Assembly (NCBI RefSeq): GCF_034119845.1 | Contig: NZ_CP139420.1 | Coordinates: 350,001 to 414,000, forward strand | Source: Flavobacterium sp. NG2 | GTDB lineage: Bacteria > Bacteroidota > Bacteroidia > Flavobacteriales > Flavobacteriaceae | Reading direction: 5' to 3' | DNA length: 64,000 nucleotides | Shown here: positions 1 to 64,000 of the stretch, in pieces | How positions within the stretch are numbered: the first letter of the stretch is position 1 | Layout: every line of letters starts with the position of its first letter | Made by a program: the position numbers and the translations under genes | The notes under the pieces: generated by a model | What the model was told of the DNA's origin: nothing | What the model saw: the letters and a program-made list of their open reading frames with translations, nothing else | The model's database searches: none

Positions 1-572
1 GGTAATTGTCCCAAAATGGTAGAAATACTTCCTTGAGTAGGTTTTCCATTTAACAAAACCACAAATCCTGAGCTTCCTCTAACGCTGATTTCCCCTTGTC
101 CATCAATTGAAATAGAAGGTAGGTTTCTCAACACATCAGTGGCAGTTCCTCCTTGACTGTTTTGAAAAGATTTAGCGTCATACACCTGTCTGTCAATTTT
201 AGTAACAACGGTAGTTTTTTCGTTTTTAACTACGACATCGGTCAATTGATTTTCTGCTGAAACCAACGCTATTGTTCCTAAATTGATGGGTGTATTTCTG
301 TTTTTTACAAAAATGTTCTTGATGGTCTTTTTTTCAAAACCAATAAAAGATACTTCAAGATAGTAGGTTCCATTTTTAATGTTTCCTATTTTAAAAGTTC
401 CTTTTGAATCGGTTACCACTCCAGCTACTAAAGCTTTATCATTTGCTGAAAATAAGGTTGCTGTTGCATATTCCAAAGGAAAATCCCCATCAACTACTTT
501 ACCGGTCAGCTGACCAAATACTGCACTGGTCACTAAAAAAGTAACCATTAATACCAATTGATTAAATTTCAT
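1..572 (-). CDS. TonB-dependent outer-membrane receptor, N-terminal part (partial)
   Basis: The gene runs off the left edge, so only about 190 N-terminal residues are visible. A hydrophobic signal peptide ending near Val-Phe-Gly-Gln is followed by a carboxypeptidase-regulatory-like beta-sandwich (about residues 22-105), then the start of a plug domain with LRNLPSISID and a VRGSSGF...LLNGKP stretch. This order is typical of flavobacterial TonB-dependent receptors of the outer-membrane beta-barrel family, which import large substrates across the outer membrane using TonB energy. The substrate cannot be told from this fragment. The start is the ATG at 572-570. Confidence 0.85.
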   Translation of the reverse strand, partial: MKFNQLVLMVTFLVTSAVFGQLTGKVVDGDFPLEYATATLFSANDKALVAGVVTDSKGTFKIGNIKNGTYYLEVSFIGFEKKTIKNIFVKNRNTPINLGTIALVSAENQLTDVVVKNEKTTVVTKIDRQVYDAKSFQNSQGGTATDVLRNLPSISIDGQGEISVRGSSGFVVLLNGKPTQGSISTILGQL

Positions 573-862
573 TTTCTTTTTCTTTTTTTTTAGAAAGCAA
601 AAATACATTTATTAAAACATCCCCCTTGGTACATTTGAAAAAAATAAGGTATATATACTATAATTTCTGATTTTGTATTGACGTAAAAAATGGATGTATT
701 TGAAAAGATATTTGGATTAAAACTATTATTTGATTCAACTCACAATGTTGCAGCCCGACCTGAGTGGAGCTCTTTATTGTGCAGCGGAGCGGAACAATAA
801 AAGCGGGAACGGAGGGCGGAATAGCTGCCCAAAAAATTAAAATAAGGCTTGCTAAAAACTAA
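573..862. other. Spacer with a hairpin repeat
   Basis: No gene is supported here. The spacer contains AT-rich leader sequence of the TonB receptor gene and, at 751-830, a copy of the dispersed hairpin repeat described separately. Confidence 0.6.
751..830 (+). repeat. Dispersed hairpin repeat, copy A
   Basis: A hairpin with arms TTTATTGT and ACAATAAA is framed by CCCGACCTGAGTGGAGC on the left and GGGCGGAATAGCTGCCC on the right. The frame resembles the copies at 12171-12246 and 51669-51747 (AGCCC..GGAAGCGGC before the stem, AGCGGA..AGC..GGAA-TAGCT after it). It lies downstream of the AhpD-like gene and upstream of the TonB receptor gene. Confidence 0.6.
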
Positions 863-1411
863 TTATTTAGACCAAGCAAATTTCTGAAAAGCCGCGTCAA
901 CAGGAGTATTTGCTATTTGATTACTATAGTTACTAATTATTTTTTGAGACAGACCAAGGATTATTTCTAGTAATTGTTGCTCACCGTAACCTGCAGTATA
1001 AAATGCCTCTAGTTCCTCTTTAGAAACATGACCACGGTTGCGAACAATAGATAATGTCATCGCACGTAAAGATTCTAATTTTGGATTAGCTAATGGTGTT
1101 TCGTTTCGCAAAGCCTCAGTAATAGTCTCATCAACTTTCATCATGGCAGCGATACCAGTATGTGCGGGAACGCAATAATGACAAGCATGCTCAACGTTGA
1201 TGGTTTGCCAAACAACTGTCAATTCATCTGCGTTGAAAGAAGTATTAACGAATAATTCATGTAAGGTTTGATAAGCTTGAAGTGTTCCAGGCGCTCCCGC
1301 CAAAACGCCGTGAAGTCCCGGAATCATTCCGTATGCTTTTTGAGAGTTTTCTAATAAAGGTTTACTTGCTTCTGGAGCAGACTCGATGTTGTGCACTTTT
1401 AAAGTTGTCAT
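863..1411 (-). CDS. Carboxymuconolactone decarboxylase / AhpD-like family protein
   Basis: 182 residues. The E74-x2-C77-x2-C80-x3-H84 motif (CHYCVPAH) is the redox/proton-relay signature of the AhpD-like alkylhydroperoxidase superfamily. Members use the Cys pair to reduce peroxides or handle other small electrophiles. The substrate is not predictable from sequence. The gene lies 75 bp downstream of a TetR regulator on the same strand. A near-perfect palindrome (CTAAGC-N4-GCTTAG, 1452-1467) just upstream suggests that regulator controls it. Confidence 0.85.
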   Translation of the reverse strand: MTTLKVHNIESAPEASKPLLENSQKAYGMIPGLHGVLAGAPGTLQAYQTLHELFVNTSFNADELTVVWQTINVEHACHYCVPAHTGIAAMMKVDETITEALRNETPLANPKLESLRAMTLSIVRNRGHVSKEELEAFYTAGYGEQQLLEIILGLSQKIISNYSNQIANTPVDAAFQKFAWSK

Positions 1412-1451
1412 AATTTCTGTTTTTTATTAATTTATAAATCTGTTTTTATTT

Positions 1452-1467
1452 CTAAGCATACGCTTAG
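1452..1467. promoter_or_regulatory. Putative TetR operator upstream of the AhpD-like gene
   Basis: Inverted repeat CTAAGC-ATAC-GCTTAG, 41 bp upstream of the AhpD-like start codon. A nearly identical site lies 25 bp upstream of the adjacent TetR gene (2075-2090). Two matching palindromes in front of a regulator and its neighbour fit autoregulation plus target control. This is inference from sequence only. Confidence 0.5.
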
Positions 1468-1486
1468 TTTTAGTGCAAAAAAAAGC

Positions 1487-2050
1487 TTAGAGCTTTGAGA
1501 AGGTCATCTCAATATAGTCTTCGATTTCTTTTGCTGTGTTTACTCTTGATGCGGCGGCTAAACCGTGTTTGGCTAATAATAAATAATTGGCTTGTTTCTC
1601 AATGGTCGTAGCGTCTTTTGAACTATTTTTAGATAGTTTTTGTATAAAAATAGCTTTAAGATTATTCATAAAGTCCTCCATTTGCTCCTTAATCAATTGG
1701 TCTTCATTATCAGCAAATTCATTGTAGGTATTGGTCAATAAGCAGCCTTTATGATCGCCTATTTTAGTCGGCGCTTCGAGTGAATCATAAAAAAAGGTTT
1801 TGATATCATTGACGCCGTCTGTCCCCTGTTGTAATTTTTCAAAAATAGAATGGACTTTGCTTTTATAACATTTTAGGCTTTCTAGGAAAACACCCTGTTT
1901 ACTACCAAAACTTGAATAAATCGAGAACTGGTTGATACCCATTTCTTTTTCCAACATACGAACGGAGGTATTCTCATACCCATTGCGCCAGAACAAAGAC
2001 ATCGCTTTTTCTATCACTTCTTGTTCGTTATATTGTTTTGTTCTTGCCAT
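1487..2050 (-). CDS. TetR/AcrR family transcriptional regulator
   Basis: 187 residues. The N-terminal helix-turn-helix (about residues 10-55, with TSVRMLEKEMGI and a SIYSSFGSKQGVFLESL recognition-helix region) is a classic TetR DNA-binding domain. The remaining all-helical part would form the ligand/dimer domain and resembles the TetR_C class seen with AhpD-like or NemR-type electrophile responses. It sits directly upstream of the AhpD-like gene. Matching palindromes precede both genes, so it probably represses itself and that neighbour. Confidence 0.88.
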   Translation of the reverse strand: MARTKQYNEQEVIEKAMSLFWRNGYENTSVRMLEKEMGINQFSIYSSFGSKQGVFLESLKCYKSKVHSIFEKLQQGTDGVNDIKTFFYDSLEAPTKIGDHKGCLLTNTYNEFADNEDQLIKEQMEDFMNNLKAIFIQKLSKNSSKDATTIEKQANYLLLAKHGLAAASRVNTAKEIEDYIEMTFSKL

Positions 2051-2074
2051 TGTTGCTTTTATCCTGACACAAAA

Positions 2075-2090
2075 CTAAGCAGTCGCTTGG
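2075..2090. promoter_or_regulatory. Putative TetR autoregulatory operator
   Basis: CTAAGC-AGTC-GCTTGG, extendable to eight-base arms (AACTAAGC / GCTTGGTT) with one mismatch, ending 25 bp upstream of the TetR start codon. It has the same half-site and spacing as 1452-1467. Confidence 0.5.
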
Positions 2091-2152
2091 TTATAAAAAA
2101 ATATTTAACGGAATTTAACAATAACCGTAGGATTTATAGCTTAAAAACCAAC

Positions 2153-2959
2153 TTAAACAGCTTGTTTAAAACTCAGAGGCGTGCTTCCTGTGTGCCGCTT
2201 AAAGTATTTTACAAAATGTGAAACATCATTAAAATCAAGACTATATGCAATTTCAGAGATAGAAACATCAGTATAAACTAATTGTCTTTTAGCTTCTTGG
2301 ATGATGTGAGCCGCGATAACTTGTGAGGCCGTTTTAGAGAAATTCTTTTTGCAAATAACATTCAAATTTTGTGTGCTAATATTCATTAAATCAGCATAGA
2401 AAGAAACATCATTACGCAATTCTTGTTTTAATAGTTTTTCAAAATGAAGAGATTTGTCAATATTTACCAAGGACTCTGTGCGATTTGAATAGCCAATAAT
2501 TTTGGCAAAAAGCGCTTTCAAGCTACCTTCGACTACTTCTTTCTGAATACTCTCTTGTTTCATCTCTGAACATAAAACCTCAAACAACGCATCAATGGTT
2601 GCATCAGGCTGGAGCGCAATCATCTGTTCTTTGTTCAATCGAAAAAGTTGTTGGTTGATGTGTTTATCGATTGTTTTTTCAAGAAAATCTTCTTTTACAA
2701 TGATGACATAACCTTCGGGAACGGTATTTATTTCCCAGTGATGCACTTCATTATTACTAATCAAGAAAACAACCGGTGGCTTTATCTCGTAAGAAACTGA
2801 ATCCATATAATGGAAACCACTACCTTGCTTAAAATAAACCAACTCAATGTATTTATTATGTCGGTGTGGTTTGGTGAATCTTTTATTAACATCAAAAGGT
2901 TCAATTTTGATATTGGTTACGGTTGGTATTTTGGTATAGACAGCAATAGATTTATTCAT
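2153..2959 (-). CDS. AraC family transcriptional regulator
   Basis: 268 residues. The N-terminal cupin-like sensor region contains the PHRHNKYIELVYF and HHWEI segments. The C-terminal pair of helix-turn-helix units (about residues 175-266) includes the AraC signature ISEIAYSLDFNDVSHF followed by VKYFKRHTGSTPLSFK. It probably activates or represses genes in response to a small ligand. The target is unknown. It is divergent from the histidine kinase gene at 3170. Confidence 0.88.
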   Translation of the reverse strand: MNKSIAVYTKIPTVTNIKIEPFDVNKRFTKPHRHNKYIELVYFKQGSGFHYMDSVSYEIKPPVVFLISNNEVHHWEINTVPEGYVIIVKEDFLEKTIDKHINQQLFRLNKEQMIALQPDATIDALFEVLCSEMKQESIQKEVVEGSLKALFAKIIGYSNRTESLVNIDKSLHFEKLLKQELRNDVSFYADLMNISTQNLNVICKKNFSKTASQVIAAHIIQEAKRQLVYTDVSISEIAYSLDFNDVSHFVKYFKRHTGSTPLSFKQAV

Positions 2960-3169
2960 TAGTCTTACTATATGAGATGCAAATTAAAGCAATTAGACTT
3001 GTTATGACTTATAACATCCTAAAAGGTTTAAACGATTCCTCACAAAATCAAGCTTCAGTAGATAATTTAACATATTGGCTAAAACTAGAACTACCATTTT
3101 TTTTAAGTAAAACTGAATAATTTCACCCAACGGGTTAATTTACTATATTTATAGCTTTAAATTCTATAT

Positions 3170-4318
3170 ATGCAGTTTTCTGAAAGAAGAAATACAACAC
3201 GCTGGATTATCATTTTGATTTCATTTTTGATTGTTTCATTGATTCTTTGGAATACCTATACTTTTTTTCAAATTTTCAAAAACGAAGAACGACTTAAAAT
3301 GAATCTTTGGGCGACTGCTCAAAAAACCCTCATCAATGCTGATGAGAATACCGAAGTCGATTTGCCTTTGCAAATCTTGAGCAACAACTCTTCTATTCCT
3401 ATTATTTTAACGGAGAACGAACGCGTTATCAATACAGTCAACATTGATGAAAGCCTTGGTATTAATAGTGCTTCGACACATAAAATCCTAAATCGACTAA
3501 AAACTGAAAACGACCCTATTGTTATAGAATATGTACCTGGGAAATTTCAAAAACTATATTATGGTGATTCCGAATTGCTAAACAAGTTAAAATACTATCC
3601 TATAGCATTGGTTTTAATTATTTTCCTTTTTGGATTATTAGTCTATAACTTTTACAAAAGCACCAAGGTGGCTACTCAGAATAAGTTATGGGCTGGAATG
3701 GCCAAAGAAACAGCACACCAAATAGGAACTCCATTATCCTCACTAATAGGTTGGGTCGAAATATTAAAAGCCGATGAAGTTGATGAATCCATAACTATGG
3801 AAATCGAAAAAGACATTGCCCGACTTCAAACTATTACAGAACGTTTTTCTAAAATTGGCTCCACACCAACTTTAGAAAACAAAAATATCATTGAAGAAAC
3901 CTTCCATGCTTATAACTATTTACAATCACGTTTTTCTAAGCAAATTGAATTTCATTTTGAAGCTCCCGAAATCCCCATTTTCATTCCTATCAACCCAACA
4001 CTTCACGGCTGGACGATTGAAAACTTAGTCAAAAACGCTATTGATGCAATGAAAGGCAAAGGGAAATTGATTTTACAAATCGAACATGATAAAGGCAGTG
4101 TTCTAATAAATGTATCGGACACGGGAAGCGGTATTCATAAAAAACAATTTGAAACCATCTTTGAACCTGGTTTCACCACTAAAAAAAGAGGTTGGGGATT
4201 AGGATTATCATTAACCAAAAGAATTGTTGAAGAATACCATAATGGAAAAATTAAGGTATTAAAATCCGAAATAGGTTTGGGAACTACGATTCAGGTTAAT
4301 TATAAAATTAATTCTTAA
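3170..4318 (+). CDS. Sensor histidine kinase (orphan)
   Basis: 382 residues. Two membrane helices (about 11-33 and 143-163) flank a short periplasmic sensor region. The H box is KETAHQIGTPLSS with phospho-acceptor His183. The C-terminal HATPase domain shows the N box (NLVKNAIDAM), G1 box (DTGSGI) and G2 box (GWGLGLSLTKRI). It autophosphorylates on His and passes phosphate to a response regulator. No response regulator gene is adjacent, so the partner is encoded elsewhere. The signal sensed is unknown. Confidence 0.9.
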   Translation: MQFSERRNTTRWIIILISFLIVSLILWNTYTFFQIFKNEERLKMNLWATAQKTLINADENTEVDLPLQILSNNSSIPIILTENERVINTVNIDESLGINSASTHKILNRLKTENDPIVIEYVPGKFQKLYYGDSELLNKLKYYPIALVLIIFLFGLLVYNFYKSTKVATQNKLWAGMAKETAHQIGTPLSSLIGWVEILKADEVDESITMEIEKDIARLQTITERFSKIGSTPTLENKNIIEETFHAYNYLQSRFSKQIEFHFEAPEIPIFIPINPTLHGWTIENLVKNAIDAMKGKGKLILQIEHDKGSVLINVSDTGSGIHKKQFETIFEPGFTTKKRGWGLGLSLTKRIVEEYHNGKIKVLKSEIGLGTTIQVNYKINS

Positions 4319-4470
4319 AAACTAAACACAGATTGCACGGATTAGCACCGATTTTTTTTACACATCGATAAAAACTCAATGCAGGCTCGAATCATTGACT
4401 TTTGATTGCAGTTAAATCACTTTGTTTAGGATAGAAAATCATAGCTTTGTTTGAACGAGAATTATTGGAA

Positions 4471-4508
4471 AACAAAAAACGCATCCATTGCTGGACGCGT
4501 TTTTTGTT
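4471..4508. terminator. Bidirectional terminator between kinase gene and sdhB
   Basis: Hairpin with arms AACAAAAAACGC and GCGTTTTTTGTT plus an inner TCCA/TGGA pairing. It has A and T runs on both sides, so it could end the rightward kinase transcript and the leftward sdh transcript. Confidence 0.7.
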
Positions 4509-4617
4509 TGATCTATATTTTTTAGATTTTTGAAATCAGATTTTGCTTTCGTAAATAATATCATATCAATATTTTACTTCAGCAATCTAAAATCGTTGAT
4601 CAAAAACCTTATATCAA

Positions 4618-5364
4618 TTATCCTTTCAAACTAGCTGACATATACTCTCTGTTCATACGAGCAATGTTCTCTAGAGAAATTCCTTTAGGACATTCGATTT
4701 CACAAGCACCTGTATTTGTACAGTTACCGAAACCTTCTTCGTCCATTTGGCGTACCATATTCAATACACGCTCAGTAGCTTCAACTTTACCTTGTGGTAA
4801 CAAGGCATATTGCGAAACTTTAGCACCTACGAATAACATCGCTGAACCGTTTTTACAAGTAGCTACACAAGCTCCACAACCAATACAAGTTGCTGCATCA
4901 AAAGCATCATCAGCATCTTTTTTGTTTACTGGAATCGTGTTTGCATCAATAGTGTTTCCTGAAGTATTTACCGAGATAAAACCTCCTGCGTGTTGAATTC
5001 TGTCAAAAGAACTACGGTCAACAACCAAATCTTTCACTACTGGGAAAGCTGCAGCACGGAAAGGCTCGATTGTAATCGTATCACCATCCTTGAACATACG
5101 CATATGCAACTGACAAGTCGTTACACCACGGTCTGGACCATGAGCTTCCCCGTTGATGAATAAAGAACACATTCCGCAAATTCCTTCACGACAATCGTGG
5201 TCAAATGCTACTGGTGATTCTCCTTTGTTGATTTGTTGTTCGTTAAAAACGTCAAGCATTTCTAGGAACGACATATCTGGCTCAATTCCGTCAACTTTAT
5301 AGTCAACCATTGCTCCTTTATCTTGGGCGTTTTTTTGACGCCATATTTTTAATGTAAGTTTCAT
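4618..5364 (-). CDS. sdhB: Succinate dehydrogenase/fumarate reductase iron-sulfur subunit
   Basis: 248 residues. Three iron-sulfur motifs are visible in order: CREGICGMC plus a later Cys for [2Fe-2S], [11 protein letters not shown] for [4Fe-4S], and [14 protein letters not shown] for [3Fe-4S]. The subunit passes electrons from FAD in SdhA to the quinone site in the membrane subunit. It is the last gene of sdhCAB; the 51-bp gap to sdhA holds a degenerate AAGTATTAAG-type repeat. Confidence 0.97.
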
Positions 5365-5369
5365 TTTGT

Positions 5370-5402
5370 AAAGTATTAAGTATTAAGAAATAAGTATCAA
5401 GA
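5370..5402. repeat. Short AAGTATTAAG-type tandem repeat in the sdhA-sdhB gap
   Basis: Three imperfect copies of AAGTATTAAG/AAGTATCAAG fill most of the 51-bp gap between sdhA and sdhB. Confidence 0.6.
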
Positions 5403-5415
5403 CTTTCTCAGAATA

Positions 5416-7416
5416 CTATTTATAACTACGCTGTACTAATTTAATGTTCTCGTAATTTAGAGGCTCTTTGTGTAATACGGCATCACTTGGTTTTCCTTTG
5501 TATTCCCAAGCAGCTACATAAGCAAAGTTCTCATCATCACGAAGTGCCTCTCCTTCTGGAGTTTGATACTCTTCACGGAAGTGACCTCCACAAGATTCGT
5601 TACGGTGTAAAGCATCTTTAGCAAACAATTCACCTAATTCTAAGAAATCGGCAACACGAATTGCTTTTTCTAATTCTTGGTTGAATTCTTTATCTGTTCC
5701 AGGTACTTTAACATCTTTATAAAACTCTTCACGTAAAGCAGCGATTTCAGCCATAGCTTCTGTCAATCCTTTTTCGTTACGAGCCATACCTACTTTATCC
5801 CACATGATTTTTCCTAATTTCTTATGGAAGTAATCTACAGAATGTTTTCCTTCGTTGTTGATGAACTTACTGATTAAGTCTTTCACTCCTTTTTCAGCAG
5901 CTTCAAATTCTGGTAAATCAGTAGAGATAGGTCCCATTTTGATATCTGGAGCCAAATAATCTCCGATAGTGTAAGGCAATACAAAATATCCATCAGCCAA
6001 ACCTTGCATCAAAGCCGAAGCTCCTAAACGGTTCGCACCGTGATCAGAGAAGTTTGATTCCCCAATAGAGAAACATCCAGGAATAGTAGTTTGTAAGTTA
6101 TAATCAACCCATGTTCCACCCATTGTGTAGTGAACCGCAGGATAAATCATCATTGGGTTTGTATACGGGTCTTCGTCTACAATTTTATAATACATTTGGA
6201 ACAAGTTCCCGTATTTACTTTTTACAATATCAGTACCTAATTTCGTTACTAAAGCTTTATCGTCAGCATCAAGTCCTTTTACATAAGCAGCTTCTTTTCC
6301 GTAACGTTGAATCGCAGCAGCAAAATCCAAGTAAACTGCTTCACCTGTTTTATTTACTCCAAAACCAGCATCACATCTTTCTTTAGCAGCACGAGAGGCC
6401 ACATCACGAGGTACTAAGTTACCAAAAGCAGGATATCTTCTTTCTAAGAAATAATCTCTATCTTCTTCAGCTAAATCTTTTGCTTTTTTCTTTCCTTCAC
6501 GAATCGCTTGTGCATCTTCTAATTTAGCAGGAACCCAGATACGTCCATCATTACGCAATGACTCTGACATCAACGTTAATTTAGACTGGTGGTCTCCTGA
6601 AACAGGAATACAAGTTGGGTGAATTTGTGTATAACAAGGGTTTGCAAAGAAAGCTCCTTTTTTGTGGATTTTCCAAGCTGCAGTAGCATTAGAACCCATT
6701 GCATTTGTCGACAAGAAGAAAACGTTTCCGTATCCTCCAGAAGCAATAACTACCGCGTGAGCAGAATGTCTTTCGATTTCACCAGTAATCAAGTTACGAG
6801 CGATAATCCCTCTTGCTTTTCCGTCTACTACTACTAAGTCTAGCATTTCGTGACGGTTGTACATTTTTACTTTTCCACGACCAATTTGACGGTTCATTGC
6901 TGAGTAAGCACCCAAAAGCAATTGCTGTCCTGTTTGTCCTTGTGCGTAAAAAGTACGAGAAACCAAAGTTCCTCCAAAAGAACGGTTGTCTAATAATCCA
7001 CCATATTCACGAGCCAATGGCACCCCTTGAGCCACACATTGGTCAATAATATTAGATGAAACCTCAGCCAAACGGTGTACGTTAGCCTCACGAGCACGGT
7101 AATCCCCTCCTTTTACAGTGTCATAAAACAATCTGTAAACAGAGTCACCGTCTCCTTTATAATTTTTTGCCGCGTTGATTCCCCCTTGTGCCGCAATAGA
7201 GTGCGCACGACGTGGTGAATCTTGGAAACAAAATGCTTTTACGTTATATCCTAACTCTGCTAAAGTAGCAGCTGCAGAACCTCCAGCTAATCCAGTACCA
7301 ACGATAATAATATCAAGGTTACGTTTGTTAGCAGGGTTTACTAAATTAATATGATCTTTATAATTTGTCCATTTGTCCGCTATTGGGCCAGCTGGTATTT
7401 TTGAATCTAATGCCAT
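5416..7416 (-). CDS. sdhA: Succinate dehydrogenase/fumarate reductase flavoprotein subunit
   Basis: 666 residues. A Rossmann FAD motif ([18 protein letters not shown]) is near residue 37. The [15 protein letters not shown] segment carries the covalent FAD-linking His. The active-site region has HPTCIP, and [17 protein letters not shown] closes the FAD domain. The subunit oxidises succinate to fumarate, feeding the TCA cycle and the respiratory chain. It lies 12 bp downstream of sdhC, so the genes are co-transcribed. Confidence 0.98.
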
Positions 7417-7428
7417 TATAATTGAATA

Positions 7429-8094
7429 TTAATGATTGAAATGATGAAATAATGCAATAAATACGAATCCTAAAGGAACGATGATAGAAAACCATAAACC
7501 GAAGTTTTTCATCCCTTTTGTATATTTATTATTCGCTCCTACTGATTGAAAAGAAGAGCTAAATCCGTGTTGTAAGTGTAAAGACAACAAAATGAATGAC
7601 AAACTGTATAAACCAGTACGTACTGGGTTTACAAATTTCTCTGCCAATTCATGGAAATAACGTGTTTCATCAGCTGGGTTAAACTCTACATACTTATAAA
7701 TCATCTCTGGAAACCAGAAATCATAAAAGTGTAAAGCTAAGAAAGCCAAAATTACTGAACCTGAAATAATCATGTTACGAGATGCCCAAGACGCATTGGC
7801 AGCTCCATTGTAACTTGCGTAGTTTACAGGTCTTGCTTTTCTGTTTTGCAAATCCAAAGTGAATCCCATGATGAAGTGAAAAATCACCCCAACAATAAGA
7901 ATTGGTTGAATTACAAATTGAATCAAAGGATTAGTTCCCATGAAATGAGAAATCGCATTGAACAAATCGGCACTAATTACCGAAGTCATATTGATTAAAA
8001 AATGCTGTGCTAGAAACAACATCAAAAAAAGTCCTGAAAGTGCCATAGCTACTTTTTTTGCTATTGACGATTTCAATAATCCAGATTTTGCCAT
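7429..8094 (-). CDS. sdhC: Succinate dehydrogenase cytochrome b subunit, type B
   Basis: 221 residues with five hydrophobic membrane helices and histidines placed as heme ligands (for example in LAQHFLIN, FHFIMGF, LALHFYDF and LHLQHGF). A single large membrane anchor, with no separate SdhD, and the C-A-B order define the di-heme type-B enzymes of Bacteroidota, Epsilonproteobacteria and Bacillus, which act with menaquinone. It is first in the operon, behind a good promoter match at 8125-8155. Confidence 0.95.
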   Translation of the reverse strand: MAKSGLLKSSIAKKVAMALSGLFLMLFLAQHFLINMTSVISADLFNAISHFMGTNPLIQFVIQPILIVGVIFHFIMGFTLDLQNRKARPVNYASYNGAANASWASRNMIISGSVILAFLALHFYDFWFPEMIYKYVEFNPADETRYFHELAEKFVNPVRTGLYSLSFILLSLHLQHGFSSSFQSVGANNKYTKGMKNFGLWFSIIVPLGFVFIALFHHFNH

Positions 8095-8124
8095 AATATT
8101 TTAGAATATAATTTAAAAAGTACA

Positions 8125-8155
8125 CAAAAATAGCGTAATTAGGCTCGAACTACAA
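8125..8155 (-). promoter_or_regulatory. sdhCAB promoter
   Basis: Reading leftward, TTG (8155-8153) is followed after 20 bases by TATTTTTG (8132-8125), a perfect match to the TAnnTTTG -7 element of Bacteroidota. The predicted transcript starts about 25 bases before the sdhC ATG. Confidence 0.65.
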
Positions 8156-8521
8156 CCTTTTCATTCTTATTTATAATCATTTTAAAGTGATTGATTTCAA
8201 AAAAAGAAAAAGGAAGAAAACAAGATGCAAATAAATGATTTTCAGAATGTTAATTTTATAAAATCTGAAAAAACAGAAAATAATTCAGATTAAATTCATT
8301 TAGAAATTATTACCAAAAAAGCATTAAAATTATTAAAATCATAATTAAAACGACCTAAATTTTCAATTTCATAAACACACAAAACCAAACGATTTTGTGT
8401 ATAAAAATAAATTGTTAACTCAAGGTTTCTTTTTTAGTCTTTCTGTTATAAAAATCTAGTTTTCTTTCGGACCTACATTTACAATCAGATTGTTTAAATT
8501 TGTTTTCTAATCCATAATAAA
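8156..8521. other. AT-rich spacer between divergent sdhC and aminopeptidase genes
   Basis: No coding region or strong repeat is supported. A TAAATTTG -7-like box at 8495-8502 precedes the aminopeptidase gene, with no convincing TTG at the right distance. Confidence 0.5.
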
Positions 8522-9814
8522 ATGAAGTACGCCCCAATAAGCTCAAATCTATTCATAAAAAACCGTAAGAAGTTTACCACTCAAATGAAACCGAGTAGTG
8601 TTGCTATCTTCAATTCGAATGATATCTATCCCGTAAGTGCCGATAGCACCTTGCCTTTTGCACAACATCGTGATATTTTTTACCTAAGTGGCATCGACCA
8701 AGAAGAAAGCATTTTGTTGTTATTTCCAGATGCTCCCTATGCACACCAAAAAGAAATGCTATTCCTAAAAGAAACTAACGAGCATATTGCCATTTGGGAA
8801 GGAGCAAAACTCACCAAAGAACAAGCTTTTGACGTTTCCGGTATCAAAACCATTCATTGGCTGACAGATTTTGAAAAAGTTTTAGCAGAATTAATGTCGT
8901 ATTCTGAAACGATTTACATCAATACCAATGAACATTATCGTGCTACCATTGAAACCGAAACCCGCGAAGCCCGTTTTGTAAAATGGTGGAAAGAAAAATA
9001 TCCCGCTCATATTGTAGCTAAAAGTAATCCTATTTTGCAACGCCTTCGTTCTGTAAAAGAACAAGAGGAAATCGACTTAATCCAACAAGCCTGCAATATT
9101 ACCGAAAAAGGTTTCCGTCGTATCTTGCCATTTGTAAAACCAAACGTTATGGAGTACGAAATCGAAGCTGAATTTATTCACGAATTTATTCGCAATCGTT
9201 CCAAAGGTTTTGCCTACACCCCTATCATCGCATCAGGAAACAGCGCCAATGTGTTGCATTATATCGAAAACAACAAAGCTTGTAAAGCTGACGAATTGAT
9301 TTTGATGGATGTCGCTGCTGAATATGCGAACTATTCTAGTGACTTAACCCGAACTATCCCCGTTTCAGGACGTTATTCTGACCGACAAAAAGCGGTTTAC
9401 AATGCCGTATTGAGAGTCAAAAACGAAGCTACCAAGATGCTCAAACCAGGTGTGCTTTGGAAAGAATACTCTGCCGAAGTAGGCAAAATCATGACCTCAG
9501 AATTACTCGGTTTAGGATTACTCGACAAAGCTGATGTTCAAAATGAAAACCCAGAATGGCCCGCTTACAAAAAATACTTCATGCACGGCACCTCACACCA
9601 CATGGGACTCGATACTCACGATTACGGGATTCTAACCGAGCCAATGCAAGCCAATATGGTCTTTACGGTCGAGCCTGGTATTTATATCCCCAAAGAAGGT
9701 TTCGGAATACGAATTGAAGACAATGTGGTCATTCAAGAAAAAGGAGAACCATTCAACCTGATGCAAAACATCCCAATAGAAGTAGAGGAGATTGAGACTT
9801 TGATGAACACATAG
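8522..9814 (+). CDS. pepP: Xaa-Pro aminopeptidase (aminopeptidase P, M24B)
   Basis: 430 residues. An N-terminal AMP_N domain (about 1-130) precedes a pita-bread M24 metallopeptidase domain. The dinuclear metal ligands are visible: Asp in LMDVAAEY, Asp in SSDLTRTIP, His in HGTSHHMGLDTHD, Glu in FTVEPGIY and Glu in IRIEDNV. It removes N-terminal residues preceding proline during peptide turnover. No signal peptide, so cytoplasmic. It is a single gene followed by a long palindromic spacer. Confidence 0.95.
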   Translation: MKYAPISSNLFIKNRKKFTTQMKPSSVAIFNSNDIYPVSADSTLPFAQHRDIFYLSGIDQEESILLLFPDAPYAHQKEMLFLKETNEHIAIWEGAKLTKEQAFDVSGIKTIHWLTDFEKVLAELMSYSETIYINTNEHYRATIETETREARFVKWWKEKYPAHIVAKSNPILQRLRSVKEQEEIDLIQQACNITEKGFRRILPFVKPNVMEYEIEAEFIHEFIRNRSKGFAYTPIIASGNSANVLHYIENNKACKADELILMDVAAEYANYSSDLTRTIPVSGRYSDRQKAVYNAVLRVKNEATKMLKPGVLWKEYSAEVGKIMTSELLGLGLLDKADVQNENPEWPAYKKYFMHGTSHHMGLDTHDYGILTEPMQANMVFTVEPGIYIPKEGFGIRIEDNVVIQEKGEPFNLMQNIPIEVEEIETLMNT

Positions 9815-9820
9815 TGTATT

Positions 9821-10026
9821 AGCCCTCGGATGTTACGGATTTAACTGATCTCACACGGATAAGCTATGATGTTTTCCGATAATCGACTTAAAAAATATCT
9901 GCGAAAATCTGCCAAATCTGCGTGAAAAAGTTAGCACGCAGATTCGGCAGATTTATGCAGATTAAATTTAGATTTCAACAAAAAAAATTCTGTGACCATC
10001 TGTTAAATCCGTAACATCCGAGGGCT
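9821..10026. repeat. Nested inverted repeat in spacer
   Basis: The outer arms at 9821-9844 and 10003-10026 are perfect 24-base inverted repeats (beginning AGCCCTCGGATG). Inside, 9905-9924 and 9935-9954 form a second 20-base inverted repeat with one mismatch and a 10-base loop. The units CGGATTTAAC and AATCTGC belong to the degenerate CAGATT/GGATT repeats seen in other spacers here. The RNA could fold into one long stem downstream of the aminopeptidase gene. Confidence 0.85.
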
Positions 10027-10059
10027 ATATCATTTCTTCTTGATAGTTTGTTTTTGGAC

Positions 10060-10120
10060 GCATTCCACCGCGGCGGGACGGCTATACGCTATATCTTTTA
10101 TCACTTTCGCGAAATCGTTA
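10060..10120 (-). repeat. Dispersed hairpin repeat, degenerate copy B
   Basis: Contains CGCTATATCTTTT, the reverse complement of the AAAAGATATAGCG frame found in the copies at 12171 and 51669, next to a GC-rich CCACCGCGGCGGGA patch. The other half of the element is not recognisable. Confidence 0.4.
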
Positions 10121-10190
10121 CTCCTGAAATTTGGTGCATTTTTTGTAACTTTAGCTTTCAAAAAAAAGAATCATAAAATACAACCATAAG

Positions 10191-10991
10191 ATGACAGCAC
10201 ACGAAATAGATTACCAAATATTTGGAGAAGAAATGCAATATGTCGAAATCGAACTCGACCCACAAGAAATCGTCATTGCCGAGGCAGGAAGCTTCATGAT
10301 GATGGACAACAACATCCAGATGCAAACCATTTTTGGCGACGGATCCGACCAGCAATCAGGGATTTTTGGTAAATTATTGTCCGCTGGAAAGCGTGTCTTA
10401 ACAGGCGAAAGTCTGTTTATGACTGCCTTTATCAACCAAAATTTCGGCAAAGCCAAAGTGTCTTTTGCTTCACCATATCCAGGTAAAATCCTCCCGATTG
10501 ATTTAACGCAATTTGGCGGGAAATTCATTTGTCAAAAAAGTTCGTTTTTATGTGCTGCCAAAGGTGTTGCCGTAGGAATTGAATTTTCAAAGAAACTCGG
10601 TCGCGGCCTTTTTGGTGGTGAAGGTTTCATCATGCAAAAAATTGAAGGCGATGGAATGGCATTTGTACATTCTGGAGGAACCATGGCCAAAAAAGAGTTA
10701 GGGCCAGGCGAAATCCTAAAAGTGGATACGGGTTGCATCATCGGTTTTACCCAAGATGTGGATTACGATATTGAATTCATTGGAGGGATTCGAAACTCGG
10801 TTTTTGGAGGTGAAGGTTTGTTTTACGCCACCCTTCGTGGTCCCGGAACGGTATATATACAATCACTCCCTTTCAGCCGACTAGCCGATAGAATCATCGC
10901 CTCTGCTCCAAAAGCTGGTGGAGAAAGCCGAGGCGAAGGTAGTTTACTTGGCGGATTAGGAAATTTATTGGATGGGGATAATCGGTTTTAA
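10191..10991 (+). CDS. TIGR00266 / AIM24 family protein
   Basis: 266 residues. Family features are the start IFGEEMQYVEIELDPQE, GSFMMMD, a glycine-rich central region (GRGLFGGEGFIMQKIEGDG), FVHSGG and a C-terminal FGGEGLFYATLRGPG. The fold is a beta-helical triplicated barrel related to mitochondrial AIM24. Bacterial members have no established biochemical role. There is no signal peptide. The gene ends 4 bp from the convergent AbiH-type gene. Confidence 0.85.
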   Translation: MTAHEIDYQIFGEEMQYVEIELDPQEIVIAEAGSFMMMDNNIQMQTIFGDGSDQQSGIFGKLLSAGKRVLTGESLFMTAFINQNFGKAKVSFASPYPGKILPIDLTQFGGKFICQKSSFLCAAKGVAVGIEFSKKLGRGLFGGEGFIMQKIEGDGMAFVHSGGTMAKKELGPGEILKVDTGCIIGFTQDVDYDIEFIGGIRNSVFGGEGLFYATLRGPGTVYIQSLPFSRLADRIIASAPKAGGESRGEGSLLGGLGNLLDGDNRF

Positions 10992-10995
10992 AATT

Positions 10996-12048
10996 TTACA
11001 TTTTCTTTGACATAGGAAAGGGCACAATCTTTTTCCTCATGAGTCCCTTGTTTTCAAAATGACGAGATATTTCCATAGTTTTTTCGATAAAATCGTTAGT
11101 TCCATCTTCTCTTTGATAGTAGAAAATTTTTATGGAAATACATCTTTCGTTTTCAAAAATTTCTTTTAACATTGTCCTATCTGACAATCCACATGAATGA
11201 CCAAAAATATATACTTGAAAATCATCTGAGTCCAAAAACCTTATTAAATTATGATAATTTTGAGTATTGAAATACCCAAAAGACTTTATGTGCCTAAAAA
11301 GAATATTATTTTTTTCTTCTTCGAAGTTTTTATAATGAATATTAAACTCATCCCCAAAACCAAAAATTAGCGGATTATAACTATTGTTTAATTCTCCATG
11401 AATATAATTCAAGTTTGTAGTAATTCTTCGAGAACATTTTTGGAAATAACTATCCAATGTATTTGTGTAATTAAAATTTAAAAAAAGTAATTCTTTTGGT
11501 TCAACATCTGTTTCCATTTTCTTTAATACTACATCCTCTTTTTTAATAAGACCACAAAATTGATTCTGGTACTCTGATTTAGTAATAAAGCTTTTTTCAG
11601 TTTCTACTTTCTTTAAATATTTTTCTAATAATGCTCTTAAATAATCAAACTCATCATTTAAATCATTTACTCTTTTATACTCAAATTCGCCATTTCCATA
11701 TCTTAATTCTAATAGACTATCAAAATATTCACTTTCAATATCTACCCAATTAATTTTATCAAATTTATTTTGTAATCTTTTCAAAAATAGACTTTTATAA
11801 CTCATCCGAACATAATCAGCATATCTTTTAAGCCAATTATTGACTTCAATAATTGAATTAAGATTAGGTTTTTCTTTGAACGGATAAGAATTATTAGATT
11901 TAATAGAGATTAATTTATCCTCATAAACTCTATCGGTTAAAAATATATTGACTTTTTCTACAATATAATCATCAATGAAATCTTTATACGAAGTAGGCAA
12001 TCCATGCGCTAAATCAAATCCGTTTCCAATAATTACCAGTCTGTTCAT
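10996..12048 (-). CDS. AbiH family abortive-infection protein
   Basis: 350 residues from the chosen start. AbiH-family motifs are visible: N-terminal LVIIGNGFDLAHGLPTSY, central FLNFNYTNTLDSYF, YIHGELN, FGFGDE, and C-terminal IFGHSCGLSDRTML. AbiH was first found in Lactococcus plasmids as an abortive-infection gene against phage; its mechanism is unknown. A longer in-frame start at 12069 is rejected because it would lie inside the TATATTTG promoter box (12074-12067). It is convergent with the AIM24 gene and has no partner gene, so it is a stand-alone defence gene, probably acquired. Confidence 0.85.
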   Translation of the reverse strand: MNRLVIIGNGFDLAHGLPTSYKDFIDDYIVEKVNIFLTDRVYEDKLISIKSNNSYPFKEKPNLNSIIEVNNWLKRYADYVRMSYKSLFLKRLQNKFDKINWVDIESEYFDSLLELRYGNGEFEYKRVNDLNDEFDYLRALLEKYLKKVETEKSFITKSEYQNQFCGLIKKEDVVLKKMETDVEPKELLFLNFNYTNTLDSYFQKCSRRITTNLNYIHGELNNSYNPLIFGFGDEFNIHYKNFEEEKNNILFRHIKSFGYFNTQNYHNLIRFLDSDDFQVYIFGHSCGLSDRTMLKEIFENERCISIKIFYYQREDGTNDFIEKTMEISRHFENKGLMRKKIVPFPMSKKM

Positions 12049-12066
12049 CTGTAAAAATCCTTTTCT

Positions 12067-12074
12067 CAAATATA
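12067..12074 (-). promoter_or_regulatory. -7 promoter element of the AbiH-type gene
   Basis: TATATTTG on the minus strand is a perfect TAnnTTTG match, giving a leader of about 14 bases before the ATG at 12048. No TTG is found at the usual distance. The box decides the start codon choice. Confidence 0.45.
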
Positions 12075-12170
12075 CTGACTTTTAGTACAAATAGGAATTA
12101 CAATAAGTATGTAAATGAAATTTTTATCAACAAGTTGGAAAACTGAAATAGGAGAAATAAACGAAATTCG

Positions 12171-12246
12171 TAGCCCCGATTGCAGCGGCATCCTTTTATG
12201 TTTTTTTTCAAAACATAAAAGATATAGCGGAAAGCGGGAGGAATCG
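12171..12246 (+). repeat. Dispersed hairpin repeat, copy C
   Basis: The frame AGCCCCGATTGCAGCGGCAT precedes a perfect 11-base stem (12194-12204 with 12210-12220, TTTTATGTTTT) and is followed by GATATAGCGGAAAGCGGGAG. The flanks are nearly the same as at 51669-51747, but the stem sequence differs and its pairing is kept. Confidence 0.75.
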
Positions 12247-12291
12247 TGAATAATACTAAAATCGTATGCTCCTAAAAAAATAAAAAAATCC

Positions 12292-12299
12292 TATTTTTG
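12292..12299 (+). promoter_or_regulatory. Possible -7 element of the alpha/beta hydrolase gene
   Basis: TATTTTTG is a perfect TAnnTTTG match. No TTG lies 17-23 bases upstream. If used, the leader RNA would contain the tandem repeats and palindrome at 12304-12395. Confidence 0.35.
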
Positions 12300-12303
12300 C
12301 GTA

Positions 12304-12395
12304 TGTACGGGCAAATACGGACAAATACGGCAAGTACGGGCAAGTACGGACAAGTCGCGACTTGTCCCTACGGCCCTACGGCCCTACGGCCCTAC
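12304..12395. repeat. Tandem TACGG repeats around a 20-bp perfect palindrome
   Basis: Five imperfect 10-base units of the type TACGGGCAAA/TACGGACAAG are followed by a perfect palindrome, GGACAAGTCGCGACTTGTCC (12348-12367), then four 8-base units of CCCTACGG. The downstream units are roughly the inverse of the upstream ones. The array ends 17 bp before the alpha/beta hydrolase ATG. Confidence 0.85.
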
Positions 12396-12411
12396 CAATT
12401 ATCATAATACA

Positions 12412-13200
12412 ATGCTTTTGAAAAACATTCTACATAAAAATACCAATATTGCTTTTTCGGATTCTGGAAAAGGCACGGCTATCGTTTTGCTTCATGGCTT
12501 TTTAGAAAATCAAAAAATGTGGGACGCATTTGTACCTGAATTTTCCAAAAAACACCGTGTGATTACTATTGATTTACTAGGGCATGGTGAAACGGAATGT
12601 ATGGGCTATGTACACTCGATGGAGAACAATGCTGAGGCGGTGCATGCGGTGCTGACGCATTTACGCATTCGTAAGGCTATTTTTGCGGGGCATTCTATGG
12701 GCGGTTATGTGGCTTTGGCTTTTGCCGAATTGTTTCCTGAGATGATGAAGGGATTGGTGTTGCTCAACTCCACATCCAGAGCTGATAGCGAGGAACGAAA
12801 ATTGAATCGGGACCGCGCCATCAAAGCGGTAAAACAAAGTTATGTGAACTTCATCCGAATGTCGATTGCTAATTTGTTTAGCGAAGATAACAGAGAACGC
12901 CTTGACACTGAAATTGAAAACGTCAAAAAAGAAGCTTTGAAAACGCCTCTACAAGGAATTGTGGCCTCACTCGAAGGCATGAAAATACGCATTGACCGAG
13001 AGGTGCTTTTACATTTAACGCCTTATCCTAAAATGTTGATTTTGGGCGAAAAAGATCCTGTTTTAAACTACAACGAATCGCTAGAACAAATCGAGGATAC
13101 AGATGTAAAATTAGTCAGTTTTCCTGATGGACATATGAGTCATATTGAAAATCAGGATGAGTTGATTGCAGTTTTGTTGGGGTTCTTTAAGACTGTTTAG
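12412..13200 (+). CDS. Alpha/beta hydrolase
   Basis: 262 residues. The canonical fold features are the oxyanion HGFLEN segment, nucleophile Ser95 in GHSMGGY, Asp215 in LGEKDPVL and a C-terminal His (241 or 244, in GHMSHIE). It resembles the MenH/pimeloyl-esterase-like carboxylesterase group, but the substrate is not predictable. No signal peptide. It stands alone, with repeat-filled spacers on both sides. Confidence 0.88.
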   Translation: MLLKNILHKNTNIAFSDSGKGTAIVLLHGFLENQKMWDAFVPEFSKKHRVITIDLLGHGETECMGYVHSMENNAEAVHAVLTHLRIRKAIFAGHSMGGYVALAFAELFPEMMKGLVLLNSTSRADSEERKLNRDRAIKAVKQSYVNFIRMSIANLFSEDNRERLDTEIENVKKEALKTPLQGIVASLEGMKIRIDREVLLHLTPYPKMLILGEKDPVLNYNESLEQIEDTDVKLVSFPDGHMSHIENQDELIAVLLGFFKTV

Positions 13201-13597
13201 AATTTCATATTTTTTTTGGAACGCAGATTGGAGAAATTAAAAAAATTAAAGAAATCTTCTTTGTGTGCTTTGCGAAGACTTTGCTCTCTTTGCGGTTAAA
13301 TGGGACACGGATTAAACGGATTTAACTGACTCTCTTTGTGTTTGGATTGTCTATAGCCGCTGATTGTAACGGATTCGATTGTGCTCTTGCGAATTGGGTC
13401 TGTACTTCAATTAATGATTTTGCCTTTGCAACTTAGCGCCTTTGCGGTTAAAACAGGAACACAGATTCGAGAAATTAAAGAAATTTAGAAAATTTTCTCT
13501 ATGAACTCTACGAAACCTTTGTTCTCTTTGCTCTCTTTGCAGTTAAAAAACTTAGTGCCCCTTGTGCCTTCTTTGTGCCCTTTGTGTTTAAATCATT
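13201..13597. repeat. Spacer filled with degenerate CTTTG/CAGATT repeats
   Basis: No gene is supported. The 397 bp consists of decayed short units such as GCAGATTNGAGAAATTAAA (two copies), CTTTGCGGTTAAA (two copies), CACGGATTAAACGGATT and CTTTGTGCCCTTTGTG. The 20-base string CTTTGTGCCCTTTGTGTTTA at 13571-13590 recurs exactly at 63781-63800. Both copies lie just after the stop codon of a leftward gene. Confidence 0.7.
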
Positions 13598-16360
13598 CTA
13601 AACTTTCTCGTTAAAAAGAACCGTCTCATCCAAAATTTCACCCAATAACAACACAATTTGCCCCAAGAAATCATCCATTACATTGTTGTCAATTGTATAA
13701 TTGACTTCTTTTCCTTCTTTGAAATTAAAAGGCAAAAAGCCTGATTTTAAGTTTTTGAACGAAATAATTCCTGCTTCGATGGGTTTGTCTCCTGCTTCTT
13801 TTTCATACATATAGGCGTAGGCTAAAACCTGAATAATTTTGTCGTATTTGATATCGTCAATTAACCCTTTCCATGATTTTAGCGTCACACTTGATTTTTC
13901 GACTTTACCTGTTTTGTAATCAATAATTCGAATGGTTCCGTTGCGTTCTTCGATTCTATCGACATTTCCTTTAATAAGTACTGGGAATGGTAACAATGGA
14001 TGTGTTAATTCACGTTGAAAGGTAGTTTCGAGTGCGATAATCTTAATGGCATCTCCTGATTTGATTGTCTCTAATTCAACTTTCAAGAAATTAGACACAT
14101 TTCGTTTAGCCACTTCAAAAGCCAAGAGGTTGCGCCCTTTTTTGATTTCACCTTCTTTGTAAACCAGCTTGAATTGTTTTAAAACTTCGGCTTCCAAAAG
14201 CTTGAAGCATTCTAAAATATCATTTTCAGATAAAAACTTCCCAATAAAAGGAGTGTACAAAGCCTCTAAGGTTTCGTGAATAATTGTCCCCAAGGTATTC
14301 AACGCAATATTTTCTTCCACTTCTTCCACTTCACTAACACGTAAAATCTTTTGGAAATAAAACTGCATCGGATTCCGAATATAACTCGTCAATGCCGAAG
14401 GTGAAAATCCTTTTTCAGCAATTTCTTTTAGGCGCTCCATTACTAATGGTGATTTTTCGACAGCCATTGGTCTATATGCGGTTTCAGGAACTACCGCATT
14501 GTATATTTCATGTGACAGTGTATGATTGGGTTGTTTTTCAACCTCTAGTTGCGTAATAAATCGGCTTTTCTCACCTGCGTCGAGTCCGTCACTTTCTGTG
14601 TTATACAGTAGAAAAATATTTTTAGCGCGTTGCAACAAATGATAAAAATGATAGGTGTAAATAGCGTCTTTCTCTTTGAAAGTAGGCAAACCTAATTCAC
14701 GTTTCACATCATAGGGAATAAACGAATTTTGGGATTTCCCTGCAGGGAATTTCCCTTCATTCATCGAAGTAATAATTACGGTGTCAAAATCCAAAACCCT
14801 ACTCTCTAGCACTCCCATAATTTGCAAACCATTCAATGGCTCTCCTTCAAAAGAAACCTCAGCCAAATCAATTACTTGTTTGTAAATAGCGTGAAGCGTA
14901 TCTATTTTATCAATTTCGGGATGTTGAGTATAATAATTTATTAGTTTATTGATGACTTTAAAAATCGCATAAACGAATGACTTCGTGATTTTTTCTTCTT
15001 CGTTATCGTTACTAAGATTATTCTTGATAGCTAATAACAATTCCGAAACTGTTTCCAATACCGCGATTGAACCTGATTCCCATTTTTTAAACAACAACAA
15101 AAACAAATCTGTTGGTGCTGTATTAAGTTCGGTTAGTTTTTGATAGGTGATAAAGGTATAATTGTTCTCGTTGATGATTTTAACTAGCTTAGACGTTTTT
15201 GCATATGGCTCTACCAAAGGATGTGTCAAGATATCCAAAACATCTTTATAATAGAACACATAATTCTTTGCATTACGTGACAACGCATTAGTGTGCATTT
15301 TAAAAAGCTTCGCAATCAGGATTTGAGCAGGATTGTTTTTACTAGAATAGCCCATGGTAATATTCAAGGCACCAACACTAGCGGGTAAAGCATACAAAAG
15401 TGGAATCAAAACATTCTCTTCCCCTAGAACCACAGCAACTTTGTCAAGTGAAGCCGTTGGATTTTGTTCGATAATATTTTCAATAATACTTCCTGCAATT
15501 TTAGCCTGACCAATAGTCTTGGGTGTACCAATAACCTGAATGTTTTTGGACTGTGAAAACTCATCAACAATCCACTCAAAATGATTGCTTTTATAATGTT
15601 TCCAACTACTCTTAAAACGTCTTAAAAACAAACCTGCGTCATGATACGGGTCGTTCAAAAAGGTTTGATCCGCATCCCAAAGAATTTCGGCTTGATCAAC
15701 TGCTATAAGATGCTGAATGATTTTTTCTTCGGAAGCATTCAAAGCATTGAAGCCTGCAAATAGGTAATAACTCCCTTTTATTTCCTTAGAAAAGCTAGTC
15801 ACATTACCCACAGCCTCACGATAGATGAGCCCTTGATAACCTACTTTTTTTTGCAATAAATGAGCATATAATGATTGGTAATATTTAGGAAGTAATTTCC
15901 AGAAATCAATATACTTTTCTAATAGGGGCGTTTTATCTTCTACTTCAATTCCCCATTTTTTGATGTCCTCAATGTCTTTTAGATAAGACAACACATGAGT
16001 AGGATCTAATAAATAACGATCAATTTCATTAAAGTCTTGTAAAAGAGTTTTTGCCCAATTGGCAAAGAGTTCAAAAGACTGTTGATGTGCTTTATCGGTA
16101 ATTGATAAATAAACTTGGTAGAATTCAAACAGTAGTTCAATAGGGTCTATAGCCCTAATTTTGGCTATATTTTGAACAAAATCCTCAATGCTAATTATTT
16201 CGGGAGCGAGAATGTTTGTTTTTACTTGTTTTTTTAAGGCTTCTATTAAAAATACCTTTGCTCTTTTATTAGGCAAAACAATGACCCTGTTGGACAATTG
16301 TTCACTGTGATTTTCCAATAAATGGCTTGCAATTTTATCTAAAAAAGGAATCGTTGTCAT
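13598..16360 (-). CDS. AddB-like PD-(D/E)XK nuclease/helicase-like protein
   Basis: 920 residues. The N-terminal two thirds look like an inactivated UvrD/AddB-type scaffold (RVIVLPNKRAKVFLIEAL, ESRVLDFDTVIITSMNEGKFP). The C-terminal PD-(D/E)XK nuclease starts at FSPSALTSYIRNPMQFYFQK and contains GTIIHETLE, the GNVDRIEE Asp and the IIDYKTGKVE active site. It is the likely partner of the AddA-like gene at 18036-21794 in double-strand-break end resection. The two are separated by an unrelated OmpA gene. Confidence 0.88.
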   Translation of the reverse strand: MTTIPFLDKIASHLLENHSEQLSNRVIVLPNKRAKVFLIEALKKQVKTNILAPEIISIEDFVQNIAKIRAIDPIELLFEFYQVYLSITDKAHQQSFELFANWAKTLLQDFNEIDRYLLDPTHVLSYLKDIEDIKKWGIEVEDKTPLLEKYIDFWKLLPKYYQSLYAHLLQKKVGYQGLIYREAVGNVTSFSKEIKGSYYLFAGFNALNASEEKIIQHLIAVDQAEILWDADQTFLNDPYHDAGLFLRRFKSSWKHYKSNHFEWIVDEFSQSKNIQVIGTPKTIGQAKIAGSIIENIIEQNPTASLDKVAVVLGEENVLIPLLYALPASVGALNITMGYSSKNNPAQILIAKLFKMHTNALSRNAKNYVFYYKDVLDILTHPLVEPYAKTSKLVKIINENNYTFITYQKLTELNTAPTDLFLLLFKKWESGSIAVLETVSELLLAIKNNLSNDNEEEKITKSFVYAIFKVINKLINYYTQHPEIDKIDTLHAIYKQVIDLAEVSFEGEPLNGLQIMGVLESRVLDFDTVIITSMNEGKFPAGKSQNSFIPYDVKRELGLPTFKEKDAIYTYHFYHLLQRAKNIFLLYNTESDGLDAGEKSRFITQLEVEKQPNHTLSHEIYNAVVPETAYRPMAVEKSPLVMERLKEIAEKGFSPSALTSYIRNPMQFYFQKILRVSEVEEVEENIALNTLGTIIHETLEALYTPFIGKFLSENDILECFKLLEAEVLKQFKLVYKEGEIKKGRNLLAFEVAKRNVSNFLKVELETIKSGDAIKIIALETTFQRELTHPLLPFPVLIKGNVDRIEERNGTIRIIDYKTGKVEKSSVTLKSWKGLIDDIKYDKIIQVLAYAYMYEKEAGDKPIEAGIISFKNLKSGFLPFNFKEGKEVNYTIDNNVMDDFLGQIVLLLGEILDETVLFNEKV

Positions 16361-16374
16361 TTTATAAAAATAAA

Positions 16375-16402
16375 AAAACGCCCCGATAATTCGGGGCGTT
16401 TT
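16375..16402. terminator. Terminator after the OmpA gene
   Basis: Perfect 12-base stem (AAAACGCCCCGA / TCGGGGCGTTTT) with loop TAAT and flanking A/T runs, 21 bp beyond the OmpA stop codon. Confidence 0.85.
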
Positions 16403-16423
16403 ATATTTTATTTTAAAGAAAAA

Positions 16424-17845
16424 TTATTTTACTAAAATAACTTCTGTTCTTCTGTTTTTAGCTTTTCCAGCAGCAGTTTTGTTAGACGCAACTGGCTTAG
16501 ATTCACCGTAACCAACAGCAGTCAAATTAGAACCATTAATCCCTCTTTGAACTAAAGCATCTTTTACAGCATTTGCTCTGTCTTCAGAAAGTTTTTGATT
16601 GAAAGCTTCTGAACCGTCGCTATCAGTATGTCCTTCAATTCTAAATTTAGCATTTGGATATTCTTTGATGATATTTGTAATAGCATCTAATCTTACTGGA
16701 ACATCAGAAGATTTGAATGTCGCTTGTCCTGAGTTAAAGTAAACTGATTTTACTTCAGTATTGATTTTCTCAATTACTTCTTGAGATACTTCTGGACATC
16801 CTTTGTTGCTTTTTGGACCAGCTACTTTTGGACATTCATCATCTTTATCTAAAACACCGTCTCCATCTGTATCAGGCCATGGACATCCACCATTTTCTTT
16901 TACTCCTTTTACTTTAGGACATTTGTCATCCTTATCAGCTACTCCGTCTCCGTCAGCATCTGGACAACCTTTCATTGCTTTTGTACCTGCTTCTTTTGGA
17001 CAAGCATCTTCAGCGTCAGTAATACCATCTCCATCTGAATCTGGACAACCATTTAAAGCTGCAATACCAGCAACATCTGGACAAGCATCATCTTTATCAG
17101 CAATTCCATCTCCATCAGTATCAGGACAACCGTTGAATTGTTTCAAACCTTTTACATCTGGACAAGCATCATATTTATCGTAGATACCATCTCCGTCTGT
17201 ATCTTTACCTCCAAATTTGAAAGTAAGACCTACAGTATGTTGAAAGTGACCTGGTGCATCAGGAGTTCCTGACCCATCAACTCTATCTCCACCTAATAAA
17301 TCAGCACCTTTGTAAGTTGTTGCTAATGACAAACCAACTACATCAGAAAACCAGAAATTAATTCCAGCTCCTAAATTTAAAGTACCATAACTACTATCAC
17401 CTAAGAAAGTATACCCTCCTCCAACACTAAGGTTAGGATCGATAACTTTAGAGTTGATTAAATTCATAAAACTGTATTTAACAGCTCCATCAATTCCATA
17501 ATACATTAAATCACCAGGATTAGAAGTCACATAATTTCCCCCTGTATAAGTTACAAATTTTTCAATTTTATTAACCGAACCTTGAACTCCAAAAGAGAAA
17601 TTATTCCCTACATTTCTAGCAACACTTAAGTATGAGATTGAAGGAAGAATATTCCAGTTATCTTTTACTGCAAATGGTTGAGAAAAATGATTGGCAAAAA
17701 ATCCTTGGTCTCCTCCAGCAGTTACTCTGGTATCAACGGCATTAACCCCAAATGAGATAGCCCATGGGTTGTTACTGTCTTGCGCTTGAGAAGATAATCC
17801 CGACACCATCAATACAGCAACCAAAAGTTTGTTAAGATGTTTCAT
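16424..17845 (-). CDS. OmpA family protein with thrombospondin type-3 repeats
   Basis: 473 residues. A signal peptide (cleaved after SGLSSQA) is followed by an eight-stranded-type outer-membrane barrel (about 21-215), then five calcium-binding TSP3 repeats of the form DTDGDGIxDxxDxCP (about 215-345). The C-terminal OmpA domain has [20 protein letters not shown] and NRRTEV for peptidoglycan binding. It anchors the outer membrane to the wall. It has its own promoter and terminator although it lies between the two Add-like genes. Confidence 0.95.
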
Positions 17846-17886
17846 ACTTGATTTTATTTTTAATTATTATTTTAATTAATTGCTAA

Positions 17887-17917
17887 CAAAAGTAATGCGT
17901 AATTTTTTAATTACAAA
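17887..17917 (-). promoter_or_regulatory. Promoter of the OmpA gene
   Basis: Reading leftward: TTTG (17917-17914), 19 bases, TACTTTTG (17894-17887). Both boxes match the Bacteroidota vegetative consensus exactly, giving a leader of about 35 bases. Confidence 0.7.
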
Positions 17918-18035
17918 ACAGATTGTTAAAAAACCGATAAAATTCGCCCTCCTAAATGCAATTAAATCAGCCTAGTTTAAAATAGAAACTGTTTTTAGCA
18001 ATATTTAGAACGATTTATTGACAATCATTAAAAAA

Positions 18036-21000
18036 TTAAATTTCCACCACCTCTACAATATCACCTATATAAACTATTATTTTTGCCCCAACTTTATACC
18101 CCATAAGTTCAATCGCTGATTGGTAATTCTCCAACTGTTTTTGATACTTACTATTATGAGCTCCTGTTTTATAATCTAGTAACAATATGATATTGTCATT
18201 TGTTAAAACCATTCTATCAGGCTTTACTAGCCTTCCTTCTTTCTGAATTATCGTTTGTTCATTCATTACAGTATTTCCTTCTACAAAGAACAACTGTAAT
18301 TTATCATGATTAACAACCTCACTAAGTGTTTGCAGCACTACTTCTTTTTGCCCTAAGTGAATCAAACCATTTTCAATAGCTTTCTCAACAGCCAAATCAA
18401 CATCATGTTTTGTTTGCACAAACGAAAGTATCTCGTGAATCACATTACCATATGCAATAGACTCTTGTTGATGTGTACCCCACATTAAGGCTTCGCGTTG
18501 TGCAATTTTTATATTTTTAAAATCCAAAACATGCTCAACAGACGGAATCACTTTGGATGTATCAACATGTCTTTCAACTGGTGAAATTTTACCAGGACTT
18601 CCCCATTCATAATTATTTTTTTCTGGATTAAAATCAGCAAACTGCATTAAATAATGAATAAAAAACGACGACATATTATTTTCTTTCACTTCCCCTTTTG
18701 AGGTAAAGTTTCGATTCGATATAACATATAATTGTTCTTCAGCACGAGTCAATGCAACATATAAAACATTGATATTATCCAATAGATCTTCTTGTTTTTT
18801 TTGATCGTAAACAAATTTTGCTGCTTCTCCAAAACCTTCAACTGCTTTAGTATTATCAATAAGTACTTTGGGCAATCCTAAGGTTTCATCTTCATTTGCA
18901 AGCCACAATTTATCTTTCGGCTTCATCACATAATCTTCTTCAGCAAAAGGAAATATTACCACCGGAAACTCTAAACCTTTCGATTTATGAATGGTCATGA
19001 TACGAACTGCATTATTTCCTTCAGGGGATGGAATACTAAATTTACTGGCGTTTTTATCCCAAAAATTCAAAAAATCAGCAATCCCTGCTTGATTACGGAC
19101 GTCTCGTTCAAGAACGATGTCGAGGAAATATTGCACGTAGGCAGTCCCCACCCCAGCCCTTCCCTGAGGGGAGGGAGACTTTGTAAACTCTTTATCTATA
19201 GACGAATCATCCGAAACAAATAAATGGTCATTATTTGTTTCTAATTCCTCTTCATGTGTCGTTTTCAAATTAGAAAGCAATTCATTCTGAATTTGCAATT
19301 CTTTTCTTATTTTTTCTAATACAAATGAAATGTTTTTTATCACTTGTTCATTCGTAAAACGAATCACTTTGTATCCTAATCCATTTAAAACATTGGTTCG
19401 TTCTTGATCTGATAAAATTTGTTCGGGTGTGAAATGATAGTCCCCATCAACCTCAATAATTAGTCTTTTAGTTAAACAAACAAAATCAACAATATAGTTG
19501 TCTATTAAATGTTGTTGTCTAAACTTACTACCTAATGCTTGATTTTTAAGTTCAGACCATAAAATTTTCTCGGCTACGGTAGGCTCTTTTTGATGTTGAA
19601 TTGCCTTCTCAATTACTAAATGAGAATAGTTTCCACCAGTCAAATATCCTTTTTTAGTAGAAACGTTTGCATTATCAGAATTAGCTCCACTTCTAACATC
19701 AAGCATATCCACATCGCCTCCTCCTCCTTGGGAGAGGGCTGGGGGGAGGATAAACTTTCCAACAATTATCTCGACCGCCTCATACAATGATTTCTTTCGA
19801 ATGTTTTGAAATAAAAGCTGGATCCCAAATGTTTCAAGCCAATTTTCAAAATCAACTTCGTTTTTTAATTCCATTCCAGCGAGAATGAAATCATGGGTTG
19901 GCAACTGGTCTTGGTTGTTTTCGGCTAGGAAATATAAAAAATTAGCTTTAGCCTCTATGTTGGCGTTATTCTTTAAGTATTTTAATAAGTCAATAATGAA
20001 GCGAACCTCAGTCGCATTTTGAATCATTAAAGTTTCAGACGATAGCAAAGGGATTTTTTGTTCTGTCAAATAATTAGCAATCGCGACACCTTGGTCGCGT
20101 TTACGGGTGAGAATTACAATATCCTTATATTCAAAACCAGATTGAAGTACTTTTTCAATGGTTTGATGTGTGGCTTGCAAGTACAAATCAGTTTTATCTA
20201 AGATTTCCTCCTCTTCCTCATCGGATTTTTCAATTTCCGGGATAAAGGATATATTAACATAACCTCCTGTTTTATCGTTTGTTTTTTGATGGCTATGGTT
20301 TTCGTATAAATCTTTATAATCAGGATGCTCAAATTCTGAAGAGAGCATTTTAAAAAAAGCATTATTGAAATTAATCACTTCCGAATAACTACGGTAGTTT
20401 TTATCCAAATGAACTAAATCCTTATCCGGATTATTGAACGGATTCAAATCCTTGCTTAGGTCAATAAATTGTTCGGCTTTTCCACCACGCCAGCGGTATA
20501 TAGATTGTTTTGGGTCACCCACAATCATCAAAGTTCCTTTGTCGCCATAATCATCCTGACCCGAAAGAGCATTATCAATCAGTGGAATCAGGTTTTGCCA
20601 TTGCATTTCGGAGGTGTCTTGAAATTCATCAATAAAAAAATGACGGTATCTTTCTCCCAATCGCTCATAGATAAAAGGAGCGGGTTGATTTTGAATTTGG
20701 TTATGTATAATAGCATTAAATTCGGTAATAGAGAGTACATTTTGTTCTTCTTGAATTTTAGCCAATTCATTACTAACCGTATTTAGTAACGAAAGCGGTG
20801 TGATGTTTTTGAGAAAAGCTTTGTAAAAATCACGCTTTGCAAAATTAGCATAGACAACCGCTAGTTGTTGTAATAGTTCTGGGATAATCGATTCTATTAT
20901 TTCACGGTCTTTTGCCGTTTTGTTAATGGCGATATCCTCAAACTCATGAAAAGTTTTGTTTTTAGGATTGAATTTTCCATCTCGAATACTAACTACATGA

Positions 21001-21794
21001 TTAGGGAAAGTGCCACGAGAAAAAGATTTTAAGTCAATTCCTTTTTGCTCGATTAAGGACAGTACAGTTTCTGCCTGTTTCTGATTCTCTTCTTCTAATT
21101 CTTTACAAATAACATTGAGTTTCTTTTTAATTTCCACAAATTCAACAATATTCTTATCATGAAAATGCAGGATTTCGTTGCGGTGATTTTCGTTGAGCAC
21201 TAATCGTCCAGTATCAAGAATTTCCCGTGAGACATCCCAAGATTTATCATCATCGGTTTTCTCCATTGTAAAATCGATTAGTAACTTGGTCAAGGTTTCG
21301 TCCTCACCTGCTTGTGCTATAATAGCATCCACGGCTTCAATTAATAGATTTTCGGTATCCAAAGTAACTTCGAAAGTCATAGGTAAATTCAAATCGTGCG
21401 CAAAAGCTCTAATAACCTTATGCGTGAATTTATCAATAGTCGAAATATCAAAAGCAGCATAATTATGAATGATGTGCTTGATTATTTGTTGAGATTTGAC
21501 CTTGATTTGAGTTAGTGAGAGCTTGACCTCCCACTCCTTTGTATCTTCGACAAGGTTATTCATCAAGTCTAAAGCTTTTGCTGATGGTTCATCCTTAGCA
21601 AACTCAGACAAACTTCCCACAATACGGGATTTCATTTCATGTACCGCTTTGTTGGTAAATGTTATAGCCAAGATGTTTCTATAAGCGTCATTTTTACGAG
21701 CAGTGAGAATAATTTTGAGGTATTCTTTGACCAGATTATAGGTTTTTCCGGATCCTGCTGAGGCGTCGTATATGGAGAATGAATGTCTTTGCAT
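18036..21794 (-). CDS. AddA-like UvrD helicase/nuclease carrying an internal DUF559 insert
   Basis: 1252 residues from the chosen start. Helicase motifs: Walker A ASAGSGKT (residues 11-18), AITFTNKA, FFIDEFQDTSEMQW, GDPKQSIYRWRGG, LDKNYRS, IMTIHKSKGLEFPVV and NVLYVALTRAEEQLYV. The C-terminal PD-(D/E)XK nuclease has KPDRMV and LLLDYKTG. It likely unwinds and resects DNA ends with the AddB-like protein. Residues 684-884 are an in-frame insert with a DUF559 domain, splitting two contiguous helicase segments (ending VGKFIL and resuming AYVQYFLDIVL). A longer in-frame start at 21863 is rejected: its 23 extra residues are translated hairpin repeat and spacer. Confidence 0.92.
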   Translation of the reverse strand: MQRHSFSIYDASAGSGKTYNLVKEYLKIILTARKNDAYRNILAITFTNKAVHEMKSRIVGSLSEFAKDEPSAKALDLMNNLVEDTKEWEVKLSLTQIKVKSQQIIKHIIHNYAAFDISTIDKFTHKVIRAFAHDLNLPMTFEVTLDTENLLIEAVDAIIAQAGEDETLTKLLIDFTMEKTDDDKSWDVSREILDTGRLVLNENHRNEILHFHDKNIVEFVEIKKKLNVICKELEEENQKQAETVLSLIEQKGIDLKSFSRGTFPNHVVSIRDGKFNPKNKTFHEFEDIAINKTAKDREIIESIIPELLQQLAVVYANFAKRDFYKAFLKNITPLSLLNTVSNELAKIQEEQNVLSITEFNAIIHNQIQNQPAPFIYERLGERYRHFFIDEFQDTSEMQWQNLIPLIDNALSGQDDYGDKGTLMIVGDPKQSIYRWRGGKAEQFIDLSKDLNPFNNPDKDLVHLDKNYRSYSEVINFNNAFFKMLSSEFEHPDYKDLYENHSHQKTNDKTGGYVNISFIPEIEKSDEEEEEILDKTDLYLQATHQTIEKVLQSGFEYKDIVILTRKRDQGVAIANYLTEQKIPLLSSETLMIQNATEVRFIIDLLKYLKNNANIEAKANFLYFLAENNQDQLPTHDFILAGMELKNEVDFENWLETFGIQLLFQNIRKKSLYEAVEIIVGKFILPPALSQGGGGDVDMLDVRSGANSDNANVSTKKGYLTGGNYSHLVIEKAIQHQKEPTVAEKILWSELKNQALGSKFRQQHLIDNYIVDFVCLTKRLIIEVDGDYHFTPEQILSDQERTNVLNGLGYKVIRFTNEQVIKNISFVLEKIRKELQIQNELLSNLKTTHEEELETNNDHLFVSDDSSIDKEFTKSPSPQGRAGVGTAYVQYFLDIVLERDVRNQAGIADFLNFWDKNASKFSIPSPEGNNAVRIMTIHKSKGLEFPVVIFPFAEEDYVMKPKDKLWLANEDETLGLPKVLIDNTKAVEGFGEAAKFVYDQKKQEDLLDNINVLYVALTRAEEQLYVISNRNFTSKGEVKENNMSSFFIHYLMQFADFNPEKNNYEWGSPGKISPVERHVDTSKVIPSVEHVLDFKNIKIAQREALMWGTHQQESIAYGNVIHEILSFVQTKHDVDLAVEKAIENGLIHLGQKEVVLQTLSEVVNHDKLQLFFVEGNTVMNEQTIIQKEGRLVKPDRMVLTNDNIILLLDYKTGAHNSKYQKQLENYQSAIELMGYKVGAKIIVYIGDIVEVVEI
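19143..19750 (-). mobile_element. In-frame DUF559 insertion element inside the AddA-like gene
   Basis: About 603 bp (201 codons) without a stop. The ends are GC-rich imperfect inverted repeats: at 19144 inward, GTCCCCACCCCAGCCCTTCC; from 19751 inward, ATCCTCCCCCCAGCCCTCTC. Each is followed by a small hairpin (CCCTTCCC-TGA-GGGGAGGG type). They are read through as PPALSQGGGG and SPSPQGRAGVG. The core shows DUF559 family features: EKILWSELKN, GSKFRQQHLI, YIVDFVC, LIIEVDGDYH, ER..VLNGLGYKVIRFTNEQV. DUF559 is related to very-short-patch-repair endonucleases, and the apparent Asp/Glu active-site residues (VDF, IIEVDG) are intact. Confidence 0.75.
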
Positions 21795-21823
21795 AACTTT
21801 ATATTGTTGATTACGAAATCTCC

Positions 21824-21887
21824 TAGCCCCAATAGAAGCGAAAATCCTTGTGGGGGCTGGCATTTATGCCCCACAAGATTACTACAC
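21824..21887 (-). repeat. Dispersed hairpin repeat, copy G
   Basis: The stem CTTGTGGGG (21847-21855) pairs with CCCCACAAG (21869-21877). The outer frame TAGCCCCAATAGAAGCG resembles copy C. The loop GGCATAAATGCC and the GGATTT..CTTCTAT flank match copy D at 36242-36333. It lies just upstream of the AddA-like start. Confidence 0.75.
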
Positions 21888-21997
21888 TTGACTTTTATTT
21901 CATCGGAGTTCAGTGAACTTCGTTTGTAGCGGATAGTGAGAAACAGCTTCTGAAAAATCAGAAACTATAAAATTGCGTATATAATGCTTAAAAGTAG

Positions 21998-22005
21998 TAT
22001 TTTTG
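21998..22005 (+). promoter_or_regulatory. -7 element of rbfA, possibly giving a leaderless mRNA
   Basis: TATTTTTG is a perfect TAnnTTTG match and ends only 4 bases before the rbfA ATG (22010). A TTG at 21973-21975 lies 22 bases upstream. Transcription would start at or next to the start codon. Confidence 0.5.
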
Positions 22006-22009
22006 CAGT

Positions 22010-22402
22010 ATGGAAACAAACAGACAGAAAAAAATAGGCGGAGTCATCCAAAAAGATTTGGTTGACATCTTGCAAGGTGAAGTGAGAAAAAACGGGGTTA
22101 CCAATTTGGTGATTTCAGTATCCAAAGTGGCTGTGACTTCTGATTTATCAGTGGCTACAGTATATTTAAGCATCTTTCCTCAGGAGAAAGCGTTAGAAAC
22201 ATTAGCAGCAATAAAATCGAATACTTCTTTGATTAAGCATGATTTAGCACAGCGTGTAAGCAAGCAATTACGCCGTGTTCCTAACTTGGTATTTTTTGTA
22301 GATGATACTTTGGATTACATTGAAAAGATTGATAATGCATTGAAAAATCAAGAAAACCCAATTGAAAACAGAGATTTACTAGACAAAAGAAGACAGTTCT
22401 AA
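22010..22402 (+). CDS. rbfA: Ribosome-binding factor A
   Basis: 130 residues, KH-like fold. Family features are the start RQKKIGGVIQKDLVDIL, then VISVSKVAVTSDLSVATVYLS and the C-terminal LRRVPNLVFFVDDTLDY helix-turn. RbfA binds the 30S precursor and helps mature the 5' end of 16S rRNA, especially in the cold. The next gene begins 3 bp after its stop, indicating co-transcription. Confidence 0.95.
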   Translation: METNRQKKIGGVIQKDLVDILQGEVRKNGVTNLVISVSKVAVTSDLSVATVYLSIFPQEKALETLAAIKSNTSLIKHDLAQRVSKQLRRVPNLVFFVDDTLDYIEKIDNALKNQENPIENRDLLDKRRQF

Positions 22403-22405
22403 CTT

Positions 22406-23605
22406 TTGAATTTTCCGCTTTACATAGCCAAACGCTACATCCGTAGCAATAGTAAAAATAGTGCCATCAATATCATCAACCGCATTGCGAGTATGGGAAT
22501 AATTGTAGGCGCCATGGCTTTGTTTGTGGTACTATCCGTCTTTAGCGGATTGAAAGTTTTTAGCCTTTCGTTTACCAACAACATTGACCCCGATTTAAAA
22601 ATTAGCAGTACACTTGGCAAATCGTTTACAGTAGACAACAATCAGGAAGCACAACTTAAAAAAATTAAAGGAATAGCTTCCTATTCTAAAATTATCGAAG
22701 AACGGGTTTTATTTGTCTATGGAGACAAACAAGAAGTAACCTATTTAAAAGGTGTTGATGATAATTTTACCCAAGTAAATCCAATAAAAGAAACGCTGTA
22801 TAACGGACAATGGTTTGAATACAACACTGCTCAAGTGGTCATAGGCTACGGACTTGCCCAAAAACTCTCCATAGGCTTACTTGATTTCAATACAAATCTG
22901 GAGGTTTTTGTACCAAAACCAGGTCGTGGCGGAATCAATTCCCCAGAAGACGCTTTCAATAAAACCATAATTTACCCGATTGGTATATATGCTATCAATG
23001 AAGATTTAGACTCCAAATATGTTTTCGGAGATTTGCGGATGGCTCAAGATTTACTGGAATATGACAGAAAACAAATTTCAGGTATTGAAATCAAAAAGAA
23101 TACTGATGCTGACGAAGCCTTGATTATCGAACAGCTAAACCAAATTTTTAAAAACAAAGTCACAATAAAAAACAGAGCTCAACTCAATGAGTCGCTGTAT
23201 AAAATGTTAAATACGGAGAATATTGCCGTTTATTTAATTTTTACCCTTGTGATTATAATTGCACTTTTTAACTTAATTGGAGCATTGATTATGATGATCC
23301 TAGATAAAAAAGGAAACTTGAAAACCTTATTTAATTTGGGCGTCGAAATCAGAAGTTTACGCAAGATATTCCTCCTTCAAGGAACTTTGTTGAGTTTCTT
23401 TGGTGGATTAATTGGACTAGCTTTAGGGATTGTTATTGTAATTTTACAGCAACACTTTGAATGGATTATGATTACTCCGACTTTAGCTTATCCAGTCGTT
23501 TTCTCATTGGAAAATGTAGTAATCGTAATGGCAACGATCATCATACTTGGTTTTATCGCTTCTTTGATAGCCAGTAGCAGAGTAAGCGAACGATTACTCG
23601 AGTAA
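22406..23605 (+). CDS. FtsX-like permease, LolC/LolE-type
   Basis: 399 residues. An N-terminal membrane helix after PLYIAKRYIRSNSKNSAINIINRIA precedes a periplasmic MacB-like domain (about 45-265) and three C-terminal helices (about 275-395). This is the LolC/E layout of lipoprotein-releasing ABC permeases; the ATPase is not nearby. The start is TTG at 22406, 3 bp after the rbfA stop. No ATG is available at the family-typical start, so an unusual start and tight translational coupling are likely. Confidence 0.88.
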   Translation: MNFPLYIAKRYIRSNSKNSAINIINRIASMGIIVGAMALFVVLSVFSGLKVFSLSFTNNIDPDLKISSTLGKSFTVDNNQEAQLKKIKGIASYSKIIEERVLFVYGDKQEVTYLKGVDDNFTQVNPIKETLYNGQWFEYNTAQVVIGYGLAQKLSIGLLDFNTNLEVFVPKPGRGGINSPEDAFNKTIIYPIGIYAINEDLDSKYVFGDLRMAQDLLEYDRKQISGIEIKKNTDADEALIIEQLNQIFKNKVTIKNRAQLNESLYKMLNTENIAVYLIFTLVIIIALFNLIGALIMMILDKKGNLKTLFNLGVEIRSLRKIFLLQGTLLSFFGGLIGLALGIVIVILQQHFEWIMITPTLAYPVVFSLENVVIVMATIIILGFIASLIASSRVSERLLE

Positions 23606-23655
23606 CAATCTAACACCCTATTAACGGAATACCGCCAAAAAATAACTCAAAAAAA

Positions 23656-23678
23656 AAGCTGCCTTAAAGACAGCTTTT
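23656..23678. terminator. Terminator between convergent permease and accC genes
   Basis: Stem AAAAGCTG / CAGCTTTT with inner CTT/AAG pairing and T-runs on both strands; usable in both directions. Confidence 0.7.
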
Positions 23679-23693
23679 ATTGTTATTTTACTA

Positions 23694-25040
23694 TTATTGA
23701 GGATCCCTCATTTTGAAAGTATCCATAAATGCAGTTGTATAATTTCCTGCGATATAATCTGGTTCATCCATTAATTGTCTATGGAAAGGAATAGTTGTTT
23801 TGATTCCTTCGATTACAAATTCATCCAAAGCTCTACGCATTTTACTAATAGCTTCTTCACGTGTTTGTGCAGTAGTTATCAACTTAGCAATCATAGAGTC
23901 ATAATTTGGTGGAATGGTGTAACCTGAATACACATGAGTATCTAAACGCACTCCATGACCTCCTGGCATATGCAAAGTGGTAATTTTTCCTGGAGAAGGT
24001 CTAAATTCATTAAACGGGTCTTCAGCATTAATACGACACTCAATAGCATGCAATTGTGGCAAATAATTTTTACCCGAAATTGGCACACCAGCAGCAACTA
24101 ATATTTGCTCACGAATCAAATCGTAATCAATTACTTGCTCAGTAATTGGGTGCTCTACTTGGATACGAGTATTCATTTCCATAAAGTAGAAATTACGGTG
24201 CTTATCTACCAAGAATTCAACTGTTCCTGCACCTTCGTATTTGATATACTCAGCAGCTTTCACAGCAGCTTCTCCCATTGCTTGACGCAATTCGTCAGTC
24301 ATAAAAGGAGAAGGAGTTTCTTCTGTTAATTTTTGGTGACGTCTTTGTACAGAACAATCTCTTTCTGAAAGATGACAGGCTTTACCGTAAGAATCACCTA
24401 CGATTTGAATTTCGATATGACGAGGTTCTTCGATTAATTTCTCAAGATACATTCCGTCATTACCAAAAGCAGCAGCAGACTCTTGACGAGCACCTTCCCA
24501 AGCTTTTAATAAATCTTCTTCTTTCCAAACTGCACGCATTCCTTTACCTCCACCACCAGCAGTAGCTTTAAGCATTACAGGAAAACCAAATTCTTTAGCA
24601 AGTTGCAAAGCTTGTTCGTAAGATTCTAAGATTCCAACTGAACCAGGTACACAAGGAACCCCCGCTTCAATCATAGTTGATTTAGCCGAAGCTTTATCCC
24701 CCATACGGTCAATCATTTCAGGAGCAGCACCAATAAATTTGATTCCGTGCTCTTGACAAATTTTAGAAAACTTAGAGTTTTCAGATAAAAATCCGTATCC
24801 TGGATGAATTGCATCTGCATTTGTAATTTCTGCAGCGGCAATAATATTTGACATTTTCAAATAGGACAAGTTACTTGGTGGTGGTCCAATACAAACCGCT
24901 TCATCAGCAAACCTTACGTGTAAACTCTCAGCATCAGCAGTAGAGTAAACAGCAACTGTTTTAATGCCCATTTCTTTGCAAGTTCTAATTACACGAAGTG
25001 CAATTTCTCCCCTATTTGCAATTAATATTTTTTTAAACAT
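23694..25040 (-). CDS. accC: Acetyl-CoA carboxylase, biotin carboxylase subunit
   Basis: 448 residues from [14 protein letters not shown]. An in-frame start 10 codons upstream (25070) is rejected because the family begins at this motif. ATP-grasp features are the glycine loop [26 protein letters not shown] and [13 protein letters not shown]. It carboxylates the biotin on AccB, the first step of malonyl-CoA formation. It is last in the fabH-accB-accC block. The carboxyltransferase genes are elsewhere. Confidence 0.97.
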
Positions 25041-25060
25041 CTTCTTTATATTAAAAATTA

Positions 25061-25120
25061 CAAATTCCAATCTCCAAATTCCAATCTATTGGATTTTGTG
25101 ATTTGTCTATTGGAATTTTT
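25061..25120. repeat. AAATTCCAAT repeat in the accB-accC gap
   Basis: Two direct copies of CAAATTCCAATCT (25061-25073, 25075-25087) are followed by inverted TATTGGA/ATTGGAATTT copies up to 25120. They could fold into a hairpin between the two co-transcribed genes. It is a degenerate flavobacterial spacer repeat. Confidence 0.65.
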
Positions 25121-25126
25121 AAAAAA

Positions 25127-25606
25127 TTATGATGGGTCAACTAAGAATAATGGTTGGTCAAATTCTACTGGAGACATATCGTCAACCAATATTTTTACAA
25201 TTTTACCTGAAACTTCTGATTCAATTTCATTAAATAATTTCATTGCTTCAATCACACAAAGTACATCTCCTTTTGCAATAGTATTACCTACTTCAGCAAA
25301 AACTGGTTTGTCTGGAGATGGCTTTCTATAGAAAGTACCAATAATTGGTGATTTGATAGTAATATATTTAGACTCTTCAACCGCTGGCGCAGCAACAACT
25401 GGTGCAGCCGGTGCTACTGGTGCAGCTGCTGGCACTACTGCTTGCTGTACTTGTGCTTGAGGCGCTTGCTGGATGTAAGTTGCTTCTGTATTGTTTTCAA
25501 TTGTAGTTCTAATGGTGATTTTCACATCATCCATTTCTAATTTAACTTCCGCAACACCTGTATTTGAAACAAATTTGATTAGGTTCTGAATTTCTTTTAA
25601 ATCCAT
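25127..25606 (-). CDS. accB: Acetyl-CoA carboxylase, biotin carboxyl carrier protein
   Basis: 159 residues. An N-terminal helical segment is followed by a long Ala/Pro/Gln-rich flexible linker (about 50-80) and a C-terminal biotinyl domain with the [13 protein letters not shown] biotinylation motif. It shuttles carboxyl groups between AccC and the carboxyltransferase. It lies between fabH (25-bp gap) and accC. Confidence 0.97.
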
Positions 25607-25630
25607 AATTGGTCTATTTTTAGTTTAAAT

Positions 25631-26629
25631 TTATTTTTTGTCGTATGCCCATTTTAAATAAACAGACCCCCAAGTGAATCCTCCACCGAAGGCTGCGAAT
25701 ATAATAGTATCTCCTTTTTTAAACAAATGTTCAAAATCACTGATAACTAAAGGTAAGGTTGCTGAAGTCGTATTACCATATCTTTCGATATTCATCAACA
25801 CCTTTGATTCTTCTAAATTCATTCTACTTGCTGTAGCGTCAATAATCCTTCTGTTAGCTTGGTGTGGAATTAACCAATCAACATCATCATTAGTTAGGCT
25901 ATTTCTTTTTAGGATTTGCTCACTAGCATCAGCCATATTAGTCACAGCATATTTGAAAACGGTTTTCCCGTCTTGCATAATATTGTGTCTGTTATCTGTT
26001 ACTGTTTGGATTGTAGTTGGAACCAAAGAACCTCCTGCAGGTATTCTAAGGAAATCACGTCCTACACCATCACTTCTTAAATATTCATCTTGCAAACCTA
26101 AACCTTCGAAATTTGGCTCAAATAAAACAGCTCCAGCACCATCACCAAAGATAATACAAGTTGTTCTATCTGTATAATCTACAATCGAAGACATTTTGTC
26201 TGCACCAATTAAAAGTACTTTTTTATATCTTCCTGATTCAATGTAAGCCGCTGCAGTAGACATTCCGTATAAAAAACTAGAACAAGCAGCCTGTAAATCG
26301 TAAGCAAAAGCATTTGTTGCACCAATCTCAGTCGCTACATAAGCCCCTGTGGCCGCAACTGGCATATCTGGAGTTGCAGTAGCCATAATTATCATATCAA
26401 TTTCTAGAGGATCTATATTTCCTTTAGCTATTAAATCTTGCGCTGCTTTTATTGCTAAAAATGAAGTCCCTTTATCTGTGTCCTTAAGGATTCTTCTTTC
26501 TTTAATTCCTGTACGAGAGGTAATCCACTCGTCATTAGTATCTACCATTGTCTCTAAAACTTTGTTCGAAAGAACAAAATCTGGAACATAAGCTCCAACA
26601 GCGGTAATTGCGGCGGTCATTTTTTTCAT
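25631..26629 (-). CDS. fabH: 3-oxoacyl-ACP synthase III
   Basis: 332 residues. The thiolase-fold triad is visible: Cys in QAACSSFLYG, His in WLIPHQANRRIID and Asn in YGNTTSATLP. It starts fatty-acid synthesis by condensing acyl-CoA (often branched in flavobacteria) with malonyl-ACP. It follows a terminator after rpmF, so it likely starts the fabH-accB-accC transcript. A CAAATG-N4-CATTTG palindrome lies 21-36 bp upstream. A second ATG three codons in is possible. Confidence 0.97.
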   Translation of the reverse strand: MKKMTAAITAVGAYVPDFVLSNKVLETMVDTNDEWITSRTGIKERRILKDTDKGTSFLAIKAAQDLIAKGNIDPLEIDMIIMATATPDMPVAATGAYVATEIGATNAFAYDLQAACSSFLYGMSTAAAYIESGRYKKVLLIGADKMSSIVDYTDRTTCIIFGDGAGAVLFEPNFEGLGLQDEYLRSDGVGRDFLRIPAGGSLVPTTIQTVTDNRHNIMQDGKTVFKYAVTNMADASEQILKRNSLTNDDVDWLIPHQANRRIIDATASRMNLEESKVLMNIERYGNTTSATLPLVISDFEHLFKKGDTIIFAAFGGGFTWGSVYLKWAYDKK

Positions 26630-26649
26630 TTTATCTGACTATTTTTCTC

Positions 26650-26665
26650 CAAATGACAACATTTG
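26650..26665. promoter_or_regulatory. Palindrome upstream of fabH (candidate operator)
   Basis: CAAATG-ACAA-CATTTG, a perfect six-base inverted repeat 21-36 bp upstream of the fabH ATG, in the leader/promoter region of the fatty-acid block. No regulator is identified. Confidence 0.35.
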
Positions 26666-26759
26666 AAAAAACGTTTAAAAGGGGTTGAAAATTACAAAAA
26701 AAAAATTAAACCCGTTGTTTTCGAACTTCTTATTTAAGGAAAATTATAAACAACAAAAA

Positions 26760-26779
26760 AACTCTCACAAGTGAGAGTT
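26760..26779 (-). terminator. Terminator downstream of rpmF
   Basis: Perfect nine-base stem AACTCTCAC/GTGAGAGTT with a two-base loop, followed on the minus strand by a T run. It separates the pdxA-DUF177-rpmF transcript from fabH. Confidence 0.8.
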
Positions 26780-26805
26780 CATATATCATCTATAAAGAAA
26801 ATGCA

Positions 26806-27003
26806 TTAAGCAAAAGTAGCTTCTGACTTATCAATAACAACTTGCCCTCTGTAATACATTTTACCTTCATGCCAGTAAGCTCTGTGGTATAAATGTGCTT
26901 CTCCTGTAATAGGACAAGTAGCGATTTGTGCTACTGTAGCTTTATAATGTGTTCTTCTCTTATCTCTTCTTGTTTTCGAGATTTTTCTTTTAGGATGTGC
27001 CAT
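26806..27003 (-). CDS. rpmF: 50S ribosomal protein L32
   Basis: 65 residues, [20 protein letters not shown] start and a [14 protein letters not shown] core, the flavobacterial L32 form with a single Cys in place of the zinc-binding Cys pairs. It is a large-subunit protein near the peptidyl-transferase exit. It lies 9 bp after the DUF177 gene, the widely conserved yceD-rpmF pair. Confidence 0.97.
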
Positions 27004-27012
27004 TTTACTATA

Positions 27013-27561
27013 TTATTTATCCGTTAATAGTTGCTTTAATTTGTCCCAACGCGGGTCAATATTGTCTTCGTTTTGTTCTTTCTCTTCTTTCTTTTGTTCT
27101 TTTATTGTCAACTCATTCAGTCGATCAAGGGCTTCTGTCTTTAAACTTCCATCTTTCACACCTGGATGAACTCGTCTTAGAGGAATAGACAACACAACCA
27201 TTTCGTAAATATATTGTGCGATATCTATTTCAAATTCACCAAAAGGTAAAATAAGCAATTCTTCGTTGTCATTGTTAAATTCTTCCCCAAAGCGAACAAT
27301 CAATTTCATTTTACCTTTAATTGGCAAATCAAAATCTTCACTTGTAAGATCACAAGGAACATTAATTGTTCCTTTGTGCTTAAAATTCAACTCAAGCATA
27401 TTGCTTTGTTTCTCTAAAACCACTTCTACTTTGATATCTGAACTTTCAAATTCATCATAATCAAAGTTTTCAAAGAACACATTATTTAATTGATACTCAA
27501 AATGATGTTTTCCGGTCTTTAATCCTACAAACGGAATTAAATATTCTTTTGTCTTACTCAT
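27013..27561 (-). CDS. DUF177 (YceD-like) protein
   Basis: 182 residues from MSKTKEYLIPFVGLK. An upstream in-frame ATG at 27582 adds seven residues and is less typical. DUF177 features are the central CDLTSEDFDLPIKGKMKLIVRFGEE region and a C-terminal RRVHPG segment. In other bacteria YceD is linked to 23S rRNA metabolism. Its adjacency to rpmF supports a ribosome-assembly role. The Asp/Glu-rich C-terminus ends in PRWDKLKQLL, typical of the family. Confidence 0.9.
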   Translation of the reverse strand: MSKTKEYLIPFVGLKTGKHHFEYQLNNVFFENFDYDEFESSDIKVEVVLEKQSNMLELNFKHKGTINVPCDLTSEDFDLPIKGKMKLIVRFGEEFNNDNEELLILPFGEFEIDIAQYIYEMVVLSIPLRRVHPGVKDGSLKTEALDRLNELTIKEQKKEEKEQNEDNIDPRWDKLKQLLTDK

Positions 27562-27650
27562 TTCAACAAAATTTTGCCCCAAACTTCGGGGTGCAAAGAT
27601 ATAAAATTATTGCAAACCTAATAAAGTTATTTATCTTTTTTTATTTACTA

Positions 27651-28691
27651 CTATTTTTCTTTTACTTTCAGTGGGTTTTCACTGATTTCCGAATGTTGAA
27701 TTCTTGAGCGATAGACGTCTATAGCCAAATAAACCGCTTCCTTAAATGAATTATAGTCCGCTTGTCCTTTCCCAGCTATATCATAAGCAGTTCCATGATC
27801 AGGCGAAGTTCTTACTTTATTCAATCCCGCTGTATAATTTACTCCTTTTCCAAACGACAAGGTCTTAAAGGGAATCAATCCCTGATCGTGATAGGCAGCA
27901 ATAATTGCATCGTACTTTTCATATTGACCACTGCCAAAAAAGCCATCAGCCGCAAAAGGACCAAAAACCAAAGTTCCTTTAGCAAATATTTTTTCTAGTG
28001 TAGGCTTCAAAACAACATCATCTTCATTTCCTATTACACCACCATCACCACAATGTGGATTAAGTCCTAAAACTGCAATCTTAGGTTTATTTATACTAAA
28101 ATCTTCTATAAGCGATTTCTTAACAGTCTCTATTTTCTTCATAATCAACGCCTCGGTCAAACAAGAAGAAACCTTATTCAAAGGCACATGATCCGTCAAC
28201 AAACCAACTCTTAAATCACCTTGAACCATCAACATCAAAGCATCACCTTCTAATTCTTGATTCAAATAATCTGTATGCCCTGGAAACTTAAACTCATCAG
28301 ATTGAATATTATATTTATTAATTGGAGCCGTCACCAACACATCAATAACCCCTTCTTTTAATGCTTTAGTACTTGCCGTAAATGATTTTATAGCATATTG
28401 ACCAACTTTCTCATCGTTAACCCCATAATTCAAATCAACTCCTTCTCTCCATAAATTATAGACATTCACCTTCCCAGGAACAATTTGATCTAATTTATCT
28501 ATACCATGCAAAGCAATAGACGAATCTAGATTTTTCTTGATAAAAGACATGATTTTTACATTGGCAAAAATAACAGGAGTGCATAATTCTAACATTCTAG
28601 AATCTTCAAATGTTTTTAGTACTACTTCGCTTCCAATACCGTTCAAATCTCCTATTGAAATTCCTACGATTATATTTTCTGCTTTTTTCAT
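27651..28691 (-). CDS. pdxA: 4-hydroxythreonine-4-phosphate dehydrogenase
   Basis: 346 residues from MKKAENIIVGISIGDLNGIG; ATGs one and three codons upstream are possible. Family motifs: GDLNGIGSE, APINKYNI, PGHTDYL (metal His), LNPHCGDGG and YHDQGLIPFK plus SPDHGTAYDIAG. It oxidises 4-phosphohydroxy-L-threonine in pyridoxal-phosphate synthesis. It is divergent from ribE with a 61-bp shared promoter region containing TAnnTTTG boxes in both directions (28715-28722 plus, 28735-28728 minus). Confidence 0.95.
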   Translation of the reverse strand: MKKAENIIVGISIGDLNGIGSEVVLKTFEDSRMLELCTPVIFANVKIMSFIKKNLDSSIALHGIDKLDQIVPGKVNVYNLWREGVDLNYGVNDEKVGQYAIKSFTASTKALKEGVIDVLVTAPINKYNIQSDEFKFPGHTDYLNQELEGDALMLMVQGDLRVGLLTDHVPLNKVSSCLTEALIMKKIETVKKSLIEDFSINKPKIAVLGLNPHCGDGGVIGNEDDVVLKPTLEKIFAKGTLVFGPFAADGFFGSGQYEKYDAIIAAYHDQGLIPFKTLSFGKGVNYTAGLNKVRTSPDHGTAYDIAGKGQADYNSFKEAVYLAIDVYRSRIQHSEISENPLKVKEK

Positions 28692-28752
28692 CATGACCAC
28701 AAGTTATTTATTGCTAATTTTGAAGTGCAAATTTAGTAAAATAAAACAAGAA
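28692..28752. promoter_or_regulatory. Divergent pdxA/ribE promoter region
   Basis: TAATTTTG on the plus strand (28715-28722) and TAAATTTG on the minus strand (28735-28728) both match TAnnTTTG. They face away from each other toward ribE and pdxA. No clear -33 boxes are seen. Confidence 0.4.
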
Positions 28753-29340
28753 ATGTTTACAGGTATCATAGAAACCCTTGGAACCATCCAAGAAATCAAG
28801 AAAGAGAAAGACAATATCCACATAACAGTGGACTCCTCAATAACAAACGAACTTAAAATTGACCAAAGCGTTGCTCATAATGGCATCTGCTTGACGGTAG
28901 TTGAAATAAAAGGAAACACCTACACAGTAACAGCTATCGACGAAACTATACAAAAAACAAATTTAGGCTACTGGCAAACTGGAGATCAAGTAAACCTTGA
29001 GAGAGCCATGAAACTTGGAGACCGCCTAGACGGACATATCGTTCAAGGACATGTAGACCAAATTGGTACTTGCATATCCATCAAAGAATCTAACGGAAGT
29101 TGGATCTACACTTTTCAATATGACGAAGCTTTAAACAATATTACAATTGAAAAAGGCTCCATTACAGTTAATGGTGTTAGTTTGACTGTTGTAAATTCTA
29201 AAAAAAATGAATTTAGTGTCGCCATCATACCCTACACTCATGAACACACTAATTTTCACGGTTTCAAAGTAGGAACAAAAATCAACCTCGAATTTGATGT
29301 AATAGGCAAATACGTTTCTAGATTATATTCGAATAAATAA
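28753..29340 (+). CDS. ribE: Riboflavin synthase, alpha subunit
   Basis: 195 residues. Two repeated lumazine-binding domains are visible, the first beginning MFTGIIETLGTI with NGICLTV, the second beginning GDRLDGHIVQGHVD with NGVSLTV. The enzyme dismutates two lumazines to riboflavin. The open frame continues 72 codons upstream, but that part overlaps pdxA antisense and lacks family similarity. The start is therefore the ATG at 28753, where the conserved MFTGI motif begins. Confidence 0.97.
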   Translation: MFTGIIETLGTIQEIKKEKDNIHITVDSSITNELKIDQSVAHNGICLTVVEIKGNTYTVTAIDETIQKTNLGYWQTGDQVNLERAMKLGDRLDGHIVQGHVDQIGTCISIKESNGSWIYTFQYDEALNNITIEKGSITVNGVSLTVVNSKKNEFSVAIIPYTHEHTNFHGFKVGTKINLEFDVIGKYVSRLYSNK

Positions 29341-29349
29341 CACCATAAA

Positions 29350-29389
29350 AAAAGACAGAGCAATTGAAAAATCAAATACTCTGTCTTTT
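29350..29389. terminator. Bidirectional terminator after ribE
   Basis: Stem AAAAGACAGAG (29350-29360) with CTCTGTCTTTT (29379-29389). The right arm overlaps the last codons of the leftward small gene at 29372. Confidence 0.7.
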
Positions 29390-29653
29390 AAATCTATACC
29401 TATAAATTACATAAAACCCAAACAGCAAAGCCAAAACCAACAACCATATAACATCATCATCAATTGGCAATCCAGGAGGAGAAGGCGGCTTTCCTGTAGG
29501 AGAAGGAGTTGGCGGGTTTTTACCATTCCCGTAAGCATAAGCATTACCGTTTCCATTTCCATTCCCATTCCCATTTCCATTATTCGCAAGCGCTTCCATC
29601 ATCCCAAAAAGGAAAATTAATATGACATAAATTTTATTTAAAATAATCTTCAT
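29372..29653 (-). CDS. Small Asn-Gly repeat protein with signal peptide and C-terminal membrane helix
   Basis: 93 residues from MKIILNKIYVILIFLFG; an in-frame ATG eight codons upstream is less likely. A signal peptide is followed by about seven Asn-Gly dipeptides (AANNGNGNG type), then a Pro-rich stretch (PPTPSPTGKPPSPPG), then PIDDDVIWLLVLALLFGFYV as a membrane helix, and a basic end (RYRFKRQSI). Small flavobacterial proteins with this P-x-D + helix + basic tail layout are common near surface genes. No function is known. The Asn-Gly tract is a 6-bp microsatellite and may vary in length. Confidence 0.7.
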   Translation of the reverse strand: MKIILNKIYVILIFLFGMMEALANNGNGNGNGNGNGNAYAYGNGKNPPTPSPTGKPPSPPGLPIDDDVIWLLVLALLFGFYVIYRYRFKRQSI

Positions 29654-29860
29654 ATTTTTTTTTAAAGCACCCATCAAAGAAAAACTCCAACTTAAGCTTT
29701 AGGTTTTTTGAAATCGAATAAAACTAACTCAAAGAAACAACTTCTCAATGATATTAAAAAATTATTCGCCATTTTAACAGCCAAAAGACAATTTAATCGA
29801 TGAAATACATATTAAAAAAACAAACCCCTCAATATCAAAAGACATGAGGGGTAATTCTTG

Positions 29861-29934
29861 TGGTCCCACCTGGGCTCGAACCAGGGACCACCTGATTATG
29901 AGTCAGGTGCTCTAACCAGCTGAGCTATAGGACC
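29861..29934 (-). tRNA. tRNA with CAU anticodon (Met or lysidine-type Ile2)
   Basis: A full cloverleaf can be drawn: acceptor GGTCCTA/TGGGACC, D arm GCTC..GAGC, anticodon stem CCTGA/TCAGG with loop CTCATAA, T arm CCTGG/CCAGG with TTCGAGC. The anticodon is CAT. C4-G69 and C5-G68 are the pairs seen in tRNA-Ile2 of E. coli and B. subtilis rather than elongator Met, so Ile2 is plausible. CCA is not encoded. No isotype call is certain without a model. Confidence 0.93.
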
Positions 29935-30076
29935 GGTTAAGAGTGTGCAATATTACTACTATTTTTTGTTTGCGCCAAATATTTTTCAATTAGTTTTTAC
30001 TATTAAATAGTTAAAATCACTACACCAAAAGGAAACCGACTGATTTCTAGAATAGTATTTTCAAAAAGAGTCTTAA

Positions 30077-30478
30077 TTATTTAATTTCTTGACATAACTC
30101 AATTAAAACTCCATTGGTATTTTTCGGATGTAAGAACACTACTCGCTTATTATCTGCTCCTTTTTTAGGAAGTTCATCAACAAAGACAAAACCTTCATCT
30201 TTTAAGCGACTTATTTCGTTTTCAATATTTTCAACCTCAAAAGCTATATGATGAATACCTTCCCCTTTTTTATCAATAAATTTAGCAATGGCACTATCTG
30301 GATGAGAAGCCGCCAAGAGCTCTATTTTGGAAGTTTCATTTTTAAAAAAAGCCGTAATAACTTTTTCACTCTCGACTTCTTCTGTTTTATAAGAGGTTGC
30401 ACCCAATAATTTTTCAAAAAGTAATTTTGATGCCGTCATATCTTTAACTGCAATTCCTATATGTTCTACTTTTTTCAT
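30077..30478 (-). CDS. mce: Methylmalonyl-CoA epimerase
   Basis: 133 residues, one glyoxalase/VOC domain. Metal and catalytic residues are visible as His in VEHIGIAV, the HHIAFEVENIE segment and GVLIELCQE. It interconverts (R)- and (S)-methylmalonyl-CoA, linking propionate metabolism to succinyl-CoA. Its length matches the family. It is a single gene next to the tRNA. Confidence 0.92.
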   Translation of the reverse strand: MKKVEHIGIAVKDMTASKLLFEKLLGATSYKTEEVESEKVITAFFKNETSKIELLAASHPDSAIAKFIDKKGEGIHHIAFEVENIENEISRLKDEGFVFVDELPKKGADNKRVVFLHPKNTNGVLIELCQEIK

Positions 30479-30627
30479 CTTAACAAGGCATTAGATTTGA
30501 TTCTATTTAAACAAATTTACAAAATTAACTATCCAACTAATTTGATAAATTTACTTAAAAAAGTCTTCTGATAATAATGGTTCAAAAATTTCAATTACCG
30601 TAAATATAATTGTTATTTTGTACTCTT

Positions 30628-30635
30628 TAATTTTG
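30628..30635 (+). promoter_or_regulatory. Possible -7 element of the Ig-like lipoprotein gene
   Basis: TAATTTTG matches TAnnTTTG and lies 7 bases before the ATG at 30643, which would give almost no leader. No good -33 box is visible. Confidence 0.35.
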
Positions 30636-30642
30636 ATAGCTC

Positions 30643-32304
30643 ATGTTCAAAAAAATATTCGTCACTTTTTCTACAATACTCTTATTATCATTAATTGGTT
30701 GCGCTAAAAGAGGAAGCATCACAGGTGGATTAAAAGACACCTTAGCACCCGTTTTAAAAAGTAGTTTCCCGAAAAATTTCAGTGCTAATTTCAATGTAAA
30801 AGAAATCAAACTCACTTTTGATGAATACATCAAACTAAAAGACCTTAACAAGCAGCTCATTATTTCACCTCCAATGAAAACAGAGCCGCTGATTTTACCT
30901 ACCAATGCTACGAAGTATTTATCCATAAAGATTTACGACACCTTACAACCCAATACTACTTACAGTTTCAATTTTGGACAAAGCATTACAGACAACAACG
31001 AAGGAAATCCGCTGAATCAATTTAAATATGTATTTTCAACAGGAAACTACATCGATTCACTTGCTATAGGAGGAACCATCAAAGACGCCTACAACAAAGA
31101 ACCCGATAACTTTGTTTCGGTTATGCTATACGAAATGAATGAAAAATTTAACGATTCGGTTGTTTATAATGAAACGCCTAGATATGTTACTAATACCTTG
31201 GATAGCTTAAAAACTTTTCGATTAGAAAATCTAAAAGCGGGTAAGTATATGCTTGTAGCGATAAAAGATAAAAACAAGAACAATAAATTCAATCCTAAAG
31301 AAGAAAAGATAGGCTTCATCAAACAAGCGATTACAGTACCAAATGACACGCTGTATGAATTAGAGTTGTTTCAGGAAATTTTACCATTCAAAACTTTCAA
31401 ACCAATTCAAGCCTCAGGAAACAGGTTGTTTGTTGGTTATGACGGAAAACAAGATTTCACCAAAACAAAACCTAAAGTAACTTTAAAAAAAGGCACTGTA
31501 ACCATCCCTAGTATTGTCACTCAAATGCCTAAAAAAGATTCACTTCAAGTTTGGTATAAGTCAATTAAAACAGATTCCTTAACAATTACCATTGACAGAG
31601 AAAATTATTCAAAAGACTATGCTTTTAAAGTAAAAGACCAAAAGAAAGACACTCTAGCCATCTCGACGGTTCAAAGCGGCAATTTGGGTTTTAAAGAGCG
31701 ATTCACTTTATTATCAAACACCCCATTGGTTAATTTCAACAACACAAAAATGAAGTTAACAAACAGCTCTAAAGAAACCGTTGAATTCAAAACTGAGTAT
31801 GACGAATTCAACCAGAAATTGTATTTTGACTTCAAAAAAACACCTTCCGAAAAATACGAAATCACCATTTTACCAGGAGCACTAACTGATTTTTTTGACA
31901 AACAGAATGATACCCTATCATACAAAGTATCAACGAAAAGTATTGAAGACTGCGGAAATTTAAGAGTGAAATTACAAAACGTAAAAAAATTTCCTGTGAT
32001 TATTGAACTTGCTAACGACAAAGGTGAAGTTTTGATTTCTGAATACAGTGAAAAAGAAACAACAGTCGACTTCAACCTTATCGATCCTGCCATATACAGT
32101 CTGAGAATAATTTACGATGACAACAAAAACAAACAATACGACACTGGTGATTTCATGCAAAAACGTTATTCTGAAGAGGTAATTTATTTTTCAAAAGAAA
32201 TAGACGTGCGCTCCAACTGGGATGTCGAACAAGTTTTTGACGTAAGCCTACCTTATACCCCTGAACCTAAAAAGAACCCTGTTAAAAAGAAAAGCAGTTT
32301 TTAA
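30643..32304 (+). CDS. Ig-like domain lipoprotein
   Basis: 553 residues. The lipoprotein signal peptide ends SLIGCAKRGS, giving lipidated Cys20. Residues about 30-130 form a bacterial Ig-like (SbsA/BIG_5) domain (PKNFSANFNVKEIKLTFDEYI ... PNTTYSFNFG). Further beta-sandwich domains follow, and the end is Lys-rich (KKNPVKKKSSF). This is a common flavobacterial envelope lipoprotein with no defined role. Its stop overlaps the stop of the convergent amidase gene by 4 bp. Confidence 0.85.
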   Translation: MFKKIFVTFSTILLLSLIGCAKRGSITGGLKDTLAPVLKSSFPKNFSANFNVKEIKLTFDEYIKLKDLNKQLIISPPMKTEPLILPTNATKYLSIKIYDTLQPNTTYSFNFGQSITDNNEGNPLNQFKYVFSTGNYIDSLAIGGTIKDAYNKEPDNFVSVMLYEMNEKFNDSVVYNETPRYVTNTLDSLKTFRLENLKAGKYMLVAIKDKNKNNKFNPKEEKIGFIKQAITVPNDTLYELELFQEILPFKTFKPIQASGNRLFVGYDGKQDFTKTKPKVTLKKGTVTIPSIVTQMPKKDSLQVWYKSIKTDSLTITIDRENYSKDYAFKVKDQKKDTLAISTVQSGNLGFKERFTLLSNTPLVNFNNTKMKLTNSSKETVEFKTEYDEFNQKLYFDFKKTPSEKYEITILPGALTDFFDKQNDTLSYKVSTKSIEDCGNLRVKLQNVKKFPVIIELANDKGEVLISEYSEKETTVDFNLIDPAIYSLRIIYDDNKNKQYDTGDFMQKRYSEEVIYFSKEIDVRSNWDVEQVFDVSLPYTPEPKKNPVKKKSSF

Positions 32305-33068
32305 TCTTTAATCTCGAAGCTGTCGGCATCATTAAGAAAATTGAATTTTTTACGATTAGCAATAAGCTCAGCCTGATCAATTTCGGATATAAAAACCCCT
32401 TCCTCCTCTTGAGGACTAACAATATAATTGCCCAATGAATCAATTAATTGGGAATGACCATTGTAGTTTAGTGCATTTGCATCATTTTGAACACGGTTAA
32501 CCCCAATCGTATAACATAGGTTTTCAATTGCACGAGCACGTAGTAAGCTGTCCCAAGCTAGAATTCGGCTTTCAGGCCAATTGGCAACATAGATAAGTAC
32601 ATCATAATTTTCGCTATTGCGAGAAAAAACAGGAAAACGCAAATCATAACAAACCATTAGGCAAATTTTCCAACCCAAATAATCTACAATCAATTTTTCT
32701 TTTCCAGCGGTATATATTTTTTCTTCACCGGCTAGTGTAAATAAATGACGTTTATTATAATGTTGCACTTCACCAGATGGATAAACAAACAATATTCTAT
32801 TGTAGTAATTGCCGTTTTCTTCAATCACAACACTTCCCGTAATCGCTGCTGTTTTGGCTTTCGCCAAAGATTGCATCCATTGAACAGTTTCGCCTCGCAT
32901 CGTCTCCGCAACACGTTCTGGATTCATCGTAAAGCCCGTGGTAAACATTTCAGGAAGCACAATCAACTCAATATCCGAAGCAATCGCATTGATTTTTTCT
33001 TCGAAAGCAATTCTGTTGGCTTTTGGATTTTCCCAAATTAGTGGAGACTGTAGTAATGCGATTTTCAT
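32301..33068 (-). CDS. Carbon-nitrogen hydrolase, omega-amidase (YafV-like)
   Basis: 255 residues, nitrilase superfamily. The catalytic triad is visible as Glu40 (LPEMFTTGF), Lys106 (YNKRHLF) and Cys140 (LMVCYDLRFP). The MFTTGF and RFPVFSRN contexts point to the omega-amidase/YafV group, which hydrolyses 2-oxoglutaramate and 2-oxosuccinamate. Cytoplasmic. It lies downstream of thiL, separated by a palindromic repeat. Confidence 0.9.
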   Translation of the reverse strand: MKIALLQSPLIWENPKANRIAFEEKINAIASDIELIVLPEMFTTGFTMNPERVAETMRGETVQWMQSLAKAKTAAITGSVVIEENGNYYNRILFVYPSGEVQHYNKRHLFTLAGEEKIYTAGKEKLIVDYLGWKICLMVCYDLRFPVFSRNSENYDVLIYVANWPESRILAWDSLLRARAIENLCYTIGVNRVQNDANALNYNGHSQLIDSLGNYIVSPQEEEGVFISEIDQAELIANRKKFNFLNDADSFEIKD

Positions 33069-33088
33069 CTTAGCTTTAGTTTTTTAGC

Positions 33089-33140
33089 CACAGATTAAAA
33101 GGATTATTAGGATTAATCTATCTGAATCTTTTAATCTGTG
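33089..33140. repeat. Inverted CACAGATTAAAAG repeat
   Basis: CACAGATTAAAAG (33089-33101) pairs perfectly with CTTTTAATCTGTG (33128-33140) across a 26-base loop that contains further GGATTA/TAATC units. It is a member of the CAGATT spacer repeat class. Confidence 0.75.
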
Positions 33141-33181
33141 TCGAATAAAAATATATACTTACAATTTATGTATTTAAAAAA

Positions 33182-34228
33182 TTACTCACTCAAAGCATTC
33201 CAACCTCTCGCTTTCAAAGGAATTTTGGTATTAGCTCGAGTAACCAAGTGAATGCCCTCACTCTCTTCAGTCATATGACCGATGATAGAGAAATTAGGAT
33301 TCCCCTTAATCTTATCAAAATCCTCTATTGGAATCGTGAATAACAATTCATAATCTTCACCACCATTAATCGCTACGGTTGTACTATCAATATCGAATTC
33401 TTCACAAACACTGATAAATTGTGGATCTAATGGCAACTTATCTTCATACAAATTACATCCTACTTTAGATTGCTTACACAAATGAATGATTTCTGACGAC
33501 AATCCATCAGAGATATCAATCATTGACGTAGGTTTTATCTCTAAAGCATGTAACAAAGTACGTACATCTTTACGAGCTTCTGGTTTTAATTGACGTTCAA
33601 CCAAATAGGTGTATAATGCTAAATCAGGTTGCGAATTTGGATTCACTTGAAAAACTTGCTTCTCTCTTTCCAAAACTTGCAATCCCATATAAGCGGCACC
33701 AATATCTCCAGTTACTACTAATAAATCGGTTGCTTTAGCTCCGTTACGGTATACAATTTCATCTTCATTAGCTTCTCCTAAAACCGTGATACTTATAATC
33801 AATCCTTTTTGAGATGAAGTGGTATCACCTCCAATAACATCTACTTTGTATTCATTAGCGGCAAGCGTAATTCCTTGAAACAATTCTTCCAACGCTTCCA
33901 ATGGAAAACGATTAGAAACCGCTATGGAAACAGTGATTTGAGTCGCTTTGGCATTCATCGCACAAATGTCTGAAACATTCGTTACCACAGCTTTGTATCC
34001 TAAATGCTTCAAAGGCATATAAGCCAAGTCAAAGTGCACTCCTTCAACCATAATATCTGTTGAAACTACTACCTTTTTGTCTTTGAAATCCAAAACAGCA
34101 GCATCATCGCCAATTCCTTTTAATGTAGAAGGTTGGTTGATTTCAAAATTTTTTGTCAAATGGTCAATCAAACCAAATTCGCCCAATTGAGCAATACTTG
34201 TACGTTGTGGGTTTTTATCTTCAATCAT
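33182..34228 (-). CDS. thiL: Thiamine-monophosphate kinase
   Basis: 348 residues from MIEDKNPQRTSIAQLGEFGL. The open frame continues 29 codons upstream into AAGTTGCAAAG repeats and is rejected. AIR-synthase-like fold features: IGDDAAVLDF, VSTDIMVEGVHFDL, the Asp-rich VIGGDTTSS, VTGDIGAAYMGL and INGGEDYELLFT. It phosphorylates thiamine monophosphate to the active cofactor. Confidence 0.95.
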   Translation of the reverse strand: MIEDKNPQRTSIAQLGEFGLIDHLTKNFEINQPSTLKGIGDDAAVLDFKDKKVVVSTDIMVEGVHFDLAYMPLKHLGYKAVVTNVSDICAMNAKATQITVSIAVSNRFPLEALEELFQGITLAANEYKVDVIGGDTTSSQKGLIISITVLGEANEDEIVYRNGAKATDLLVVTGDIGAAYMGLQVLEREKQVFQVNPNSQPDLALYTYLVERQLKPEARKDVRTLLHALEIKPTSMIDISDGLSSEIIHLCKQSKVGCNLYEDKLPLDPQFISVCEEFDIDSTTVAINGGEDYELLFTIPIEDFDKIKGNPNFSIIGHMTEESEGIHLVTRANTKIPLKARGWNALSE

Positions 34229-34239
34229 GTTTTTAAGTT

Positions 34240-34310
34240 GCAAAGTTTTAAGTTGCAAAGGTACAAAGATTTTAAGCCACAGATCACACGGATTATCACA
34301 GATTTTTGCA
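34240..34310. repeat. AAGTTGCAAAG direct repeat and CACAGAT units
   Basis: Two adjacent copies of TTTTAAGTTGCAAAG are followed by CCACAGATCACACGGATTATC and CACAGATTTTT. These are degenerate spacer repeats between lepA and thiL. Confidence 0.6.
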
Positions 34311-34397
34311 AACAAAAAAACCTGACAATTTTTACATCGTCAGGTTTCTAATATATTTGAAAAGTAAAGATGCACTGCAGTGCATCTCTATATTCTA

Positions 34398-36194
34398 TTA
34401 ATCATTCAATTTCAAAACAGCCATAAACGCCTCTTGCGGAATCTCAACATTCCCCACCAATCTCATACGTTTTTTACCTTTCTTTTGTTTTTCTAATAAT
34501 TTACGTTTACGAGAAATATCTCCACCATAACATTTGGCGGTAACGTCTTTACGCAAGGCTTTTATTGTTTCACGTGCAATAATTTTAGCACCAATAGCTG
34601 CCTGAATCGGAATATCAAATTGTTGTCTCGGAATCAATTCACGCAATTTCTCACACATTTTTTTACCAATGTTATAAGCGTTGCTTTCGTGGATCAAAGC
34701 CGAAAGTGCATCTACAGATTGCGCATTCAATAACACATCCAATCGTACTAATTTTGAAGTACGCATTCCTATTGGTGTATAATCAAAAGAAGCATATCCT
34801 TTAGAAACCGTCTTTAAGCGATCGTAAAAATCAAATACAATCTCCGCTAGCGGCATATCAAAATTCAACTCCACCCTTTCCGTAGTCAAATACGTTTGAT
34901 TAGTAATCAATCCACGTTTTTCAATACACAAACTCATTACATTCCCAACATAATCGGCCTTAGTAATAATAGTCGCTTTAATAAAAGGCTCCTCTACTCT
35001 GTCTAATTTAGACGGCTCTGGCAAGTCGGATGGATTATTTACTACAAAAGGAGTTTCTGGATCTTTTTTAGTATAAGCAAGGTACGAAACGTTAGGAACC
35101 GTAGTAATTACCGTCATGTCAAACTCACGCTCTAAACGCTCTTGAACAATCTCCATGTGCAACATTCCTAAGAATCCACAACGGAAACCAAATCCTAAAG
35201 CCGCTGAACTCTCCGGTAAAAATACAAGCGAAGCATCGTTCAATTGTAGTTTCTCCATCGACGCACGCAAGTCTTCATAATCCTCTGTGTCTACTGGATA
35301 AATCCCAGCAAAAACCATCGGTTTTACATCCTCAAAACCTGTAATCATATTCGTAGTAGGCACTTTGGCATCCGTCAAGGTATCCCCTACTTTTACTTCT
35401 TTCGCTTCTTTAATACCTGAAATCAAGTACCCAACATCTCCTGTTGAAATGACTTGTTTCGGAACTTGATTTAATTTTAAGGTTCCAATTTCATCTGCAA
35501 AATATTCATTGCCCGTAGCCATGAATTTGATTTTTTGCCCTTTTTTAATTTCTCCATTTACCACTCTAAAAATAACCTCAATTCCTCTAAAAGGATTGTA
35601 ATGAGAGTCAAAAATCAATGCCTGTAATGGCTCTTCTTTGCTTCCTGATGGCGGTGGAATTTTCTCAATAATAGCTGCCAAAATATTTTCGACACCAAAA
35701 CCCGTTTTCCCCGAAGCATGAATAATATCCTCTAGTTTACAACCTAATAAGTCAATAATATCGTCACTAACTTCCTCAGGATTCGCTGATGGCAAATCTA
35801 CTTTATTCAAAACAGGAATAATTTCCAAGTCGTTTTCTAAAGCAAGGTATAAATTCGAAATCGTTTGTGCCTGAATACTCTGCGCCGCATCTACAATCAA
35901 AAGCGCTCCTTCACAAGCCGCAATCGAACGAGAAACCTCATACGAAAAATCCACGTGTCCTGGAGTATCAATCAAGTTCAGGATATATTCCTCGCCCTTG
36001 TATTTGTATTCCATCTGAATCGCGTGACTCTTAATTGTAATCCCACGCTCACGCTCTAGGTCCATGTTGTCAAGCAATTGTGCTTTTTCTTCACGAGCCG
36101 TAACCGTTTGAGTTGCCCCTAATAATCGGTCAGCCAGCGTACTCTTCCCGTGGTCAATATGTGCAATAATGCAAAAATTCCTTATATGTTTCAT
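34398..36194 (-). CDS. lepA: Elongation factor 4
   Basis: 598 residues. GTPase motifs: [15 protein letters not shown] (G1), RGITIKS (G2), [14 protein letters not shown] (G3), NKVDLP (G4). EF-G-like domains II, III and V follow, then the LepA-specific C-terminal domain with [22 protein letters not shown]. It binds stalled or mis-translocated ribosomes. The start [12 protein letters not shown] is family-typical. A promoter match 180-210 bp upstream implies a long leader containing a hairpin repeat. Confidence 0.98.
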
Positions 36195-36218
36195 CTTCTA
36201 TTAATATCAATTTATTGT

Positions 36219-36242
36219 CATGCTAAGCGTAGTCGAAGCATG
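36219..36242. repeat. CATGCT-loop-AGCATG hairpin
   Basis: CATGCT (36219-36224) pairs with AGCATG (36237-36242) around AAGCGTAGTCGA. Variants of this phrase are common spacer repeats in Bacteroidota. It abuts copy D of the dispersed hairpin family. Confidence 0.6.
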
Positions 36243-36333
36243 GGCGTGACCACAAGGGTCGGGCTATCCGTTTCAATCTTGTGTCGGCATAAATGCCAGC
36301 CGCCACAAGGATTTCCACTTCTATCCCTCACGC
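36242..36333 (+). repeat. Dispersed hairpin repeat, copy D
   Basis: The frame is GGGCGTGACC ... GTCGGGCTATCCG on the left and CTTCTATCCCTCACGC on the right. Inside, CTTGTG..GGC pairs with GCC..CACAAG around a second hairpin, GGCATAAATGCC. The inner part is nearly the same as copy G at 21824-21887, and the outer frame is shared with copy F at 61949-62049. Confidence 0.75.
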
Positions 36334-36374
36334 ATACCGTTCGTTGGCTATAAAAAACCAAACTAATTAATCCG

Positions 36375-36404
36375 CAAATATACGCTAAATTCGGTAGCTT
36401 CAAA
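36375..36404 (-). promoter_or_regulatory. Promoter of lepA
   Basis: Reading leftward: TTTG (36404-36401), 18 bases, TATATTTG (36382-36375). Both boxes match the Bacteroidota consensus exactly. Confidence 0.65.
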
Positions 36405-36720
36405 GCCTTGAACAACTAAACTTAGGACAAACGCATGAGTTAAAAAAATTACCACAGATTTGCAGATTTTTTATTTTAACCATACACTTTGTTTTAGGAA
36501 GAATATATTTGCGCTAATACCGCTTGAAGCGGTCTATTCACAATCAAAATTCATTAAAAAATAAGTGAATTAGCAGTTATAAAATATATGCGCTTATCCT
36601 ACAACTAAATACAATTTACATTCAACTTAAAACACTGAAGTTCAATGTAAAAATTCCAATTTCTTTACAATTATATGGACTTTCGCTTAAAAGTTGTAAT
36701 TTTGCACAAAATTTAAGCAG
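36405..36720. other. Spacer upstream of the dus gene
   Basis: No gene is supported. It contains a short ACCACAGATTTGCAGATTTTT repeat piece (36451-36471), the ACCGCTTGAAGCGGT palindrome (about 36519-36533), and a TAATTTTG -7 box (36697-36704) 16 bases before the dus ATG. Confidence 0.5.
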
Positions 36721-37713
36721 ATGATCAAGATTGGCAACATAGAATTACCGGATTTCCCTTTACTTCTCGCACCTATGGAGGATGTGAGTGATCCGCCATT
36801 CCGTAGGCTGTGCAAAATGCATGGCGCCGATATGATGTACTCTGAATTTATTTCTTCCGAAGGTCTGATTCGTGACGCTATCAAAAGCCGAATGAAACTT
36901 GACATCTTCGATTATGAACGTCCCGTAGGTATCCAAATTTTTGGAGGTGACGAAGAAGCAATGGCTTTATCCTCTAAAATTGTTTCCACCGTAAACCCTG
37001 ATTTAATTGACATCAACTTTGGTTGTCCGGTTAAAAAAGTAGTTTGCAAAGGAGCTGGAGCAGGAGTTTTAAAAGATGTGGACTTGATGATTCGCTTAAC
37101 GCAAGCGGTTATTGACAGCACACATCTACCTGTAACCGTAAAAACACGTTTGGGTTGGGATGATAATTCGATTAATATTGATGAAGTGGCGGAACGCTTG
37201 CAAGATATTGGTGTAGCTGCCTTGAGTATTCACGCTCGTACTCGTGCCCAAATGTACAAAGGTCATTCGGACTGGTCACATATTGCTCGAGTAAAAAACA
37301 ATCCTCGTATCACCATGCCTATTTTTGGTAACGGAGATATAGATAGCCCTGAAAAAGCCTTAGAATACAAAAACAAATACGGTATCGACGGAATCATGAT
37401 TGGTCGCGCTGCTATTGGATATCCTTGGATTTTTAACGAAATCAAACATTTTTTCGAAACTGGCGAGCATTTAGCAAAACCAACCGTTGTTGACAGAGTC
37501 GAAGCCGTTCGAAACCACTTAACCTGGGCAATGGATTGGAAAGGACAACGCTTAGGAATAGTTGAAACCCGTCCGCATTACACTAATTATTTCAAAGGAA
37601 TTCATTCTTTTAAAACCTATAAACAAAAACTAGTAACACTAGATACTCCTGAAGAATTATTCGTTGTTTTGAATGAGATTGAAGAGGCCTATGCTGGTTA
37701 TGAAGTAGTTTAA
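36721..37713 (+). CDS. dusB: tRNA-dihydrouridine synthase
   Basis: 330 residues, FMN-dependent TIM barrel. Motifs: LAPMEDVSDPPFR, IQIFGGDEEAMA, INFGCPVKKVVCKGAGAGVLKD (catalytic Cys in VCKGAG), VKTRLGWDD, IHARTRAQMYKG and FGNGDIDSPEKALEY. It reduces uridine to dihydrouridine in the tRNA D-loop. It is of the DusB type by these motifs. The stop codon is the first three bases of an exact 125-bp tandem duplication. Confidence 0.95.
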   Translation: MIKIGNIELPDFPLLLAPMEDVSDPPFRRLCKMHGADMMYSEFISSEGLIRDAIKSRMKLDIFDYERPVGIQIFGGDEEAMALSSKIVSTVNPDLIDINFGCPVKKVVCKGAGAGVLKDVDLMIRLTQAVIDSTHLPVTVKTRLGWDDNSINIDEVAERLQDIGVAALSIHARTRAQMYKGHSDWSHIARVKNNPRITMPIFGNGDIDSPEKALEYKNKYGIDGIMIGRAAIGYPWIFNEIKHFFETGEHLAKPTVVDRVEAVRNHLTWAMDWKGQRLGIVETRPHYTNYFKGIHSFKTYKQKLVTLDTPEELFVVLNEIEEAYAGYEVV

Positions 37714-37960
37714 TCCATAAATTGATTTAGCCACGAATTCACGAATATTTATTTTAACCTTTGTGTATTCGTTGCCAAATTACTCACTCCTGCCAAAAGA
37801 AAAGTCAACCTCCTAAATAATATTGAACCTATTTCTAATCCATAAATTGATTTAGCCACGAATTCACGAATATTTATTTTAACCTTTGTGTATTCGTTGC
37901 CAAATTACTCACTCCTGCCAAAAGAAAAGTCAACCTCCTAAATAATATTGAACCTATTTC
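37711..37960. repeat. Exact 125-bp tandem duplication
   Basis: 37711-37835 and 37836-37960 read identically base for base. Each unit starts TAATCCATAAATTGATTTAG and contains CCACGAATTCACGAATATTT. The first unit begins at the dus stop codon. The rest of the 312-bp spacer (to 38025) is AT-rich with no gene. Confidence 0.95.
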
Positions 37961-38025
37961 ATAACTACTCCCTTTTTTATTTTTAGAGGTGTAAAATAAA
38001 TACTACTTTCGCCAAAAAATATAAA

Positions 38026-38613
38026 ATGAGAAAGTATATTAGTCTAGGTTTTGCTTTAGTAAGCTTTTTAGTGAAATCTCAAGAAACAGAGAAAGCATCC
38101 GTTGAGGAAAACTTATTTGGAGTACAACTGAGCATCATCAACACCAGTTTTCAATACGAGACCAAATTAGATAGAAAAATTACACTTCACTCAGAGCTGG
38201 GTTTCGGTCTAGCTTTTGCCACGATAAAAAATGATGACCCCACAATCGAAGACGAAAAGTCAACCATTATTTATCCTTTTATAAATTTAGAACCAAGATG
38301 GTATTTTGGATTAGACAGACGAGCAAAACTAGGGAGAAACACAAAAAACAACAGCGCTAACTATTTATCTTTGGCAACAACCTTTTTCTCAAATCAAACC
38401 TTATTACTCAATACTGGAGGTTTCAATGTCACTCCTCATTTATCAATTGTGCCTCAATTTGGTATCAGAAGAGCTTTTGCAAAAAACTTTAATTATGAAT
38501 TTTCAGGAGGTGTAGGCTATGGCTATAATTTCTTTGATGATGCTAAGGGATGTAATTGCAGTCACAACAATACAATAATCCATATTCAAAGTAAAATTGG
38601 TTACAACTTTTAA
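38026..38613 (+). CDS. Putative outer-membrane beta-barrel protein
   Basis: 195 residues. A signal peptide (cleaved near FLVKSQ) is followed by alternating beta-strand sequence (FGVQLSIINTSFQYETKL, ITLHSELGFGLAFA, YEFSGGVGYGYNFF) ending in IGYNF, a C-terminal aromatic typical of outer-membrane barrels. A CNCSHNN segment near the end contains two Cys. No specific function is recognised. It is a single gene, convergent with the efflux operon. Confidence 0.75.
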   Translation: MRKYISLGFALVSFLVKSQETEKASVEENLFGVQLSIINTSFQYETKLDRKITLHSELGFGLAFATIKNDDPTIEDEKSTIIYPFINLEPRWYFGLDRRAKLGRNTKNNSANYLSLATTFFSNQTLLLNTGGFNVTPHLSIVPQFGIRRAFAKNFNYEFSGGVGYGYNFFDDAKGCNCSHNNTIIHIQSKIGYNF

Positions 38614-38630
38614 AATAAGTACACATAAAA

Positions 38631-38662
38631 AAAGACTGTCTGAAAAATTCCAGACAGTCTTT
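38631..38662. terminator. Bidirectional terminator before the RND operon end
   Basis: Perfect 12-base stem AAAGACTGTCTG/CAGACAGTCTTT with an eight-base loop and A/T runs on both sides, between convergent genes. Confidence 0.85.
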
Positions 38663-38682
38663 CTAATTAAAAACGATTACCG

Positions 38683-41600
38683 TTACAAGCTAATTTTTTT
38701 ATTCTGTTTCCATAATTTAAATCGCTCGATTAAATAGTACAGTACAGGCACGACTATCAATGTCAAGAAAGTTGCGAAGACTAATCCGAAGATAACCGTC
38801 CAAGCTAATGGCCCCCAGAAAATAACGTTATCACCTCCAATATAAATTTTAGGGTCAAACTCACTAAATAGAGAGAAAAAATCAATATTAAATCCAATTG
38901 CCAGCGGTATCAATCCTAGAACCGTTGTGATGGCTGTTAACAGTACAGGTCTCAACCTTGCTTTTCCACCTGTCACAATCGCTTCAAAAATATACTCTCT
39001 ATCTAAGATTTTATATTGAGGAACATTCAACTCTTCTTTTTTGCGGCTTATCAGTAATTCTGTATAATCCAGAAGCACGACCCCATTATTCACCACAATA
39101 CCAGCGAGGGAAATAATTCCCATCATGGTCATCATAATAACAAAAGGCCAACCTGTCGCCATTAATCCCAAGAACACTCCAATAAAACTCAAAAATACGG
39201 CTACCATAATAATTGAGGGTTTAGAGATAGAATTAAATTGGAACACTAAAATCAACATAATAAGTCCCAGCCCCGTTATTAAGGCCCCCATTAAAAAAGC
39301 CATCTGTTTGTTCTGCTCCTCAATTTGTCCTGTAAAATCAAATTTCACTGTTTTTGGAGCATCAAAATCAGCCATTTCAGCTTGAATCTGACTTACAACA
39401 GCACCCGCATCTGTAAATCCAGGAGAAAGTGCCGAATATAAGACAACAACACGATTCAAATCTCTGTGTTTAATAGCGCTAAAAGAAGAACTATTCTTTT
39501 GCGAAGCTACAGTTGAAAGTGGAATTTCTTTTAACTGTCCCGAAGCCATGTCTCTAAAAGTGATGTTTTGATTAAAAAGCGTACTTTGATTGTAACGGTT
39601 CTCATCATTAAACCTCACGTTGATATCATAATCTTCACCATCTAACTTATAAACACCCGCTTTTTCACCAAAAACAGAACGTCTCAACTGATTTCCAACT
39701 TGTCCAGCCGAAATACCCATTTCACCCGCTTTCTCACGGTCAACAGAAACTTTCATTGCTGGTTTTCCTTTGTTGACATCGACTTTTAATTCGTCAATTC
39801 CAGGTATGTTTCGACCGTTTAAAAAGTCTTTCATCTTTTCGGCAGTGACTATCAATTCCGTATAATCTTTTCCTTTAATTTCGATATTAATTGGATAACC
39901 TGCTGGTGGTCCTGCGGCATCTTTTTCGACAGAAATAGAAACTCCTGGATAAATATCTTTTAACGCTTCTTGTACTTTCAATCGCATTTGTTCAGAGTCT
40001 CTCCCGTCACGGTATTTATACTCACGCATCGAAACCGTAATTTTAGCTTTATGAGGCATTTCGGCTGTTGAACCTCCATCTGTTTGTGGATTACCTGCAC
40101 CCTCACCTACTTGAGAAACCGCCGATTCTACTAAATAATTAGTACTATCCGCCTCATTGATATACTCTTTAGAATCCAAAACAGCATACACACGTTTTTC
40201 AATATCCTTAGTTAAAGCATTCGTTTTTTCAATATCAGTACCTTGTGGATATTCGATATATACGATAATCTGGTTTGGTTTGTTATCTGGAAAAAACTCT
40301 ACTTTGGTTCTTCCACTTCCAACACTCCATCCAAAATAAGTCATCAATACAGCAAAAAACAAAAAGAACATTACCCCTACTACGATGAATGGTTTTCTTC
40401 CTGACAAAAAGAATTTCAACCAACCTTCGTATCCATTCTCTAGCTTGCTTAACGTAACCGTTTGAAACTTTAAAGTATAACCTTTAATCACATATTTGTA
40501 CAACCAAAACATAGCCGCTGTAAAAATCATCAAAGACCCTAATCCACGAACGGCACCACCAAAAACAAGAATCAGTGTACCAATACCGCCAAGGATTATA
40601 CTCAAACGTATCAACTGTTTCTTTGTTAACACTTTGTCTTTGATATCCATGAATTGCGAAACCAAAACTGAGTTAAAAAAGATAGCTACAAACAATGACG
40701 AACCCAATACGACAGAAAGCGTTATAGGGAAATAAATCATAAACTGCCCCATCACACCTGGCCATAATCCCAGAGGTACGAAAGCGGCAACCGTTGTCGC
40801 AGTAGAAATAATAATTGGCATCGCAATTTCACCAATACCCACTTTGGCAGCATCCATACGATTCATTCCTTCGTCTTCCATTAAACGGTAGACATTTTCG
40901 ACAACTACAATTCCGTTGTCAACGAGCATTCCGAGCCCCATGATGAGTCCAAATAAAATCATCGTATTCATTGTATACCCTAAGGCATTCAAAATCATAA
41001 ACGACAAGAACATCGACATCGGAATCGCAAATCCCACGAAAAGCGCATTTCTAAACCCTAAGAAAAACATCAAAACCCCAACAACTAGTATAATACCAAA
41101 GATGATATTATTTACTAAATCATCTACTTGATTTAATGTTTTAGAAGAAGAATCATTCGATAAACTAATATTTAAATCCTTAGGAAAATGGTTTTCTTGT
41201 GTATCTGCGAGAATAGTTTTAATCTTATCCGAAGCTTCAATCATGTTTTTTCCAGCTCGTTTTTTCACATCAAGCATCACAACACTTTTACCAAATTCTC
41301 TCGCATAAGTAGTCTTGTCTTCATTTTTGAAAGTAACCTGAGCTACATCCTTAAGATAGATAGGCCCTTGTTCATTTTTAACAACAAAGTTTTCTAAATC
41401 AGTAGGCTTATCAATTTCACCTTTGATACTAATAGTTCTTCTTTGTCCACTTGAAATAATATTACCTGCTGACATCGTTACGTTTCCGTTACGAACAGCA
41501 TTTATCACATCATCAAAACTTACTTTTGAAGCCGCCATTTTGAAAATATCAACGGCTATTTCAATTTCCTTTTCTTGAGCTCCTCGAATATCTACCTGTT

Positions 41601-42156
41601 TGATTTCGCTTAGCCCCTCAATTTCATCTTTCAAATATTCACCAAATTCTTTTAATTTTTCAACAGGATAATCTCCTGATAAATTAATATTCAGAATTGG
41701 AATTTCTTCAGATAAATTTAAATCAAATACATTAGGTTCGACTTTAACACCGTTAAAAGTAGGCCAATCTTCATTTGACTTTTTAGCATCAACTTTGTCT
41801 TTTACTTTTTGTTTGGCATCTTCGACTGTTATTTTTTCATCAAATTCGACTGTGATAATACCATAATCTTCTTGTGAAGTCGAAACCACTTTAACAACAT
41901 TACTAACGTTCTTAATATCTTCCTCTAATGGATCGATTATTAATCGTTCAATATCCTCAGCGGTATTACCTGGATAAACCGTACTTATATAAATTTTAGT
42001 TTCCTTAATCTCAGGAAAATCTTCTCTAGGCATTGCGTAATAAGCCGAAATACCCAAAATAAAGAACAACGCCATGATGACATAAATCGTCATTTTGTTG
42101 TCGACGGCCATAGAAGAAAACTTAAATTCTTTATGCTTGATTGGTGGAATACTCAT
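38683..42156 (-). CDS. RND efflux permease subunit
   Basis: 1157 residues with the RND layout: 12 core membrane helices in two halves and two large periplasmic loops. Motifs include VDNGIVVVENVYR in helix 4 and the internal repeat AGIVVNNGVVLLDY. An additional hydrophobic stretch (about residues 505-560, LIRLSIILGGIGTLILVFGG) lies between the halves, which is common in Bacteroidota members. It pumps substrates using the proton gradient with the MFP and TolC proteins of this operon. Drug versus metal specificity is not clear from sequence. Confidence 0.93.
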   Translation of the reverse strand: MSIPPIKHKEFKFSSMAVDNKMTIYVIMALFFILGISAYYAMPREDFPEIKETKIYISTVYPGNTAEDIERLIIDPLEEDIKNVSNVVKVVSTSQEDYGIITVEFDEKITVEDAKQKVKDKVDAKKSNEDWPTFNGVKVEPNVFDLNLSEEIPILNINLSGDYPVEKLKEFGEYLKDEIEGLSEIKQVDIRGAQEKEIEIAVDIFKMAASKVSFDDVINAVRNGNVTMSAGNIISSGQRRTISIKGEIDKPTDLENFVVKNEQGPIYLKDVAQVTFKNEDKTTYAREFGKSVVMLDVKKRAGKNMIEASDKIKTILADTQENHFPKDLNISLSNDSSSKTLNQVDDLVNNIIFGIILVVGVLMFFLGFRNALFVGFAIPMSMFLSFMILNALGYTMNTMILFGLIMGLGMLVDNGIVVVENVYRLMEDEGMNRMDAAKVGIGEIAMPIIISTATTVAAFVPLGLWPGVMGQFMIYFPITLSVVLGSSLFVAIFFNSVLVSQFMDIKDKVLTKKQLIRLSIILGGIGTLILVFGGAVRGLGSLMIFTAAMFWLYKYVIKGYTLKFQTVTLSKLENGYEGWLKFFLSGRKPFIVVGVMFFLFFAVLMTYFGWSVGSGRTKVEFFPDNKPNQIIVYIEYPQGTDIEKTNALTKDIEKRVYAVLDSKEYINEADSTNYLVESAVSQVGEGAGNPQTDGGSTAEMPHKAKITVSMREYKYRDGRDSEQMRLKVQEALKDIYPGVSISVEKDAAGPPAGYPINIEIKGKDYTELIVTAEKMKDFLNGRNIPGIDELKVDVNKGKPAMKVSVDREKAGEMGISAGQVGNQLRRSVFGEKAGVYKLDGEDYDINVRFNDENRYNQSTLFNQNITFRDMASGQLKEIPLSTVASQKNSSSFSAIKHRDLNRVVVLYSALSPGFTDAGAVVSQIQAEMADFDAPKTVKFDFTGQIEEQNKQMAFLMGALITGLGLIMLILVFQFNSISKPSIIMVAVFLSFIGVFLGLMATGWPFVIMMTMMGIISLAGIVVNNGVVLLDYTELLISRKKEELNVPQYKILDREYIFEAIVTGGKARLRPVLLTAITTVLGLIPLAIGFNIDFFSLFSEFDPKIYIGGDNVIFWGPLAWTVIFGLVFATFLTLIVVPVLYYLIERFKLWKQNKKISL

Positions 42157-42164
42157 CTTTTATC

Positions 42165-43328
42165 TTATTTTATTATAGACACAACTTGTCCGTCTTTTAC
42201 GCTTCTTGCTCCTTCTTTTATAATCAAATCTCCATCACTAATTCCCTCCAGAATTTCAATCAAATCCCCTTGTGATTTACCCGTTTTAACTATCACCTTT
42301 CTAGCTTTAGTATGCTTATTTTGATCTGTCTTTTCAGCAATATAAAGGTATTGCTCTCCTTCAGCATTTTCTGAGATAATACTCAAAGGCACTGTAATAA
42401 CATTTTTATTAGAGTAATCGTTGATGTTTAATTTAGACGATAAATTAGGTTTAATTAATCCTGATTTATTAGGCACTTGAACCTGTACTTTGAAAGAACG
42501 ATTCGCTGGATTGATATTGTTATTTACTAATGAAACCTGTGTTTTAATTGTTTCGTTCAACATAGGAAAATCAACAACTACCTCTGTACCACGTTTGATT
42601 GCGCTCAAGTATTTCTCAGGAACATCTGCTTCAAGATACATATTCCCCAAATTAATAATTCTCAAAACAGGACTTCCAGGCGCTAAAACACTTCCTTTTT
42701 CAGAAATTATTTCATCGACAACACCAGAGAATGGAGCCACAATTGCTGTTTTTGCAATTTGTTTTTTAAGTTGAAGAATTGATTTATTTTGTGCTTCATA
42801 GGTTGACTTAGCTTGCAAAAACTGAATTTCAGAACCGATTTTTTGATCCCAAAGATTCTTTTGTCTTTCATAAGTTGTTTTAGCTAAATTTGCTTGAATT
42901 TGAAGTTGAGCCAATTGTTGGTTTAACCCACCATCATCAACACTTCCAAGAACTTGACCTTTAGAAACGCGTTGCCCTTCTTTAACAGCAAGGTTTTCCA
43001 AAATTCCACCTAATTGCGCATTTACAACTATGTTTTCTTTGGTTTGAACTTGTGCTTGCAATTCCAGATAATGCTTAAACACAGTGTCTTTTGCAGTAAT
43101 AGTCGTAATTAAAGTTTGTTTGTGATTAACATCTAATTCACCAATAGCGTCATCAATTTTTTTCAATTCTTTTGACAACTCATCGGCTGATTTTACAATC
43201 TCAGCTCGTTTTAATCGCAATTGTTCTAGATTTCCTGACGCAATAATCGTCTCAGTTGAATTTTTCTTATCACCTCCACAAGAAAGCATTACGATTGAAA
43301 ACACGGTTAATAAAATAGTTTTTCTCAT
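42165..43328 (-). CDS. RND efflux periplasmic adaptor subunit (MFP), lipoprotein
   Basis: 387 residues. The lipobox VMLSCGG gives lipidated Cys17. A long coiled-coil hairpin region (about 30-165) is interrupted by a lipoyl-like half (IVVNAQLGGILENLAVKEGQRVSKGQVLG ... APFSGVVDEIISEKGSVLAPG). Beta-barrel and membrane-proximal domains follow. It links the permease to the outer-membrane channel. It lies 8 bp from the permease and 26 bp from the TolC gene. Confidence 0.93.
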   Translation of the reverse strand: MRKTILLTVFSIVMLSCGGDKKNSTETIIASGNLEQLRLKRAEIVKSADELSKELKKIDDAIGELDVNHKQTLITTITAKDTVFKHYLELQAQVQTKENIVVNAQLGGILENLAVKEGQRVSKGQVLGSVDDGGLNQQLAQLQIQANLAKTTYERQKNLWDQKIGSEIQFLQAKSTYEAQNKSILQLKKQIAKTAIVAPFSGVVDEIISEKGSVLAPGSPVLRIINLGNMYLEADVPEKYLSAIKRGTEVVVDFPMLNETIKTQVSLVNNNINPANRSFKVQVQVPNKSGLIKPNLSSKLNINDYSNKNVITVPLSIISENAEGEQYLYIAEKTDQNKHTKARKVIVKTGKSQGDLIEILEGISDGDLIIKEGARSVKDGQVVSIIK

Positions 43329-43354
43329 TGGTATATCTTTTTAATTGCTGATTA

Positions 43355-44701
43355 TTATTTGTTATTAAGTTTCTCCAAAGTCGCTTTTTTGTTGATAATA
43401 TTAATCATCGACTGAAGGTAACTTTGTTGGGTAGAATATAATTGTCGTTGTGCTTCACTAAAATCAAAACTAGAAGACAAACCTTCTTTGAATTTGACTT
43501 GTTGCTTCTTCTCTATTCTTTCGGCAAGAGCCAAGTTACTTTTGGCAGTAGCATATTCTTCAACGCTAAAATCAAATTCACTTTTTGCAGTTGCATACTG
43601 TAATTTTAATTTTTGATCGGCTTCATTCAATTGAGTTTTAGCTTGATCAAAAGCAATTTTAGCTTGTTGTGTTTTGGCTTTATAACTAAAACTACTGAAG
43701 ATAGGCACACTCAATCTAACTCCTAAATTAGAGTAGTTCAACCATTTTTGGTTGGTCGAGAAAAAAGTAAATTCATTTGCAAATGAATTATAACCAAAAT
43801 TCACATTAGCAGCCAAAGTAGGCAATGCTTTACTTCGTTCTAACTTATACTCTAACTCTCTTTGCTTCTGAAAATTAGTTGCAATTTGGTAATCAACATT
43901 GTCATTTACATTAAACTGATGAAGCATTAAAGCTGCTCCAACATTTTTTTGCGTAAGACTTTCTAATTTATCTGTAACAATAAGTTGGTCGTTAATATCA
44001 ATACCTAATGTGATTTTCAACATTTTATAAGCCACATCAAGTAAACGAGTGGAATTATTTAAATTACTATTAACCGATGCTAAAGTAATTTGCAGTTGCT
44101 CGACATTTTCTTCTTCAATCAAGCCATTTTTGAACGTTTCTTTAGTGTCTGAAACCGTTTTTTCAAGGGTTGCTTTGTTCTTTTTTAAAATAGCAATACT
44201 CTCTTGCGCTAACAAAACGTTCCCATAAGCATTAATGACCATCTCTTTAACCTCTACATCCGTTTTCCTCTTGGCATTTTCATAATACTTCAAATAAGTT
44301 TTGGATGCTTGCAAAGCCACTATATAAGAACCATCAAACAACAGCTGACTTAAAGTTGCTACAGCATTCATATTATGTTTGGTTCCAAAAGCAAAAGTTG
44401 AGATACTACCCTCTTCTCCTCCAAATGGGCCTCCCCCAGAAACCCCTTGCTGCTGGAATGAAAAATTATTTTGGTAATCTACCGTACCGTTAATCTGTGG
44501 CAAACCCGCAGCAGTCGTCTCCCACTTTTTTTGCCTTGCTGCTTCAACATCGCGCCCAGAGTTTATAACCGAATAGTTATGTTCCAAAGCATGAACGATT
44601 GCCTGATCTAGACTATAAGAATAGCTTTGAGGTGTTTCCTGCGCCTTTGTATTAACAGCAAAAAATAAGAGGCTGATGAATAATAAATTTCTCTTTATCA
44701 T
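43355..44701 (-). CDS. TolC family outer-membrane efflux protein
   Basis: 448 residues. A signal peptide (to NTKAQ) is followed by two OEP repeats with long helices, the first beginning SYSLDQAIVHALEHNYSVINSGRDVEAA. Barrel strands such as LSVPIFSSFSYKAKTQQAKIAFDQAK are typical. It forms the trimeric exit duct of the pump. Its ATG overlaps the TetR gene stop by 4 bp, so the two are translationally coupled. Confidence 0.93.
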   Translation of the reverse strand: MIKRNLLFISLLFFAVNTKAQETPQSYSYSLDQAIVHALEHNYSVINSGRDVEAARQKKWETTAAGLPQINGTVDYQNNFSFQQQGVSGGGPFGGEEGSISTFAFGTKHNMNAVATLSQLLFDGSYIVALQASKTYLKYYENAKRKTDVEVKEMVINAYGNVLLAQESIAILKKNKATLEKTVSDTKETFKNGLIEEENVEQLQITLASVNSNLNNSTRLLDVAYKMLKITLGIDINDQLIVTDKLESLTQKNVGAALMLHQFNVNDNVDYQIATNFQKQRELEYKLERSKALPTLAANVNFGYNSFANEFTFFSTNQKWLNYSNLGVRLSVPIFSSFSYKAKTQQAKIAFDQAKTQLNEADQKLKLQYATAKSEFDFSVEEYATAKSNLALAERIEKKQQVKFKEGLSSSFDFSEAQRQLYSTQQSYLQSMINIINKKATLEKLNNK

Positions 44702-45294
44702 AAAGTTTGATTTTGCATTTGTTTTTCGAGTTCAATAATTCCTTTTGGTGTTGCCATAGCCCTAGTATGGTATTCTAAAGCTTTTATTTCTAGTCTTTGT
44801 GCTTCTTTTTCAGAACTAGTATTTTCATTGATACTAAAAATCAACGTATAATAAAACTTAACATAGGCTTCAATATCTAAATCGTTACGATACAAGCCCG
44901 AAGCAATTCCTTTTTCTATATTTTGACGAAAGCATTTGCTACATTCGTTGATTTCTACTGCTAAAACTTCAGCATAAATTTCAGGATAATGCTTCTTTAA
45001 TTGATAAATAGGCGAAGTATCTGTCGACTGAAACATATCACTGAACATTTTTCTAATTTCAAAATTTTCAGCTATAGCATTATCATTATTACTAGTTATC
45101 GATTCTATAATTTGATGTACTTCTTTATGAACATAAGCCGTACTTTCCTTTATTAATGCTTCTTTATTACAGAAATATTTATAAATCGTTTTCTTTGAAA
45201 TACACATCTCACAAGCGATATCATCCATCGTGATACTTTTGAATCCTAACTTCAAAAATAATTCACTCGCTTTTTTAATAATTTTCTCCTTCAT
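44698..45294 (-). CDS. TetR/AcrR regulator of the efflux operon
   Basis: 198 residues. The N-terminal TetR helix-turn-helix is ITMDDIACEMCISKKTIYKYFCNKEALI. The C-terminal ligand domain contains several Cys (ECSKCF) that could be redox- or metal-sensitive, which is speculative. It is embedded in the operon, between YceI and TolC. A 28-bp inverted repeat at 45905-45932 inside the operon promoter is the likely operator. Confidence 0.9.
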   Translation of the reverse strand: MKEKIIKKASELFLKLGFKSITMDDIACEMCISKKTIYKYFCNKEALIKESTAYVHKEVHQIIESITSNNDNAIAENFEIRKMFSDMFQSTDTSPIYQLKKHYPEIYAEVLAVEINECSKCFRQNIEKGIASGLYRNDLDIEAYVKFYYTLIFSINENTSSEKEAQRLEIKALEYHTRAMATPKGIIELEKQMQNQTL

Positions 45295-45312
45295 CTTCTT
45301 CCGTAATTGAAA

Positions 45313-45834
45313 TTAAACTTTGAATTCTAAATTGGCTTCTAACATTAAATCTTGCCCTGTAGCAATACCTCCCATTTGGTAAATCGTATTGGATTTCAAA
45401 TCAAAATCCCTGCGATTTATCATTCCTTTGATTTCAAAAGAAGCTTTTTTGATTCCATTATAAAAAGTATACCCTATGAATTCGGCATCTAATTCTATTA
45501 CTTTCGTAATATTTTTAATGGTAAGATTTCCTTTTATAAAATTAATATTTTTATTGACTTTTTGGAATGAAGTCGATTTAAAATTAATAATCGGATATTC
45601 TTTTACATCAATAAAGTCATTGATTTTCAAATGAGTATCCATCAATTCTAATTTTGATTCATTACTATTTACGTTTAACGAAAACTCAAGGTTCGCATCT
45701 TCAATGCAATCGTTTTTGATAGCGACATTACCTTCAAATTTATTTGCCTTCCCTGCTATATAGGCCACAATAGCATGTTTGTTTTTTATCAACACATCCG
45801 ATTGTTCAGAATCAATTGTCCAGTTAGTCCCCAT
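45313..45834 (-). CDS. YceI-like family protein without signal peptide
   Basis: 173 residues. A lipocalin-like YceI beta-barrel is predicted from TNWTIDSEQSDVLIKNKHAI, DVKEYPIINFKSTSF and the ISO-type IKGMINRRDFDL strand. Typical YceI proteins are periplasmic and bind polyisoprenoids; this one has no signal peptide, so it may be cytoplasmic. It is first in the efflux operon, 18 bp before the TetR gene, and divergent from a polyprenyl synthase gene. Confidence 0.85.
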   Translation of the reverse strand: MGTNWTIDSEQSDVLIKNKHAIVAYIAGKANKFEGNVAIKNDCIEDANLEFSLNVNSNESKLELMDTHLKINDFIDVKEYPIINFKSTSFQKVNKNINFIKGNLTIKNITKVIELDAEFIGYTFYNGIKKASFEIKGMINRRDFDLKSNTIYQMGGIATGQDLMLEANLEFKV

Positions 45835-45892
45835 AACGTATTGTTTTAATTTTAAATCAAAATCACCAACTTCCTTATTCGTAATTTGACCG

Positions 45893-45923
45893 CAAATGTA
45901 GTTAGGAAACTTTTAACACCAAA
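45893..45923 (-). promoter_or_regulatory. Promoter of the YceI-TetR-TolC-MFP-RND operon
   Basis: Reading leftward: TTTG (45923-45920), 19 bases, TACATTTG (45900-45893). Both boxes are exact consensus matches. The leader is about 50 bases. Confidence 0.7.
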
Positions 45924-45932
45924 ATAGTTTCC
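45905..45932. promoter_or_regulatory. Candidate TetR operator over the efflux promoter
   Basis: GGAAACT (45905-45911) and AGTTTCC (45926-45932) form a perfect seven-base inverted repeat with a 14-base spacer, 28 bp in all. It overlaps the -33 box and spacer of the promoter, a good place for repression by the operon's own TetR protein. Confidence 0.5.
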
Positions 45933-45974
45933 ATTGTATTTTCTTTTTTTTAACATTTCATTAATAAAGCCTAT

Positions 45975-46004
45975 TTGTAATCCAATAGTATTACTGTAAT
46001 TTAG
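45975..46004 (+). promoter_or_regulatory. Promoter of the polyprenyl synthase gene
   Basis: TTG at 45975-45977, 19 bases, then TAATTTAG (45997-46004), one mismatch from TAnnTTTG. The leader is about 12 bases. Confidence 0.5.
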
Positions 46005-46020
46005 CCGAAAAATATTTTTT

Positions 46021-46995
46021 ATGCATTCCATCTCACAATACCAGGATTTTTTTATCAATTATCTAGAAAATCAAACCATTGATAAAGAACCTAAAAACCT
46101 ATACGAGCCTATCAGTTATATATTAAGATTAGGAGGAAAAAGAATGCGCCCCATATTGACTTTGATGTCGGCAGAAGTATTCAATACCGACTTTCAAAAA
46201 GCACTTCCAGCAGCTATGGCCGTAGAGGTTTTTCATAATTTCTCATTAGTTCATGACGATATTATGGATGACGCCCCATTGCGACGCGGAAATGTAACTG
46301 TTCATGAAAAGTGGAACATCAATACTGGGATTCTTTCTGGAGATGCAATGCTAATTTTAGCCTATCAATATTTTGAACAATATGAGCCTGTTATCTTTCG
46401 AGACTTGGCAAAATTATTCAGTAAAACGGCTTTAGAGGTTTGCGAAGGTCAACAATGGGATGTCGATTTTGAAACACGTACGGATGTAACCATACCGGAG
46501 TACCTCAAAATGATTGAATATAAAACAGCCGTTCTTGTAGCTGCGGCAATGAAAATGGGTGCTATCGTCGCTGAGACTTCGGAGGAAAACGCCAATTTAA
46601 TCTATGAATTTGGACTAAATCTAGGACTAGCTTTTCAACTGCAAGACGATTACCTAGATGCATTTGGAAATCCAGAAACTTTTGGCAAACAAGTAGGTGG
46701 CGATATTATCGAAAACAAAAAAACATTTTTATTCTTAAAAGCTAAAGAACATGCTGAAGCAAATGACAAAGCGGAATTATTACACTTATTCGCAAGTCAA
46801 CTAGAAGACAACACTGCCAAAATCGAACAAGCAAAAGAAATTTTCATGCGCTCAGGAGCTGATAAAATCACTCAGGAAGCTATTGAGGAATACACTCTGA
46901 AAGCTTTTGAGACTTTGACTAAAATAAATATCGAAAACGATAAAAAAGAAATTTTAAGAAGTTTTGGCGAAAACCTGATGAAAAGAAAAGCTTAA
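46021..46995 (+). CDS. Polyprenyl (isoprenyl) diphosphate synthase
   Basis: 324 residues, all-helical prenyltransferase. The first Asp-rich motif is HDDIMDDAPLRRG and the second is LQDDYLDAFG. LRLGGKRMRPIL gives the conserved Lys/Arg residues. It condenses isopentenyl diphosphate with allylic diphosphates for quinone, carotenoid or lipid carriers. Product length cannot be read directly. It is followed by two small unknown genes on the same strand. Confidence 0.93.
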   Translation: MHSISQYQDFFINYLENQTIDKEPKNLYEPISYILRLGGKRMRPILTLMSAEVFNTDFQKALPAAMAVEVFHNFSLVHDDIMDDAPLRRGNVTVHEKWNINTGILSGDAMLILAYQYFEQYEPVIFRDLAKLFSKTALEVCEGQQWDVDFETRTDVTIPEYLKMIEYKTAVLVAAAMKMGAIVAETSEENANLIYEFGLNLGLAFQLQDDYLDAFGNPETFGKQVGGDIIENKKTFLFLKAKEHAEANDKAELLHLFASQLEDNTAKIEQAKEIFMRSGADKITQEAIEEYTLKAFETLTKINIENDKKEILRSFGENLMKRKA

Positions 46996-47027
46996 TCACA
47001 ACTCACCATTTCTTTCAATTAAAAACA

Positions 47028-47750
47028 ATGAATAAATTAGCTGCAGTTTTATGGAACGATAAGGACAATACCAATTCGAAATTGCAATTGGTTTTCGCTT
47101 TGTGCTTTCCCTTTTTCACTGTTTTAGCTTTAGGAATCGATTCGGTTTATTTTACCGAAACCTATTTTGATGGCCGACAAATTACTAATGTTTTAGCCTT
47201 AGCATATTTTACAGGATTCTTTTTATCATCAGGAGACAATTTACGAAAACTGATGTTTGTCATGGTGGCACTCTCGTATATAGGAGAATTAATTTTCTGC
47301 AAACTACTCGGGATGTACGAATACCGAACACCAATGATTCCATTATATGTTCCTTTTGGTCATGCTATAGTCTATGCTTCGGGTTTTGTTTACGCCAACA
47401 CAATATGGTCTATCAAAAAAGAATACCATTTACGAAAATACTTTCTTTGGTTTTTTGCCGCTCTTTTTTTAGGGGTTGGCCTACTCCTTAAAGATTATTT
47501 CTCTTTATTATTTGGTGTACTATTTTTTTGGCTATTGAAAAGAAAAAAATGGCAAAACCTATATTGCTTTATTGCTTTATGCGTGATTTTCATCGAACTA
47601 GTAGGAACCTATTTTAAATGTTGGGCCTGGGTTCCCAATGTATTTGATTTACTACCTACATCTAATCCTCCAATGGGAGCTGTTTTTTTCTATGCAGGAG
47701 GTGATGTGCTCTTAGCTAAAATTGTCAAATATTGGGATTCTAAAAGTTAA
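47028..47750 (+). CDS. Unknown multi-pass membrane protein
   Basis: 240 residues with about seven hydrophobic segments (for example FALCFPFFTVLALGI, VMVALSYIGELIFC, FLWFFAALFLGVGLLL, CFIALCVIFIELVGT). Conserved-looking polar clusters lie between helices: YRTPMIPLYVPFGHA, and CWAWVPNVFDLLP with NPPMGAVFFYAGGD. No family is recognised with confidence. It lies 32 bp after the prenyl synthase gene and 5 bp before another small gene, so an isoprenoid link is possible but unproven. Confidence 0.75.
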   Translation: MNKLAAVLWNDKDNTNSKLQLVFALCFPFFTVLALGIDSVYFTETYFDGRQITNVLALAYFTGFFLSSGDNLRKLMFVMVALSYIGELIFCKLLGMYEYRTPMIPLYVPFGHAIVYASGFVYANTIWSIKKEYHLRKYFLWFFAALFLGVGLLLKDYFSLLFGVLFFWLLKRKKWQNLYCFIALCVIFIELVGTYFKCWAWVPNVFDLLPTSNPPMGAVFFYAGGDVLLAKIVKYWDSKS

Positions 47751-47755
47751 ATTAA

Positions 47756-48112
47756 ATGAATTTTATCGCACCATTATCTACCGAATTATTGCTAATTGAA
47801 GCCGAAAACGAATCCTTGTATCTATCGTTAATAGAACAAATCAACAAGGATTTCAATTTAGCTAATGAAGGAATTGATTTTCCTAAAAGCATTACGCCTG
47901 AGGAATTAAAAATTCAGCTACACGAAAAAATATACCGCATGATTCAGTATAAATTTGCGGAGTACCTCAACCTACTTTATATTATTGATGTCTCTGAAGA
48001 AGAAATAAAAAAACTAGACGGTTCTGATGTAGTAGTTTTAGCAGAGCAGGTCGCCTTTTTAATATTAAAAAGAGAGTGGCAAAAAGTTTGGTTTCGGAAT
48101 AAATACAAGTAG
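47756..48112 (+). CDS. Small conserved hypothetical protein
   Basis: 118 residues, mixed alpha-helical, with no signal peptide or membrane helix and no recognised motif. It starts 5 bp after the membrane protein gene, so it is likely co-transcribed and translationally linked. The acidic N-terminal half and basic end (KREWQKVWFRNKYK) are the only notable traits. Function unknown. Confidence 0.7.
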   Translation: MNFIAPLSTELLLIEAENESLYLSLIEQINKDFNLANEGIDFPKSITPEELKIQLHEKIYRMIQYKFAEYLNLLYIIDVSEEEIKKLDGSDVVVLAEQVAFLILKREWQKVWFRNKYK

Positions 48113-48225
48113 AGGTTCTAAGTTTCTAAGCACCTGAGAAGCTAAGATTACAGGATAGCTTTCTAGAGATTCCAAAACACAACATCCCCTTAGCATCTTA
48201 GTTACTCAGTACCTTAGCAACTTTC
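48113..48225. repeat. CTTAGC/TCTAAG degenerate repeat
   Basis: Units TTCTAAGTTTCTAAGCACC, GAAGCTAAGA, CTTAGCATCTTAG and ACCTTAGCAACTTTC form inverted and direct near-repeats between two convergent genes. They may act as a weak terminator-like fold. Confidence 0.5.
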
Positions 48226-48759
48226 TTAAAAATAAAACCTCACAAAAGGCATAAAAGCATCACTATAAGCAAGATTGTTTTCTTTAAACAAAACATTGTA
48301 ACGAACACCTATTGTAGCATTTCCACTTCGGTAACCCGCACCAAGAAAAAGACCGGTGTTCCAAAAATTGTTAGTAAAATTATTAGTTCCAATTCCAGAA
48401 ACATTAACTCTAAGTTGTTCTAATTCGGCCGAAAGTTGGATTTCACGTATTGGATTAAATAAGGTTATCAAACTCGCACCGTATAAATTAGAGCTATAAA
48501 AATTCTTTTGCTTTGCATAAGTATATTGAGCACCAAGACCCACCGCAAAATATTCATTGACATTATATATAGCACTTGGAGCAACTGTAATATCCGTATA
48601 ACCAGTACCAATACTCAATCCTAAACCGCCTCCAAACTGCACTTTGTCCCAAAAATCACTTTGACTTTTTATATTACTATTGTATTGTTGAGCCGTCAAA
48701 ATTGAAGTTACCAAAACTAAAAAAGTTCTTAAAATGCGTGAAACGTGATTATTTTTCAT
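48226..48759 (-). CDS. Outer-membrane beta-barrel protein next to sucA
   Basis: 177 residues. A signal peptide (to SILTAQQ) is followed by transmembrane beta-strand patterns (FGGGLGLSIGTGY, YFAVGLGAQYTYA, GLFLGAGYRSG, TIGVRYNVLF), ending in FVRFYF with a C-terminal Phe. Homologues are sometimes labelled alpha-ketoglutarate decarboxylase only because they neighbour sucA; nothing in the sequence supports that. It is divergent from sucA. Confidence 0.75.
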   Translation of the reverse strand: MKNNHVSRILRTFLVLVTSILTAQQYNSNIKSQSDFWDKVQFGGGLGLSIGTGYTDITVAPSAIYNVNEYFAVGLGAQYTYAKQKNFYSSNLYGASLITLFNPIREIQLSAELEQLRVNVSGIGTNNFTNNFWNTGLFLGAGYRSGNATIGVRYNVLFKENNLAYSDAFMPFVRFYF

Positions 48760-48833
48760 GGTTTTGTATTTTTTTTTAACAAATCTTCACGTAAAAGTAC
48801 TTAAAAAATAGATTCAGATAGAATGGATTATTG

Positions 48834-48841
48834 TATTTTTG
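48834..48841 (+). promoter_or_regulatory. -7 element of sucA
   Basis: TATTTTTG is a perfect TAnnTTTG match, giving a leader of about 31 bases to the ATG at 48878. The -33 box is weak (TTC, 18 bases upstream). Confidence 0.45.
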
Positions 48842-48877
48842 CCAAACTATTTAACAAAAAGTATATTCACTAACATT

Positions 48878-51661
48878 ATGGATAGGTTTTCATTTTTAAA
48901 CGCAGCACATACCGAGTTTTTCGCACAATTATACGATCAATATTTAGAAAATCCAGATAGCGTAGAGCCTAGTTGGAGGAGTTTTTTCCAAGGTTTCGAC
49001 TTTGGAATGGAGACTTACAACGAGGAAAATCCAGTTCAAATCATCAGAGAAGCAGCAACAACTGCTAGCTCAGGAACTGTTGATAGCGCTAAGATTTCTG
49101 AACAACTTCAAAAGGAGTTCAATGTCGTTAAACTGATTGAAGGCTACCGTACAAGAGGGCATTTGTTTACTAAAACCAACCCTGTAAGAGAACGTAGAAC
49201 CTTTTCTCCAAATTTGGACTTAGAAAACTTTGGTCTTTCGTCAAATGATTTAAATACCGTTTTTGACGCGGCTAAATTATTAGGTTTACAACCAACAACT
49301 TTAAGCCAAATCATTACACACTTAAAAGCAGTTTATTGCCAACATATTGGTATCGAATATATGTATATTCGTAAACCAGAAATCATTGATTGGATTCAAA
49401 GAAAATTAAACGTTAATGACAACCAACCTAATTTTTCAAATGACCAAAAAATCAGTATTTTAAATAAACTGAATCAAGCGGTTTCTTTTGAAAACTTTTT
49501 ACATACTAAATATGTAGGTCAAAAACGTTTCTCACTTGAAGGTGGAGAATCTATTATTCCAGCCCTTGACGCTTTAATCGAAAGAGCTGCTGAAAAAGGA
49601 GTAGAACAATTCGTAATGGGAATGGCTCACCGTGGTCGTTTGAACGTCTTGGCTAACATCTTCGGTAAATCTACTCAAGATATCTTCGGTGAATTTGACG
49701 GAAAAGATTACGACCAAGAATATTTTGACGGTGACGTAAAATACCACTTAGGTCTTACGGCTGACAAAATCACTAGTACTGGTAAAAAAATCAACATCAA
49801 TTTAGCTCCTAACCCTTCTCACCTTGAAACAGTAGGTGCTGTAATCGAAGGAATCACTAGAGCAAAACAAGATAAATATTTTGAAGATGACTTTTCTAAA
49901 GTATTACCTATTGCCGTTCACGGAGATGCTGCTATCGCAGGACAAGGTATCCTTTATGAAATCATACAAATGGCACAATTAGATGGTTACAAAACAGGTG
50001 GTACTATCCACATTGTAATCAATAACCAAGTTGGTTTTACAACCAACTACCTTGATGCTCGTTCATCAACTTATTGTACAGATGTTGCCAAAGTAACCCT
50101 TTCTCCTGTATTACACGTAAATGCAGACCACGCAGAAGCAGTTGTTCATGCGATGCAATTTGCATTAGACTTCCGTATGGAGTTTGGTCGTGACGTATTT
50201 ATTGACCTTTTAGGATATAGAAAATACGGTCATAACGAAGGTGACGAACCACGTTTCACCCAACCATTATTATACAAAATCATTGCAAAGCACAGAAATC
50301 CAAGAGATATCTATGCTGAAAAATTATTATCGCAAGGTGTAATTGACGCTGGTTTTGTTAAAAAAATAGAAAAAGAATACAAAGACGATTTAGACCATAA
50401 CTTAGAAGCATCTCGTAAAAAAGACTTGACAATCATTACTCCATTTATGCAAAATGAATGGAAAGGTTTTGAGCAAGTTTCTGATGACGTCATGTTGAAA
50501 AAAGTAAACACTAAAGTTGAAAAATCAACTTTAGACTCTATCATCAAAACCGTTTCTAGCCTACCATCTGATAAAAAATTCATCAACAAAATAACCAAAA
50601 TTGTTAATGACCGTAAAACAGTATACGACAACAACGCTGTTGATTGGGGTACTGCTGAAACTTTAGCTTATGGTACATTATTGACGGAAGGATTTGACAT
50701 CCGCATCTCAGGACAAGACGTTGAACGTGGTACGTTCTCACACCGTCACGCTGTTGTAAAAGTAGAAGACTCTGAAGAAGAAGTGGTTTTATTGAACAAC
50801 ATCGAAAACAAAAAAGGAAAATTTCATATTTTCAACTCTTTCTTATCTGAGTACGGAGTATTAGGATTTGATTACGGATATGCTTTGGCAAATCCAAATT
50901 CATTAACTATTTGGGAAGCGCAATTTGGAGATTTCTCTAATGGTGCCCAAATTATGATTGACCAATACATCTCTTGTGGAGAAGACAAATGGAACAATCA
51001 AAACGGATTGGTAATGTTATTGCCTCACGGCTATGAAGGTCAAGGTGCTGAGCACTCTTCTGCACGTATGGAACGTTACCTACAGTTATGTGGACGTCAC
51101 AATATGTACATTGCTGACTGTACAACGCCAGCCAACTTCTTTCACCTGTTAAGAAGACAAATGAAAACAACTTTCCGCAAACCATTGGTAGTATTTTCTC
51201 CAAAAAGTTTGTTACGTGATCCAAGATGTGTCTCAACAGTTGAAGAATTAACAAATGGTGAGTTCCAAGAAACAATCGACGACACAACTGTAAACAAAGC
51301 AGATGTTAAATCACTTGTTTTCTGTACTGGTAAATTCTACTACGACATCATTGCTGAGAGAGAAAACAACGGTCGTAACGATGTAGCGGTAGTTCGTATC
51401 GAACAATTGTTCCCTTTACCGGTAGAGCAATTAAAAGCGATTATTGCAAAATATCCAAACGCTGACGATTATGTTTGGGCACAAGAAGAGCCTAAAAACA
51501 TGGGAGCATACACATTTATGCTAGCTAACTTTGACTTGGTAAAATGGAGATTAGCTTCATTGAAAGCGTATTCAGCACCAGCGGCAGGAAGTTACACACG
51601 TGCAAAACGTCGTCATGCCGATGCGATTAGAATGGTATTCGACAAAAATTTATTTAGATAA
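48878..51661 (+). CDS. sucA: 2-oxoglutarate dehydrogenase E1 component
   Basis: 927 residues from MDRFSFLNAAHTEFFAQLYD. An upstream TTG frame (48839) overlaps the -7 box and is rejected. Motifs: the SVEPSWRSFF N-terminal E2-binding tail, GMAHRGRLNVLAN, HGDAAIAGQG, the thiamine-diphosphate-binding region NNQVGFTTN, and GHNEGDEPRFTQP. It decarboxylates 2-oxoglutarate and passes the succinyl group to lipoyl-E2. It is followed by odhB after a 153-bp hairpin-containing gap. Confidence 0.97.
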   Translation: MDRFSFLNAAHTEFFAQLYDQYLENPDSVEPSWRSFFQGFDFGMETYNEENPVQIIREAATTASSGTVDSAKISEQLQKEFNVVKLIEGYRTRGHLFTKTNPVRERRTFSPNLDLENFGLSSNDLNTVFDAAKLLGLQPTTLSQIITHLKAVYCQHIGIEYMYIRKPEIIDWIQRKLNVNDNQPNFSNDQKISILNKLNQAVSFENFLHTKYVGQKRFSLEGGESIIPALDALIERAAEKGVEQFVMGMAHRGRLNVLANIFGKSTQDIFGEFDGKDYDQEYFDGDVKYHLGLTADKITSTGKKININLAPNPSHLETVGAVIEGITRAKQDKYFEDDFSKVLPIAVHGDAAIAGQGILYEIIQMAQLDGYKTGGTIHIVINNQVGFTTNYLDARSSTYCTDVAKVTLSPVLHVNADHAEAVVHAMQFALDFRMEFGRDVFIDLLGYRKYGHNEGDEPRFTQPLLYKIIAKHRNPRDIYAEKLLSQGVIDAGFVKKIEKEYKDDLDHNLEASRKKDLTIITPFMQNEWKGFEQVSDDVMLKKVNTKVEKSTLDSIIKTVSSLPSDKKFINKITKIVNDRKTVYDNNAVDWGTAETLAYGTLLTEGFDIRISGQDVERGTFSHRHAVVKVEDSEEEVVLLNNIENKKGKFHIFNSFLSEYGVLGFDYGYALANPNSLTIWEAQFGDFSNGAQIMIDQYISCGEDKWNNQNGLVMLLPHGYEGQGAEHSSARMERYLQLCGRHNMYIADCTTPANFFHLLRRQMKTTFRKPLVVFSPKSLLRDPRCVSTVEELTNGEFQETIDDTTVNKADVKSLVFCTGKFYYDIIAERENNGRNDVAVVRIEQLFPLPVEQLKAIIAKYPNADDYVWAQEEPKNMGAYTFMLANFDLVKWRLASLKAYSAPAAGSYTRAKRRHADAIRMVFDKNLFR

Positions 51662-51668
51662 AAATTTG

Positions 51669-51747
51669 GAGCTATTTCCTGCTGTCCGCTATATCTTTTT
51701 CTTTTTAAAGAAAAAAAGAAAAAGGATGCCGCTTCCATCAGGGCTAG
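51669..51747 (-). repeat. Dispersed hairpin repeat, copy E, between sucA and odhB
   Basis: The stem CTTTTTCTTTTT (51696-51707) pairs with AAAAAGAAAAAG (51714-51725). Outer frames on the minus strand are AGCCCTGATGGAAGCGGCAT and GATATAGCGGACAGCAGG, near-identical to copy C. The A/T stem with a run of Ts could weaken transcription between E1 and E2. Confidence 0.8.
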
Positions 51748-51814
51748 AACCAATTGCAAACAATAACGATTCAAGATTTAAAAAATTAAAATTCATCATT
51801 TAAAATATTAGGAC

Positions 51815-53038
51815 ATGATTTTAGAAATGAAAGTTCCATCACCAGGGGAATCTATTAAGGAAGTTGAAATCGCCACTTGGTTAGTACAAGACGGAGATTA
51901 TGTAGAAAAAGATCAAGCAATTGCTGAAGTAGATTCAGATAAAGCTACTTTAGAATTACCTGCAGAAGCAAGTGGTATCATTACCCTAAAAGCAGAAGAA
52001 GGTGACGCAGTAGCAGTAGGAGCAGTAGTTTGTCATATCGATACTGCAGCAGCAAAACCAGAAGGTTCAGCTCCAGCAGCGGCGGCGGCTCCAGCAGCTG
52101 AAGCTCCAAAAGCAGCCCCTGCACCAGTTGCAGCTCCAGCAGCACCAGCAGCAACTTACGCTACAGGTACACCATCACCAGCAGCTAAGAAAATATTAGA
52201 TGAGAAAAACATCGCCCCAGCAGCCGTAACAGGAACTGGAAAAGCAGGAAGAATCACTAAAGAAGATGCAGTAAATGCAGTACCTTCAATGGGAACTCCT
52301 ACAGGTGGAAGCCGTGGTGTAGAGCGTACAAAATTATCAATGTTGCGTCGTAAAGTAGCTGAGCGTTTAGTAGCTGCTAAAAACGAAACTGCCATGTTAA
52401 CTACTTTCAATGAAGTAAACATGACACCTATCAACAACATCCGTAACGAGTACAAAGATGCTTTCAAAGCAAAACACGGTGGTGTAGGACTTGGATTTAT
52501 GTCTTTCTTTACAAAAGCAGTAACAAGAGCTTTACAATTATACCCAGACGTTAACTCAATGATGGATGGTGATCACAAAATCGCCTTTGATTTCTGTGAT
52601 ATTTCAATCGCAGTATCTGGACCAAAAGGATTAATGGTTCCTGTAGTACGTAACGCTGAGAACTTAACATTCCGTGGTGTTGAAGCTGAAATCAAAAGAT
52701 TAGCTATCAAAGCACGTGACGGACAAATCACTGTTGACGATATGACTGGTGGAACGTTTACAATCACTAACGGTGGTGTGTTTGGTTCTATGTTGTCTAC
52801 TCCTATCATCAACCCTCCTCAATCAGGAATCTTAGGAATGCACAACATTATCGAGCGCCCAATTGCTGTAAACGGAAAAGTGGAAATCCACCCAATGATG
52901 TACGTTGCATTATCTTATGACCACAGAATCATTGATGGTCGTGAGTCAGTTGGTTTCTTAGTAGCTGTTAAAGAAGCTCTTGAAAACCCAATCGAATTAT
53001 TGATGGACAACAATCCTAAAAAAGCTTTGGAGTTGTAG
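51815..53038 (+). CDS. odhB: 2-oxoglutarate dehydrogenase E2, dihydrolipoyl succinyltransferase
   Basis: 407 residues. An N-terminal lipoyl domain (Lys in [11 protein letters not shown]), an Ala/Pro-rich hinge (about 80-125), a peripheral-subunit-binding domain ([15 protein letters not shown] ... [13 protein letters not shown]) and a C-terminal acyltransferase with the [14 protein letters not shown] active site. It transfers the succinyl group to CoA. The E3 gene is not nearby. Confidence 0.97.
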
Positions 53039-53060
53039 TAAAATAAAATTCCAATATATT

Positions 53061-53100
53061 AAAAATCCCAAATTCCAGTTCATAGGAATTTGGGATTTTT
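53061..53100. terminator. Terminator hairpin after odhB
   Basis: Stem AAAATCCCAAATTCC/GGAATTTGGGATTTT with loop AGTTCATA, followed by T10. The sequence is the same as at 55021-55059. Confidence 0.85.
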
Positions 53101-53437
53101 TTTTGCACTAGCAATTACTCCTAACATAAGTAAAGCATGATAACATTTAGCTTTTATTGTTAATAAAATCACTTATACCCAATATTCAATCCAAAAAAAT
53201 AAGAATTTCAAAAGGAATCACCTTTACATTACTACAACATTTATATAATTTAACAAATTATCAAATCCAACATACAGAATATCCAACCCTTAACTTCACT
53301 AACAGCGCCTACACCTAGAGGCTTAATAAAGTAAGTTGCACTTAATTTAAATCTGTATAGTTTTTATATTATTGGTTTTCAGCGATTTAAATACAACTCG
53401 CCGTACATTTGAACTAACTAATTAAAACTAAAAAACC
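53101..53437. other. AT-rich spacer upstream of the T9SS gene
   Basis: No gene is supported. A TACATTTG -7 box (53404-53411) gives a leader of about 21 bases before the 53438 ATG; the -33 region is weak. Nothing else stands out. Confidence 0.5.
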
Positions 53438-54973
53438 ATGAAAAAAATTACTTTATTTCTTTTTCTAATGATTTGTACATTAGGGTATTCACAAGACCCT
53501 ACAACTGTTGCAACTACACCACCTACAAGAAATTCGAGTGACGTCATCTCCATTTATAGTGGCACCTACACAAATATTACCTCAGCAATTGGTAAAGATT
53601 GGGGACAATCAACCAACTTAAGTGACATAACCGTTTCGGGGGATCTCATAAAAAAAATGACAGAATTCAACTATCAAGGTATTGTTCCTGCCACCACAAT
53701 GAATTTGACGAGCTTCACTAAATTACATATTGACATCTACAAGACTTCTATGACCTCAATGAAAGTATACCTTATTAATCCTGGACCCGTTGAAGTTGCT
53801 ATAACTTTAACACCAACTTTAGTGGGCTGGAATAGCTTTGATATCGATTTAAACGCAACCAATTTCCCAGGAATAAATTTTAGTGATGTTTTCCAAATGA
53901 AACTAGAGTCGGTTCCTTTTGCCTTTCCTAACGGTAATCAAACGACATATTTTGACAACCTATACTTTTGGAGACCTGAAGGAACACCAACCATTACAGG
54001 ATTCTCAGTCCCGGCAAAAACTACTAACGATGTGTCATTTGACTTAGTTGACCCAGCAAGTAATAGCACTGGTACATTTTCATACTCCAGTAGTAATTCC
54101 GCTGTGGCAACAATTTCCGGTCGCACTGTGACCATAGTAGGAGCGGGTTCTTCAATAATAACCGCTACACAAGCAGCCTCTTCACCATACATTCAAGGAA
54201 GTGTTTCTGCCACCTTAAACGTGACTGCACCATTACCTCCAGCCGCCCCAATTCCTCAAACCAATGCAGCTACAGTAATCTCCCTATATAGCGAAACCTA
54301 TCCCGTTACTGGTTATCTTTATGATTTTGGAGAAGCTACAGCAGTAGATCTTGACCCGACAGCAGCAGTAAACAATGCTCTTAAAATTAATTTTGATGTG
54401 GCAGGATATGGTCAAGGTTTTAATCAAAAAGACATTTCCGCCATGCAATATGTTCATTTTGATTATTACACAACAAATTCGGAAACTTTTTCTTTACATT
54501 TAATCTCTGACAACCCTGTTATCGAAGCCGTTTACAAATACGACAATCACACTCCAATCGTCTTTAATACATGGGTTGGTGTAAACATTCCCTTATCCTA
54601 TTTTACAGGAATTGCAGGCTTTAGCACTGCTAAATTCTTTCAGTTCAAATTTGGAACAGCATCTGATCTTTCAAAAGGACATACAGTCTACTTTGACAAT
54701 CTTTATTTAACAAGTTCTATTTTATCTATAGAAACTTTTGAATCATTGAATGTCAAAATGCATCCTAATCCAGTAACCGATGTTTTAAATATCGAAGCTT
54801 TAAACACTGTAGAAAATGTTGCAGTTTATAATGTATTAGGCCAAGAGGTCTTAAGTTTAAACCCAAATTCTAATTCAATAACTATTGATACCAATTCTTT
54901 AAAAAGTGGCGTCTATATTATAAAAGCAATCGTTGACGGAAAAACAGCATCGTCTAAGTTCATAAAAAAATAA
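53438..54973 (+). CDS. T9SS-exported protein with BIG_2-like Ig domain
   Basis: 511 residues. A signal peptide (to LGYSQ) precedes two carbohydrate-binding-like beta-sandwich regions with similar ends (TTYFDNLYFWRP near 170 and HTVYFDNLYLTSS near 425). A BIG_2-like Ig domain (about 180-265, SSNSAVATISGRTVTIVGAG) lies between them. The C-terminal 75 residues (MHPNPVTDVLNIEA ... LKSGVYIIKAIVDGKTASSKF) are a type A type IX secretion sorting domain. It is predicted to be secreted or attached to the cell surface and probably binds glycan. No catalytic domain is recognised. Confidence 0.88.
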   Translation: MKKITLFLFLMICTLGYSQDPTTVATTPPTRNSSDVISIYSGTYTNITSAIGKDWGQSTNLSDITVSGDLIKKMTEFNYQGIVPATTMNLTSFTKLHIDIYKTSMTSMKVYLINPGPVEVAITLTPTLVGWNSFDIDLNATNFPGINFSDVFQMKLESVPFAFPNGNQTTYFDNLYFWRPEGTPTITGFSVPAKTTNDVSFDLVDPASNSTGTFSYSSSNSAVATISGRTVTIVGAGSSIITATQAASSPYIQGSVSATLNVTAPLPPAAPIPQTNAATVISLYSETYPVTGYLYDFGEATAVDLDPTAAVNNALKINFDVAGYGQGFNQKDISAMQYVHFDYYTTNSETFSLHLISDNPVIEAVYKYDNHTPIVFNTWVGVNIPLSYFTGIAGFSTAKFFQFKFGTASDLSKGHTVYFDNLYLTSSILSIETFESLNVKMHPNPVTDVLNIEALNTVENVAVYNVLGQEVLSLNPNSNSITIDTNSLKSGVYIIKAIVDGKTASSKFIKK

Positions 54974-55020
54974 TAAACTTACTTCTAAACAATCTAATTA
55001 TTTGGGTAATAATTAGATGA

Positions 55021-55060
55021 AAAAATCCCAAATTCCAGTTCATAGGAATTTGGGATTTTA
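55021..55060. terminator. Terminator hairpin after the T9SS gene
   Basis: Same 39-base hairpin as 53061-53099 (AAAATCCCAAATTCC stem), 48 bp after the stop. It could also end the leftward gene at 55082. Confidence 0.85.
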
Positions 55061-55081
55061 GTTTTTTATGACTGTATAGTT

Positions 55082-55825
55082 TTAATTCCCTCTATATTCT
55101 ACAAAATCAAATAATGCATAGTTTTGAGAATTCGGAATATGATCGCCTATAAATTGTAGATTTTCGACACTGCAAAATATTTTAAAATTTTCTCTCGTCC
55201 CATAATTAAGCTGTAGCGTCTGTATACTATTCCCATCAATTTTCCAGTTCGCTATGTATTTATTTTTTGAATTTAAAGTCAACTCAATTGACAAGGTATA
55301 CCATTGCTCACGCTTAATCTTTCTAGCTTCTGAACGAAAAGGATTCGCCTGTGAGGTAGTATAAACTAACAAATCATCAGAAGATGCATTCAAAAGCTCT
55401 CGAACACTTTGCTGTCCATAACCTATTTCAAAATCAAGTTCGTGAGTATCATCATTATATAAAAATGCCCCTATACTAGCCTTATCACCTATTCCCATAG
55501 CAGGTACATAAACTCTCCAGCTATAGGCTCCTGTTGTATAAGTTGCTGCTGATTTTATTTTTGTTCTATCCCAACTATTGGCATTCGTGAACATCGTTAA
55601 AATCCCATTTTCAATAGAATAATTTTTATCCCCTACTTGAGTGGCATCTTCCCATTCATTTAGAGAATCAAAATTCCACAGTTTTTCACTAACCCCCCTC
55701 GAAGGTTTGGCTGTGTTTTGAATGGGAGTAGTAGTCATTTCCGTTTCATTCACAATCCCATCTTCCGTACAGGAAAACAATAACAGTCCAATGAGTACTC
55801 CTAGTATTTTAAAATTTGGTTTCAT
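55082..55825 (-). CDS. GH16-like lipoprotein
   Basis: 247 residues. The lipoprotein signal ends LLLFSCTE, giving lipidated Cys19. The rest resembles a concanavalin-A/GH16 jelly roll, with SYSWRVYVPAM, IGAFLYND and HELDFEIGYG. The ELDFE string matches the GH16 E-x-D-x-E catalytic motif, so glucan/galactan hydrolysis or binding is possible. It is shorter and more divergent than standard GH16 enzymes, so activity is uncertain. It faces the T9SS gene and lies near the protease pair. Confidence 0.65.
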   Translation of the reverse strand: MKPNFKILGVLIGLLLFSCTEDGIVNETEMTTTPIQNTAKPSRGVSEKLWNFDSLNEWEDATQVGDKNYSIENGILTMFTNANSWDRTKIKSAATYTTGAYSWRVYVPAMGIGDKASIGAFLYNDDTHELDFEIGYGQQSVRELLNASSDDLLVYTTSQANPFRSEARKIKREQWYTLSIELTLNSKNKYIANWKIDGNSIQTLQLNYGTRENFKIFCSVENLQFIGDHIPNSQNYALFDFVEYRGN

Positions 55826-55850
55826 ATTATTTTAGTTTTATGGTTGTTTT

Positions 55851-56288
55851 TTATTGCAAATACAAATAATGATTATAATAATCGATAATCGCTTTTCCTC
55901 TTAATAAAACATCCGCACCAATAATACCATGGACAGGCTTGGATTTGTATTGAATTAGGGCATCATTAACATGTGACAAATCAAAAATAATTAAATCAAA
56001 ATTATTTTTTTTCCATGTTCCCAGCTGTACTTTATTATTGCTTGCTGATTGGGTCAACATTCCACTAGCACCAGCTCCCGAAGCTTTGGTTTTAGAATCT
56101 TTTGCATCCACCAGAAACATTTCTACTGTTTCAAAACCAATACAACTGTTAGAAGCACCCGTATCTAAAATAAAATTACCCTTAACTCCGTTTATTTTTG
56201 CCTTAATTAAAAGGTGTTGTGTTTTCGTAATTTTGAATTTTATTTTCTTGTATTTTTCCTGTTTTAGGATTTCTTGTATTTTTTCCAT
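55851..56288 (-). CDS. Retropepsin-like aspartyl protease
   Basis: 145 residues. The FILDTGASNSCIG motif gives catalytic Asp42, and HGIIGADVLLRGKAIIDYYN is the flap/second conserved region of the bacterial retropepsin-like family. A half-size protease that would act as a dimer. No signal peptide; the basic N-terminus (KQEKYKKIKFKITK) suggests a cytoplasmic location. The start lies 25 bp inside the end of the CHAT gene, so the two are co-transcribed and coupled. The substrate is unknown. Confidence 0.85.
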   Translation of the reverse strand: MEKIQEILKQEKYKKIKFKITKTQHLLIKAKINGVKGNFILDTGASNSCIGFETVEMFLVDAKDSKTKASGAGASGMLTQSASNNKVQLGTWKKNNFDLIIFDLSHVNDALIQYKSKPVHGIIGADVLLRGKAIIDYYNHYLYLQ

Positions 56289-58906
56289 TTTTTGAAACGC
56301 GTGAATCCCAAAAGTAAACCAATTACTGCTATAAACCCAAAAATTAGATACCCATAATTAAAAGTTTCTGCCCCAGACTCAACTCCACCATAATATACAA
56401 AAGCACTCCAATAATAAGGAGATTTTTTAGTATTTGAAATCGTTTTATCCTCCAAAAAATCGAGCTTCGCTTTTTGATTCGCTTCAAAATATGACTCCCC
56501 TTTATTACAATACTTATAGAAATAATCCATAAAAACCGAAGTTGTAAAGTCATTTACTTTCCATAACGAAAAGAGCAAATTTCGAGCTCCTGCAAACTGA
56601 AACCCTCGAGCAACACTCATTGCTCCTTCTGACTTATACAGTTTCCCTACACCTGTTTCACAAGCACTCAAAACAACCAAATCAGGATTAATTTTTAAAG
56701 AATACAATTCAGGATAAAGAATGTCTTGGTCATAAAATTTAATACTCGCAGCAGTCTCAACATCTCCCGATGAAGCGTGCGTTGATAAATGTAAAATTGA
56801 ATAACTACTAGCATTACTTTTGAAATGATCAAAAGTAGCCTGTTCGTTTTCAAAAAATCGCCCTTCAAAATTTCGCTTTATAGAAGCCATTTCTTTTTTT
56901 GAAAAAGACAACGCATCATCCGTTTTTTCAAATACTGGAAAAACACCCAACACATTTTTTCTTGGCTTTTCAATCTCAATTTCATTCAAATAAAAAGCAA
57001 CCGAATTGTTATATCCAATGGCATAATCCTGAACTAAATAATGCATTTTAGCAAAATTAGTCGTAGTCGATTCTTTTGTAATCAAGGCTTCAAAAGAAAC
57101 AAAATTCAATATCCCATCAGGAATAATTAATAATTTTTTAAAGTCAGTTTTGCGGGGAAGTTGCAAAATGTCATAGACTATTTTCCCCGTCTGGCTGTAT
57201 CCTTTTACATCATTCACTATCGCATCAGCATCTTTAAAATAATCAATAAATTTCCAAATTTTAGTTGTTGTTTCTTTATCATTACTAAATGACTTTAATT
57301 GGATAGTGCTGTTTTCGAAAGTAAAACAATAGGTTTTTTCACTACCCGAAAAATAATTAAGCAGAACAACACCCTCGTCTTTCAATTTAGTAAACAAATT
57401 TTGAATATTGATTTCAGGAGCTTCTGTGGCTCCCTTTTCTGATTCTATTTTTTTTAATGATAAAACCAGTTCATTTTGTTTTTCAATGGCTTTATTAATC
57501 TTAACAATGTCTGCGGAGTCTCCTTTTTGCTGCTCTTTCGCAATTTCAACTGTCCAGTTTTGGAGTTGCTCTAAATGCAATTTCTCCGCTCTGGAAGCTG
57601 TTTTCGTTTTCAACAAATAGTCTTTTAAAACTGTAGATTTTGTTTTTTCAGCCAATTGAAAAGCCGATTCGATATAAGCCTGTTTGTGCTCTTTTTTATA
57701 TAAAACATCATAAAGTGCAATGCATTTTTCGGTTCGGGTACGAACTCTGGTTTGCGTAATGATTTTAGAATTTTCATAAATCAATAGATTCGCAAATAAA
57801 TCTTCAATGTAGAAGGCGAGACCATAGGCTTCTAAAGCTTTTTTAGGCTGGTTCTCTTGTGAGTAAATTGCCGCTTGCAAATCAAAAGCATCTAATAAAA
57901 TCGTCTCTGCATACAAGCTTTTTTGATTAGGTAAGCTATTTTTAGTATTCGAATACTTTGGAATTAAAGTTGAAAAAACACTTTCAATTAAAGCCGAAGC
58001 TTCTTTTCTTTTTTGTTGTTCAAAAAGCAAAACGGCTTCCTCATAATATAATTTTGCTAATTTTCGAGGGTCACGATTAACCGTCGCAAAAAACAACTTT
58101 TTGGCTTCTGCAAAATAGTCGTTAGCTTTATCATAATGTCGTTCCTGAACATAAAGTGACGCTAAATTTCGGTAACAATTCCCCAGGGTTTCAGATTGTG
58201 TTTTATCCCCTTGTAACAATTGTATCGCATACAAATAGGTTTGTTCTATTTTTTTAAAACCAGAAGGATTTTGCGATTGAGTAACCAATGCTTTTTTGTA
58301 ATTCAATAAATAGTTATTCCCCAAATTAGTAACAAAAATCCCTTTTTGGGTTTTAGATAATTTTTCGGTTTGAATGGTTTTTCGAACTAAATCAATAGCC
58401 AAATCTGTTTTGCCTGCGCTTTGGTACACATTTGATAAATTAAGTATTGCTGCTATTTTTTGGCTTTGATTTTTTTCTTTTATCGCACTATAATAATATT
58501 GTTTTATGATATTTTCAGCATTGTCATAATCTCCCTGAACGGTATATAAATTCCCTAACGGCTTCAAACAAAACTCGACAATATCATAATGGGATAATTT
58601 ATTTTTTTGGAATAACTGCCAAGCTTTTTCATAACTTTCTGTAGCTTCTCTATTTTTCCCAAATTGCGATTCATAATACCCTTTATTGCAGTTTAAAATA
58701 ACGATTGCCAGAAGTTCCTCTTTTGTTTTTGGCTGTTTATCATTCCAAAAACGACGATCCATTTGGTTCAGTTTTATCAAGGCTTCGACTGATGGGTGCT
58801 TCACAAAACCATCAATAACCTGATAAATACTATCTTCAAGTGATTGCGTATTTTGTCCCAAAACTGTTATCGTGAGAAGTAAAAAAAACAGTGTCTTCTT
58901 TATCAT
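56264..58906 (-). CDS. TPR-CHAT protease with signal peptide and C-terminal membrane anchor
   Basis: 880 residues. A signal peptide (to VLGQN) is followed by TPR-type helical repeats (about 60-420), a coiled-coil region (about 425-490), and a CHAT caspase-like domain (about 590-845). Catalytic His is in LHLSTHASSGD (about residue 709) and Cys in LVVLSACETGVG (about 748). A C-terminal membrane helix (LIFGFIAVIGLLLGF) ends in a basic tail (RFKKWKKYKKS). It is likely a periplasmic protease tethered to the inner membrane. CHAT proteases act in cell-death and defence pathways; its trigger and substrate are unknown. It overlaps the retropepsin gene. Confidence 0.88.
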   Translation of the reverse strand: MIKKTLFFLLLTITVLGQNTQSLEDSIYQVIDGFVKHPSVEALIKLNQMDRRFWNDKQPKTKEELLAIVILNCNKGYYESQFGKNREATESYEKAWQLFQKNKLSHYDIVEFCLKPLGNLYTVQGDYDNAENIIKQYYYSAIKEKNQSQKIAAILNLSNVYQSAGKTDLAIDLVRKTIQTEKLSKTQKGIFVTNLGNNYLLNYKKALVTQSQNPSGFKKIEQTYLYAIQLLQGDKTQSETLGNCYRNLASLYVQERHYDKANDYFAEAKKLFFATVNRDPRKLAKLYYEEAVLLFEQQKRKEASALIESVFSTLIPKYSNTKNSLPNQKSLYAETILLDAFDLQAAIYSQENQPKKALEAYGLAFYIEDLFANLLIYENSKIITQTRVRTRTEKCIALYDVLYKKEHKQAYIESAFQLAEKTKSTVLKDYLLKTKTASRAEKLHLEQLQNWTVEIAKEQQKGDSADIVKINKAIEKQNELVLSLKKIESEKGATEAPEINIQNLFTKLKDEGVVLLNYFSGSEKTYCFTFENSTIQLKSFSNDKETTTKIWKFIDYFKDADAIVNDVKGYSQTGKIVYDILQLPRKTDFKKLLIIPDGILNFVSFEALITKESTTTNFAKMHYLVQDYAIGYNNSVAFYLNEIEIEKPRKNVLGVFPVFEKTDDALSFSKKEMASIKRNFEGRFFENEQATFDHFKSNASSYSILHLSTHASSGDVETAASIKFYDQDILYPELYSLKINPDLVVLSACETGVGKLYKSEGAMSVARGFQFAGARNLLFSLWKVNDFTTSVFMDYFYKYCNKGESYFEANQKAKLDFLEDKTISNTKKSPYYWSAFVYYGGVESGAETFNYGYLIFGFIAVIGLLLGFTRFKKWKKYKKS

Positions 58907-59226
58907 AAAGCCTAAAATATTTGGAATGTTATTTCAAATACTAAATATAAGGTATTTTTCAATACTACTATTCCAGTAAATGAATTGCTCTTAAAAATCG
59001 AATAGTTTTTAAAAGCCACGAATTATTAAATTATTATGTAGAAAAATTCGCGAATTCGCAGCAAAAAAAGTGAAGTATTTCATCTTAAAAACCAACCTAT
59101 TTGAAAGATTATAAAATCTATATTTAAAAAACGAGATATGCATTTAAAAATTATAAGATCGCATACTAGCATTCTTGTTTTTAATTCGCTAAATTTAGGT
59201 TTGAAACCCAATCTAAATAAAGTAAG
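58907..59226. other. Spacer with degenerate CCACGAATT repeat
   Basis: No gene is supported. The AGCCACGAATTATTAAATT piece at 59014-59034 is related to the 37711 repeat, and a perfect 10-base palindrome GCGAATTCGC lies at about 59050-59059. Confidence 0.5.
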
Positions 59227-60405
59227 ATGAAGCCAGACCTATTTCAAGCGCCCGATTATTACCTCTTAGACGATTTATTGACTGACGAGCACAAACTAGT
59301 GCGTGATTCGGCACGGGCTTGGGTCAAGAAAGCGGTTTCTCCTATTATAGAAGATTATGCACAACGCGCTGAATTTCCTAAAGAGATTATTCCTGGACTA
59401 GGCGAAATAGGCGGTTTCGGCCCTTATATTCCAACCGAATACGGCGGAGCAGGCTTAGACCAGATTTCGTATGGTTTATTAATGCAAGAAATTGAACGGG
59501 GAGATTCAGGAATTCGTTCTACTTCATCTGTACAATCTTCCTTAGTGATGTACCCTATTTGGAAATACGGTGATGAAGCGCAACGCATGAAATATTTACC
59601 CAAACTAGCAACAGGCGAAATGATGGGTTGTTTTGGCTTGACCGAACCCAATTACGGTTCCGACCCAGGAAGTATGATTACTAATTTTAAAGACAAAGGC
59701 GATCATTTTTTATTGAATGGTGCCAAAATGTGGATATCAAATGCGCCCTTTGCAGACATCGCTATTGTTTGGGCAAAAGACGAATCGGGTCGCATTCACG
59801 GTTTGATTGTAGAACGTGGCATGGAAGGTTTTTCCACTCCTGAAACACACAATAAATGGTCGCTTCGTGCTTCAGCCACGGGAGAGTTAATTTTTGATAA
59901 TGTCAAAGTTCCTAAAGAAAATATTTTACCAAACAAATCGGGATTGAGTGCGCCACTTGGCTGCTTGGATTCTGCCCGATACGGGATTGCTTGGGGTGCG
60001 ATTGGAGCAGCTATGGACTGTTACGATACCGCTTTGCGCTATGCCAAAGAACGCATCCAGTTTGACAAACCTATAGCAGGTATGCAACTGCAACAAAAAA
60101 AACTAGCCGAAATGATTACTGAAATTACCAAAGCGCAATTACTTGCCTGGCGATTGGGGGTTTTACGAAACGAAGGCAAAGCCACCACAGCACAAATATC
60201 AATGGCAAAACGCAACAATGTTAACATGGCAATTCAAATTGCACGCGAAGCACGCCAAATTTTAGGAGGCATGGGTATTACAGGCGAATATTCCATTATG
60301 CGTCATATGATGAATTTGGAATCAGTGATTACGTATGAGGGAACCCACGATATTCATTTATTAATTACAGGAATGGATATTACGGGAATTCCAGCTTTTA
60401 AATAA
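59227..60405 (+). CDS. gcdH: Acyl-CoA dehydrogenase, glutaryl-CoA dehydrogenase type
   Basis: 392 residues. Flavoenzyme motifs: CFGLTEPNYGSDPGSM, KMWISNAPFADIAIVWA, RYAKERIQFDKPIAGMQLQQKKLAEM, and the C-terminal VITYEGTHDIHLLITGMDITGIPAF with the likely catalytic Glu near residue 369. The YEGTHDIH/ITG-x-x-AF ending is typical of glutaryl-CoA dehydrogenase, which oxidises and decarboxylates glutaryl-CoA to crotonyl-CoA in Lys/Trp breakdown. Confidence 0.9.
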   Translation: MKPDLFQAPDYYLLDDLLTDEHKLVRDSARAWVKKAVSPIIEDYAQRAEFPKEIIPGLGEIGGFGPYIPTEYGGAGLDQISYGLLMQEIERGDSGIRSTSSVQSSLVMYPIWKYGDEAQRMKYLPKLATGEMMGCFGLTEPNYGSDPGSMITNFKDKGDHFLLNGAKMWISNAPFADIAIVWAKDESGRIHGLIVERGMEGFSTPETHNKWSLRASATGELIFDNVKVPKENILPNKSGLSAPLGCLDSARYGIAWGAIGAAMDCYDTALRYAKERIQFDKPIAGMQLQQKKLAEMITEITKAQLLAWRLGVLRNEGKATTAQISMAKRNNVNMAIQIAREARQILGGMGITGEYSIMRHMMNLESVITYEGTHDIHLLITGMDITGIPAFK

Positions 60406-60740
60406 TTGCTATCCTCAAAAAACAAAGGACAAAAACACTCTATTTATCTTTCTTCAAACAATAAGGTTCCAATGAAGCATTAAAAGTCCGACAGGAGTAA
60501 ACGGTTTGAAGAAACTGACAGTTTCGTTTTATTGTAACATCAGGGAGGTGACCTGCCTAATTTAATTGATTCAATTTGATACCTACTGTTCTTTTAAAAA
60601 TATAAAAACCTTTACTGAAATAAATTCGTAAATACTAATACAAGGGTTCTACTATAATTTCGTCTAAGTATTGATAAAAATTACAAAAAATTACCCTTGA
60701 AAACTAGAACCTTTTTTATATTTACAGTAAATTTATTCCA
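60406..60740 (+). other. Spacer with possible structured leader before DUF3050
   Basis: No gene is supported. CAAGGG (60641-60646) can pair with CCCTTG (60694-60699), and overlapping GGTTCTA (60645-60651) can pair with TAGAACC (60705-60711). The last arm is followed by T6. The two stems exclude each other. Imperfect repeats such as AATTGATTCAATT lie further up. Confidence 0.4.
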
Positions 60741-61526
60741 ATGAACATTCAACACATAAACAACAGTATAGAACCACAGAAAAACATACTGTTACAGCAC
60801 CCACTTTACAACAAAGTAAAAACCATCGAAGACTTGCAGTGCTTTTTAGAAAGTCATGTGTATGCGGTTTGGGATTTTATGTCATTGCTGAAAGCATTAC
60901 AGTCCAAATTGACTTGTACTACTACACCTTGGTTCCCTACTACAAATCCACAAACACGTTATTTGATTAACGAAATTGTTCTTGCAGAAGAATCGGATGT
61001 AACTATCGATGGACGTCGTCAGAGTCATTATGAGATGTACATTGAAGCCATGGACGATTGTGGTGCCAACACTACTGAAATTAAACAGTTCTTAGGCGAA
61101 ATCAACTCGCTTCAAAATATTTTCGTAGCTATTAAAACCAGTCATTTGCACCCTAACATTAAAGCCTTTTTAGACTTTACTTTTAATGCAATTGAACACG
61201 GGAAGCCTCACGAAATTGCAGCTGCTTTTACCTTTGGTAGAGAGGATTTGATTCCGAGTATGTTTACTTCAATCATCAAAAGCTTTCAAGAAAACTTGCC
61301 AGACACTGATTTAAGTAAGCTAATTTATTATTTCGAACGTCATATCGAATTGGATGCTGACGAACATGGCCCAATGGCTATGGAAATGATTACCGAATTG
61401 TGTGGTGAGGACGCTCAAAAATGGAAAGAAGTAGAAGAAGTTTCTAAATTAGCTCTTGAAAAACGCATCGGTCTTTGGAATGCTATTGAAGAACATATTG
61501 CTGATAAAAAATTAGCAACGACATAA
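60741..61526 (+). CDS. DUF3050 protein, heme-oxygenase-like fold
   Basis: 261 residues, all-helical. Conserved His/Glu/Asp clusters are visible: LESHVYAVWDFMSLLKALQ near the start, NEIVLAEESDV, SHYEMYIEAM and the C-terminal FERHIELDADEHGPMA. This pattern fits the HDO (heme-oxygenase-like di-metal) class to which DUF3050 has been related. It probably binds two metal ions and does an oxidative reaction, but no substrate is known for this branch. It is a single gene with a strong terminator. Confidence 0.85.
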   Translation: MNIQHINNSIEPQKNILLQHPLYNKVKTIEDLQCFLESHVYAVWDFMSLLKALQSKLTCTTTPWFPTTNPQTRYLINEIVLAEESDVTIDGRRQSHYEMYIEAMDDCGANTTEIKQFLGEINSLQNIFVAIKTSHLHPNIKAFLDFTFNAIEHGKPHEIAAAFTFGREDLIPSMFTSIIKSFQENLPDTDLSKLIYYFERHIELDADEHGPMAMEMITELCGEDAQKWKEVEEVSKLALEKRIGLWNAIEEHIADKKLATT

Positions 61527-61534
61527 TAAAAAAA

Positions 61535-61581
61535 TACCAACAAAAAAGTCCCGAAAATATTTCGGGACTTTTTTGTTGGTA
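61535..61581. terminator. Strong bidirectional terminator after DUF3050
   Basis: 21-base perfect stem (61535-61555 with 61561-61581; core AAAAAAGTCCCGAA) and a five-base loop. The A-run and T-run on each side make it usable by both converging transcripts. Confidence 0.9.
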
Positions 61582-61596
61582 ACATCAGTAAAACGA

Positions 61597-61914
61597 TTAA
61601 CTCTCAGGAGCCAATTCTAATTCAAGACCTTCTAATTCAACCGTGATTGGAATTTGACAACCCAAACGGCTATTTGACTTTACGTAAAAAGCTTCAGAAA
61701 GCATCGCTTCTTCATCTTCTCCCATATCTGGCAAAGCTACTTCATTAAGAACGTAACATTGACAAGAAGCACACATGGCCATTCCGCCACAGGTTCCTTC
61801 TACAGGTAATTCATAAGCTTTACACAATTCCATGATATTCATGGCCATATCAGTTGGGGCTTGTAATTCGTGTACAACGCCTTCTCTGTCTTTGATTTTT
61901 ATTAATACATCCAT
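61597..61914 (-). CDS. [2Fe-2S] ferredoxin
   Basis: 105 residues from MDVLIKIKDREGVVHELQAP. The reading frame continues 35 codons upstream but that part is hairpin repeat F translated and is rejected. Adrenodoxin/ISC-type cluster ligands are C-x5-C-x2-C in TCGGMAMCASC plus Cys in RLGCQIPI. It likely supplies electrons to Fe-S assembly or to P450-type partners. It is last of the Mrp-NifU-ferredoxin series, separated from nifU by a repeat. Confidence 0.92.
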   Translation of the reverse strand: MDVLIKIKDREGVVHELQAPTDMAMNIMELCKAYELPVEGTCGGMAMCASCQCYVLNEVALPDMGEDEEAMLSEAFYVKSNSRLGCQIPITVELEGLELELAPES

Positions 61915-61948
61915 TTTTAAGGGTATAGGGTGTTGAGTTCTGTGTTTT

Positions 61949-62049
61949 GCGTGAGGGATAGTAGCAGTCCGCCGCGGCGGACGCGGATAGCCCGACGATT
62001 TTAAGGAATAATCCGCCATGGCGGATTGTTCCTTAAAATGGGCACGCCC
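61949..62049 (+). repeat. Dispersed hairpin repeat, copy F
   Basis: The frame is GCGTGAGGGATAG ... GGATAGCCCGAC ... GGGCACGCCC. Inside are a perfect 16-base palindrome GTCCGCCGCGGCGGAC (61967-61982) and a 42-bp near-perfect palindrome (61998-62039, arms ATTTTAAGGAATAATCCGCC and its complement with one mismatch). The frame matches copy D at 36242-36333. Confidence 0.8.
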
Positions 62050-62058
62050 AAATTATTA

Positions 62059-62298
62059 TTATGCTATATTGACAACGGTTTCGATTTGTGGTGCAAATTT
62101 CTTGATAGTGGTTTCAACACCAGCTTTCAAGGTCATTTGGTTGACACTACAACTCGTGCAAGCACCTTCTAAACGTACTTTGACGTGCTTGTCATCCTCA
62201 ATAGAAACTAAGGTGATATCACCACCATCAGAGTTCAAAAAAGGACGAATTTCTTCGAGTGCTAGCAATACGTTGCTTGTTAATTCTTCTGTTGTCAT
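62059..62298 (-). CDS. NifU-like C-terminal domain protein
   Basis: 79 residues. It contains only the NifU C-terminal scaffold domain, with LEEIRPFLNSDGGDITLVSI and the cluster-binding GACTSCSVNQMTL (CxxC). These small proteins carry or transfer Fe-S clusters. It lies 4 bp after the Mrp-like gene, indicating co-transcription and a shared Fe-S role. Confidence 0.93.
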   Translation of the reverse strand: MTTEELTSNVLLALEEIRPFLNSDGGDITLVSIEDDKHVKVRLEGACTSCSVNQMTLKAGVETTIKKFAPQIETVVNIA

Positions 62299-62302
62299 AA
62301 TT

Positions 62303-63430
62303 TTATTTTTTTACTGCTGAACAACCTGCCATAGTTGTAATTTTAATGGCTTCGGAAGCAGGTAAATTTTCATTTCTGTTAATCGTTTCTTCGACTACTT
62401 TACGAGTGATGGTTTCAAAAACCGTTTCGATTACAGAACCTGTTTGCATGGCTGCAGGACGACCGTAATCACCCGCTTCACGAATCGATTGAACGATAGG
62501 CACCTCACCAAGGAAAGGCACTTGTAAATCTTCGGCTAGGTTTTTAGCTCCTTCTTGACCAAAGATATAGTATTTATTATTAGGCAATTCTTCGGGTGTG
62601 AAGTACGCCATGTTTTCGATAATTCCTAAAACCGGTACGTTGATTGCCTCAGACATGAACATCGAAACTCCTTTTTTAGCATCGGCCAAAGCAACTGCTT
62701 GTGGTGTACTCACGACAACTGCACCTGTTACTGGTAAAGATTGCATGATAGAAAGATGGATATCTCCTGTTCCTGGAGGTAAATCGATTAATAAAAAGTC
62801 TAATTCTCCCCAATCAGCGTCAAAAATCATTTGGTTCAAAGCTTTAGAAGCCATTGGACCTCTCCAGATTACCGCTTGACTTGGTGAGGTAAAAAACCCG
62901 ATAGATAGCATTTTCACTTCGTAGCTTTCTACTGGTTTCATTTTTGACTTTCCGTCTACTAGAACTGAGATAGGTTTTTCATTCTCCACATCAAACATTA
63001 TTGGCATCGATGGACCATAAATATCTGCATCAAGAACTCCAACTGAAAACCCCATTTTTGCCAATGATACTGCCAAATTAGCCGTTACAGTAGATTTTCC
63101 TACACCTCCTTTTCCAGAGGCTACAGCGATGATATTTTTGATTCCAGGAATTGACTTCCCTTTTATTTCAGCCTTTTCAGGAACTTGTACTTTGGTATTG
63201 ATTTTAATTTTAGCTTCAGGCGAAACTAATTCCAAGATCACTTTCTTAATATCGTCTTCAGCACGTTTTTTAATATGCATGGCAGGCGTTGTTAAAACCA
63301 ACTCTACCACTACTTCGTCTCCAAAAGTAAGCACATTAGCAATAGCACCACTTTCCACCATATTCTTTCCTTCGCCAGCTATAGTTATCGTTTCTAAAGC
63401 TTTTAGAATTTCTTTTCTATCTAATTTCAT
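62303..63430 (-). CDS. Mrp/NBP35 family Fe-S carrier ATPase
   Basis: 375 residues. An N-terminal MIP18/DUF59 domain (about 1-90) is followed by a deviant Walker A ASGKGGVGKSTVTANLAVSLAK and switch motifs (DADIYGPSMPIM, LIDLPPGTGDIHLS). It likely loads Fe-S clusters onto apoproteins. The CxxC usual in this family is absent at the expected position (LPNNKYYIFGQEG); one Cys is near the C-terminus (MAGCSAVKK). It leads the Mrp-NifU-ferredoxin series. Confidence 0.93.
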   Translation of the reverse strand: MKLDRKEILKALETITIAGEGKNMVESGAIANVLTFGDEVVVELVLTTPAMHIKKRAEDDIKKVILELVSPEAKIKINTKVQVPEKAEIKGKSIPGIKNIIAVASGKGGVGKSTVTANLAVSLAKMGFSVGVLDADIYGPSMPIMFDVENEKPISVLVDGKSKMKPVESYEVKMLSIGFFTSPSQAVIWRGPMASKALNQMIFDADWGELDFLLIDLPPGTGDIHLSIMQSLPVTGAVVVSTPQAVALADAKKGVSMFMSEAINVPVLGIIENMAYFTPEELPNNKYYIFGQEGAKNLAEDLQVPFLGEVPIVQSIREAGDYGRPAAMQTGSVIETVFETITRKVVEETINRNENLPASEAIKITTMAGCSAVKK

Positions 63431-63805
63431 TCTGTATCCTAATTTCTATTGGTAATTTCAGTCCAAAACATTGTGTTTATTTAAACTGATTTCAGATTGC
63501 AAAGATAAGTGATTAAGTTCTTATTTTAAAGCATTTAAATTGGATTTATTGTTATGTAATTTAACCACAAAGTACACTACGTTTTCACTAAGAACACTAA
63601 GGTATTATTTCCTTTACCACAAACCTGTCTTCCAACAGGCAGGGACACTAAGTGTCAAATAAAATATAACTTTTGACTCGAAAATCTTTACAAAATAGTA
63701 CTCCTTTGGAAAGTAAAAAGAGTTATAACACAATAACAAGTATAGATTGGACAAGAAATTCTTCGTGAGCCTTGTAAAACCTTTGTGCCCTTTGTGTTTA
63801 AGCAT
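63431..63805. repeat. Spacer with degenerate CACAAAG/CCTGTC repeats
   Basis: No gene is supported. A TATCTTTG -7 box (63507-63500) lies about 70 bases upstream of the Mrp-like ATG. TAACCACAAAGTACACTACG, CACTAAGAACACTAAGG, the ACCTGTC..CAACAGGCAGG pairing near 63624-63645 and CTTTGTGCCCTTTGTGTTTA (63781-63800) are spacer repeats. The last is an exact match to 13571-13590. Confidence 0.55.
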
Positions 63806-64000
63806 TTACTCCATAAAAACAGGAGGTTCCCAAAAATGCTTTTCCATATCAACAATCTGATTATCCACGATTTTGACTCCTTCGCTTTCAAGTAGTTGCT
63901 GCATGAGGTTTGTGCCATCAAAATGATGTTTTCCAGTAAGTAGCCCTTTTCGATTTACTACGCGATGTGCTGGTATATCCTCTCGGCCGTGAGAAGCATT
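63806..64000 (-). CDS. MGMT/Atl-like DNA-binding domain protein, C-terminal part (partial)
   Basis: The gene runs off the right edge; 64 residues remain. EDIPAHRVVNRKGLLTGKHHFDG matches the active-site loop of O6-alkylguanine-DNA alkyltransferase-like proteins, but the acceptor Cys (usually PCHR) is Ala here. It therefore looks like an alkyltransferase-like (Atl) protein that can only bind damaged DNA. The end EKHFWEPPVFME is family-like. Confidence 0.85.
   Translation of the reverse strand, partial: NASHGREDIPAHRVVNRKGLLTGKHHFDGTNLMQQLLESEGVKIVDNQIVDMEKHFWEPPVFME

Follow-up and report, generated by a model that had tools for sequence, protein, structure and literature searches.

A candidate homing-like DUF559 cassette with REP-like ends, translated in frame within AddA and other conserved proteins of Flavobacterium

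Why should a recombination helicase carry, in the middle of its reading frame, a nuclease domain that most of its orthologues in the genus lack? The question is raised by the addA gene of Flavobacterium sp. NG2, located in the 64,000-nucleotide stretch analysed here (contig NZ_CP139420.1, positions 350,001 to 414,000), which we call the window and whose coordinates are used throughout. The gene (18036..21863, minus strand) codes for an AddA/RecB-like helicase-nuclease of the UvrD family in an ORF of 1275 residues; the protein probably starts at M24, giving 1252 residues, the length of the database protein P0002. The whole translated insert comprises 202 residues (705-906; 19146..19751, minus strand), is missing in most same-genus orthologues examined, and separates the host text ...YEAVEIIVGKF from TAYVQYFLDIV.... 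The PF04480 (DUF559) profile matches with 105 bits for a cut-off of 20.6, inside the span of the UvrD_C match, and this DUF559-type nuclease is the sole Pfam domain within the insert; a transposase is absent. The original prediction of a stop-free, in-frame DUF559 insert in an AddA-type helicase is confirmed in these respects, since the host resumes after residue 906 and the 1275-residue ORF is open throughout; the span of 684-884 given at that time is about the same one, counted from the later start M24. A PD-(D/E)XK profile also matches the C-terminus of AddA itself, though weakly (E 0.023, below cut-off). Up to E 1, no Hint domain was found among the Pfam matches of the AddA-like protein, and no Rfam intron in the insert. 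In its surroundings, the gene has a downstream partner coding for an AddB-like protein with a PD-(D/E)XK domain (13598-16360, minus strand), and a sub-threshold match to the Rfam Flavo-1 RNA is present at its 5' end (21821-21947, plus strand; 33.7 bits, gathering 42, E 1.6e-4).

Read in the sense of the gene, the insert begins with a GC-rich end (19711..19750), translated as ILPPALSQGGGG and similar to ends in other hosts. It continues with an N-side linker (19599..19710), mostly predicted to be disordered and harbouring a GYLTGGNYS motif ahead of the nuclease; GYMTGG replaces GYLTGG in several other cassette copies. The DUF559 domain itself, a Vsr-family PD-(D/E)XK nuclease with intact active-site residues, occupies residues 756-857 (19293..19598) and is followed by a C-side linker, for the most part predicted to be disordered (19185..19292), and by a GC-rich inverted end (19145..19184) that is translated as SPSPQGRAGVG and corresponds on the plus strand to CCCCAGCCCTTCCCTGAGGGGAGG; all five features lie on the minus strand. 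The two ends have a GC content of 65-68%, against 35% for the window, and are 70% complementary over 40 nt, and their inverted match was equalled by 1 of 1000 dinucleotide shuffles, in agreement with the imperfect inverted repeats originally described. When folded as single-strand hairpins, they did not outperform shuffled sequences (z -0.14 and +0.99). They give the impression of worn copies, more regular ones being found in relatives.

The profile match and the active-site residues both place the domain in the DUF559/Vsr family of PD-(D/E)XK nucleases. AlphaFold2 models it with confidence (mean pLDDT 85.8), and structure comparison gave as best solved matches 3hrl and the homing endonuclease I-Bth0305I (3r3p), with E. 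coli Vsr (1cw0) ranking lower (E 8.6e-3); a profile search was concordant (3hrl 1.5e-35, 3r3p 6.2e-7). When the C-terminal 796 residues of the protein were modelled (pTM only 0.47), the nuclease came to lie between two host helices, held by two tethers that are mostly below a pLDDT of 50. All six Vsr-type active-site residues are present in 196 of 199 distinct DUF559 domains, and are complete in 164 of the 165 copies in long frames. By our reading of the residue list given for Caulobacter VsrA in part of PMC12907096, the six match in order, the first four nearly in spacing too. Median dN/dS values for the domain are 0.16 at the window's AddA site (AddA1), 0.13 in RecG, 0.26 and 0.12 at the two MetH sites (MetH1 and MetH2) and 0.30 at LeuRS_A, with lower values for the corresponding host parts (0.07, 0.03, 0.08, 0.05 and 0.12, respectively). 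At the level of coding sequence, the active site is kept under purifying selection, and a need to fold harmlessly could account in part for the low values of the insert.

With regard to the AddA site in other species, only three of 36 same-genus relatives (G007, G029 and G036) have the insert. Almost all the remaining ones give two separate host matches, ending near residue 705 and restarting near 906; those of G028 come from two contigs. The DNA of four of these relatives (L007-L010) holds one palindrome in place of the insert, judged by eye to be intact in L008, half in L009, and decayed in L007 and L010. With carriers from the wider genus added, the site holds 23 distinct inserts, including that of the window. 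An AddA tree of 46 rows (22 full, 20 none and 4 solo) was built with the insert columns removed; on it, the insert states require 11 changes against a shuffled mean of 18.2 and are therefore partly inherited, while starred branches alone force at least 8 changes for the full state. All four solo rows belong to one clade of 10, together with 5 full rows and 1 empty row. The nearest neighbour of the window's row is L006, which is empty, and the next two are the solo rows L008 and L009. The empty relative L011 has CCTGAACCCA at the place of CCTCACCCCA in the full row L104, which fits a loss of the insert.

The same kind of cassette is found again, in frame and at defined positions in linkers, in many conserved proteins that are unrelated to each other and whose close orthologues are without it. 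DUF559 is present in 218 of 398 Flavobacterium genomes and in 222 of 395 genomes drawn across the phylum. Several further expectations of the original prediction can be judged against this distribution. The insert is indeed absent from AddA in most of the 36 Flavobacterium relatives, and it corresponds to DUF559 rather than to a normal AddA subdomain or to a feature of all close orthologues. The search for further copies with similar ends yielded many hosts in related genomes but nothing more in the NG2 genome, where DUF559 occurs once. What supports the notion of a palindromic element that is maintained through translation and brings its own nuclease is the presence of such cassettes in many unrelated hosts, mobility driven by that nuclease being what we infer; the emphasis on a DNA-repair host holds for AddA here, but the general class is not bound to such hosts.

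At least 124 long frames of the genus (250 residues or more) contain DUF559, with at least 44 in MetH, 36 in LeuRS, 24 in AddA, 16 in RecG and 4 in others; these host counts are lower bounds, places retrieved twice are counted twice, and here as elsewhere free-standing copies and terminal fusions are included unless stated. Pfam and NCBIfam matches identify as in-frame internal hosts MetH, at two sites (the linker between two B12 domains, and the activation domain), LeuRS, at three sites, RecG and IleRS, and further a second AddA site, a methylmalonyl-CoA mutase fusion protein, PurL, HsdR, HsdM and type ISP restriction enzymes, so that restriction/methylase proteins are among the hosts. Terminal fusions were found with HisF, HemF, HemD and RNase H, and several cases outside the main hosts are of this kind and not internal inserts. 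One HsdR carrier (L200:2775-6791, plus strand) also has an internal GIY-YIG nuclease domain at residues 251-316, perhaps a second type of inserted nuclease.

A database search with long proteins returned 866 matches with a DUF559 part, of which the best 120 were examined, and a second protein search that took in shorter proteins returned 72 DUF559 matches. Mostly from the usual meaning of their Pfam domains, we take the shorter hosts to be UDP-galactopyranose mutase, the CCA-adding enzyme, and acyl-CoA synthetase-like, queuine transglycosylase-like and TsaD-like proteins. Among the matches listed, 203 DUF559 domains were recognised in 192 proteins (none above threshold in P0191), 153 of them with more than 100 residues on either side, and 11 of the 192 proteins had two or more. 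Two cassettes in a single host occur in MetH (L035/L158 and L055/L159, at both MetH sites), LeuRS (L064) and PurL (P0013).

A scan of named genomes detected the exact palindrome pattern of the ends in records of many phyla, and at least 80 loci (118 stretches) were examined among the matches listed. By eye, and again among these matches, in-frame cassettes were recognised in HsdM-like and HsdR-like hosts of Verrucomicrobiota (L336, L390) and in a ValRS-like host of Chloroflexota (L377); the insertion in Verrucomicrobiota HsdM is apparently at the L199/L210 position of the window's phylum. The window's DUF559 had no close match in phages or plasmids, where 2 phage and 38 plasmid records all stayed below 60% identity. 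Of note, some empty MetH2 and LeuRS_A sites (L053, L059 and L309) contain short CCGACAAC/CCAACAAC-like tandem repeats in the same linker, indicating that these linkers tolerate other inserts too. As hosts recur at linkers where some empty relatives hold other junk, the choice of sites may largely reflect survivorship.

The ends behave in a similar manner across hosts. For copies in frames of at least 250 residues, 115 of 162 had inverted ends that matched better than every one of 60 shuffles, as did 18 of 33 others; 195 of the 199 distinct domains were used and four dropped for too little flank. By site, this was the case for 20 of 23 copies at AddA1, 29 of 37 at LeuRS_A, 26 of 37 at MetH1, 7 of 10 at MetH2 and 1 of 17 in RecG. 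The consensus established by eye, CCTCACCCCCAACCCC-TCTCC-loop-GGAGA-GGGGAGC, has no stop in any of the three frames when placed on the left; on the right, two of the three are open. The host peptides at the cassette ends resemble its frames. Carriers differ in the frame in which the ends are translated at one LeuRS position, which suggests separate insertions; the phase table is approximate, relying on one consensus and simple placement, so that single entries may be wrong, and many MetH and RecG ends do not fit the consensus. When the 14 best pairs of filled and unfilled sites were inspected by eye, host homology ended at the palindromes or within about a dozen nucleotides of them in 13, RecG L116 being the exception, and no clear target-site duplication or shared target motif was seen by eye in these 14 pairs (89-94% flank identity). 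Six free-standing DUF559 ORFs of the genus (L046, L057, L073, L074, L076 and L078) are flanked by another palindrome variant, CTCCCTTTAGGGTYGGGG-like, suggesting that there are families of ends.

Most of the palindromes scanned stand alone. The pattern is present in 15 of 60 genomes (NG2 and 59 relatives), against 0 of 60 for a reversed-pattern control. Among 37 genomes of the genus, a strong DUF559 match (E < 1e-20) was found in 11 of 14 with the palindrome versus 6 of 23 without it, although some palindromes are the cassettes' own ends and the two variables are thus not independent. Among the matches listed in the cross-phylum scan, 80 of 86 exact palindromes lack a DUF559 within 700 bp, and the six that do have it are all oriented as expected; random positions taken from those loci give 2.2%. 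The NG2 genome holds three more exact palindromes, all solo and apparently outside genes, two just 5' of a likely start codon and one outside any frame of at least 100 residues. The same genome has four strong RAYT-like Y1_Tnp matches (G000:C1 953457, 3749193, 781319 and 1023295) in frames of about 120-160 residues.

The DUF559 tree groups by insertion site, with 33 label changes against a shuffled mean of 136, on an alignment of few columns that leaves many weak forks. The changes number 1 for AddA1, 1 for RecG, 5 for MetH1 and 4 for LeuRS_A, of which starred branches force only 2 (MetH1) and 1 (LeuRS_A). Distances between inserts correlate with those between hosts (Mantel r 0.43 for AddA1, 0.75 for RecG, 0.52 for MetH1, 0.65 for MetH2 and 0.24 for LeuRS_A), from which it follows that vertical descent dominates, accompanied by losses. 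Presence on the host tree is patchy. Silent divergence of the insert was less than half that of the host in 10 of 728 pairs, and more than 1.5 times as high in 5 of 728; signatures of transfer, such as spread into cognate empty sites would leave, are seen in a minority of pairs. Silent differences amount to 1/74 in the insert versus 99/443 in the host for RecG L149/L145 (p 1.6e-6), 13/75 versus 362/720 for AddA L104/L005 (p 2e-8) and 5/75 versus 193/312 for MetH1 L129/L105 (p 9e-20); these pairs were picked as extreme, the counts are approximate (fixed site fraction) and the p values precede correction for 1813 pairs. Within the domain, L129 and L105 are 96-99% identical; in the flank downstream of it the value drops to 73-88%, except for one 97% bin. 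Because the completeness listed for these two genomes is 76 and 77% and one contig stops at the element, more weight is given to RecG L149/L145, AddA L104/L005 and LeuRS L161/L093, from genomes with a listed completeness of 99-100%. Silent sites indicate that in a few cases the history of transmission of the insert differs from that of the host gene, and some inserts have probably moved between species.

With a probability of about 0.6, we regard the window's insert as one copy of a mobile, homing-like DUF559 cassette with REP-like ends, which is translated and not spliced. That the cassette is recurrent and insertable is well supported, and we infer that the nuclease drives its movement. The unit would consist of a REP-like palindromic end, a linker, the Vsr-family nuclease, a second linker and the inverted end, in about 0.4-0.7 kb free of stops. 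Translated together with its host protein, to which flexible tethers rich in Pro and Gly attach it, DUF559 would cut an empty allele or a palindromic end, and the cassette would be copied in through recombination repair in the manner of a homing endonuclease, with no intron or intein for its removal. It would persist only where the host protein bears a loop; new sites would be rare, probably reached by way of the palindromic ends, and loss would leave a solo palindrome or a short scar. Homing is consistent with an anatomy reduced to a nuclease and inverted ends, with lineages that follow the insertion site, with alleles that are empty or hold a solo palindrome, and with an active site that has stayed intact; the occasional transfers agree with it as well. 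As for the palindromes, they may serve as ends for the nuclease, as REP targets of Y1 transposases, or both.

This last point leads to another reading, in which RAYT (Y1/HUH) transposases from other places in the genome mobilise the ends as REP sequences, and DUF559 travels along as a passenger between two REPs. The REP-like, mostly solo nature of the ends and the Y1_Tnp matches in 34 of the 60 genomes, NG2 included, speak for it; yet no Y1_Tnp match was obtained in G029, where the palindrome occurs at 13 distinct places and DUF559 is matched twice, and a passenger should decay, whereas the six residues are nearly always intact and dN/dS is low. We consider it unlikely. More doubtful still is that the inserts are old and immobile, each site having been filled once and the insert then inherited vertically with repeated loss. 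Such a history would agree with the correlated insert and host distances, with AddA1 and RecG inserts each falling on one side of a branch (support 94 and 90, unstarred), with the few changes forced by starred branches in MetH1 and LeuRS_A, and with the solo-palindrome rows sharing one clade with full rows, but it is at odds with the excess silent-site similarity of several pairs, including those from 99-100% complete genomes, and with the LeuRS position at which, approximately, the ends differ in frame among carriers.

Purifying selection on the insert would also be expected if the host had gained a useful domain, for instance an extra AddA nuclease for recombination or defence. Such cassettes also occupy tRNA synthetases, methionine synthase and purine enzymes, the insert comes and goes among close species, and a nuclease match, albeit weak and below cut-off, is already present at the C-terminus of AddA, all of which makes this very improbable. 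Removal after transcription or translation, in an intron-like or intein-like way, would explain why LeuRS and IleRS, which are presumably essential, tolerate the insert; it is hardly to be expected of a sequence that is open in the host frame from end to end and in which neither Hint domain nor Rfam intron was detected to E 1. Since the window's copy lacks both, the homing-like cassette seems instead to survive through its harmlessness as a loop.

Inteins with homing endonucleases are likewise in-frame, nuclease-bearing insertions in conserved proteins, with site-specific lineages and empty alleles. The DUF559 cassette shares all of these traits but is devoid of a splicing domain, and its ends are palindromic DNA instead of splice residues. 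In REP/RAYT and REPIN systems, GC-rich palindromes occur as inverted pairs and as numerous solo copies; REP sequences are treated in PMC3733652. The cassette ends have the same properties. Unlike in those systems, the nuclease of the cassette is of the Vsr type and not Y1/HUH, and the insertion lies inside proteins. The window's insert contains no Y1 transposase; for lack of any transposase there, it differs from insertion sequences and MITEs. Rickettsia palindromic elements are short and are not known to carry an enzyme. According to the part of PMC3733652 that deals with them, they sit in frame within ORFs likely encoding functional proteins, as the cassette ends do here, but the cassette holds a complete nuclease between two palindromes. 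I-Bth0305I is related to the DUF559 domain in fold and sequence, but 3r3p was deposited as a 'mobile intron protein', whereas the Rfam search showed no intron around DUF559 here, and the domain is fused to the host. A VSR signature is found among intron-encoded phage nucleases, in the relevant part of PMC11878797. More generally, homing endonucleases are intron- or intein-borne or free-standing, whereas the nuclease of the cassette is fused in frame to its host and no splicing part was found with it. Finally, VsrA and free-standing DUF559/Vsr-like proteins have the domain in common with the cassette, with an equal order of active-site residues; the passages of PMC12907096 on Caulobacter VsrA present it as a separate gene with a proposed role in mismatch repair, in contrast to a cassette inside another protein.

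On the anatomy read from the DNA, the cassette departs in at least one tested defining feature from inteins, group I/II introns, homing elements, Rickettsia palindromic elements and IS/MITEs alike, its relation to REP/RAYT systems being less clear-cut. It is for this reason that we hold it to be new, and not because its mechanism is proven; it seems to be a hitherto undescribed form of mobile DNA, maintained by being translated within the host protein. Searches of open-access full text returned nothing on DUF559 with inverted repeats, nor on DUF559 together with tRNA synthetase and insertion, and among open-access papers on DUF559, judged by title and start of abstract, none concerns such cassettes; subscription papers and preprints lie outside this scope. 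The chances are about even that we are dealing with a new class of mobile DNA, in which REP-ended cassettes of Vsr-family nucleases, found in several phyla, home without splicing and stay permanently translated inside essential enzymes, the nuclease being at once the engine of the element and a domain of its host.

An essential gene can normally harbour a mobile element only if splicing removes it, and the DUF559 cassettes appear to need no such step, persisting as loops in LeuRS, IleRS, MetH, RecG and AddA. They show a way, open to testing, in which proteins may acquire domains, provide many DUF559 copies with a likely biological context and, in DUF559, suggest a possible cargo for REP-like palindromes. 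Many housekeeping proteins would accordingly carry a nuclease that annotation reads as a part of the host enzyme.
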